This document shows, in pieces, positions 1 to 32,113 of a stretch of 32,113 nucleotides of DNA (its first letter is position 1; every line of letters starts with the position of its first letter). The position numbers and the translations under genes are program-made. The stretch spans positions 1 to 32,113 of the forward strand of contig QKDN01000037.1 in assembly GCA_003252535.1 (NCBI GenBank), written 5' to 3'. The notes under the pieces are model-generated. The model was not told where the DNA came from. It was given only the letters and a program-made list of their open reading frames with translations, and did no database searches. The DNA comes from Campylobacterota bacterium (lineage in GTDB: Bacteria; Campylobacterota; Campylobacteria; Campylobacterales; Sulfurovaceae).

Positions 1-34
1 TAACAATTACTTATTTAATTTTTTAAGCATAATC

Positions 35-43
35 TGTTATAAT
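35..43 (+). promoter_or_regulatory. Extended -10 promoter for the LysR gene
   Basis: TGTTATAAT matches an extended -10 (TGn plus TATAAT) in an AT-rich stretch. Transcription would start near position 50, about 45 bases before the chosen start codon. No -35 hexamer is evident, which fits the housekeeping sigma factor of Campylobacterota. Confidence 0.55.
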
Positions 44-95
44 AGAATCATTAGAATAATAATTAATATTCAAAATGACTATAAAGGAAATGATA

Positions 96-998
96 ATGTT
101 AAAAGATTTTGTAAAACTTGAAACATTTCTAACAGTTGCCAGAGAGAGAAGCTTCTCGAAAGCATCGGCAAAACTCGGTATATCCCAGCCTGCGGTGACA
201 CAGCAGATCAAATTCATAGAAAAATATCTCGGCGCGAAGATCATCGAAAGAAAAAAGAACGGTATCAAGCTCACTGCTGAGGGTGAAGAACTCTATAAAG
301 TCGCTACGAACCTCGAAAGAGCCATCCATACGGCTGAAAAAGATGTCCTCAAGATCATCAACAAAGAGATCACATTCAGACTCGGTGCATCGTTCACTAT
401 CGGCAACTACGTCATCCCCGGCGAATGCCTCAACACTATCGGCGAAGCGATCAACAACGACATTACCCTCAGTATCGAGAACAGCGATGCGATCATCCAG
501 GACATCAAGGACCGCAAGCTCGATGTCGGTCTGATCGAATCACCGGTGGTCGACAACGATATCATCTACAGAGAGTGGCTCGAGGATGAGCTCGTCGTCT
601 TCAGCAACACACCGATCCCAAAAACGCTCAAGACCGAAGAGCTCTACGACTTCAGATGGATCTGCCGCGAAGAGGGGAGCCATACCAAAAGGATCGTATC
701 GGAAGTCTTCGAAGACCTCGGCGTATCGTGCAAGAGCTTCAATGTACTCAGCGAAGTGAGCAACACCACAGCTGTCCTCCAGACGATCAAAAGAAGCAAG
801 AAAGACGGTCAGGCTCCTGTAGTCTCGATCATCTCAAGACACGCGATCGCCGACGAGGTACAGAACGGGGAGCTTTTCGAAGCGAGACTCAGAGGGATCA
901 AGATGACGAGAAAGTTCTACATCATCTACTCCAAAGAGAACAAACACAACGCCTATGTCGACAATGTCGTCGACTTCATCCTCAGCGGCAAGTGCTAA
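96..998 (+). CDS. LysR-family transcriptional regulator
   Basis: DNA-binding regulator of 300 residues, the usual LysR length. An N-terminal winged helix-turn-helix covers about residues 5-65, with the typical SFSKASAKLGISQPAVTQQI recognition region. A periplasmic-binding-protein-like effector domain follows from about residue 93 to the end. The start at 96 was chosen because AAAGGA lies 7 bases upstream; an in-frame ATG at 75 has no ribosome-binding site, and one at 90 sits too close to it. The gene runs towards the minus-strand operon and its stop is 3 bases from that operon's last stop, so the two are convergent. No effector or target can be deduced. LysR proteins often control a divergent neighbour, which here would lie outside the window. 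Confidence 0.9.
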   Translation: MLKDFVKLETFLTVARERSFSKASAKLGISQPAVTQQIKFIEKYLGAKIIERKKNGIKLTAEGEELYKVATNLERAIHTAEKDVLKIINKEITFRLGASFTIGNYVIPGECLNTIGEAINNDITLSIENSDAIIQDIKDRKLDVGLIESPVVDNDIIYREWLEDELVVFSNTPIPKTLKTEELYDFRWICREEGSHTKRIVSEVFEDLGVSCKSFNVLSEVSNTTAVLQTIKRSKKDGQAPVVSIISRHAIADEVQNGELFEARLRGIKMTRKFYIIYSKENKHNAYVDNVVDFILSGKC

Positions 999-1001
999 AC
1001 G

Positions 1002-1466
1002 CTACTTTTTGAGGAACCTCTTATTCTTGGGGTTGCTCAGGAGCGCTTCCATAGATTTGGAAGCGCCGCTATCCTCTTGTTGATTTTTCCCTGAATCCAT
1101 AATATGATCTTCCGGCTCAGCGATATTGATCGCGATGATCTGGTCACCCACATATATCTGCTTGATCGCCAGGATCGGCATCGAAACGACCGAACCGAAA
1201 TTATTCTCCCCGAATCCTGCTTCGAAATAGAAGAATCCATCCTCTATCCGCGCCGTCTCATAGGTATAGCCTACCAGCATGAAGAGGACATTCTCACCGA
1301 AACTCTCCAGGATATTCGAGGGCAGCGGCGGATCGAAATTGAGGTGTTTTGTCGTACAGGCGATCGCAAACTCCTGGTTCTTCTCGAACAGAAAATCTAT
1401 ACTCTCCTCAAGATAGTTTGCGACGATCGCTTTATATTCATTTCTCTGAAATAATGAGTTTATCAT
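1002..1466 (-). CDS. Hypothetical protein, possibly SspB-like ClpXP adaptor
   Basis: Soluble acidic protein of 154 residues, last gene of the minus-strand operon. Its ATG overlaps the TGA of the preceding aminotransferase gene (ATGA), with a GAGGGAAGGGT ribosome-binding region, so translational coupling is likely; a longer in-frame start at 1493 would overlap more. Residues about 1-115 form a compact domain in which FYFEAGFGENNFGSVVSMP and AIKQIYVGDQ resemble the SspB pattern of an FxARFGG-like strand, then VPxxAVxAIYARENG. After it come a flexible acidic linker and a basic-hydrophobic end (NKRFLKK), the general plan of SspB with its ClpX-binding tail. The resemblance is short and not proof. 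Otherwise this is an unrecognised conserved-looking protein. Confidence 0.7.
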   Translation of the reverse strand: MINSLFQRNEYKAIVANYLEESIDFLFEKNQEFAIACTTKHLNFDPPLPSNILESFGENVLFMLVGYTYETARIEDGFFYFEAGFGENNFGSVVSMPILAIKQIYVGDQIIAINIAEPEDHIMDSGKNQQEDSGASKSMEALLSNPKNKRFLKK

Positions 1467-2059
1467 ACCCTTCCCTCGATAATACTGCTCCATTGCGGAG
1501 TGATAATCCTGAATCCTACCATAGCATTCATTAGAGCCACGCCATCAAAGCCCCCTATCTCGCCGTAAGATATCTCCCTGCAACCAAGAAACCCATTATC
1601 GATGAGCCTTTGGCGGGTCGTCCCCTCCAGCAGCGGCACAGCCGGGGTGATCCATCTCCCCTCCTCCCTGAAGGCGATATTGGCGATGGTCGTATCGGTG
1701 ACGAGCCCGTCCCTGACGATCAGTACCTCGTCCCAACCGGGAGCAAGCTCTCTCAGTGCATCGAGTCCGGTACGATCGGCATACTTGTAGCGGTAGTCGA
1801 TACCGCTCTCCACGAGCGCGATGGAATCGATCTCTCTGGAGGTGTATGGAAAATACTCTGTCGACTCTATCCCCTTCTCACCGTAGAGGATGCGGCAGCG
1901 GTGGTGTCCATGCAGAGGGAGATCGGTGAGCACCGAAGAGAGATCGATGCTCTCTCCGATAGCCCAGAGCTCTTTGCGGCTTTTGTTGAGCCGTCTGTTG
2001 TGGTACTCGATATGCTCTGCCGCACCATCCCTGATCGAAACAGTCTCAAGGAGCAGCAA
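1463..2059 (-). CDS. Class IV aminotransferase, aminodeoxychorismate lyase-like
   Basis: PLP enzyme of fold type IV, 198 residues, shorter than E. coli PabC (about 270). Visible landmarks are the N-terminal LLETVSIRDG strand, HNRRL, a candidate PLP lysine in YRYKYADRTGLDAL, the VTDTTIANIAF strand and the TPAVPLLEGTTRQRL cofactor-phosphate region. The most likely role is aminodeoxychorismate lyase in p-aminobenzoate/folate synthesis; a branched-chain or D-amino-acid aminotransferase role is not excluded. No ATG is available at the right place. A TTG at 2059 starts the conserved N-terminus and lies 2 bases after the cysK stop, so coupled translation is probable; the start is the least certain part of the call. 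Confidence 0.78.
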   Translation of the reverse strand: MLLLETVSIRDGAAEHIEYHNRRLNKSRKELWAIGESIDLSSVLTDLPLHGHHRCRILYGEKGIESTEYFPYTSREIDSIALVESGIDYRYKYADRTGLDALRELAPGWDEVLIVRDGLVTDTTIANIAFREEGRWITPAVPLLEGTTRQRLIDNGFLGCREISYGEIGGFDGVALMNAMVGFRIITPQWSSIIEGRV

Positions 2060-2061
2060 AA

Positions 2062-2982
2062 CTACTCTTCGAAGAGCGGCGTCGAGAGGTAGCGCTCGGC
2101 AGTATCGCAGAGGATCGTGACGATCGTCTTCCCTTTGTTCTCTGGTCTGCATGCTATCTCGTAGGCAGCCTTGAGATTGGCCCCTGAGGAGATACCGATC
2201 AGCAGCCCCTCTTCCCTGGCCGCTCCCCGTGCCATGGCGAAGGCATCGTCGTTCTCCACCCTCACCACCTCATCGTAGATGTTCTGGTTGAGGATAGCGG
2301 GGATGAACCCAGCGCCGATCCCCTGTATCTTGTGCGGTGCGGCGCTCCCCCCGCTGAGTACGGGAGAGGCAGCAGGCTCGACGGCCGCTACTTTGATACC
2401 GGGTATCTTCTCCCTGAGCACTTCACTCGTCCCGGTCAGCGTCCCGCCCGTCCCTACGGCTGCGACGAAGATATCGACCTTCCCTTCCGTATCGTTGAAA
2501 ATCTCAAGAGCGGTCGTCTTGCGGTGCATGGCAGGGTTGTCGGGGTTTTGGAACTGCTGGAGGATCACAGCATTTTCCATGCTTTCAGCCAGTCTGTTGG
2601 CCTCGGCGATCGAGCCGTTCATCCCCGCTGCGGCTGGTGTGAGGACGAGTTCTGCCCCCAGGTGCTTGAGCAGTTTGCGTCTCTCGATGCTCATCGATTC
2701 TGGCATCGTAAGGATGAGCTTGATCCCTTTGGCAGCGCAGATGGCGGCGAGCCCCACCCCGGTATTGCCGCTGGTGGGCTCGATGATGACGGTATCCTTC
2801 GTGATCGCGCCGCTTGCGAGGGCTTCATTGACCATATTGAGGGCGATACGATCCTTGACCGAGCTGGTTGGGTTCATGAACTCGCATTTACCCAGTATCG
2901 TCGCGCCGCTTCTTTCCGAGAGGGCGTTGAGCCTGACCAGCGGCGTATTGCCGACCAGTTGTTCGATGGATGAGGCTATCAT
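2062..2982 (-). CDS. cysK: Cysteine synthase A (O-acetylserine sulfhydrylase)
   Basis: Makes L-cysteine from O-acetylserine and sulfide, 306 residues. It has the fold II PLP signature with K43 in NPTSSVKDR, the substrate loop TSGNTG at 70-75, the phosphate-binding loop VGTGGT at about 176-181 and GISSGAN near the C-terminus. The start at 2982 has AAGGAG upstream with suitable spacing. It follows the carbonic anhydrase stop by 2 bases and is followed by the aminotransferase. The protein ends in LFEE rather than the C-terminal isoleucine that docks cysteine synthases into serine acetyltransferase, only the last residue of CysK is not involved here as expected. Confidence 0.95.
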   Translation of the reverse strand: MIASSIEQLVGNTPLVRLNALSERSGATILGKCEFMNPTSSVKDRIALNMVNEALASGAITKDTVIIEPTSGNTGVGLAAICAAKGIKLILTMPESMSIERRKLLKHLGAELVLTPAAAGMNGSIAEANRLAESMENAVILQQFQNPDNPAMHRKTTALEIFNDTEGKVDIFVAAVGTGGTLTGTSEVLREKIPGIKVAAVEPAASPVLSGGSAAPHKIQGIGAGFIPAILNQNIYDEVVRVENDDAFAMARGAAREEGLLIGISSGANLKAAYEIACRPENKGKTIVTILCDTAERYLSTPLFEE

Positions 2983-2984
2983 TG

Positions 2985-3650
2985 TTACTCCTTGTTTTGG
3001 ATATTTTCTACAGACAGGGGTCTGAAGTCGTAGAGCTCGTCGTCGTAGCACTCGATACTCCCCGTGCTCATATCGTAGTACCACCCGTGGAGAAAGACTT
3101 TCCCCTCATCGACGCGGCGTTTGACAGCCGGATAGGTGAGGAGGTTCTGGAGCTGGAAGATGATCGAGACCTTCTCCGTGTAGCGCAGAAGAGCCTCCCG
3201 ATCATCCTTGAACATGCTCATCATCGCCACCCTTTTGGGCGCTTCGCCCAGTTCAAGCCACTTGATGGTGTGGATGTTCTCATCACTTTTTGGGATGTTC
3301 TTGTAGAGCGAGGCTATCGCGCCGCAGTCGGAGTGGCCGCAGACGATGATATCGGTGAGCTCCAGTACGCTCACGGCGTACTCGATCGCCGAAGCGGTCG
3401 CATGGTAGTCTGAGTCGGGCTTGTAGGGGGCGACGAAGTTGCCGATATTGCGGATGATGAAGAGGTCGCCCGGCTTGCTGCCGGTGATGAGATTGGGCAT
3501 CACCCTCGAGTCGCTGCACCCGATGAAGAGCGCCTTGGGGTCCTGCCCCTCCTCGCTCAGCTTGCGGAAACGGGCTTCATTCTCTTTGAAATGGATCGCG
3601 CGGAACGCTTCGTTCCCCCTGGCAAAATCCTCTATCTTCTTCTCGCTCAT
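2985..3650 (-). CDS. can: Beta-class carbonic anhydrase
   Basis: Interconverts CO2 and bicarbonate in the cytoplasm, 221 residues, full length for the class. The zinc site is complete: C45 and D47 in CSDSR, H106 and C109 in CGHSDCG, with R49 forming the catalytic dyad with D47. The start has AAGGAG 6 bases upstream. It lies 9 bases after pyrC and 2 bases before cysK. Bicarbonate is used in carbamoyl-phosphate synthesis and in carboxylations, which makes a pyrimidine operon a sensible home; that functional link is an inference. Confidence 0.95.
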   Translation of the reverse strand: MSEKKIEDFARGNEAFRAIHFKENEARFRKLSEEGQDPKALFIGCSDSRVMPNLITGSKPGDLFIIRNIGNFVAPYKPDSDYHATASAIEYAVSVLELTDIIVCGHSDCGAIASLYKNIPKSDENIHTIKWLELGEAPKRVAMMSMFKDDREALLRYTEKVSIIFQLQNLLTYPAVKRRVDEGKVFLHGWYYDMSTGSIECYDDELYDFRPLSVENIQNKE

Positions 3651-3659
3651 ACCCGCTCC

Positions 3660-4670
3660 TTACTCTACCTTGTCGATACTGTAGGCGATCTTCTCCCCAG
3701 CATACATCGGCACGACAGAGCCGTATCTCTCGGGCACGGTACACTCTTTCTTGACCAGTACCACCTTTTTGGCCGGAGGGGTGACGCTGTAGATGTTCAC
3801 CGCGTTGCCCGATACGAACTTCTGGAGGTTCTCCACGGGCGCGCCGTGTTTCTCGAAGAGCTCTGCAAGCACCTGGAGGGCGATGGGTGCGGTGAAAACG
3901 CCTGCCGCGCAGCCCGGGCACTCTTTGGACTCTTTGGGATGGGGCGCCGAATCGCTGCCGAACATCACTTTGGGATGTGCCTTGAGCGCGACACGGAGCA
4001 ATGCTTCCCTGTCTTCGGGTCTCTTGGCGATAGGTTTGCAGAAGAGGTGGGGTCTGAGCATCCCCCCTGCCACATCGTCGAGGGTGATGATCAGGTGGTG
4101 TAGGGTGATGGTCGCGTAGAGATTCTCGAATCTCCCCAGCGCATCGACGCTCTCCTTGGTCGTGATGTGCTCCATGATGATCTTGAGATCGGGGAAAGCG
4201 GTTGCGAGCTTCTCATAAATGGGGACGAACTGCGCCTCCCTGTCCATCACGAATCCCCCCGTCTCGCCGTGGATACACAGCGGTATCCCCAGGTCGCTCA
4301 TCGCCCCCAGGGTCTCCCGCAGCTCCTCGATATCGAAGCCGCTCACTCCACCCTCGGAGTTGGTCGTGATCCCTGCGGGATAGAGCTTGATCGCGGTGAT
4401 CTCGTCAGCGACGCTCTCCAGGAACTCCCGCGTATAGGTGGGCTTGAAAAAGAGTGTCATATAGGGCTCGAACCTGTCCTCGCCGATCGCCGTCCTGATG
4501 CGCTCTTTGTAGGCGAGCACCTCCTCCCTGGTGGTGACGGGAGGGACGAGATTGGGCATGATGATCGCACCGCTGAACGAATGGGAAGTGAGGGGCGCTA
4601 CGGTAGCGAGCATCTCACCGTCCCTGAGGTGGAGGTGCATATCCAGTGGTGAGTCAAGTTCTATATGCAT
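3660..4670 (-). CDS. pyrC: Dihydroorotase
   Basis: Third step of pyrimidine synthesis, cyclising N-carbamoyl-aspartate to dihydroorotate; 336 residues, the length of class II (E. coli-type) PyrC. Binuclear zinc ligands are all visible: H12 and H14 in HLHLRDG, the carboxylated lysine K95 in AIKLYPAG, H134 in IHGE, H168 in EHITT and the catalytic D240 in [14 protein letters not shown] precedes the ATG at 4670. The first 17 bases overlap the 3' end of yidD, so the two are probably co-translated. Confidence 0.96.
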
Positions 4671-5016
4671 TGTGATCCTTTATGACGAAATATCTGTTTT
4701 TGGCGCCTGCCTTCGGCACGAACCAATATTTGATCTCCATTTTGCCACAAAGATAGTTAAGGTAGGGTGTCTGATCGAGGATATGAGGCTTTTTGTAGGC
4801 GATCACGGGATAATCGATCCCCCCGTCGAAGAGCTGGTTGCACCGCAGTATCCGCAAGGAAGCATCGGCGAACGCCATGTGCGGCGCGGTCGTATCGAAC
4901 AGCCAGCTCGCATACTCCGAACAGGTCGGATAATAGCGGCACGAAGCCGGGAGCATTTTGGAGATATACTGATACCCTTTGATGGGGGCGAGGAAAAACT
5001 TCTTAATCGTCAGCAT
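4654..5016 (-). CDS. yidD: YidD membrane protein insertion factor
   Basis: Small protein of 120 residues with the YidD signature [20 protein letters not shown] followed by SEYA, including conserved cysteines. The family sits at the inner membrane and is thought to help YidC-mediated insertion. Its ATG overlaps the last 7 bases of the PIN toxin gene and no clear Shine-Dalgarno is seen, so it probably depends on translation of the toxin gene. The 3' end overlaps pyrC by 17 bases. The usual context, rpmH-rnpA-yidD-yidC, is not present here, so this is either a relocated copy or an extra one. Confidence 0.92.
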
Positions 5017-5387
5017 TTCGACACATCGCTATCAAAACTGAGTTTTCCGTAGTTTTGCAGTTTGCTTTTGGCACAGATCAGCGCATCGACAAAATCGATA
5101 TTTTTTGCCTCGATGATGCTCAGGGTTTCGAAGAGGATGATCTTGTTGCTATTGACCACACCATCGAGACTCAGGATCATTTTCAGGTCGGCGATCACCT
5201 CATCTTTGGGAAGTTTATAGAACTTTGTCAGGACGAAATACGCCTCCATCAAAACCCCGTCGAGTATCTCGACTTCCAGAGAAGCGTTCTCTATCTGTTC
5301 GAAATAATTCCGACTCTGTACCAAAAACTCCTCGTTATCGCCTACCAGAAAGCGGATAATGATATTGGTATCAAGAAGATAGACCAT
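5010..5387 (-). CDS. PIN-domain ribonuclease, type II toxin
   Basis: PIN-fold endoribonuclease of 125 residues, VapC-like. The acidic metal site is recognisable: D6 in LLDTNIIIRF, E48 in LMEAYFVL, D100 in FVDALICA, and an aspartate near the end in FDSDV. The start lies within the upstream antitoxin gene (17-base overlap), the classic arrangement of toxin-antitoxin pairs in which translation is coupled. Its last 7 bases overlap yidD. Target RNA is unknown. AT content is higher than in the downstream biosynthetic genes, suggesting the pair arrived separately. Confidence 0.9.
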   Translation of the reverse strand: MVYLLDTNIIIRFLVGDNEEFLVQSRNYFEQIENASLEVEILDGVLMEAYFVLTKFYKLPKDEVIADLKMILSLDGVVNSNKIILFETLSIIEAKNIDFVDALICAKSKLQNYGKLSFDSDVSKC

Positions 5388-5625
5388 ACTTCTCTCTCAT
5401 TGCCTCTTCGTAAGCCACGGCTTTTATCTCATCGAAGGTCAGCTCGGTTCCGGGAACCCGCTCTTTATATTTCCCTGCGAGTTTATGGATGATACTCCCC
5501 CTGTGGCTGGGATAGACCATCGCCACGACCTGCTTCTTGCGTTTGTCCACGACCTGGATCACATCGGTGAGATTACTCAGGATCGCCGTATTCTTCTGGA
5601 TATCTCCTATCCCGACACTTAGCAT
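5371..5625 (-). CDS. Phd/YefM-like antitoxin
   Basis: Protein of 84 residues preceding and overlapping the PIN toxin gene. The N-terminal half (IGDIQKN, then ILSNLTDVIQVVDKRKKQVV and AMVYP) matches the Phd/YefM layout of a short helix, a beta strand with a basic turn, and a second strand; the C-terminal half is helical and charged and would wrap the toxin. AAAGGAA lies 7 bases before the ATG. By analogy with the family it should neutralise the toxin and bind its own promoter. Assignment rests on pattern and position, not on a strong motif. Confidence 0.82.
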   Translation of the reverse strand: MLSVGIGDIQKNTAILSNLTDVIQVVDKRKKQVVAMVYPSHRGSIIHKLAGKYKERVPGTELTFDEIKAVAYEEAMREKYGLSS

Positions 5626-5653
5626 CTCTATTCCTTTTATGTATATTTAGATG

Positions 5654-5683
5654 ATTATATATAAATAAGTAATGAATTGTCAA
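5654..5683 (-). promoter_or_regulatory. Consensus sigma70 promoter of the TA-yidD-pyrC operon
   Basis: On the minus strand TTGACA (5683-5678) and TATAAT (5659-5654) are both perfect matches, separated by 18 bases. Transcription should start near 5647, about 20 bases before the antitoxin start. The spacer and flanks are AT-rich. This is the only promoter found between dnaE and the downstream genes to 1002, so it probably drives the whole operon, with the antitoxin as likely autoregulator. Confidence 0.8.
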
Positions 5684-5705
5684 GTTTTAAAAGAGTCGAA
5701 GTTTG

Positions 5706-8700
5706 TCACCCCACCTCGACCAGCTGCTCATCTGGATATATTCCCAGCTCTTTGGCCTCTTCGAGGATCATTTCGCTGACGCTGTAGCGCGACTCGATGA
5801 TGACATCGGCGAGCTTGCTCTTGATGCGCAGTTCGAGCGGCCTGTTACCGGGGTGTTTCTCCACGAGACACATCAGCTCCTGGACTATCTTCGCGTCGGG
5901 CATCAGATCGAGAGCGAGGATGAGAGGCGGCTGTAGTTCCGGCTCCGGGGTGTGCTTCTCCTCTTTTTTGACCGTCACCTTCTCCTTCTTGGCATCTTTG
6001 AGCGATTCGATCTTGAGGAGGTTCATACGGGTGAACTCGCCGTCCTTGGTGATCTTGACCTTGAAGGCGATCGGCTTGGTGATGTCGAAATCCTCCTCCA
6101 GCTCCTTGAGACTCCTCTCGAAGAGCATCAGCTCGATATTGCCGTGAAGGTCCATGATATTGGCGATGCCGAACTTGTTCCCCTTCTTGGATATCTTGTG
6201 GGTGATCGTCTCGATTTTGCCGATGAAAAGCGCCTGCGAACCATCCGCGAGCTCCTCGATCTCGGAGCTGAGGGTATAGTCGATCTCGTCGAGGGTCTCG
6301 CGGTACTTGTCGAGCGGGTGCCCCGAGACATAGAATCCCAACGACTCCTTCTCGAAGTCGAGTATCTGCATCTGCTCGAACTCCTCCATATTGGCCAGCT
6401 CCAGCTCTACCGAGCTCATCATCTCCACCTCGTCGCCGAAGAGCGAACCGACGCTCATCTTCTTGGTCTGGTCGGCCTTGTGGGAGGCTTCGAGGATATC
6501 CTCTATCTGCGAGAGCATCGCGTGGCGGCTGTAGCCGAAACAGTCGAGCGCGCCTGATTTGATGAGCGCTTCGAGGACACGCTTGTTGACCTTGGAGGAG
6601 TCGATACGGGAGGCGAAGTCGGCGAGATCGCTGAACTCCCCGTCCTCCCTCGCTGCGAGGATCGAGTTGATCGCGACATCCCCGGCACCCTTGATCGCCC
6701 CCATACCGAAGATGATCGCATCCTCCCCGTCCTCTTCGGCTGCAGAGAAGACCAGATCGGAGCGGTTGACATCGGGCGGGAGGAGCTTGATCTGCATCCG
6801 TTTGAGCTCGTCGACATACTTGACGACCTTGTCGGTGTTGTTCTTCTCCAGCGTGAGGATCGCCGCCATGAACTCGCGCGGGTAGTAGCGTTTGAGGAAC
6901 GAGGTGTAGAAAGTTACCAGCGCGTAGGCTGCCGAGTGGGATTTGTTGAACCCGTAACCGGCGAACTTGACGATCAGGTCGAAGAGCTCGACCGCTTTTT
7001 GCCTGTCGAACCCCTTGGCAGCCGCTCCGTCGGCAAACTCGGACTGGAGCTTGTCCATCTCCTCCTTGATCTTCTTACCCATCGCCCGCCGTACGAGGTC
7101 GGCGCCGCCGAGGCTGAATCCCCCGATCGTCTGCACGATCTGCATGACCTGCTCCTGGTAGACGATGACCCCGTAGGTGGGTTTGAGTATGGGCTCCAGC
7201 TCCGGGAAGGCGTAGGTGATCGCCGCACGCCCGTGTTTCCGCTCGACGAAGTCGTCAAGCATCCCCGACTCCATAGGCCCCGGTCGGTAGAGGGCGAGCA
7301 TCGCGATGACATCCTCGAAGCCGTTGGGCTTGAGCTTCTTGGCGAGGTCCTGCATACCGGCCGATTCGATCTGGAAGAGTCCGAGCGTATCGCCTGTCGA
7401 GATGTAGTCGTAGACCCCCTTGTCGTTGATATCCTCCTGGATGAAGTCTATCCGTTTCCCCGTCCGCTTCTCGACGAGCTTGTTCGCCTCCTCGATCACG
7501 GTGAGGGTCTTGAGCCCGAGGAAGTCGAACTTGATCAGGTCGACATCCTCGACATATTTCCCGCTATACTGGGTCGCCAGCGTATCCATCCCCGAGGGCT
7601 TGAAGAGCGGTGTCTTGAGCCAGAGCGGTTCGTTGGAGATGACGACCCCGGCGGCGTGGGTGCCCGCGTTGCGGTTGAGTCCTTCGAGGGCGAGGGCGAA
7701 GTCCCACACCCTTTTGGCCTGCGGGTCGGATGTGAGGAGCTCCTTGATCTTGGGCTCCTTCTCGTAGGAGTTCTTGAGGTCGATACCGAGCTCGTCGGGG
7801 ATGAGCTTCGCCATCGCGTCCGCCTTGGCGTAGGGCATATCGAGCACCCTCGCGACATCGCGGATCACCCCTTTGGCGAGGAGCTTGCCGAAGGTGATGA
7901 TCTGCGCGACATTCACCCGGCCGTATTTGTTGATAACATAATCGAGTATCTCCTGGCGGCGCGCCTGGCAGAAGTCCATATCGATATCGGGCATACTTAC
8001 CCGCTCAGGATTGAGGAACCTCTCGAAAAGGAGACCGTAGGGGATCGGGTCGATGTCGGTGATCTCCAGCGCATAGGCGACGAGCGATCCTGCCGCAGAC
8101 CCCCGCCCCGGGCCGACCGGGATACCCATCTGTTTGGCGGCATTGACGAAGTCCCATACGATCAGCATATAGCCTGGGAATTTCATCGAGTTGATGATAT
8201 CGATCTCCACCCTGAGACGCTCCCGGTACTCCTCGTGCCGCTCCTCAGGGACGATCTCCAGCCTCTTCTCAAGCCCCTTTTTGGACTCCGCCTCGAAGAG
8301 TACCATATCGTTGGCGAGCGAGTACTCCACCTCGGGCTCGGGCATCTCCAGCCCCGCCTCGGCGGCTTTCTCACGGGCGAACTTGAAGTTCGGCGGCGTG
8401 GGGTTGCCCAGCTTGATCTCGAGGTTGCACTTGTCGACGATCTCCTGGGTGTTCTCGAGGGCTTCGGGGATATCGGCATAGAGGCGCGCCACCTGCTCGG
8501 GGGACTTGACATAGAACTCGTGGACGGAGTGGCGCAGACGGTTGGGGTCGTCGTAGAGTTTGTTCATCGCGATACACATGAACGCCTCGTGTGGGTCGGC
8601 ATCCTCGGGATTGGTATAGTGGGTGTCGTTGGTCGCGACGATCTTGATCCCGGTCTCCTGCGAGAGACGGATGATATCCTTGTCGATGCGGAGCTGGTCG

Positions 8701-9275
8701 CCGATACCATGGCGCATGATCTCAAGGTAGAAATCGTCGCCGAATATCTCTCTGTACTCCAGCGCGATCTTCTTCGCCTCCTCGTACCCCTTGGCTCCGT
8801 AGCCCACATTCCGCTCCGAGAGGTTGAGGTGCCAGTTGACCTCCCCCTGGAGGCAGGCGCTGGAGCAGACCAGCCCCTCAGCGTTCTCTTTGAGGAGCTT
8901 CTTGTTGATACGGGGGTAGTAGTAAAAGCCGTCGATGTAGGCGCGCGAGCTGAGGTACATGAGGTTCTTGTACCCCGCTTCGTTCTTGGCATAGAGGCAG
9001 AGGTGGAAACGCTGGCGCACGCTCTTGTCGTCGAGCTCCTCGCTGTTGTGGAGGTAGCACTCCATCCCGATGATCGGCTTGATCCCCTCCCCTTTCATCG
9101 TCTTGTAGAAGTCGATCGTCCCGAACATATTGCCGTGATCGGTCATCGCCACCGACTCCATCCCCAGCTCCTTGATCTTCTTGGCAAGCTTCTTGATCTT
9201 GTTGGCGCCATCGAGCAGTGAATACTCGGTGTGAAGATGTAGGTGGGTGAATTTGGGAGCAGCGGACTCGGACAT
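5706..9275 (-). CDS. dnaE: DNA polymerase III alpha subunit
   Basis: Replicative polymerase catalytic subunit, 1189 residues, full length. An N-terminal PHP domain begins at residue 10 (THLHLHTEYSLLDG). The family C polymerase core has catalytic aspartates in PDIDMDF (about 428-434) and in the KFDFLGLKTL segment (about 580). A helix-hairpin-helix region follows at about 810-900, then an OB-fold at about 1010-1060, and a short lysine/glutamate-rich linker before the C-terminal tau-binding part. AAAGG precedes the ATG. The leader contains the 16-bp inverted repeat at 9305-9379. No terminator is visible after the stop, so readthrough into the toxin-antitoxin operon on the same strand is possible. 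Confidence 0.97.
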   Translation of the reverse strand: MSESAAPKFTHLHLHTEYSLLDGANKIKKLAKKIKELGMESVAMTDHGNMFGTIDFYKTMKGEGIKPIIGMECYLHNSEELDDKSVRQRFHLCLYAKNEAGYKNLMYLSSRAYIDGFYYYPRINKKLLKENAEGLVCSSACLQGEVNWHLNLSERNVGYGAKGYEEAKKIALEYREIFGDDFYLEIMRHGIGDQLRIDKDIIRLSQETGIKIVATNDTHYTNPEDADPHEAFMCIAMNKLYDDPNRLRHSVHEFYVKSPEQVARLYADIPEALENTQEIVDKCNLEIKLGNPTPPNFKFAREKAAEAGLEMPEPEVEYSLANDMVLFEAESKKGLEKRLEIVPEERHEEYRERLRVEIDIINSMKFPGYMLIVWDFVNAAKQMGIPVGPGRGSAAGSLVAYALEITDIDPIPYGLLFERFLNPERVSMPDIDMDFCQARRQEILDYVINKYGRVNVAQIITFGKLLAKGVIRDVARVLDMPYAKADAMAKLIPDELGIDLKNSYEKEPKIKELLTSDPQAKRVWDFALALEGLNRNAGTHAAGVVISNEPLWLKTPLFKPSGMDTLATQYSGKYVEDVDLIKFDFLGLKTLTVIEEANKLVEKRTGKRIDFIQEDINDKGVYDYISTGDTLGLFQIESAGMQDLAKKLKPNGFEDVIAMLALYRPGPMESGMLDDFVERKHGRAAITYAFPELEPILKPTYGVIVYQEQVMQIVQTIGGFSLGGADLVRRAMGKKIKEEMDKLQSEFADGAAAKGFDRQKAVELFDLIVKFAGYGFNKSHSAAYALVTFYTSFLKRYYPREFMAAILTLEKNNTDKVVKYVDELKRMQIKLLPPDVNRSDLVFSAAEEDGEDAIIFGMGAIKGAGDVAINSILAAREDGEFSDLADFASRIDSSKVNKRVLEALIKSGALDCFGYSRHAMLSQIEDILEASHKADQTKKMSVGSLFGDEVEMMSSVELELANMEEFEQMQILDFEKESLGFYVSGHPLDKYRETLDEIDYTLSSEIEELADGSQALFIGKIETITHKISKKGNKFGIANIMDLHGNIELMLFERSLKELEEDFDITKPIAFKVKITKDGEFTRMNLLKIESLKDAKKEKVTVKKEEKHTPEPELQPPLILALDLMPDAKIVQELMCLVEKHPGNRPLELRIKSKLADVIIESRYSVSEMILEEAKELGIYPDEQLVEVG

Positions 9276-9304
9276 AGCGTACCTTTGGATTGTATTTATA
9301 ACTT

Positions 9305-9379
9305 ATTTCTTGCATAACCTACTTGAGAGGCTCAGACCGAAGGGAGGATTTGCCCTCGAAAGGAGGTTATGCAAGAAAT
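9305..9379. repeat. 75-bp element with perfect 16-bp inverted ends
   Basis: Arms ATTTCTTGCATAACCT (9305-9320) and AGGTTATGCAAGAAAT (9364-9379) are perfectly complementary. The 43 bases between them can form two further small hairpins (TTGAG/CTCAG at 9323-9335 and GAGG/CCTC at 9344-9357), giving a cloverleaf-like fold. The element lies in the dnaE leader, 30 bases upstream of its start codon, and between the candidate promoter at 9405-9413 and the gene. No run of T follows on either strand. It may be a regulatory leader structure or a small non-autonomous mobile element; no target-site duplication is visible. Confidence 0.75.
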
Positions 9380-9404
9380 CAAGCGATTATTGATAGTTAC
9401 GCGG

Positions 9405-9413
9405 AATATAGCA
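9405..9413 (-). promoter_or_regulatory. Extended -10 promoter for dnaE
   Basis: TGCTATATT on the minus strand fits an extended -10. Transcription would begin near 9398 and give a leader of about 120 bases that includes the 9305-9379 inverted repeat. A second weaker -10 (TACAAT, 9294-9289) lies next to the gene. Confidence 0.45.
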
Positions 9414-9522
9414 GAGTTTTGGTAAAGAGGGCATAAAAAATCCCCTGTAGTCTCTGCACATATAAATAGATTATTGCATTTTGAAATATTTTTGGATTAT
9501 TGAGAAAAAGTTTGGCTACACT

Positions 9523-9531
9523 TGCTATAGT
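9523..9531 (+). promoter_or_regulatory. Extended -10 promoter for the 19-residue peptide
   Basis: TGCTATAGT is one mismatch from an ideal extended -10. The predicted start, near 9538, gives a 70-base leader to the small hydrophobic ORF. It overlaps GTCAGTTGG (9530-9538), which is repeated in inverted form as CCAACTGAC at 9702-9710. Confidence 0.5.
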
Positions 9532-9608
9532 CAGTTGGCGATTGGATGTATGGTTACATTGCGAGGCGTGAGGTGGGACAGGGTCAGCCTTCAATAAAGG
9601 ATGTAACA

Positions 9609-9668
9609 ATGCGACTAGCCATCATAATTGTTATTCTTCTGTTGCTCTTAGCGACAAAAGTCTATTAA
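9609..9668 (+). CDS. Candidate 19-residue membrane peptide
   Basis: MRLAIIIVILLLLLATKVY: one continuous hydrophobic stretch with a basic residue at each end, long enough to span a membrane. A strong ribosome-binding site (AAAGGATG, 9597-9603) lies 5 bases upstream, and a candidate promoter precedes it. In the leader GTTACATT (9553-9560) can pair with GATGTAAC (9600-9607) and would mask that site. A strong hairpin follows the stop at 9675-9696. It matches no small protein I recognise; a type I toxin or a regulatory small membrane protein are both possible. Codon evidence is too short to be decisive. Confidence 0.5.
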   Translation: MRLAIIIVILLLLLATKVY

Positions 9669-9674
9669 AAGCTT

Positions 9675-9696
9675 GCAGAGAGTGGGGACTCTCTGC
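9675..9696 (+). other. Strong hairpin after the small peptide ORF
   Basis: GCAGAGAGT, loop GGGG, ACTCTCTGC: a perfect 9-bp stem. There is no T tract, so it is not a canonical intrinsic terminator. The loop and following bases allow a competing stem (TGGGG with CCCCA at 9699-9704), so two alternative folds exist. It could stabilise the 3' end of a short transcript. Confidence 0.65.
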
Positions 9697-9762
9697 CTGC
9701 CCCAACTGACGGTATTATATCATAAATCTACCGAAATCTCAAAAATTCTCACTCCCAATCTA

Positions 9763-9771
9763 TGCTACAAT
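9763..9771 (+). promoter_or_regulatory. Extended -10 promoter for the FAH gene
   Basis: TGCTACAAT is a good extended -10. Transcription would begin near 9778, leaving a short leader that just includes the AAAAAAGG ribosome-binding site. Confidence 0.55.
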
Positions 9772-9792
9772 AGTATCAAAAAAGGCTCTACC

Positions 9793-10401
9793 ATGAACAC
9801 CGTCACATTCAATGAGCGGCAGCTCCCCGTCCCCAAGGTCGTCTGCGTGGGGCGTAACTATGTCGAGCATATCGAGGAGCTCGGCAACGAGATGCCCGAC
9901 TCCATGGTGCTCTTCAACAAACCCAACAGCGCCATCACCCCAGAGCTCCGCTACTTCTCCGAGCACTGCCGCTTCGAGGGGGAGATATGCTTCCTGATCC
10001 GGGATGGGAGGATGGCAGGGGTCGGCTTCGGACTCGACCTCACCCACGCCGATATCCAGAATGGTCTCAAGGCCAAGGGACTGCCGTGGGAGCGCGCCAA
10101 AGCCTTCGACGGCTCGGCGATCTTCAGCCCCTTCGTCCCCCTCGCCGACCCTTTCGAGAGCCTCTCGATGAAGCTCTTTATCAACGGCGAGCTCATCCAG
10201 CACGCCACCTACGATCTGATGATCTACAAACCTCAGACGATCCTCGAAGAGATAGCGACATTCCAGACCCTTCAGGAGAACGATATCATTATGAGCGGCA
10301 CCCCCAAAGGGGTAGCGACCTACAGCAGGGGTGACAGGTTCGTCGGGGAGATATATGCCGGGGAGAAGCTGCTGGTATCGGGCGAGTGGGTCGTGGAGTA
10401 A
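9793..10401 (+). CDS. Fumarylacetoacetate hydrolase-family protein
   Basis: Member of the FAH superfamily, 202 residues, similar in size to YcgM/FAHD1 acylpyruvate hydrolases. Typical segments: VVCVGRNYVEHIEELGNE with the substrate-binding arginine/asparagine/tyrosine, the metal-binding FEGEICF glutamates, DLTHAD with the third acidic ligand, KAFDGSA, and the C-terminal GTPKGVA loop. Related enzymes hydrolyse acylpyruvates, decarboxylate oxaloacetate or tautomerise it, so substrate cannot be fixed from sequence. AAAAGG lies 8 bases upstream of the ATG. It is followed after 2 bases by the homoserine kinase gene and probably co-transcribed with it. Confidence 0.9.
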   Translation: MNTVTFNERQLPVPKVVCVGRNYVEHIEELGNEMPDSMVLFNKPNSAITPELRYFSEHCRFEGEICFLIRDGRMAGVGFGLDLTHADIQNGLKAKGLPWERAKAFDGSAIFSPFVPLADPFESLSMKLFINGELIQHATYDLMIYKPQTILEEIATFQTLQENDIIMSGTPKGVATYSRGDRFVGEIYAGEKLLVSGEWVVE

Positions 10402-10403
10402 AA

Positions 10404-11306
10404 ATGGGTGTAAGGACTCCAATCGATATCCGGCAGGCCAACGAGCTGCTTGAGAAATATCATATTTCGTTCGTAGAGATGTCGCATACCGTAGACGGCA
10501 TCTCCGATACAACCTATATCGGCACAGATCACAGCAATAAAAAATATGTATTCAAAATATATGAATCCGCCGATGCAACGACCGTGCAAAACGAGATAAA
10601 CCTCCTCAATTTCCTGGCGCACCTCCCCGTACCGAGAGTTCTGTTGCCGGGCGAGTCTGTCGTGCTGTTCGAAGGGAAACCGACAGGGCTCTTCTCATAC
10701 CTCGAAGGGGACTCTGTCGATCACCCTACGCCAGGTCAGGTGAGCCAGATCGGCGCTTTCCTCGGTGCTTTCCACAGAGGGTCGCAAAATATGCACTCCA
10801 TCAATCCCAACTATTACACCCATCAGCGGCTGGCCGAGTGGATCGGCGATATACGGAAACACCCCTGTGACCCATCTATCATAGATACTTTTTCACAACA
10901 ATATGAATCGATAAGAGACCTGTCAATAGAAACAGACTGTGTCATCCACGGCGACCTCTTCCCCGACAATGCCAAATTCGTCGGCGAAAAGCTGACCGGG
11001 GTTTTCGATTTCGTAGAGGCCTGTATGGGCAACTCCTTCTTCGATCTCAGCGTTGTCGCCAACAGCTGGTGTTTCGACCCGGACAACGAGCTCAACCTAT
11101 CCTCACTTGAAGCACTCTTGAGCGCTTACGCCATCCGCCATAGAAGGGTCGATTGGGGAGAATTAAAACGCCATATGCTCTTTGCTTCTCTCTTCTATGC
11201 TGTACGGCGGTTTCACACAAGACATATAGAAAAACGGGGTGTCAATGTCAAAGACCACGGGGAATATATCGCGAAGTTCGACAGGATTTTCCAGGCAACT
11301 TTATAA
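10404..11306 (+). CDS. thrB: Homoserine kinase type II (APH fold)
   Basis: Phosphorylates homoserine in threonine synthesis; 300 residues, close to the 315 of characterised type II ThrB. It has the aminoglycoside phosphotransferase fold: HGDLFPDN with the catalytic aspartate, FDFVEACMGN with the metal-binding aspartate, and the DLSVVANSWCF stretch that is typical of ThrB rather than of antibiotic kinases; PTPGQVSQIGAFLGAFH also matches ThrB. The start at 10404 has GGAG overlapping the upstream stop region, so it is coupled to the FAH gene. A small chance remains that it is another APH-fold amino-alcohol kinase. It ends 26 bases from the convergent pbpC. Confidence 0.83.
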   Translation: MGVRTPIDIRQANELLEKYHISFVEMSHTVDGISDTTYIGTDHSNKKYVFKIYESADATTVQNEINLLNFLAHLPVPRVLLPGESVVLFEGKPTGLFSYLEGDSVDHPTPGQVSQIGAFLGAFHRGSQNMHSINPNYYTHQRLAEWIGDIRKHPCDPSIIDTFSQQYESIRDLSIETDCVIHGDLFPDNAKFVGEKLTGVFDFVEACMGNSFFDLSVVANSWCFDPDNELNLSSLEALLSAYAIRHRRVDWGELKRHMLFASLFYAVRRFHTRHIEKRGVNVKDHGEYIAKFDRIFQATL

Positions 11307-11332
11307 AATATGCGTGGATTCCACCCTCCCCC

Positions 11333-13582
11333 CTACTTCTCCTCCGTCTCGAAACTCACGCTGTCCATCTTCGCTCCCCGGTCGAGGCACGATACCCTGT
11401 GCCTCCCCACACCGAAATACCTGTAGATCGGTATGCTCGACCTCCCATCGAAAGGGGCTTCGTCGTCGACCATCCAGACGATGCTCTCGTTCTCGTCGAA
11501 GGAGTAGCACTGGAGCTTGAGCTTCTTCATCTCCTCGGGGAGCAGGGCGTTCTGGGTGTAGGTGAGTTCGCCGACGGGGGAGGTGATGCGCGGTTTGTAG
11601 CCCTTCCACTCGCCGTAGCAGCTGCTCGCAGAGAGCTCGCCCATCTTCATGATCGTACCATTGCCAAAGAGCTGCGCCAGTACTTCGGCCCGGAGCATCG
11701 AGCACGGAGTATAGGGTCGTACGCCCGCTATCACCGTATCCCTGACCCGCTTGCGGCAGCGTCCCAGCTCGATGGGGTCCTGGCAGATGGTATCGGTGAC
11801 GATCCCCTCGGGCTTGGCGAACCACTTCTTGGGATTTGCCCTCGTTTTTGGGAGCCTGGCGAAGATATCGAAGAGCGCGGGCGAAGCGGCGTAGAGCCCC
11901 GTAGCGCTCTTGTCCTTCTCGTCGTTCTCTTCCGGCTGCCTTGCCGCTTTGCCGCTGAAGTTGCCGAACCACACCGCCACGGTATAATTGGGGGTGTAGC
12001 CGATGGTGAGGAGGTCTTTGGCGTTGGCTGAGGTGCCGGTCTTGAAGGCGACTCTGGGCTGGGCGGCGAGATACTCCCATGAGCTCGAGAACGAGACGCG
12101 CGGGGCATTGGCGAGGATATCCCCCACGAGGTAGCTCGACTCTTCGCGGAGGAGCCGTATCGTGCCGTTGGCATCCGCCCCTTTGAGCGCGTCCGATCTG
12201 CGGTACTCTCCACCGTTGGCGAGGGCGGCGAAGAGCTCGGCGATATCGAGCAGGCTCACCGTACACCCGCCCAGCACGATCGAGCTGCCGTAGTGCCCCT
12301 TGGGCTTGTCGATCCCTTTGATACCCGCTTTTTTGAGCAGTTCGTAGAGCGAATCATCCCCGAGGTGGTAGTTGAGCTCGACGGCGGGGATATTGAGCGA
12401 GAGCTGGAGGGCTTCGGTGGCGCTCACCTCCCCCTGGAAGCTCTTGGAGTAATTGAGCGGCGTGTACCCGGCGATGAAGAGCGAGAGGTCATAGAGGTGC
12501 TTGCGCGGGGTGATGAGCCCCTTTTCGAGCGCTTTGGCATAGACGAAAGGCTTGAGGGTGGAGCCAGGGGAGATGGGCGCGGTGACCCCGTCGACCTCTC
12601 CGCCGTGCCGCTTGTCAGCGAAGTCGCTCGATCCCACATAGCCCAGGATATCCATCGTGTGGTTGTCGATCACGACCGCCGCTGCGTTGTAGATGCCGAT
12701 GGGGCGTAGCGCTGCCAGTCTCCGACGGAGTATCCCCTCGATCTCTTTCTGGAGCGGCAGCTCAAGTGTCGTGAAGATATCGCCGCCCCCTTTGAAACGG
12801 CGGGCGAGGTGGGGAGCTTCGTTGGGGAGGTCGCGGCGGTACGGGGTGATCGCTTCACCCAGCGCCCTCCTGTACGCCCCCTCGCCGATGAGCCCGGCAC
12901 TCTTGAGGCGGGAGAGGACGCGGTGGGAGAGCCTGCGCGCTTTAGTGTACTCCCGCGGGGTTCGCTCCCTGATGCGGTTGGCGTTGGGATTTTTGGGGAT
13001 CGAGACGAGATAGGCGATCTGTGAGAGGGAGAGCGACTCGACCCCCACGCCGAAATAGGCGTATGCCGCCGAAGCGAACCCCTCGATATTGCCGCCGTAG
13101 GGGGTATTGTCGAGGTAGAGTTCGAGTATCTCGTCCTTGGTATAGTGCCACTCGAGCTGGAGCGCCATGAACATCTCGATGAGCTTGTTCCCCACCGTCC
13201 TGTCCTCGCGGTGCATCATCCGTGCGAGCTGCATCGTCAGGGTCGACGCCCCGATCTGCCGCTTGTGGGAGAGGTTGAAGTAGACGGCGCGCCCCAGCGA
13301 GAGGGGGTTGACCCCGAAGTGGTGATAGAAGTAGCGATCCTCGTAGGCGAGGAGGGTGTTTTTGATATCCTCTTTGATATGGCTGCCGATGGGGATGCGC
13401 AGGTAGCCGTCGGGGCTGAGGTGGATGCGGAGCAGGCTCCCCGAAGCGTCGAAGATACGGGTGGATTTCTGGCGGCAGAGGCGCTTGGTATCGAGGGGGA
13501 AGAGGAGATCGAGGATGAGGAAGAGTCCGAGCACCCCCGCCGCACCCCAAAGCAGCCCCCTGCCGATCCGCCGTAACCGCAT
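11333..13582 (-). CDS. pbpC: Penicillin-binding protein 1C
   Basis: Bifunctional peptidoglycan synthase, 749 residues. N-terminal basic stretch and one membrane anchor (about 8-30), then a family 51 glycosyltransferase with catalytic E81 in YEDRYFY and GASTLTMQLAR at 111-121. The transpeptidase follows with S341-T-L-K344, S395-L-N397 and K514-T-G-T. A C-terminal PBP1C-specific domain runs from about 650 to the end. The ATG at 13582 is preferred: it starts just before the membrane segment and is preceded by AGAGGGGG. PBP1C usually pairs with an alpha-2-macroglobulin gene, which is absent here. Confidence 0.95.
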   Translation of the reverse strand: MRLRRIGRGLLWGAAGVLGLFLILDLLFPLDTKRLCRQKSTRIFDASGSLLRIHLSPDGYLRIPIGSHIKEDIKNTLLAYEDRYFYHHFGVNPLSLGRAVYFNLSHKRQIGASTLTMQLARMMHREDRTVGNKLIEMFMALQLEWHYTKDEILELYLDNTPYGGNIEGFASAAYAYFGVGVESLSLSQIAYLVSIPKNPNANRIRERTPREYTKARRLSHRVLSRLKSAGLIGEGAYRRALGEAITPYRRDLPNEAPHLARRFKGGGDIFTTLELPLQKEIEGILRRRLAALRPIGIYNAAAVVIDNHTMDILGYVGSSDFADKRHGGEVDGVTAPISPGSTLKPFVYAKALEKGLITPRKHLYDLSLFIAGYTPLNYSKSFQGEVSATEALQLSLNIPAVELNYHLGDDSLYELLKKAGIKGIDKPKGHYGSSIVLGGCTVSLLDIAELFAALANGGEYRRSDALKGADANGTIRLLREESSYLVGDILANAPRVSFSSSWEYLAAQPRVAFKTGTSANAKDLLTIGYTPNYTVAVWFGNFSGKAARQPEENDEKDKSATGLYAASPALFDIFARLPKTRANPKKWFAKPEGIVTDTICQDPIELGRCRKRVRDTVIAGVRPYTPCSMLRAEVLAQLFGNGTIMKMGELSASSCYGEWKGYKPRITSPVGELTYTQNALLPEEMKKLKLQCYSFDENESIVWMVDDEAPFDGRSSIPIYRYFGVGRHRVSCLDRGAKMDSVSFETEEK

Positions 13583-13606
13583 TGAGAGCCCCCTCTTTTT
13601 GGGTAG

Positions 13607-13615
13607 ATTGTAGCA
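13607..13615 (-). promoter_or_regulatory. Extended -10 promoter for pbpC
   Basis: Minus-strand TGCTACAAT, identical to the one upstream of the FAH gene. Start near 13600, leader of about 18 bases. Confidence 0.55.
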
Positions 13616-13652
13616 CAAGAGTACTATTATCGGAGCTTAAGCTTCTCTTCTA

Positions 13653-13658
13653 TATAAT
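13653..13658 (+). promoter_or_regulatory. -10 box for tRNA-Pro
   Basis: TATAAT, with transcription expected near 13665, just upstream of the mature tRNA 5' end. No -35 is evident. Confidence 0.55.
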
Positions 13659-13671
13659 TCCACTCTCATGT

Positions 13672-13749
13672 CGGGGTGTAGCGCAGTCTGGCTAGCGCGC
13701 TTTCTTGGGGTGGAAGAGGTCGCCTGTTCGAATCAGGTCACTCCGACCA
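13672..13749 (+). tRNA. tRNA-Pro (anticodon GGG)
   Basis: 78 bases with an encoded CCA. Acceptor CGGGGTG pairs with CACTCCG; the D stem is GCGC/GCGC; the anticodon stem CTTTC/GGAAG encloses TTGGGGT, giving anticodon GGG; the T arm is GCCTG-TTCGAAT-CAGGT. GGG reads proline codons CCC and CCU. It stands alone, between pbpC and a nuclease gene of foreign appearance. Confidence 0.96.
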
Positions 13750-13757
13750 TTGAGACA
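13749..13757 (+). repeat. Left copy of 9-bp direct repeat at tRNA 3' end
   Basis: ATTGAGACA begins on the last A of the tRNA CCA. The same 9 bases occur at 14934-14942, on the other side of the nuclease gene. Too short to call an attachment site on its own. Confidence 0.4.
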
Positions 13758-13874
13758 CCGTGAAAACGGACTTTTCAAAAAACTCACAACAAAATCTGCA
13801 ACATTCACACTTCCTTTCTGAAATTTGATATTTCTGTGCTAAACTACCAGACCAATTTTTTCAGGGATAGATTC

Positions 13875-14924
13875 ATGCTCGGATTCATCAAAAAAGTCAT
13901 CGATAAAATAGATCAAACTCAACTCGAAAAAAACACTATAGACATCTACGATATAGCGCAACACTTCGGGATCAATAATCAAATGGTCTACAAAGCTTTC
14001 TATGAACTCGAATGGATATTGAAACATCAAAATAACATTATTCCTACTCCCGTGGGCGAAGAGAACGGTGCGCATGTCGTCAAAACAGATAACGATAGAT
14101 TTGTGACATGGGACAGATCGATACTTACCAATGATGCTTTCGTCAATAAAATCCGTAAAATAAAAAATGAAGAAACAAGTAGTCAAATTGTTCAAAACAA
14201 GCCTGTCGAAGATCCGATTAAAACACAACAATCTGACCAAGCCCCTCAAACAACTCCTACAGATAATAAAACACTGACTCTAAAAGATATCGCAGCTATC
14301 AAACAGATCGATGTCAACCTCATCAATAACGCACTTTACCGTTTGGGATGGGTCGAAAAAAGCAATACATGGACGATCGCTACCGAAGAGGGCAAGGCAA
14401 ACGGTGCGATTGAAAGATACAATCCGCAGACCAAAACAAAATTTGTCATTTGGGAAAAGTCCATATTGGATAATCAAAAACTATTTGACGAGATCAAATC
14501 CCATAACAACTCTAAACCAACAGCCGAAAAACTCATACAAAAAGGTCAGGAGTATGAGGAGTATATTGCCAAGGTCTTTCAGGCAAGAGGCTACAAAGTG
14601 ATCGAAAACGGTAAAATTTCCGGTAAGAAGGATGGCGGAATAGACTTGATCGTCAAGAATGATCGGGAGATCATCTTCATCCAATGTAAAAATTGGAATG
14701 AAAACGGAAAATACAAGATCACCCATACACATATCAAAGAGTTCCGAACAAACGCAACCGACTACTATGAGAAAACCCCTTTGTTCAAATCGTACGATAT
14801 GAAAGCTCTCTTCGTCTTGTCGGGGAACTTTATCGATATCTCTGCGATCAAACACATTGAAGAGATTCAGCAAAAAGGGAAAAAGATAGATTACGAAATC
14901 ATCAAAATCGATAAGAATCGATAA
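13875..14924 (+). CDS. Mrr-type restriction endonuclease with duplicated N-terminal module
   Basis: 349 residues. The C-terminal third (about 215-349) is a PD-(D/E)xK nuclease of the Mrr/restriction-endonuclease-like group: the glutamate-rich helix near EYEEYIAKVF, D257 in KDGGIDLIV, and Q270-C-K272 in FIQCKNW. The N-terminal part holds two related copies of a module of about 70 residues (about 22-90 and 135-205), each with a helix-turn-helix-like start, NGA in the middle and W(D/E)(R/K)SIL near its end; the linker between is polar. Likely function is cleavage of (modified) foreign DNA. No methylase is adjacent, which suits a type IV enzyme. Base composition is clearly more AT-rich than in the flanking genes and it sits directly behind a tRNA gene, so recent acquisition is likely. 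AGGGA precedes the chosen ATG. Confidence 0.85.
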   Translation: MLGFIKKVIDKIDQTQLEKNTIDIYDIAQHFGINNQMVYKAFYELEWILKHQNNIIPTPVGEENGAHVVKTDNDRFVTWDRSILTNDAFVNKIRKIKNEETSSQIVQNKPVEDPIKTQQSDQAPQTTPTDNKTLTLKDIAAIKQIDVNLINNALYRLGWVEKSNTWTIATEEGKANGAIERYNPQTKTKFVIWEKSILDNQKLFDEIKSHNNSKPTAEKLIQKGQEYEEYIAKVFQARGYKVIENGKISGKKDGGIDLIVKNDREIIFIQCKNWNENGKYKITHTHIKEFRTNATDYYEKTPLFKSYDMKALFVLSGNFIDISAIKHIEEIQQKGKKIDYEIIKIDKNR

Positions 14925-14933
14925 ACCGATTGT

Positions 14934-14942
14934 ATTGAGACA
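14934..14942 (+). repeat. Right copy of 9-bp direct repeat before asnB
   Basis: ATTGAGACA, second copy of the repeat at 13749-13757. It lies 2 bases before the asnB start codon, so the two copies bracket the nuclease gene precisely. Confidence 0.4.
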
Positions 14943-14944
14943 AT

Positions 14945-16762
14945 ATGTGCGCAATATTCGGAATAGTAGGCGAGTACGATCGTGAAAAAGCATTGGAGGC
15001 CTTCGAGACCCTGACCCATCGGGGGATCGATGAGAGCCGTATCGTATCAGGGGACGGATATATCGTCGGGGTGCACCGTCTCTCGATCACGGGGCGGGAG
15101 ATCGATGCGCCGCAACCCTACAGCGAGGGCGGGCTTACGGTGCTCTTCAACGGGGAGATATACAACCACCGCGAGCTCGCCGGGAAGCTCGGGATCGTGC
15201 AGGAGAGGATCAATGAGGCAGCCCTCCTCCATGCCGCGTTCAGAGCGTGGGGCGAGGGGTTCACGGAGCACCTTCGGGGGATGTATGCGGTCGCGCTGAT
15301 CGATGATACGGCGGTGAGCCTCTACCGCGATCCCTTCGGCAAGAAGCCCCTCTACTACCGTATCGACGGGGAGAGCCGCACCATAGAGTTCGCCAGCGAG
15401 ATGAAGGCGCTCTGGGCGCTTTCGCCGATGCGATTCCGCAGGGAGGCGGTCAAGGGGTATCTCTCATTCCAGACCTCCGTCTCCCCCCATACCTTCGACC
15501 GTACTATCCTCCAGCTCGGAGCGGGAGAATCGCTCTGCTTCGGGAGGGAAACGGCGAGCGTGACAAAGCAGAGCTTCTACTCCCCCCTCACCGTCCCTCT
15601 ACGCTACAGCGACGAGTGTGAAGCGGTAGAACGGCTGAGCGAGACGCTCCGTGGATCGGTCGCACTGCGTATCCCCGGGGAGGTCGAATGCGGTGCGCTC
15701 CTCTCGGGCGGGGTCGACTCCTCGCTGATAGCGGCGATGAGCATGGAGCATCTCGCCCTGGAGGGACGGAAACTCCACACCTTCAGCATAGGGTACGAGG
15801 GGTTCGAGAAATACGACGAGCGCCCCTATGCCAGGAGGGTAGCGGAGCATATCGGCTCGGAGCACCATGAGTACAGCTTCGGCCGCGAGGATTTCCTCCG
15901 TACCCTCGACGCGCTGCTCGAAGTGCTCGACGAACCGCTGGCAGACCCGGCGATGGTGCCGCTCCATTTCCTCTTTTCCCGCATAGCCGAGACGGGGATC
16001 AGGGTCGTCCTCACCGGGGACGGGAGCGACGAGCTCTATATGGGGTACCGCACCTACAAGGAGTACTACGACCTCGAGGGGGCGAAAGAGCTCAAGTTCA
16101 AGAACTGGCTGCGCAACTACTTCCGCTCCAACTTCTCGATGAACAAGGAGTGGGAGTGGTACAAACGGATATTCGACGACACCCCCCTCTTCCGCTCGTC
16201 AGCCGAGCTCTTCACCGACCTCCAGCAGAACCGCCTGCTGCGGCTCAATGTCCGGGACAACGATTCGCTGATCCCGCTGCGCCCCTTTATCACGGAGTTC
16301 GAGAGGAGCGGCCGCACCTCGCCCGTGGACTGGTACAGCTTCCTCGATCTCAAAATTCAACTGGGCGATGTCTTCCTCCGCAAGCTCGACCGCATGAGCA
16401 TGGCGCACTCCATCGAGGCGCGCAGCCCCTTCGTCGATACGGAGGTGGTGGCGACGGCCTTCGCCACCGCGCCAGAGCTGCGGCTCGGCCACCCCTCCAA
16501 GCGGATCGTCAAATTAGCCGCCGCAGAGTATCTGCCGGGTGATATCATCAACCGCAAGAAGAAAGGGTTCAGCTACCCATACCTCGAGTGGCTGAGCGGG
16601 AGTGGTGAACTGGAGACGATCAGGAGGGTAGCGAAAAGGAGCGGGATGTTCCGACCCGAACATCTCAACTATCTCCTGAGTGAAGGGGAAAAGGGGAATT
16701 TCAAACACCAGATATTTGCCCTCTATATGCTCTGCCGATGGATGGAGCACCGGGGGATATAG
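14945..16762 (+). CDS. asnB: Asparagine synthase (glutamine-hydrolysing)
   Basis: 605 residues, full length. The N-terminal class II glutaminase begins with the nucleophile C2 (MCAIFGIVG), followed by FNGEIYNH and DPFGKKPLYY. The C-terminal synthetase domain has the ATP pyrophosphatase loop LLSGGVDSS at about 252-260, LTGDGSDELYMGY, and DRMSMAHSIEARSPF. It makes asparagine from aspartate, ATP and glutamine nitrogen. The start has no good Shine-Dalgarno, and the bases just upstream belong to a short direct repeat, so the original upstream region may have been replaced when the nuclease gene arrived. It converges with the HD-GYP gene, 6 bases apart. Related AsnB-like enzymes modify surface polysaccharide, but no such genes are nearby. 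Confidence 0.94.
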   Translation: MCAIFGIVGEYDREKALEAFETLTHRGIDESRIVSGDGYIVGVHRLSITGREIDAPQPYSEGGLTVLFNGEIYNHRELAGKLGIVQERINEAALLHAAFRAWGEGFTEHLRGMYAVALIDDTAVSLYRDPFGKKPLYYRIDGESRTIEFASEMKALWALSPMRFRREAVKGYLSFQTSVSPHTFDRTILQLGAGESLCFGRETASVTKQSFYSPLTVPLRYSDECEAVERLSETLRGSVALRIPGEVECGALLSGGVDSSLIAAMSMEHLALEGRKLHTFSIGYEGFEKYDERPYARRVAEHIGSEHHEYSFGREDFLRTLDALLEVLDEPLADPAMVPLHFLFSRIAETGIRVVLTGDGSDELYMGYRTYKEYYDLEGAKELKFKNWLRNYFRSNFSMNKEWEWYKRIFDDTPLFRSSAELFTDLQQNRLLRLNVRDNDSLIPLRPFITEFERSGRTSPVDWYSFLDLKIQLGDVFLRKLDRMSMAHSIEARSPFVDTEVVATAFATAPELRLGHPSKRIVKLAAAEYLPGDIINRKKKGFSYPYLEWLSGSGELETIRRVAKRSGMFRPEHLNYLLSEGEKGNFKHQIFALYMLCRWMEHRGI

Positions 16763-16768
16763 AACGGT

Positions 16769-19375
16769 CTACTTGAGTTTCGGTATACCGTCTTTGAGAT
16801 CGTGGTGTGTGACATCGACGGAGAGATCGGTCCCCCTGAAGATATCGTAGGCGAGGATATCCTCACTGTTCACATCACGATGCTGTGCGAAGATCAGCAC
16901 GAAGTCATCCCCCTGGTAGCGGAAGATCATCGCCTCGGGGTAACTTATCGAGAGCTGTTCGCACAGTCCTTTGAGGAATCTGTTACCCTGGTCCCAGCCG
17001 AAGCGATGGTTGTACTTCGAGAAGTTTCTCAGCTCGATGAGGTTGTAGCATCTGCGGTCATCGTCTTTTTTGATCAGGATGAGCTTGAGATAGTTCTCAT
17101 TGTAAACATCGGTGAGTGAATCCCTGAAGAAGTAGGCGAACCTCCGCTCCTCGAACTCGCCGCTGGGCAGCTGGCTGGTGTCCTCTATCTCTATATCTTT
17201 CAGTACCCGTGCAGCCGCCTTCGCCACTTCGGGGTGGAACTGTGCACCACTGTATCGCTCCAGCTCGCGGATCGCGTCGGTGATCATCTTCTTGGATTTA
17301 TAGATACGGTTGGAGGTCATCGCATCGAACGCATCGGCGACCACCATGATATATGAGAGGATCGAGACATCATCCGGTCTGGCCGGGTCGGTCTGCGGGT
17401 AGCCGTTGCCGTCGTAGTGGACATGGTGGAAGCGGATGATCTCGGCAAGGTCCTTGTACATATCGATCTTGGAGAGCATCTGGTAGCCGGCTGCCGAATG
17501 CTGTTTGATCAGTTCATACTCGAGCGCAGTGAGCTTGCCCGGTTTGAGGAGGATCGCATCGGGAGTGACTACCTTGCCGATATCGTGGAGAATGGCTGCC
17601 TTCTCAAGCTTCTCTATCTCCGACTCATCTATCCGCATCTCTTCGGCTATCAGGCGGCAATACCTCGCGACCCGCAGCGTATGTCCGGCGGTGTAGCTGT
17701 CGCGCTGCTCGATGATATTGACGAAGGCGAGGATCGTCTCCTCGTAGTTGGCAGTCCTTGCCAGCTCCATCTCCTCGAGGACCGTCCGCTGCTCGATGGC
17801 ATTGAGGGCGAAACTGATATCGGTCGCAAGGTTCTCCAGCATATTGATCTCTTCATCGATGAAGGGTTTGTCAGAATCCGCATAGACACAGAAGACGCCG
17901 ATGGGGAGGTCGTATTCGTTGCGCCGGAGCGGGAGTGCGATCACATGACAGAGTAGAGAGTCGTCACCGCACCCGGAGCCGTTGATCTTTTCGATCATCG
18001 TATGGTTCTCCCTTATGCACTCTTTGGCCAGCGCGATATATGGATTGGCTTCCCGATCGTCGAGGAAATACGATTTGTCCCTGAGCAGGTCACAATGATC
18101 GTCGGATGTCCCGACGATCTCGAGCATCTTCCCGTCGATGAGCCCTATCCACGCCAGCTTGTACTGTTTGTGCCTCGAGAACTTGTGCATCGACTCTTCG
18201 ACGATGGTCTGCTTGGAAAATGAGCTCACGAGGAGTTCGTTGATATCGGTGATGGTACGGAGGAGCTCTTTGAGGTATCGCTCCTGCGAATACATCCGCT
18301 CCAGCTGCACCGTCCTCTTCTGTACCTTCATCTCAAGCCCCGTATTGAGCCCTTCGATCTCGATCTTGGCCCGTTTGAGCCGTGTATTGAGCCTGTAGAT
18401 ATAGAGCAGTACCGCCACGGTGATAAAGAACAGGGCGGTAAAGAGCCAGAGCCATAGTTTGTACTTCTCGTAGAATTCATCGAACGCGAACTCCTTGAGA
18501 TTGCCGTAGAAGCTCAGCCCCATCACCTCAAGCAGCGTATGAACCTTGGAGTAATCGAGCGGTATCGTCCACCCTGCTATATCGGCATCCCTGGCCGCTT
18601 TGGTCTCAGGCGACATCATCAGCAGGGCGATGAGGACTTTGTCGCTCAGTTCCTGCGGGGTCGAGGGGAGCTTGGCAAAAGGCCACTCGGGATAGAGCTC
18701 TGTACTGACCGCGAACGGGAACCCGGGATAGTCCCGGGGATCGACGATCCGCAGGGTGTCGGGGGCGATGATCTTCTCATTGACCATCCTCTCGATGGTA
18801 TCGGTACGGACGGTACCGGCATCGATGCTGCCGTTCACGACGGCGAGCACCACGCTGTCATGCGAACCGAGGAATCTGAACTCCGAAAAATCATCCTTGA
18901 CTATGCCATGATCGCTCAGCTCCTTCTGTGCCATGATCCATCCGCCAAAGGAGTTGATGTCGACTGCGCCGAAGCTTTTGCCCCTGAGGTCATCGAGGGT
19001 CCGGATACTGCTCTTTTGCGAGGTGAAGATCACGCCGCCGAAGCTGCTGACCACCTTCCCGTCACTGCTGATGTTCTTGAGCGTCGCTATCCTGCTTACG
19101 CCATACAGGTGCTCCAGCTCCACATAAAAGGCGGTATTGGTCAGCAGAAAGTCTATTTCGCCGCGCGCTACGCTCTTGCCAAGCTCTTCGAACCCGAGCG
19201 GCACGATCTCGAAACGGTATCCCCCTACCTGCTGCGTCAGGTAGTCGGCTGTCGCCGTGTACTTTTTGAGGGTGATCTCTTTGCTGCGTTTGGCGAGGAT
19301 ACCGATCTTGACGGTAGGGATGGAAAAAAGGAGAGAAGAGAGGAGGAGAAATACGGCCATCACTCTGAGATACAT
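16769..19375 (-). CDS. PhnD-like sensor with GAF, HD-GYP and degenerate GGDEF domains
   Basis: Membrane-bound signalling protein of 868 residues. Signal peptide (1-18), then a periplasmic PhnD/SBP-like ligand-binding domain (about 20-275), one transmembrane helix (about 307-327), a coiled coil, a GAF domain (about 400-535) and an HD-GYP phosphodiesterase with ILHDIGK (about 595) and HHVHYDGNGYP (about 655). A C-terminal GGDEF-fold domain follows (DSLTDVYNENYL, then RYQGDDF where RYGGDEF is expected, about 821). The HD-GYP residues look intact, so c-di-GMP hydrolysis is the likely output; the GGDEF site is altered and probably inactive or regulatory. The order HD-GYP before GGDEF is unusual. 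The ligand cannot be deduced. AAAGG precedes the ATG. Confidence 0.92.
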   Translation of the reverse strand: MYLRVMAVFLLLSSLLFSIPTVKIGILAKRSKEITLKKYTATADYLTQQVGGYRFEIVPLGFEELGKSVARGEIDFLLTNTAFYVELEHLYGVSRIATLKNISSDGKVVSSFGGVIFTSQKSSIRTLDDLRGKSFGAVDINSFGGWIMAQKELSDHGIVKDDFSEFRFLGSHDSVVLAVVNGSIDAGTVRTDTIERMVNEKIIAPDTLRIVDPRDYPGFPFAVSTELYPEWPFAKLPSTPQELSDKVLIALLMMSPETKAARDADIAGWTIPLDYSKVHTLLEVMGLSFYGNLKEFAFDEFYEKYKLWLWLFTALFFITVAVLLYIYRLNTRLKRAKIEIEGLNTGLEMKVQKRTVQLERMYSQERYLKELLRTITDINELLVSSFSKQTIVEESMHKFSRHKQYKLAWIGLIDGKMLEIVGTSDDHCDLLRDKSYFLDDREANPYIALAKECIRENHTMIEKINGSGCGDDSLLCHVIALPLRRNEYDLPIGVFCVYADSDKPFIDEEINMLENLATDISFALNAIEQRTVLEEMELARTANYEETILAFVNIIEQRDSYTAGHTLRVARYCRLIAEEMRIDESEIEKLEKAAILHDIGKVVTPDAILLKPGKLTALEYELIKQHSAAGYQMLSKIDMYKDLAEIIRFHHVHYDGNGYPQTDPARPDDVSILSYIMVVADAFDAMTSNRIYKSKKMITDAIRELERYSGAQFHPEVAKAAARVLKDIEIEDTSQLPSGEFEERRFAYFFRDSLTDVYNENYLKLILIKKDDDRRCYNLIELRNFSKYNHRFGWDQGNRFLKGLCEQLSISYPEAMIFRYQGDDFVLIFAQHRDVNSEDILAYDIFRGTDLSVDVTHHDLKDGIPKLK

Positions 19376-19405
19376 GACAACAACCTTTCTTTAATATAGC
19401 AGAAT

Positions 19406-19411
19406 ATTATA
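19406..19411 (-). promoter_or_regulatory. -10 box for the HD-GYP gene
   Basis: Minus-strand TATAAT; start near 19399, about 24 bases before the ATG. A second option, TGCTATATT at 19401-19393, would place the start within the ribosome-binding site and is less likely. Confidence 0.45.
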
Positions 19412-19544
19412 GCATTTTTAACTCAGCCTAATGGCATCATTCGACGATTTATTCAAAACTTTCTGCCGATCCCGATGTGATATCAAAGCATCATCAACAT
19501 CCGCAGCAGCTCAGTCAAAAACCTCCCTTTAGGAAACCCTCCGT

Positions 19545-19550
19545 TATAAT
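19545..19550 (+). promoter_or_regulatory. -10 box for the small-multidrug-export-type gene
   Basis: TATAAT preceded by CCGT, no -35 seen; transcription near 19557 and a leader of about 65 bases. Confidence 0.45.
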
Positions 19551-19622
19551 GCCACTCAACGGACTTCTTGTCTGCCGTTAAAGCGGCTTTGCAAAAAGTT
19601 ATTACTTCCAGGGGACCGCAGG

Positions 19623-20267
19623 ATGCGAACAAATTTCTTTTTCAGACATACCGAGGGAATGATCGTACTGTCGGCGCTCATTTTGTGCACCGTATTGGTC
19701 GTTGCCCTCATCGGGGCGGCGCTGTTCGATCCCGGCAGCTTCCGCACGCTCCTGAACATAACCCTCTCCAATATCGTCATAGGCCGGATGGCTGGGCTGG
19801 CGATCGGTATCTCGGCACAGCTCGACCCGTACTTTTTGATCGCGTACAACTTCTATCTCGAGATGCTCATGGTCCTCTTCACCTACCCGCTCTTTGTCCT
19901 CAGCTGGAAAAAGCTCCATGTGGTCTCCTATGCACCACTCGTCCGCTATCTCGAAAGGAGCAGGGAAGCGGCGCAGAAGTACCGGCCGACGATCCAGAAG
20001 TACGGGATGGCAGGGCTGATCTTCTTTGTCCTCACACCGCTGGTGATGACAGGCCCGGTAGTCGGTGCATTCGTAGGGCACCTGATGGGTTTTGGCCATT
20101 TTCGTACCCTCACCACCGTCCTCTCGTCGACCTTCGTGGCAATATTGCTGTGGACCTACCTGATCAGCAACTTCGAAGCGACCCTGATGCTCTACAGCGA
20201 TATGCTCAATATAGCCGCAGCGGGTATCATCGTGATCCTTCTGGTATGGCAATTCCTTCGAAAATAG
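19623..20267 (+). CDS. Putative small multidrug export-type membrane protein
   Basis: Inner-membrane protein of 214 residues. Hydrophobic segments lie at about 13-36, 44-63, 67-93, 124-150 (LIFFVLTPLVMTGPVVGAFVGH), 155-176 and 190-212. The TPLVMTGPVVGAFVGHLMG motif matches the Sm_multidrug_ex/COG2426 family, named after weak evidence for drug export; real function is unknown. The start at 19623 has AGGGGA 7 bases upstream. It stands alone, followed by an 18-base inverted repeat that may end its transcript. Confidence 0.78.
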   Translation: MRTNFFFRHTEGMIVLSALILCTVLVVALIGAALFDPGSFRTLLNITLSNIVIGRMAGLAIGISAQLDPYFLIAYNFYLEMLMVLFTYPLFVLSWKKLHVVSYAPLVRYLERSREAAQKYRPTIQKYGMAGLIFFVLTPLVMTGPVVGAFVGHLMGFGHFRTLTTVLSSTFVAILLWTYLISNFEATLMLYSDMLNIAAAGIIVILLVWQFLRK

Positions 20268-20272
20268 CCTCC

Positions 20273-20317
20273 AAACTTTTCGCAAAACCACAACGCGTAT
20301 GGTTTTGCAAAAAGTTT
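20273..20317 (+). terminator. Imperfect 18-base inverted repeat downstream of the export-type gene
   Basis: Arms AAACTTTTCGCAAAACCA (20273-20290) and TGGTTTTGCAAAAAGTTT (20300-20317) pair at 17 of 18 positions around a 9-base loop. It lies 6 bases after the stop codon, as expected of a terminator, but only a mixed T/G tract follows. The right arm contains TTTGCAAAAAGTT, which also occurs upstream of the gene at 19588-19600. Confidence 0.55.
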
Positions 20318-20338
20318 GTTGTTTCATAAGCTAACACC

Positions 20339-20358
20339 GTATCATTTGAAAATGATAC
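20339..20358. repeat. 20-bp palindrome
   Basis: GTATCATTTGAAAATGATAC has perfect 9-bp arms around GA. It lies in the gap between the export-type gene and the 51-residue ORF; no gene begins near enough to assign it as an operator. The remaining bases to 20440 show only a weak hairpin (AAGATT/AATCTT). Confidence 0.6.
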
Positions 20359-20440
20359 ACTGGCAAGCGTCTCTCTATTCAAGATTCCTCAAATCTTCAT
20401 TACAAAGACCTCACCGCCTCAGACCATGACCCCCGGATGA

Positions 20441-20596
20441 TTATTTCCAAATGATTTCCTCGGCACAATCTACGATCGCATCGATACCGCCAAACTCGTC
20501 ACTGTATCCGAAAAGTTCATTTTCACTCTCATCGATATGATGAACGTGGTGATTGAATCCGAAATCTTCCAACTCTATAATGCTGCACTCAAACAT
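20441..20596 (-). CDS. 51-residue acidic, histidine-rich hypothetical protein
   Basis: Small ORF with an excellent ribosome-binding site (AAAGGAG, 5 bases before ATG). The product is strongly acidic, starts MFECSIIELEDFGF, carries an HHVHH cluster at residues 16-20 and two cysteines (4 and 44), and ends EEIIWK. It has no hydrophobic segment. The histidine cluster and acidic groups suggest metal binding, but I recognise no family. It fills most of the 530-base gap between the export-type gene and lysS; its transcript would need to start within the AT-rich stretch 20610-20690. Confidence 0.68.
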   Translation of the reverse strand: MFECSIIELEDFGFNHHVHHIDESENELFGYSDEFGGIDAIVDCAEEIIWK

Positions 20597-20667
20597 GGTG
20601 TCTCCTTTATTTTTGATGATACATTCACCAATACATAAAGTGTTCCACAGAAAAGAAAATAAAAAAA

Positions 20668-20799
20668 TGCCTATTTTTTATACAGTAAGCTGAAAAAATG
20701 TTAAAATAGGACTATTTTTATCTTAATATGGAGAAAATATGGGATTTTGCTTGGGGAAAGCGCCGTAACTGCGAAGTTACGGCTGATAAAAAATAGGCA
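20668..20799 (+). repeat. 132-bp element of nested inverted repeats with 9-codon ORF
   Basis: Outer arms TGCCTATTTTTTAT (20668-20681) and ATAAAAAATAGGCA (20786-20799) are perfectly complementary. Inside are AAAATAG/CTATTTT (20703-20718) and a 9-bp stem GCCGTAACT/AGTTACGGC (20762-20783) closed by a GCGA tetraloop. An extended -10 (TGTTAAAAT, 20699-20707) and a Shine-Dalgarno (GGAG, 20730-20733) precede a 9-codon ORF MGFCLGKAP (20739-20768) whose stop lies in the stem. It ends 2 bases from the lysS stop and could act as its terminator on the other strand, though no T tract follows the stem there. Confidence 0.6.
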
Positions 20800-20801
20800 G
20801 T

Positions 20802-22439
20802 TTATTTGGAAGCGGCTCTCTCTTTGCAGGCATTCACATCGATACAGAAGAATCCTTTACCGTTCTTGGCGGCTTTGAGCTCCTCGGGGACATCATGGCC
20901 GCACTTCTTGCAAACATTTTCAGCAGTGTGGGTCACGGGCTGCGGCGCCTCTGGTTTCATCGCCGGGAAGAGGAGGACATCGCGGATCGAGTGCTGGTTG
21001 GTGAGCATCATGACCAGACGGTCGATACCGATCCCCTCGCCTGCCGTCGGTGTCATACCGTAGCTGAGCGCCTTGACATAGTCGGTATCCATATGCATCG
21101 CCTCGTCGTCGCCTGTCGCGTCCTTGGCCGCTACCTGTGACTTGAACCTCTCGTACTGGTCGATCGGATCGTTGAGCTCGCTGAAGCCGTTGGCGATCTC
21201 CTTGCCCGCGATAAAGAGCTCGAATCTCTCTGCGATATCGGGGTTGGCATCGCTTCTGCGTGCGAGGGGCGAGATATCGATAGGGAAGTCGGTGATGAAT
21301 GTCGGATTGATGAGCTTCGCTTCGACGAACTCGTCGAAGAGCTCCGCCTGGAGGTAGCCGAGGGTGAGGTTCGGGTCGACCTTGACATTGTGCTCTTTGA
21401 GATAGGCGAGGATCTTCTCTTTGTCACTGACGATATCGGCAGGGACATCGCCGATGGTTGTGAGCGACTCGAGGTACGGCACCCTCGCGAACGGTGCAGT
21501 GAAGTCGATCATGTGCTCACCGTACGGAAGTATCGTAGGGAGACCGAGTTTGCTGAAGAGGTCGTCGAAAAGGTCCTGTGTGATATCCATGAGATCGGTG
21601 TAGGTGCGGTATGCCCAGTAGAACTCGATCATCGTGAACTCGGGGTTGTGGGTATGGTCCATCCCTTCGTTACGGAAGTTACGGTTGATCTCGAAGACCG
21701 CTTCCATACCGCCGACCACAAGACGCTTGAGATAGAGCTCGGGTGCGATACGGAGGTATCGTTCGATACCCAGCGCATTGTGGTGTGTCACGAACGGTCT
21801 CGCGTTCGCACCACCCGGGATCGGGTGGAGCATCGGGGTCTCGACCTCGAGGAACGATCTGTCCTCGAAGAATCTTCTCACCAGCGAGACGATCCTGCTG
21901 CGCATTACGAAGATATCCTTGACCTCCGGATTGACGATCATATCAAGGTATCTCTGGCGGTATCTGAGCTCATGGTCCTGGAGTCCGTGGAACTTCTCGG
22001 GAAGTGGGAAGATCGCCTTGGAGACGATCTCGAAGCGCTTGCAGTGGAGGGTGATCTCACCTGTCTGGGTCACGAACGGGAAACCTTCGGCAAGGACGAT
22101 ATCGCCCACTTCGATCAGCTTCTTGACCTTGTTGTAGTACCCCTCCGGGAGATCATCGCGGTTGTAGTAGACCTGCACGAGCCCTTGACTGTCCTCGATC
22201 TTGGCGAAGGCGGCCTTCCCCATGATACGGATGAACTTGATACGTCCGGTGAGGGTATAGCTCTTCGTCTCGTCTTTTTTCTCTTCGGCATCGATCTCTT
22301 TGATGTACTCGCACTCGTTCAGAAACTGTGACGAGGGGTAGCCTTTGGCGATCTGGTTGGGGTAGGGGTTGATCCCCTCTTCTCTGAGCATCTGTGCTTT
22401 TTTGATTCTTTCCTGGATATATTGACTTTCGAATATCAA
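20802..22439 (-). CDS. lysS: Lysyl-tRNA synthetase, class II, with C-terminal Cys4 tail
   Basis: Charges tRNA-Lys; 545 residues, some 40 more than common bacterial LysS (about 500). The anticodon-binding OB-fold lies at about 60-165, followed by the class II core with motif 2 ([16 protein letters not shown]) and motif 3 ([12 protein letters not shown]). The usual end, [13 protein letters not shown], is followed by an extra tail with C510, C513, C532 and C538 (CKKCGHD, then FFCIDVNAC), a possible zinc knuckle. The start is TTG, with AGGAG 5 bases upstream; no ATG fits. It follows fur after 166 bases that contain a structured repeat. In Campylobacter the order fur-lysS-glyA is familiar; glyA is absent here. 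Confidence 0.95.
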
Positions 22440-22495
22440 AACTTCTCCTGTTTACTGTAAAATTTATTCTCTATCGGGTATCTCAAAAGCCCTTT

Positions 22496-22582
22496 GCTCC
22501 AAAGAGAGTGCGAGAGGCTATGCGCCCAACCCATGCAATGGGCGCTTGCGTTCGCATAGCGCAGGAGCACACTCTTGGGAGC
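22496..22582. repeat. Structured dispersed repeat, copy A (fur-lysS gap)
   Basis: Arms GCTCCAAAGAGAGTGC (22496-22511) and GCACACTCTTGGGAGC (22567-22582) pair with two mismatches. Between them GCGCCCA/TGGGCGC (22522-22544) and GCTATGCG/CGCATAGC (22517-22560 region) make further stems. The core at 22537-22570 (AATGGGCGCTTGCG onward) is shared, with six or so substitutions in 34 bases, with copy B at 30180-30213. Weak outer arms (GGTATC near 22477, GATATCC near 22600) may extend it. It fills the fur-lysS gap. Confidence 0.75.
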
Positions 22583-22605
22583 ATTGCAACGAGTTTTTGG
22601 ATATC

Positions 22606-23049
22606 CTACTGGCATTTGCTGCAAATGCCGTCGATGGTCATGCTGTGATCGAGCATCTTGAAACCGTGCTGTGCAGCGATCTCTTCCTGCCGCTTTTCGA
22701 TCGTCTCGTCGAAGAACTCGATCAGTCTGCCACACCGGATACACACGAGGTGATCGTGGTGTTTCTTGAGCCCCAGTTCGTACTTCTTCCCCTTGGCATC
22801 GAAGGAGATCGAGTTGACCATCCCCGACTCCTCGAGCAATCCCAGGGTTCGATAGACGGTAGCGATACCGATATTGAGGCGGGGATTCTCGCGCTTGATG
22901 ATATTGTAGATATCTTCGGGGGTGAAGTGCCCTTCATTTTCATAAAGAGCCCTGAGGATAAGCTCACGCTGTGTCGTGAACTTGAGATTGTTATCTTTGA
23001 GCAGGGTCTTGAACCCGGCTATGAGTTCATCATAGTCTATCATACTCAT
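22606..23049 (-). CDS. fur: Fur-family ferric uptake regulator
   Basis: Metal-dependent repressor of 147 residues. The N-terminal winged helix covers about 1-85, with FTTQRELILRALYENEGHFTPEDIY and ATVYRTLGLLEE. The C-terminal dimerisation and metal domain has HHDH (97-100), C103-x-x-C106 and C143-x-x-C146, so both structural zinc pairs are present. Position next to lysS supports Fur rather than PerR. The Shine-Dalgarno is weak and cvpA ends 9 bases upstream; an alternative ATG lies two codons inside. The palindrome GGCATTTG/CAAATGCC (22611-22629) overlaps its last codons. Confidence 0.93.
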   Translation of the reverse strand: MSMIDYDELIAGFKTLLKDNNLKFTTQRELILRALYENEGHFTPEDIYNIIKRENPRLNIGIATVYRTLGLLEESGMVNSISFDAKGKKYELGLKKHHDHLVCIRCGRLIEFFDETIEKRQEEIAAQHGFKMLDHSMTIDGICSKCQ

Positions 23050-23058
23050 AAGATACTT

Positions 23059-23649
23059 TTATTGCTCTTTTCCCGGCTCGGGAGCGGGGGTGGTGTTGCT
23101 GTCCTGGCTGACCGCCGGCTTCACGATGATCGCAGGCGTAGCGTTGATGAGCATAGATCCCACCTTCATGAACTGCGGGTAGAGCTTGCTGTCATCGACA
23201 TATTTCAGAAGGTTCTCCTGGACAAGGCGGATGTTCGAAAGCGCCGTCACGACCAGGGCAAAGATCAGGAAATACTTCCCTCCGCCTACGACCAGACCGA
23301 GAAGACGATTGATGAAGCTCAGCCCGCTCGCATCGGTCAGTTTGGAGAAGAGGATGCCGAGTATGACACAGACCCCCCAGATGATCGCAAGGATGGCAAC
23401 GAACCCGATAAGTTTGAGCGCCGAATAGCTGCCAAGATGGTAGATATTGGTATCGATGAATGTCGCTGCCTCATCGCTCATCCTCGATGCGACGAAGATA
23501 CCGCCCACAAGCCCGAGAAGACCGAAGAGCTCTTTGACGAAACCGTTCACGAATCCCTTGATACTGAGGATGATGATGATCGCCCCCAATGTCACGTCAA
23601 AATAGTTAAAATCCAAAGTCGTCAAATTCGTCGAACCCAAATCTATCAT
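23059..23649 (-). CDS. cvpA: CvpA-family membrane protein
   Basis: 196 residues with four predicted membrane helices (about 20-38, 40-58, 77-103 and 118-142), and a proline/acid-rich cytoplasmic or periplasmic tail. The FDVTLGAIIIILSIKGFVNGF opening matches the CvpA family, named for colicin V production but generally linked to envelope stress and cell division. It has its own extended -10 promoter just upstream and is followed by fur. The gene upstream, pilT, ends 51 bases away. Confidence 0.88.
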   Translation of the reverse strand: MIDLGSTNLTTLDFNYFDVTLGAIIIILSIKGFVNGFVKELFGLLGLVGGIFVASRMSDEAATFIDTNIYHLGSYSALKLIGFVAILAIIWGVCVILGILFSKLTDASGLSFINRLLGLVVGGGKYFLIFALVVTALSNIRLVQENLLKYVDDSKLYPQFMKVGSMLINATPAIIVKPAVSQDSNTTPAPEPGKEQ

Positions 23650-23676
23650 CTTCTCTTGCCCCTCTTAAAATGCGTA

Positions 23677-23685
23677 ATTATAGCA
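23677..23685 (-). promoter_or_regulatory. Extended -10 promoter for cvpA-fur-lysS
   Basis: Minus-strand TGCTATAAT, an ideal extended -10. Transcription near 23670 gives a leader of about 20 bases to cvpA and would allow fur and lysS to be expressed separately from gatC-arsC-pilT. Confidence 0.65.
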
Positions 23686-23700
23686 CCCTGTGCTTATGCT

Positions 23701-24765
23701 CTATTTCCCGATCTGCGCTTTGACTTCGTCCGGTTTGTTCGCGAACTGTATCGCGATATCCTTGGTGACGAACCCGTCCCTGTAGTGCTTCATGATAGAC
23801 TGTGTCTGCGTCTGCATCCCTGTGTCACCCTGCCCGATCTGCATCTGTGAATAGATCTGGTGGATCTTGTCTTCACGGATCAGGTTGGAGATCGCATGGT
23901 TGGTGATGAGTATCTCCGATGCAGCCACACGGCCTCCACCTGTCTTGGGGAGGAGCATCTGTGAGATGACGGCTACGAGAGAAGTAGCGATCATCGCCCT
24001 GATCTGGGGCTGCTCGTCACCTGAGAAAACGTCGATGATACGGTTGATCGTACCGGGAGCCGAAGAGGTGTGGAGGGTACCGAAGACAAGGTGACCCGTC
24101 TCCGCTGCGGTCAGACCTGCTTCGATGGTGACCCTGTCCCTCATCTCCCCGATCAGGATGACATCGGGGTCCTGGCGGAGCGCATATTTCATCGCCGCCG
24201 CAAAGCTCGCGGTGTCATGCCCGACGTTCCTGTGGGAGAAGACAGATTTCTTGTTCTTGTGGATAAACTCGACGGGGTCTTCGGCTGTCAGGATGTGCTT
24301 GTTCTCTGTGAGGTTGACCTCGTTGAGCATCGCTGCGAGCGTGGTAGATTTACCCGAACCGGTAGGACCGGTGACGAGGATAAGCCCTTTTTCCCTCTTG
24401 ACGATCTGCTTGTAGATCCCCGGAGCCTTGAGGTCGTCAAGCGAAGGGATATTGACCGGAATGACCCTGAACGCCGCTGCAATATCTCCCATCGTCTTGT
24501 AGTAGTTCCCCCTGAAACGCCCCATTCCAGGGATCTCGATAGCGAAGTCGAGCTCGTTCTTCTCTTCGAACTCCTGTTTCTGTTTCTCTGTCAGGAGCGA
24601 GTAGCACATCTCTTCGATATCATCGCCGGTCAATACAGGCAGGTTGACAGGTCTGAGCCTTCCCCCCAGACGTATCTGAGGTTCGCTTCTACTGACAAGG
24701 TGCAGGTCAGATGCACCGTGGCTTACAACACTCTGGAGCAGTTTCTTGATATCAAATTGAGACAT
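23701..24765 (-). CDS. pilT: Type IV pilus retraction ATPase PilT
   Basis: Hexameric motor of 354 residues that depolymerises type IV pili. N-terminal PAS-like domain (1-100) with SDLHL, Walker A GPTGSGKST at 133-141, Asp box near AEDPVEF, Walker B ILIGEMRD at 203-210, His box at TGHLVFGTLHT, and an AISNLIRE motif that corresponds to the PilT-specific AIRNLIRE sequence. All catalytic elements are present. AAGGAAA lies upstream and the ATG follows the arsC-like stop by 2 bases. Other pilus genes are not in the window. Confidence 0.95.
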   Translation of the reverse strand: MSQFDIKKLLQSVVSHGASDLHLVSRSEPQIRLGGRLRPVNLPVLTGDDIEEMCYSLLTEKQKQEFEEKNELDFAIEIPGMGRFRGNYYKTMGDIAAAFRVIPVNIPSLDDLKAPGIYKQIVKREKGLILVTGPTGSGKSTTLAAMLNEVNLTENKHILTAEDPVEFIHKNKKSVFSHRNVGHDTASFAAAMKYALRQDPDVILIGEMRDRVTIEAGLTAAETGHLVFGTLHTSSAPGTINRIIDVFSGDEQPQIRAMIATSLVAVISQMLLPKTGGGRVAASEILITNHAISNLIREDKIHQIYSQMQIGQGDTGMQTQTQSIMKHYRDGFVTKDIAIQFANKPDEVKAQIGK

Positions 24766-24767
24766 GA

Positions 24768-25124
24768 TTAGTTTCCTTCTTTTGAGATGAGATGTTTTGT
24801 GACGTTTGCCGCCCCCACAAGGGTTTCACCCGTGGGGAGGACCACGACGGGTCTTTTGATCAGCCTGTTCTCTCTGACGAGCCATGTTTTTTTCTCCGCA
24901 TCGCTGAGCTCTTTGGCTTTGAGCCCAAGCTGGCGTGAGGTGATGCTTTTGCCGTTGAACAGCTCTTCCGGCGTCGCACCGCCCTCTATCCAGGTATCGA
25001 TCAGCGCTTCGTCGGGGCTTTCGGTATCAAAATCATGAAATGTATAGCCGATACTCTCTGCCTCAAGGAGCTTGCGCACCTTTTTGACGCTGTCACAGTT
25101 CCTGATACCGTATACTTCGAGCAT
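24768..25124 (-). CDS. ArsC-family (YffB-type) reductase-like protein
   Basis: 118 residues with a thioredoxin-like fold. The signature YGIRNCDSVKKVRKLLE with a single cysteine (C10) matches the ArsC/Spx superfamily, closest in appearance to E. coli YffB, and IKRPVVVLPTG is the cis-proline region. Arsenate reduction is unlikely: no ars genes are near. Spx-type regulators need a CxxC or polymerase contact that is not obvious. The function of YffB proteins is uncertain (glutathione-dependent thiol reduction has been suggested). It starts 5 bases after the gatC stop. Confidence 0.88.
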   Translation of the reverse strand: MLEVYGIRNCDSVKKVRKLLEAESIGYTFHDFDTESPDEALIDTWIEGGATPEELFNGKSITSRQLGLKAKELSDAEKKTWLVRENRLIKRPVVVLPTGETLVGAANVTKHLISKEGN

Positions 25125-25129
25125 AATGC

Positions 25130-25420
25130 CTACTCGATGATCGCAGGGACCACGAAGAATCCATCCATGCTCATGGGGGCATGGGAAAGGATACTCGGGG
25201 CCGCAGTCGTATCGGATACAGGGATATCCTCACGCATCGGCGTCCCCCCTTCGAGTGTGGAGAACGAAGCATCGAGATGTGTTGTATCGAGTTCCGAGAG
25301 ATTCTCTACGTACGATACGATCTCTGAAAGCTGCCTGATCACCTCTTCTCTCTTGGACTCCGCGATACGCAGGTGAGAGAGTTTCTCAAGCTTTTCTAAT
25401 ACGGTCAGATCTATATGCAC
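25130..25420 (-). CDS. gatC: Asp/Glu-tRNA amidotransferase subunit C
   Basis: 96 residues, typical of GatC, the small subunit of the GatCAB enzyme that converts mischarged Glu-tRNA-Gln (and Asp-tRNA-Asn) to the correct product. Conserved features are LSHLRIAESKREEVIRQL at the N-terminus, LDTTHLDASF and the MREDIP motif. The start is GTG with AAGGAA 6 bases upstream. It heads the gatC-arsC-pilT run, an order of small overlapping or nearly overlapping genes. gatA and gatB are elsewhere. Confidence 0.93.
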   Translation of the reverse strand: MHIDLTVLEKLEKLSHLRIAESKREEVIRQLSEIVSYVENLSELDTTHLDASFSTLEGGTPMREDIPVSDTTAAPSILSHAPMSMDGFFVVPAIIE

Positions 25421-25556
25421 TGCTTTTCCTTGATTATAATAATGACTTGCTGCAAAACACTCCCGACACAGCTGAAGCGAATGGCTGGATATACGGCCGT
25501 CTCTGAGTTTTCCAGGAAGTCTACTAAGTCGGGCTATTATAATACTAAATCACTTA

Positions 25557-25605
25557 AGGGCACCTCTAATGCGCTTTTGCAGTTGCCCTCCGGGTCTTTA
25601 AAGAG
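25557..25605 (+). other. Stem structure upstream of the rhodanese operon
   Basis: GGGCA (25557-25561) pairs with TGCCC (25583-25587), and CCTCT (25562-25566) could instead pair with AGAGG (25601-25605), so two folds compete. A -10 box TATAAT at 25537-25542 lies just upstream and another candidate, TATATT, is at 25653-25658 nearer the gene. The rest of the 280-base divergent gap between gatC and the rhodanese gene holds no convincing ORF. Confidence 0.4.
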
Positions 25606-25701
25606 GAGATTTTACAGTCAATATATAACTTAAATCAAAGTAAAAACTAAGCTATATTTATGTATTTTTCTCTTTTGGAAAGAATCAGAGGGTAAAAAAC
25701 A

Positions 25702-26064
25702 TTGAGCGAACTATTGAAAAAAAATGCCATTGACTCGCAGGAGCTCGAAGAGCTGCTTCGACTGAGGGCGGAAAAGCTGGTCGGATTTCTCCTGATCGAT
25801 GTGAGAGAACCGAGTGAATTCGAAAGAGGCCACATCGCGGGTGTAGACTTCCTTATGCCGGGTTCTGAGGTCTTTATGTGGGCGGATGAGTTCTGTGAAA
25901 ACTCGGCGGACAACAGCGTCATTCTGACCTGCCGTACTGGTATGAGAAGCGGAAGGCTCCAGAGATTCCTGAAGGACAAGGGGCACAGCTGTGTCATCAA
26001 CCATGCAGGCGGTATCGTCAGCTATAACGGATTGATCAATACATTGGAAAGGGAACCTGCATGA
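25702..26064 (+). CDS. Rhodanese-like protein
   Basis: Single-domain rhodanese of 120 residues. LLIDVREPSEFERGHIAG is the CH2A-type motif and the active-site loop is C77-R-T-G-M-R, as in sulfurtransferases. Likely transfers sulfane sulfur or senses sulfide; partner unknown. Initiation at TTG 25702, with AGAGGG 9 bases upstream, is preferred because there is no earlier or nearby in-frame ATG. Its TGA overlaps the dapE ATG (ATGA), so the two are translationally coupled. Confidence 0.88.
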   Translation: MSELLKKNAIDSQELEELLRLRAEKLVGFLLIDVREPSEFERGHIAGVDFLMPGSEVFMWADEFCENSADNSVILTCRTGMRSGRLQRFLKDKGHSCVINHAGGIVSYNGLINTLEREPA

Positions 26065-27170
26065 AAGTCGTAGAACTGCTGATCAAACTCCTCAGCTTCG
26101 AATCGATCACGCCGGACGATGCCGGCTCGCTTGACTTCATCCGCAATTATCTTGGAGACTATGAAGCAGTATGGAAGAACGAAGGGGGTGTCAAAAACCT
26201 CTTTTTGTACAAAAAGTTCGGTGAGGGTCCCCACCTCTGTTTCGCCGGGCATGTCGATGTGGTACCTCCGGGCAAAGGCTGGGAGAGCAACCCTTTCGTC
26301 CCCATGCTCCACAATGGTGTGATCACCGCACGTGGCGCACAGGATATGAAAAGCGGTGTTGCCGCATCGGTTCAGGCGCTCAAAGAGACGAAAGAGTTCG
26401 ACGGCACCCTCTCGCTGCTTCTTACCAGCGACGAGGAGGGTGACGCTACCTACGGGACACAGATCATGCTCGCACACCTCAAAGAGATCGGGATGCTCCC
26501 TGATGCCGCCATCGTTGCCGAACCCACCTGCGATACGGAGTTCGGCGACTCCATCAAAGTGGGAAGACGCGGTTCGATCAACGGTATACTCCGTCTCAAA
26601 GGGAAACAGGGACACGCCGCCTACCCGCAGAAAGCAGTCAATCCGGTCCACCAGATCGCCGATATCCTCCCAGGGATAGCAGGGATCGATCTCGACGGAG
26701 GGGATGAGTACTTCGCTCCGAGCAAGTTCGTCATCACCGATATCCGCGCAGGGATGGAAGTGACCAATGTCACCCCCGGCGAGCTCAAGATGATGTTCAA
26801 TGTCCGCAACTCGACCAAAACGACCCTTGAAGACATCAAAAACTTCATCGAAACGCAGTTCAGCGGGCTTGACTTCGAGCTGACGGTCAACCAGTCCTCC
26901 AGACCATTCCTGACCGATACTGCTACGCCGATCGTCAGGACCCTCGACCGTGTCATCAAAGAGAGTACGAAGATCACTCCGGCCCATTCTACTGCCGGGG
27001 GTACGAGCGATGCAAGGTTCCTGGCCGCCTACGGGGTAGAAACTGTGGAGTTTGGTGTCATCAACGACACCATCCATGCACCGAATGAATCGACAACTGT
27101 CGAACAGGTGGAAAAGCTCTATGAAATATTCTATAATACGGTCAGACACTACAAGGAGCATCATGCGTAG
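26061..27170 (+). CDS. dapE: Succinyl-diaminopimelate desuccinylase
   Basis: Hydrolyses N-succinyl-LL-diaminopimelate in lysine and peptidoglycan-precursor synthesis. 369 residues, a di-zinc M20 enzyme: H64 and D66 in FAGHVDVVPP, D95 in GAQDMKSG, catalytic E125 and E126 in TSDEEGDA, VAEPTCD, and the last histidine in DTIHAPNE. The dimerisation domain covers about 180-290. It overlaps the rhodanese gene by 4 bases and the thioredoxin gene by 8. Confidence 0.96.
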   Translation: MKVVELLIKLLSFESITPDDAGSLDFIRNYLGDYEAVWKNEGGVKNLFLYKKFGEGPHLCFAGHVDVVPPGKGWESNPFVPMLHNGVITARGAQDMKSGVAASVQALKETKEFDGTLSLLLTSDEEGDATYGTQIMLAHLKEIGMLPDAAIVAEPTCDTEFGDSIKVGRRGSINGILRLKGKQGHAAYPQKAVNPVHQIADILPGIAGIDLDGGDEYFAPSKFVITDIRAGMEVTNVTPGELKMMFNVRNSTKTTLEDIKNFIETQFSGLDFELTVNQSSRPFLTDTATPIVRTLDRVIKESTKITPAHSTAGGTSDARFLAAYGVETVEFGVINDTIHAPNESTTVEQVEKLYEIFYNTVRHYKEHHA

Positions 27171-27555
27171 CCTTATTACTCTATTACTATTATTTACTAC
27201 GTTTCTATCAGCAGGGGAACTCCAGTGGGAAAAGGACCTCGAAACAGCCTTCGCCAAAGCCAAAGCAGGCAACAGGACCGTCATGGTAATGGTCGAGAGC
27301 ACCCACTGCAGATGGTGCAAAAAGATGAAAGAGTACACCCTCAGCGACGATACGATCTCAAGGAGACTCAGCGCTTTCATCCTGGTCAAGATCGACCGTG
27401 AAAGTGTCACTGATGAGGCGATCCCTACCGCGCAGTATGTTCCCACCATCTATTTCATGACGCCCCAGAAGAAGATCATCGAACGCGTCGTCGGCTATTT
27501 CGAGGTCGAAGACTTCAACAGCTGGATCGATGATGTCCTTCATGCCGGCAAATAA
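27163..27555 (+). CDS. Secreted thioredoxin-like protein
   Basis: 130 residues. The signal peptide MRSLITLLLLFTTFLSAGEL is followed by a thioredoxin fold with C49-R-W-C52 in ESTHCRWCKKM and the cis-proline YVPTIYF. It is expected in the periplasm as a thiol oxidoreductase of the DUF255/thioredoxin_7 kind. AAGGAG lies 5 bases upstream, inside the dapE end, and it overlaps dapE by 8 bases. Substrates are not indicated; cytochrome maturation or general disulfide reduction are possible. Confidence 0.88.
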   Translation: MRSLITLLLLFTTFLSAGELQWEKDLETAFAKAKAGNRTVMVMVESTHCRWCKKMKEYTLSDDTISRRLSAFILVKIDRESVTDEAIPTAQYVPTIYFMTPQKKIIERVVGYFEVEDFNSWIDDVLHAGK

Positions 27556-27594
27556 TTTCCTGCTGCTATCCTGCATCCGGTGAGGTAACAGGCA

Positions 27595-28608
27595 TTGCTC
27601 TTCAGGAAACCGGGTACCGTCACCTTCATGATGCGAAGACTGCTGGTAATGTGTATCGTTGCCTCTGCACTTTTCTACCTGCTTCTCTTTGAATGGGGCG
27701 AGAAGAATCCCTGGCTCGTGTTCGGTTTTTTCGTCCTGATACTGGCAGTGTTCCTGGCGATCGTCTACGACAATATCGTACAGATCAAACACCATCTCGA
27801 CAAGATCAATACCTACCTCGAGAGCGTCAAACACACGAAAGCCATTGCGGAGAGCAAGTACATCTCCAGGGAGTTCGACCTCATAGACCGTAATCTCAGC
27901 AAGGTGATCAGGAGCGCAAAAAAACGCGAAGATGACAAACAGAAGTACAATGCCAAGCTGAAACTCAAAAACCGCCAGAGAAGCGATATGCTCTCGGCCA
28001 TCGCCCATGAGTTCCGCAATCCTATCTCCGTGATCGTCGGCTATGCACAGACCCTCCAGGAAGACCATTCGATCACCACGCCGGTACGAAACAAATTCCT
28101 CACCCGTATCTACTCCAATGCCGAGAAGATCGAATCGCTCCTCGGGAGACTCATGCTGTGGAACAAGTTCGAAAGTGGTGAGACCAGGCTCAAACTGGCC
28201 GAGTTCGACCTCAAAAAACTGATCGGGGAGATCGTGTTCGATCTCGAGGAGAAATACAGGGAGAGAGAGATCATCGTCAAAGGAACCGGAAGAATCGTCA
28301 AAGCAGACAGGGAGCTCATCGGGATCGTGCTCAAAAACCTCATAGAGAACGGCTTGAAATATTCCGAGAAGCAGGTAGAGGTGGCGATCACACCGCAGGA
28401 GGTCATCATCCAGGATTACGGTGTGGGGATAGCCCTGGAGGACATCAACAAGGTCACCAAGAAATTCTACCGCTCCGGAGAGCACAGCTGGGACAATTCG
28501 ATGGGTCTGGGGCTCTCCATCGTCAAGACCATCCTCCAGCTTCACGGAAGCAACCTCGAACTCAACAGCCGTCTGGGGGTGGGTTCAAGGTTTGAATTTA
28601 AGATATAA
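27595..28608 (+). CDS. Orphan sensor histidine kinase
   Basis: 337 residues. Two membrane helices (about 15-33 and 40-58) with almost no periplasmic loop, a coiled-coil linker, HisKA with H138 in IAHEFRNPIS, and HATPase_c with the N box NLIEN (248-252), DYGVGI and GLGLSIVK. The short loop suggests it senses the membrane or a partner protein. No response regulator lies nearby. Start TTG at 27595 (GAGG 9 bases upstream) is preferred; an ATG at 27628 lacks a ribosome-binding site but cannot be excluded. It is followed by sixA. Confidence 0.9.
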   Translation: MLFRKPGTVTFMMRRLLVMCIVASALFYLLLFEWGEKNPWLVFGFFVLILAVFLAIVYDNIVQIKHHLDKINTYLESVKHTKAIAESKYISREFDLIDRNLSKVIRSAKKREDDKQKYNAKLKLKNRQRSDMLSAIAHEFRNPISVIVGYAQTLQEDHSITTPVRNKFLTRIYSNAEKIESLLGRLMLWNKFESGETRLKLAEFDLKKLIGEIVFDLEEKYREREIIVKGTGRIVKADRELIGIVLKNLIENGLKYSEKQVEVAITPQEVIIQDYGVGIALEDINKVTKKFYRSGEHSWDNSMGLGLSIVKTILQLHGSNLELNSRLGVGSRFEFKI

Positions 28609-28652
28609 CCAAACGATAATGTCGAATATTTAGAAAAATTAAGACAAAATCA

Positions 28653-28661
28653 TGCTATACT
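28653..28661 (+). promoter_or_regulatory. Extended -10 promoter for sixA
   Basis: TGCTATACT is a good extended -10. Start near 28668, leaving about 25 bases to the ATC initiation site, with an AAAAAGGAG ribosome-binding site in between. Confidence 0.55.
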
Positions 28662-28692
28662 AAGCCCGCTAAACGCAGAAAAAGGAGCTAAC

Positions 28693-29235
28693 ATCAAGAC
28701 GCTATATCTAATCAGACATGCCAAGTCCAAATGGAACAACGATAAACTCAGTGATTTTGAACGTGATCTGAGCAGACGGGGGACAAAAGACCTGGCTATG
28801 ATGAGCTCCTATATGGCTCTGCGCCAGATCAAACCTGACCTGATCCTCTCCAGCCTTTCGCTCAGGGCTCAGATAACTGCCGACACGATCGCCAGAAAGG
28901 TCGATTACAAAGGTCGTATCCACTATATGGAAGAGCTTTATATGGTCAGACCTGAAACCCTGATCAACGTCATCAGCCTCCAGGAAAATGTCCATGACTC
29001 GATCTTCATCGTCGGGCACAACCCCGAACTCACCGAGCTGAGCAATATGCTCCTTGAAGCCTCCATATCCAAACTCCCCTCACTCGGGATCGTAGGGATC
29101 AAACTTGAGATCGACAACTGGGGTGATATCGTCAGGGAGAGAAGGGGCGAGATAGACCTCTTCGTCTATCCGAAACAGTTCAGATACTATATGCCGCGCC
29201 AGATCAGGGAAACGCTCAAAGAAGACCAGAACTGA
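28693..29235 (+). CDS. sixA: Phosphohistidine phosphatase SixA, apparent ATC start
   Basis: 180 residues of histidine phosphatase (RHG) fold. The N-terminus [M]KTLYLIRHAKS carries R8 and the nucleophile H9; R58 lies in SSLSLRAQ and H109 in FIVGHNPEL, so the active site is complete. Family members begin MKTLYLIRHAKS, and here the first codon of that motif is ATC, preceded by an excellent AAAAAGGAG 5 bases away. The frame upstream has no ATG, GTG or TTG back to the kinase stop. The first ATG (28798) would delete the catalytic histidine. Possible explanations are a real ATC start, a mutation or a sequencing error. SixA proteins remove phosphate from phosphohistidine in phosphorelays or PTS proteins. 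Confidence 0.82.
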   Translation: MKTLYLIRHAKSKWNNDKLSDFERDLSRRGTKDLAMMSSYMALRQIKPDLILSSLSLRAQITADTIARKVDYKGRIHYMEELYMVRPETLINVISLQENVHDSIFIVGHNPELTELSNMLLEASISKLPSLGIVGIKLEIDNWGDIVRERRGEIDLFVYPKQFRYYMPRQIRETLKEDQN

Positions 29236-29319
29236 TCATCCCCTCCGGGTGGATACACTCCATCGCCCTTTCCCAACAACACAATTCAAGTATATAAAGT
29301 AAAAAAATATATTCATGCA

Positions 29320-29349
29320 GGATGACAAATCATCCGCACGAATGCGGAT
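29320..29349 (-). terminator. Hairpin after yebC, with an alternative stem
   Basis: On the minus strand ATCCGCA-TTCG-TGCGGAT (29349-29332) forms a 7-bp stem with a UUCG-type loop just after the yebC stop; a T run (TTTTTTT) follows about 25 bases later. GGATGA/TCATCC (29320-29335) uses four of the same bases and would exclude it. Probably ends the yebC transcript; the T tract is further away than usual. Confidence 0.5.
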
Positions 29350-29351
29350 AA

Positions 29352-30095
29352 TTATGCGATATTGGTAAAGACCGCCTGGACATCCTCGTCATCTTCGAGC
29401 TTCTCGATGATGACATCGATCTCATCCATCTGTGCTTCGCTGAGCTCGATAGGTGAATTGGGTATCCTCTGGAGCTCCGCCTTGGAGAGCGCTATACCCA
29501 TATCCTCGATCGCCTTGGAGAGTGTACCGAAGCTCTCGAAAGCACCGTATACCGTCACCTCGACCTTGGTCTCACCCTGCGTATCTGGGATCTCCACCTC
29601 GTTCTCCTCGATCTCCTCAAGCCCTGCATCGATGAGCTCGAGCTCGATCTCCTCGAGGTCCATATCGGCTGTCTTGTCGAAGATAAAGACGCTCTTTCTG
29701 GTGAACATAAAGTCCAGCGAACCGTTCTTGAGCGCTTCCGCCTTGTTCTTGTTGAGGATCGCCTTGACATTGGCGACGGTCCTTGTATTGTTGTCGGTAG
29801 CGCACTCGATGAAGAGCTGCACACCGTGGAGCGCTTTGGCTTCGAAGGTCACCTCTTTGATATCTGCCGCATCTTTGCCCGAAGCTCTTTTGATCGCCGC
29901 TTCGATATTGTCCTTTGGCATGTTCTGGGCTTTCGCATTGAGGATCGCCGTACGGAGCTTGGGGTTCATATCAGGATCGGCTCCACCCTCTTTGGCAGCC
30001 ATTGTGATGATCTTGCCGAGTTTCGGGAATACTCTCGACATATTCCCCCATCGTTTCATTTTGGCAGCTTTTCGATATTCAAACGCTCTTCCCAT
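29352..30095 (-). CDS. yebC: YebC/PmpR family protein
   Basis: 247 residues, full length for the family. It opens with [29 protein letters not shown], a variant of the usual SKWxNIKHRK start, followed by the conserved [24 protein letters not shown]-type segment. YebC proteins are described both as DNA-binding regulators and, more recently, as factors that help ribosomes through proline-rich stretches. AAGGAA lies 5 bases upstream. Its leader contains copy B of the structured repeat. Confidence 0.93.
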
Positions 30096-30148
30096 AGTGA
30101 TTCCTTATTTGCTGAATTTGCTGAAGAACACCTCTAAATAAGCTTAAC

Positions 30149-30228
30149 CCGACCCCAAAGCGGTCACGACAGGCCACGAAATGGGCGTTTGCTTCCGTAT
30201 GGCGCAGGAGCGCCGTTTTTGGAGTCGG
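30149..30228. repeat. Structured dispersed repeat, copy B (yebC leader)
   Basis: Arms CCGACCCCAAAGCGG (30149-30163) and CCGTTTTTGGAGTCGG (30213-30228) pair imperfectly. The core at 30180-30213 matches copy A at 22537-22570 in 28 or so of 34 bases, including GCGCAGGAGC without a change. Both copies have the same orientation and lie upstream of a minus-strand gene. The arms differ in sequence from copy A but keep the same placement and stem, which suggests that the fold matters. Confidence 0.75.
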
Positions 30229-30257
30229 TCCTAGAAGTATTCTAAAAAATTTCCGCA

Positions 30258-30263
30258 ATTATA
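30258..30263 (-). promoter_or_regulatory. -10 box for yebC
   Basis: Minus-strand TATAAT; a start near 30251 would give a 155-base leader that holds repeat copy B. Confidence 0.45.
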
Positions 30264-30313
30264 CCCCCGTTTTACTTAAGTCGTATCAAAGCAGAAAGAT
30301 GTAATATGCGTTT

Positions 30314-31750
30314 ATGAAACTAGATCAGATACAATTCACCAATCCCTACCTCTCTCTGCCTCCTCTGTGCTACCAGAGGATCATGCCCACCCCGCTCAAA
30401 ACCCCTCACCTTATCCATGCCAATGAAACGATGGCACAGGTACTGGAGATAGATGCCGGCGAGCTCTATACGGAGCGTTTCCTTGCCCTGCTCAACGGCG
30501 AATTTCAGCCTGAGGGGAGCGACAGCTTTGCGATGTGCTATGCAGGACACCAGTTCGGGTTTTTCGTCGAGAGACTCGGCGACGGACGTGCTATCAATAT
30601 CGGCTCGCTCGGCAAATGGCACCTCCAGCTCAAAGGCTCGGGCCGCACCCTCTATTCGCGTGGCGGCGACGGCAGGGCGGTGCTGCGCTCCTCCATCCGC
30701 GAGTACCTTATGAGCGAAGCGATGTACGGTCTGGGCATCCCCACCACGAGGGCACTGGCGATCATCGGCTCGCCGCAGCAGGTCTACCGTGAGGACTGGG
30801 AGAACACGGCGGTCGTCCTGCGCCTCTCCCACTCATGGGTACGGTTCGGCACTTTTGAGTACTTCACCCACCACCGGAAGTTCAAAGAGCTCGAAGCGCT
30901 CGCCGAGTATGTCATAGCCGAGAGCTACCCCCATCTCGCAGACAAAGAGGATAGATACCTCCTGATGTACGAAGAGATCGTCAGGAACACCGCGCAGCTG
31001 ATGGCGCAGTGGCAGTCGGTAGGGTTCAACCACGGGGTCATGAACACCGACAATATGTCGATCGCCTCGCTCACCATCGACTATGGCCCCTATGCTTTCC
31101 TCGATGACTTCGACCGCGACTATATCTGCAACCATACCGACGGGTTCGGCAGGTACAGCTTCGGCAACCAGCCCCGTATCGGGGAGTGGAACCTCGAGGC
31201 GCTGATGCTCGCCCTCTCCCCCATCGCCCCCGCAGAACGGCTGAAAGTGATCCACAGCAGGTATTTCGGCATCTTCCATGAGCGATACACTGCCATCATG
31301 GGGGCGAAACTGGGACTGAACGAACTGACAGAAGGGGACTACGACCTCATCGGCAAGCTGCAGAACACCCTCGAAGAATTGAAAGTGGACTATACCCTCT
31401 TCATGCGCACCCTCAGCAGCTACGATGGAGAGAGAAGCAGTCTCCTCCGGCTCGGCCTCTACCACAAGCCGATGAACGAGTGGCTCGATCTCTACGACGA
31501 CCGACTCCTGACGAACAGTATCGACACCACAGAGCGCCACACCCGGATGCTCCGCACCAATCCAAAATATGTCCTCAAGATCTATATGATCCAGGAGGCA
31601 ATCGACGCTGCCAAAGCGGGTGACTTCACCGTCGTAGACGCGCTCTTCAGGATCGCTCAGAACCCCTATGAGGAACACCCGGAATATGAGCGATGGGCAG
31701 GGGCAACGCCAGAGGAGTATAAGAATAAGAAATTGAGTTGTAGTTCGTAA
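30314..31750 (+). CDS. selO: Protein adenylyltransferase SelO (YdiU)
   Basis: 478 residues, a pseudokinase-fold enzyme that transfers AMP to proteins, known for links to oxidative stress. Landmarks are HLQLKGSGRTLYSRGGDGRA (ATP loop), SSIREYLMSEAM, the NHGVMNTDNMSI and DYGPYAFLDDFD active-site segments, and a conserved CSS end (SCSS), the position of selenocysteine in eukaryotic SelO. The start at 30314 is preceded by a three-codon ORF (ATG at 30306) whose TGA overlaps the selO ATG; no good Shine-Dalgarno precedes it. It diverges from yebC. Confidence 0.95.
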   Translation: MKLDQIQFTNPYLSLPPLCYQRIMPTPLKTPHLIHANETMAQVLEIDAGELYTERFLALLNGEFQPEGSDSFAMCYAGHQFGFFVERLGDGRAINIGSLGKWHLQLKGSGRTLYSRGGDGRAVLRSSIREYLMSEAMYGLGIPTTRALAIIGSPQQVYREDWENTAVVLRLSHSWVRFGTFEYFTHHRKFKELEALAEYVIAESYPHLADKEDRYLLMYEEIVRNTAQLMAQWQSVGFNHGVMNTDNMSIASLTIDYGPYAFLDDFDRDYICNHTDGFGRYSFGNQPRIGEWNLEALMLALSPIAPAERLKVIHSRYFGIFHERYTAIMGAKLGLNELTEGDYDLIGKLQNTLEELKVDYTLFMRTLSSYDGERSSLLRLGLYHKPMNEWLDLYDDRLLTNSIDTTERHTRMLRTNPKYVLKIYMIQEAIDAAKAGDFTVVDALFRIAQNPYEEHPEYERWAGATPEEYKNKKLSCSS

Positions 31751-31766
31751 GTGTAACACTTTTCGT

Positions 31767-31772
31767 TATAAT
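31767..31772 (+). promoter_or_regulatory. -10 box for the last gene
   Basis: TATAAT, start near 31779. The leader would be about 33 bases and include the AAGGATG ribosome-binding site. Confidence 0.45.
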
Positions 31773-31811
31773 CATCCGAAATCTTTATAACACACAACAG
31801 AAGGATGATAA

Positions 31812-32113
31812 ATGACCCCTGAACAACTGGTGAAAGAACATATTGAGTCAAACAAAGCAAGAAATTGGGATTTATACGAGAACAATCGTCATAGTATCAA
31901 TCAAAGCTTTGTAGATAAACAAGACTGGGATGGATTGGATAATTTCTACATAGATGCTTTAAAGTTGGTTCTGAAGCCCGATGAACTGGAAAAAGTACTC
32001 TCCTATGATTTCAAATCTTTCCAGGATGGACTATTGACAGCTCTGCAAAAAGCAAATGAAAAAGCCAAAAGTGACCCATCCCTAAAAGCAATCTATTTTG
32101 AATATGATACAGG
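31812..32113 (+). CDS. Hypothetical protein, 5' part only
   Basis: An open frame running off the window end, about 100 residues seen. It starts MTPEQLVKEHIESNKARNWD with AAGGA 6 bases upstream and continues soluble, charged and helical (VDKQDWDGLDNFYIDALKL, then FQDGLLTALQKANEKAKSD). I recognise no family. Base composition is more AT-rich than the flanking selO gene, as with the nuclease gene, which may point to acquired DNA beyond the window. Confidence 0.75.
   Translation, partial: MTPEQLVKEHIESNKARNWDLYENNRHSINQSFVDKQDWDGLDNFYIDALKLVLKPDELEKVLSYDFKSFQDGLLTALQKANEKAKSDPSLKAIYFEYDT

Follow-up and report, generated by a model that had tools for sequence, protein, structure and literature searches.

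What is the element of about 180 bp that, in this Campylobacterota genome, is flanked by dnaE (5706-9275, minus strand) and by an ORF that ends at 10401 on the plus strand? The window, i.e., the whole stretch of DNA that was analysed (32,113 nt), belongs to an assembly of 2.92 Mb in 77 contigs. A preliminary description of the window had proposed a tiny membrane peptide whose mRNA masks its own ribosome-binding site, in the manner of type I toxin mRNAs such as AapA of Helicobacter. The elements on which it drew, namely the ORF, its Shine-Dalgarno (SD) sequence, a 3' hairpin (9675-9682 with 9689-9696) and a 9-bp inverted repeat (9530-9538 with 9702-9710), are all present, exact to the base. Comparison across relatives establishes a conserved hydrophobic ORF, promoters on both strands, and covarying helices that sequester the start region and pair the two ends of the mRNA. 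The element is probably a chromosomal type I toxin-antitoxin locus distantly related to Ibs/Sib of Escherichia coli, with expression and toxicity as predictions of this reading. No Rfam family reached its gathering score in the window. Weak matches to STnc350, SraG and FsrA in the window search, and to Flavo-1 and others in a search of loci from the same genome, were taken for chance.

A conserved hydrophobic reading frame

9609-9668, plus strand: toxin ORF MRLAIIIVILLLLLATKVY, 19 aa, ATG to TAA, with coding constraint in 42 members
9596-9601, plus strand: Shine-Dalgarno sequence AAAGGA, read from the sequence

A script caught 42 intact, distinct members of the family, 28 encoding peptides of 19 aa and 14 encoding peptides of 20 aa, all with a TAA stop codon. 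The third-last residue is Lys or Arg in every one of these, specified by AAA, AAG, AGA, AGG, CGA or CGG, and the last is Tyr in 40 and Phe in 2. Absent from the 42 are L005 and L182, which represent the same frameshifted copy, and L118, in which the ORF is intact and the start codon is shifted, so that the pattern missed it; L007 was left out of A1/A2. The locus therefore has the short hydrophobic ORF under coding constraint that a type I toxin-antitoxin system requires.

Conservation of ORF and pairing in relatives, which the preliminary description had named as a check, is borne out by the 42 intact ORFs and by helices that covary over 26 relatives. The contrary pattern that it had named, a broken ORF with the structures kept, occurs once: a copy on contig C40 of the same genome (L005) carries a 4-nt deletion in the ORF and has intact RNA features, while the other full-length members keep the ORF. 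Inserts with inverted ends split a further copy from this genome (L010, C1:49787-50274) and one from a relative (G001:C196; L021/L022/L115); another two loci are fragments. Loss of the toxin does occur, and retention is the rule among full-length members. At C40, C1 and G001:C196, the toxin appears to have been lost repeatedly with RNA parts remaining.

Promoters on both strands

9714-9719, minus strand: antisense -10 hexamer TATAAT
9737-9742, minus strand: antisense -35 hexamer TTGAGA
9571-9707, minus strand: predicted antitoxin antisense RNA of about 137 nt, its start placed from the -10 hexamer and its 3' end from the closing helix
9517-9522, plus strand: toxin -10 hexamer TACACT at the family position; a rival hexamer, TATAGT, lies at 9526-9531
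9530-9710, plus strand: toxin mRNA unit, the full span of the covariance model, with a putative start near 9530 and a 3' end at or beyond 9710 if the outer helix forms

The preliminary description does not mention a minus-strand promoter, TTGAGA-17-TATAAT (9742-9714), whose -35 and -10 hexamers agree with consensus at 11 of 12 positions. The -10 hexamer is exactly TATAAT in 42 of 43 members and matches at five of six positions in the remaining one; it sits 46-51 nt beyond the stop codon and, in members with both flanks, a constant 6-8 nt before AGTTGGG. With an exact TATAAT so regularly placed beyond the toxin, an antisense RNA should begin near 9707 and span the ORF. The antisense strand folds at -53.9 kcal/mol (z -4.5), a value that none of 200 shuffles equalled, and its closing helix is kept in 26 of 26 relatives at all but one of nine pairs. 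Promoter and fold together point to an antisense RNA gene overlapping the toxin mRNA, the RNA itself being a prediction.

The sense promoter is less well conserved than the antisense promoter across the 43 members. The best sense -10 hexamer matches at five or more of six positions in 33 of 43 members (shuffled mean 16.7, maximum 25), and ends 8-10 nt upstream of AGTTGG in 36 of 43. The earlier choice of TATAGT as the candidate promoter, with a possible start at 9538 that would leave the outer repeat partly outside the RNA, does not agree with this position. In the window TATAGT (5/6) is closer to consensus than TACACT (4/6) but lies off the family position; with TACACT as the -10 hexamer the mRNA would start near 9530, and the outer repeat would fall inside the RNA. 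No recognisable terminator was found at the locus for either the toxin mRNA or the antisense RNA.

The better conservation of the antisense promoter could also mean that the antisense RNA is the working part, regulating other genes, with the ORF left as a remnant, a view that has been put forward for IsoB/NikS. The broken ORF and intact RNA of the C40 copy would suit such a reading, and IsoB/NikS with AapB of H. pylori offers a precedent, being likewise an antisense RNA whose type I locus has a weak ORF. That system is described as probably degenerated, whereas the ORF is conserved here; the other full-length members keep it and preserve its charge by way of different codons. A relic ORF is accordingly considered very improbable.

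Folding of the toxin mRNA

9530-9538, plus strand: 5' arm of the long-distance (outer) helix, with three pairs changed on both sides
9702-9710, plus strand: 3' arm of the same helix, the exact 9-bp inverted repeat of the 5' arm, with covariation and wobble
9557-9561, plus strand: leader CAUUG, able to cover the start codon region
9572-9588, plus strand: conserved leader block GGTGGGACAGGGTCAGC
9588-9600, plus strand: local anti-SD hairpin CCUU-CAAUA-AAGG, read from the sequence
9603-9634, plus strand: start codon hairpin, GUAACAAU (9603-9610) with AUUGUUAU (9627-9634) in the ORF, 96.6% paired and nearly invariant
9636-9660, plus strand: ORF-internal hairpin, double changes in 6 of 9 pairs
9675-9696, plus strand: 3' hairpin GCAGAGAG/CUCUCUGC, which is also the 5' hairpin of the antisense RNA, double changes in 6 of 8 pairs

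Taken as a single sequence, the sense strand folds at -56.8 kcal/mol (z -2.0; equalled by 5 of 200 shuffles), only modestly above shuffles. The folds are nonetheless regarded as real, because conservation settles the matter. Four sense helices comprising 34 pairs were taken from RNAalifold and tested for covariation over 26 aligned relatives. Paired cells amount to 92.9% against 83.9% in shuffles, double-changed cells to 98 against 35.8, and covariation to 0.357 against 0.190, with none of 500 shuffles as high by any of these measures. The contrast is smaller for the number of pairs that show double changes (15 against 12.7; 25 of 500 shuffles). When helix partners are slid by 1-3 columns, pairing falls to 35-54%.

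The outer 5'-3' helix is the best supported of all. The preliminary description had held only the inner pairing to be secure; the evidence runs the other way, with the outer helix 95.7% paired and covarying, and the inner pairing only partly conserved. Wobble cells in the outer helix, counted over 43 sequences, suit the mRNA in 22 cases and the antisense strand in 3, so that this helix most likely works in the mRNA. As for the inner pairing, GTTACATT (9553-9560) can indeed pair with GATGTAAC at the SD (9600-9607) through seven standard pairs and one G-U, but GTTACATT itself lacks conservation. What the members share is (C/U)AUUG(U) opposite ACAAUG of the start codon region, where 95.5% of cells are paired; covariation for this CAUUGU/ACAAUG cover is weak, 48 of 500 shuffles being as good. 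The SD register varies from member to member, and the anti-SD hairpin was for that reason excluded from helix scoring. For the GGGACAG/CUGUCCC helix the strand evidence is mixed. Its single variable inner pair is G-U when read as antisense RNA, but when read as mRNA it is a mismatch in 6 of 26 relatives; counted across 43 sequences, however, wobbles in the whole helix favour the sense strand, 16 to 9. Judged by covariation, the primary toxin mRNA is predicted to fold so that its ribosome site is hidden, the leader cover of the start codon being the weaker component.

Copy number and distribution

The leader motif marks nine places in the genome that hosts the window, and 9530-9710 is one of these nine leader-bearing copies. 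A DNA search of the same genome recovered other copies, 72-88% identical, including one that an insert has split; these were found by plain similarity, independently of the leader motif. Conservation of the leader outside the genus partly reflects how members were chosen, since most such members were found through the motif itself. Ten genomes of the genus were searched by DNA similarity, and 3 were positive, the window's own included. A covariance model built on 26 members (R1) was positive in 10 of 397 genomes and 3 of 68 genera drawn from the class; it undercounts copies there because only six candidates were scored per genome. The leader motif was sought in the window's family, where 8 of 175 genomes have it, and in a second family, where 32 of 228 do; read backwards, the pattern occurs in none. 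Relatives were found only in these two Campylobacterota families, in records labelled as Sulfurimonas, Sulfurovum, Helicobacteraceae and Epsilonproteobacteria genomes. The cultured species Sulfurimonas indica is among the carriers. One Sulfurovum-like genome (G292) holds at least 12 copies, of which the motif marks ten and a further two lie at C55 and C47. Tandem copies are present within the family. The family is thus multicopy in deep-branching relatives of Helicobacter.

Across genome contigs the leader pattern marks at least 114 loci, and the matches listed include 15 members and the interrupted copy L115. Membership was judged by ORF and promoter, and the remaining 98 loci among the matches listed were taken for chance. 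None of 19 viral loci with the leader pattern is a member; one viral peptide (L148) passed one filter, scored z -0.17 for likeness to Ibs, and was dropped before the DNA-likeness, coding and promoter counts. Plasmids and phages were searched with no match.

The 5' end of dnaE was located in seven genomes of the genus, the window's own included, and the leader or 3' motif lies nearby only in the latter; in two of the other six, the locus stops a short distance from dnaE. This pattern, together with the patchy spread, suggests gain, loss or movement of the element. Nine copies, inverted ends, patchy spread and a dnaE site without a copy in the loci of six relatives would all be expected of a short mobile element that is bounded by inverted repeats and contains an ORF by chance. 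The ends covary between copies rather than being fixed, however, and such a repeat would account neither for the coding constraint nor for two conserved promoters. By the coding and covariation counts this reading is already largely refuted, and it is held to be the least probable of those considered.

Other repeats were also noted. A second repeat, about 75 bp long, lies upstream of dnaE at 9304-9388 in the window; its arms are ATTTCTTGCATAACCT/AGGTTATGCAAGAAAT and its core is near GGCTCAGACCGAAGGGAGGATTTGCC. The genome has five long copies of it and six core-only matches, and nine other genomes of the genus have none. In G292, several copies (L185, L186 and L188) have in their flanks strong hairpins of the form TAGGTCGGAGT...ACTCCGACCTA, or repeats related to them, and these resemble a separate repeat family.

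Relationship to Ibs/Sib and AapA/IsoA

The preliminary description placed the locus with AapA-like toxin mRNAs. The general kind stands, as do the self-hidden ribosome site and an AapA3-like logic of folding, but Ibs/Sib is the better fit for the peptide, the antisense promoter's position and the anatomy. The five Ibs peptides of E. coli K-12 are 18-19 aa long and end in Tyr, and those described here are hydrophobic, 19-20 aa long, and mostly end in Tyr. For the five annotated Sib RNAs the start lies 35-40 nt beyond the stop codon of Ibs; the antisense start predicted from the -10 hexamer lies 39 nt past the stop, within that range, and the RNA would likewise begin with a 5' hairpin and cover both ORF and SD. 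Both families are multicopy and partly tandem (sibA-B and sibD-E in E. coli). Differences include the conserved C-terminal Lys/Arg, which is absent from the five K-12 Ibs peptides, the conserved leader block and covarying 5'-3' helix, the lack of a recognisable terminator at the antisense 3' end, and scores below the cut-offs of Rfam RF00113 and Pfam PF13956.

Likeness of the peptides to Ibs exceeds that expected from composition (mean z 3.5 over 43 peptides, including one false positive at -0.17), and none of 1000 joint column permutations of four 19-aa Ibs sequences reached the observed value. DNA sequences resemble each other slightly more than the peptides alone would explain, with 12 of 500 synonymous shuffles as good. 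When one member was compared with 4227 Rfam families, SIB_RNA ranked first (24.2 bits, E 0.012), with promoter, stop, start and SD aligned in register; this was the best score of any member and falls short of the RF00113 gathering score of 56. Among 14 control genomes, E. coli alone exceeded the SIB_RNA cut-off. In 12 carrier genomes 18 of 36 SIB_RNA matches fall on members, all on the antisense strand and in four first-family genomes; none of the 12 matches in eight second-family genomes falls on a member, and the model misses the window's own copy and, in one search, seven loci of its genome. SIB_RNA matches outside the family lack family features where the sequence was examined, with G393:C11, G004:C77 and G292:C44 judged by position only. 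For the Pfam Ibs_toxin model (PF13956), the better of two matches in the window's genome is the window ORF itself (12.1 bits, below the cut-off of 27), and 2 of 8 matches across six genomes are members; ten 20-aa members gave no Ibs match in Pfam (hmmscan) or NCBIfam.

Searches in the reverse direction gave a similar picture. A DNA profile of 43 antisense sequences run against 15 kb of E. coli placed the five Sib genes at the head of six matches, and against 150 kb it ranked SibA 1, SibC 2, SibD 3, SibE 5 and SibB 8, with SibA at 15.9 bits (E 0.00084). A column-reversed control ranked SibE, SibD and SibC 2nd, 4th and 5th at 2.8-4.4 bits in the same 150 kb, so that part of the likeness is composition. 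A promoter-only model found no Sib gene, and an ORF-only model found four at ranks 3, 8, 12 and 13, without singling them out. The structure model R1 gave 45 weak matches in E. coli, which include the ibsA locus at 10.3 bits and the ibsC locus at 7.0.

These results could instead reflect a Campylobacterota type I toxin-antitoxin family unrelated by descent to Ibs/Sib, in which peptide and layout have converged. The choice of Sib loci by the reversed control, database matches that all lie below cut-off, second-family members without SIB_RNA matches, and the missing C-terminal Lys/Arg in the five K-12 Ibs peptides would all be in keeping with convergence. The in-register SIB_RNA alignment over promoter, start, stop and SD, forward scores that reach 15.9 bits where the control reaches 4.4, and the equal spacing from stop codon to antisense start argue for common ancestry. 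Convergence is rather unlikely on this balance, and shared descent with Ibs/Sib is probable from the sequence comparisons, with real doubt left.

Membership in AapA/IsoA of Helicobacter would be attractive for a locus of the same phylum. The aapA3 mRNA forms an upstream anti-SD hairpin, then an ORF-internal one, then a 5'-3' helix, and is opened by 3' trimming (PMC6733600). The order of elements is similar here, where a CCUU/AAGG hairpin is followed by pairing of the start region with ORF codons and then by the outer helix; the 5'-3' long-distance helix of the toxin mRNA, a trait of AapA/IsoA, is present, as are an antisense antitoxin, in prediction, and a positively charged C terminus. The aapA3 antisense promoter can be disabled by synonymous mutations (PMC6733600), which places it inside the ORF, whereas here it lies at 9714-9742, beyond the stop codon at 9668. 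AapA1 has 30 aa (PMC8309996), against 19-20 aa here. The locus layout also differs, the comparison resting on descriptions rather than on an AapA sequence, and in the class draw only 3 of 68 genera carry the family. Placement with AapA/IsoA thus has very little probability.

A model of toxin control

Under the preferred reading, a distant relative of Ibs/Sib, the nascent mRNA would hide its SD in the local hairpin at 9588-9600 and its start codon in the hairpin with ORF codons. In the complete mRNA, the 5' end (9530-9538) would lock onto 9702-9710 and leave the transcript inert until trimming opens it. The antisense RNA (about 9707 to 9571) would then pair across ORF, start codon and SD, and block or destroy the opened mRNA. 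Should the antisense RNA fall, the peptide may enter the inner membrane and depolarise it, leading to growth arrest. This action is borrowed from IbsC, which depolarises membranes, and the blocking step from that of Sib on ibs, as given in reviews (PMC8309996; PMC4147584).

A broader reading is possible, and as a whole must be regarded as doubtful. It holds that Ibs/Sib is an old or travelling family extending beyond enteric bacteria, with a Campylobacterota branch that has AapA-style kinetic folding and links two systems regarded as distinct. Because of the inverted repeat both RNAs would begin with nearly identical letters, and the antitoxin 5' end would mimic that of the mRNA and compete for its 3' arm. 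If the preferred reading is right, a toxin-antitoxin pair that to our knowledge is otherwise confined to enteric bacteria would have a large branch in another phylum, living in environmental sulfur bacteria at up to a dozen copies per genome and missed by the curated models (Rfam, Pfam). The family would also provide a natural comparison set, with covariation, for the silence of toxin mRNAs during synthesis, a subject examined closely in H. pylori aapA3 (PMC6733600). Among the papers listed in a literature search, none deals with such a family in these bacteria; this is weak evidence, as the main primary Ibs/Sib papers fell outside its coverage, and the novelty of the link is not established.

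The broader reading would also include transcriptional control of the toxin through an additional element.

9472-9492, plus strand: dyad TATTGCATTTTGAAATATTTT, candidate operator upstream of the toxin promoter

The dyad consensus TATKNCAWWNTGNMATATTTT scores at least 16 of 18 in 18 of 47 members, always starting 58-62 nt before AGTTGG, and at least 13 in 24 of 47 (shuffled mean 9.5, maximum 16), the consensus having been fitted to the same data that it scores. The halves of the dyad vary together in some copies (TTGCA/TGCAA, TGACA/TGTCA, TGGCA/TGCCA), which is odd for a protein site.

Follow-up and report, generated by a model that had tools for sequence, protein, structure and literature searches.

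The window, which here means the whole analysed stretch of 32,113 nt, carries a sixA-like gene for a protein of 180 aa, preceded on the same strand by a histidine kinase gene. The features of the locus are as follows.

27595..28608, + strand: histidine kinase (HisKA + HATPase_c), 84 nt upstream of sixA; start as listed mechanically
28606..28608, + strand: TAA stop of this kinase, the nearest in-frame stop before sixA
28653..28661, + strand: candidate extended -10 element TGCTATACT, a sixA promoter predicted from sequence only, without a -35 match
28682..28687, + strand: Shine-Dalgarno (SD) sequence AAGGAG, 5 nt (ctaac) ahead of ATC; conserved in 46/46 homologues with ATC, ATT or ATA (ATH) at codon 1
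28692..28692, + strand: pyrimidine (C) at -1; a pyrimidine in 46/46 ATH homologues
28693..29235, + strand: sixA-like gene, 180 aa, His_Phos_1 (PF00300)
28693..28695, + strand: ATC start codon, read from the sequence; ATC/ATT/ATA kept in 46/52 clade members
28714..28719, + strand: codons R8 and H9, RHG-type active-site motif; matches the aligned RHAK of the solved structure 2rfl
28798..28803, + strand: ATGATG, codons 36-37, first in-frame canonical start, past the active site; rejected as start

The product matches the histidine phosphatase fold family PF00300 with 31.6 bits (cut-off 21.7). Its best NCBIfam match is the SixA equivalog TIGR00249, but with 57.7 bits this is under the cut-off of 74.5; as the nearest solved relative, 2rfl, is annotated as SixA, the protein is named SixA-like here. 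The catalytic RH(G/A) motif near the N-terminus and the second His (VGHNP) are both present, and the protein is a putative phosphohistidine phosphatase. The predicted structure has a pLDDT of 35. In E. coli, SixA targets the phosphohistidines of ArcB and NPr (PMC6282199).

The sixA frame in the window is open from 28609, and no in-frame ATG, GTG or TTG occurs between 28609 and 28797; the first is the ATG at 28798, after the RHAKS motif. The codons that follow the ATC at 28693 are AAG ACG CTA TAT CTA ATC AGA CAT, so that the SixA N-terminus KTLYLIRHAKS begins directly after it. ATC is a very rare start codon. A preliminary description had proposed a start there, on the grounds that R8 and H9 lie between a near-perfect ribosome-binding site and the first ATG, that no canonical codon is found in frame upstream, and that the family N-terminus fits an ATC start. 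All of this holds in the window (TAA at 28606-28608, active-site codons at 28714-28719, ATG at 28798). In relatives the family match begins exactly at codon 1-2, and an SD match of at least 4 bases precedes all 46 ATH genes, with 6-7 bases in 27 of them.

A tree was computed from 104 SixA proteins, with codon 1 left out of the alignment. A supported clade (100/98) holds 52 of the 104 genes, nearly all from Sulfurovaceae, the family of the window, and they start with ATC (29), ATT (14), ATA (3), ATG (5), or GTG (1). ATH is found in none of the 52 genes outside the clade, which start with ATG (49) or TTG (3). A second SixA copy of the same genomes falls outside the clade; this copy and SixA elsewhere in the order start with ATG, rarely with GTG or TTG. 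In a search of 150 family genomes, the orthologues aligned from residue 1. The named relatives are Sulfurovum and related Epsilonproteobacteria, with one labelled Sulfurimonas. The preliminary description had looked to ATG at this site in relatives as evidence against its proposal; with ATH in 46 of the 52 clade members, the ATC start of sixA is strongly supported.

The DNA pattern of ATH at codon 1 plus the RH(A/G)K motif was present in 43 of 175 family genomes and, among 397 genomes sampled from the class, did not occur outside the family. Of 399 genomes sampled from the order, one genome outside the family, G401, had it too. This genome, assigned to another family, carries an ATC-start sixA with the same neighbours (L105, G401:C122), either by lateral transfer or as a misbinned contig.

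The distribution on the tree is compatible with a single origin of ATH followed by about four losses. The lineages that reverted to ATG or GTG are L008, L016, L017, and L038 with L107/L108, and three lineages turned to ATA. Total branch length in the clade amounts to 16.6 amino-acid changes per site, which means that the ATH state was maintained over long evolution; the reversions in about four lineages mean that AUH is not indispensable. A sequencing or assembly error at 28695, with G as the true base, could be suspected because the assembly is a draft in 77 contigs. Against it, ATC, ATT or ATA stands at this codon in 46 distinct genes, several of them on single-contig assemblies (G020, G042, and G121), and the SixA paralogue in the same genome has ATG. 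For the clade an error is thereby refuted, and for the window it has practically no probability left. The odd start of sixA is probably a long-conserved brake on the amount of enzyme and not a sequencing error.

Use of another start is very unlikely. The candidates are the ATG at 28798, a weaker upstream codon, ribosomes reading through the kinase stop at 28606, or a frameshift from an overlapping ORF. Initiation at 28798 was rejected, as it would delete R8 and H9; the first downstream ATG lies at variable codons (23-96), past R8/H9 in every ATH gene. Some upstream in-frame ATG, GTG or TTG does occur in 13 of the 46 ATH genes, which leaves room for a different start in a few species. However, an in-frame stop lies within 100 nt upstream in 42 ATH genes, and 30 of these have no canonical codon between that stop and ATH, including 16 in which the stop lies at most six codons upstream; the SD is placed for ATH in every case. 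The stop of the window kinase is in frame with sixA, and reading through it would yield a kinase-phosphatase fusion in the genome of the window; this frame relation is not conserved in relatives. An overlapping out-of-frame ORF or a frameshift was rejected because no such ORF is common to the ATH genes and the upstream gene differs among species.

General laxity of start selection was rejected as well. In 415 kb (14% of the genome), sixA alone among 238 ORFs combines an SD and ATH without a canonical start within five codons, while the other ATH cases there have a canonical codon within that distance; furthermore, the 129-aa gene directly upstream of sixA in relatives, and co-oriented with it, starts with ATG in 35 of 36 loci and with GTG in one. 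The genome has two initiator tRNAs, both with anticodon CAU and a GGG/CCC stem, and an altered initiator was rejected since both are ordinary as judged on sequence, where modifications are invisible. An Rfam scan of the leader gave only two chance-level matches, and the folding energy around the start is the same in ATH genes as in ATG relatives; a riboswitch or structured leader was rejected on these results.

An SD is present in 46/46 ATH genes versus 25/52 outside genes (p = 8e-10), and the third base of the start (C 29, T 14, A 3) departs from the internal Ile codons of the same genes, which are ATC 30%, ATT 36%, and ATA 35% (p = 5e-6), p-values which ignore shared descent. ATC thus accounts for 63% of codon 1 versus 30% internally, and ATA for 7% versus 35%; the bias to C/T also holds against the 4-fold usage of the genes. 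SD spacing is 4-6 in 43 of the 46. The base at -1 is a pyrimidine in all 46 ATH genes (C in 19) versus 35 of the 52 outside, and on the tree it made 10 changes between C and T, never to a purine. Among the six non-ATH clade members, four have a purine at -1, and four have no matching SD. The missing SD fits selection for a constant low output, on these few events. The test on tree-independent pairs for -1 and SD had just three usable pairs, too few to prove anything. The pyrimidine at -1 perhaps aids initiation at AUH. For chloroplasts, a U at -1 was proposed to extend codon-anticodon pairing (as cited in PMC4587860), an idea that leaves C at -1 unexplained.

These signals also bear on a near-neutral codon, in which AUH drifted in once under relaxed expression demand and the third bases wander freely. 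The roughly four reversions to ATG/GTG, about as many as the lineages turned to ATA, would agree with such drift. It is nonetheless an improbable explanation, as the third base is strongly biased to C/T relative to Ile and 4-fold usage within the genes themselves, position -1 is limited to pyrimidine, and the SD is kept in all ATH members and mostly lost in ATG members.

The usual gene order in relatives (L097, L105, L028, L080, and others) is a PAS-domain gene, the 129-aa gene, sixA, and often a histidine-kinase-type gene. These genes form a conserved operon and a nameless signalling module. The window differs from this order by its HisKA/HATPase_c kinase upstream of sixA. Across the clade, the 129-aa protein shares 67-95% identity with the reference; it had no Pfam match, and a PDB search gave no useful match. 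A guess of a roadblock fold for it was unsupported, the predicted structure having a pLDDT of 43. ATH is kept in sixA genes with differing neighbours, the upstream gene varying between species, and operon position was therefore rejected as the driver of the start codon. The window sixA may also have a promoter of its own at the extended -10-like element.

In the reading we prefer, and hold with good confidence, sixA of the clade is translated from a near-cognate AUH codon, and weak initiation keeps the phosphatase scarce relative to kinases. The ordinary initiator tRNA (CAU, formyl-Met) would pair with two of the three AUH bases, and a strong, tightly spaced Shine-Dalgarno helix would set fMet-tRNA on AUC, or on AUU/AUA in relatives. 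Near-cognate starts generally give low expression. Inefficient initiation at AUH would yield a low output of the phosphohistidine phosphatase, which would then be scarce versus the histidine kinase and sensor genes alongside. We infer that the codon is decoded as fMet, that output is low, and that low output is selected for. As SixA acts on phosphohistidines, a weak start is most simply explained as a means to keep the phosphatase scarce near kinases. More speculatively, IF3 or the state of the initiation machinery might adjust the AUH output. In a narrower and rather unlikely proposal, the whole clade would use YAUY, for the most part AUC, together with a strong SD as a start devoted to this purpose and sensitive to fidelity factors. 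It would set the phosphatase:kinase ratio in the operon of PAS, 129-aa, SixA, and histidine-kinase genes, and the pyrimidine at -1 would belong to the initiation signal.

Several known starts resemble this one. In Streptomyces, IF3 represses the non-canonical start of sigR and holds SigR below its partner (PMC5472188). That gene, like sixA, has a clade-wide non-canonical start and a strong RBS, and its product is a regulator kept scarce versus a co-transcribed partner, to which sixA is likened; unlike sixA, its codon is GTC and not AUH, the role of IF3 was shown experimentally, and it codes for a sigma factor, not a phosphatase. In Staphylococcus, the conserved AUH starts of ccpN (AUA) and cvfC1 (AUU) with extended SD attenuate both genes (PMC13009471); these resemble sixA in codon class and SD, but are other genes of another phylum, mapped by Ribo-Ret. 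E. coli pcnB has GAGGTGTACT-ATT, which almost matches the GAGGTGTACC-ATT found in several relatives, with SD and T at -1, but codes for an unrelated protein, poly(A) polymerase. In Borrelia pncA/BBE22 (AUU), the annotated start strips a catalytic N-terminal residue, as an ATG start would in sixA; this is a single species and another enzyme, proven by biochemistry and structure (PMC13398362).

E. coli infC, coding for IF3, likewise combines a conserved near-cognate AUH (AUU), an SD, and T at -1, but is a different gene, autoregulated by its own product. The infC gene starts with AUU/AUC in E. coli or Streptomyces. In the family of the window, its start codon is TTG (AGAAGGaaaaaTTG and similar) at every one of the 30 loci read (L137-L166), so the AUU loop of E. 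coli infC is absent here. This missing autoregulation speaks against an IF3-dependent switch of the sigR or infC kind that would couple the phosphatase level to initiation-factor status, while conserved AUH with a strong SD is the build of known IF3-discriminated starts (PMC5472188; PMC13009471; E. coli infC and pcnB). By analogy, such a switch is conceivable with rather low probability. IF3 sensitivity of the sixA start, which the preliminary description had called conceivable together with low expression, is itself plausible by the same analogy, and the documented repression of the sigR GTC start in Streptomyces keeps IF3 control of sixA conceivable.

An AUH start that persists across many species is, to our knowledge, rare among bacterial genes other than infC. 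The sixA start shares several features with conserved non-canonical starts, namely a near-cognate codon conserved across species, a strong SD at good spacing, and the lack of a better start codon. It would join infC, pcnB, sigR, and ccpN as a conserved non-canonical start, with a conservation that appears unusually deep. The AUH start spans several genera in dozens of related sulfur-oxidising bacteria, and the ATG-started paralogue in the same genomes is a built-in control. The gene is a natural test of why evolution retains a weak start codon alongside a strong SD, and it also allows the phosphatase-to-kinase ratio to be tested as the reason. Gene callers limited to ATG/GTG/TTG would lose the active site of sixA or misplace its start.

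The ATG-started Sulfurovaceae SixA paralogue (L113-L115, L117-L130) often has an extended -10 TTGCTATAATA without an SD. This element lies a few bases ahead of ATG, in a region about 15-30 nt before it, as if the mRNA were leaderless or nearly so.

In three sixA genes of one genus (L106, L107, and L108), the RH motif has lost its catalytic His (RD, RS, and KN) with the rest kept. They adjoin the same operon, and these copies may be pseudo-enzymes. In L027 (G123:C11:266208-266737), a frameshift splits sixA after about 35 codons; genome G123 is nearly complete, and the frameshift is either a real mutation or a sequencing error.
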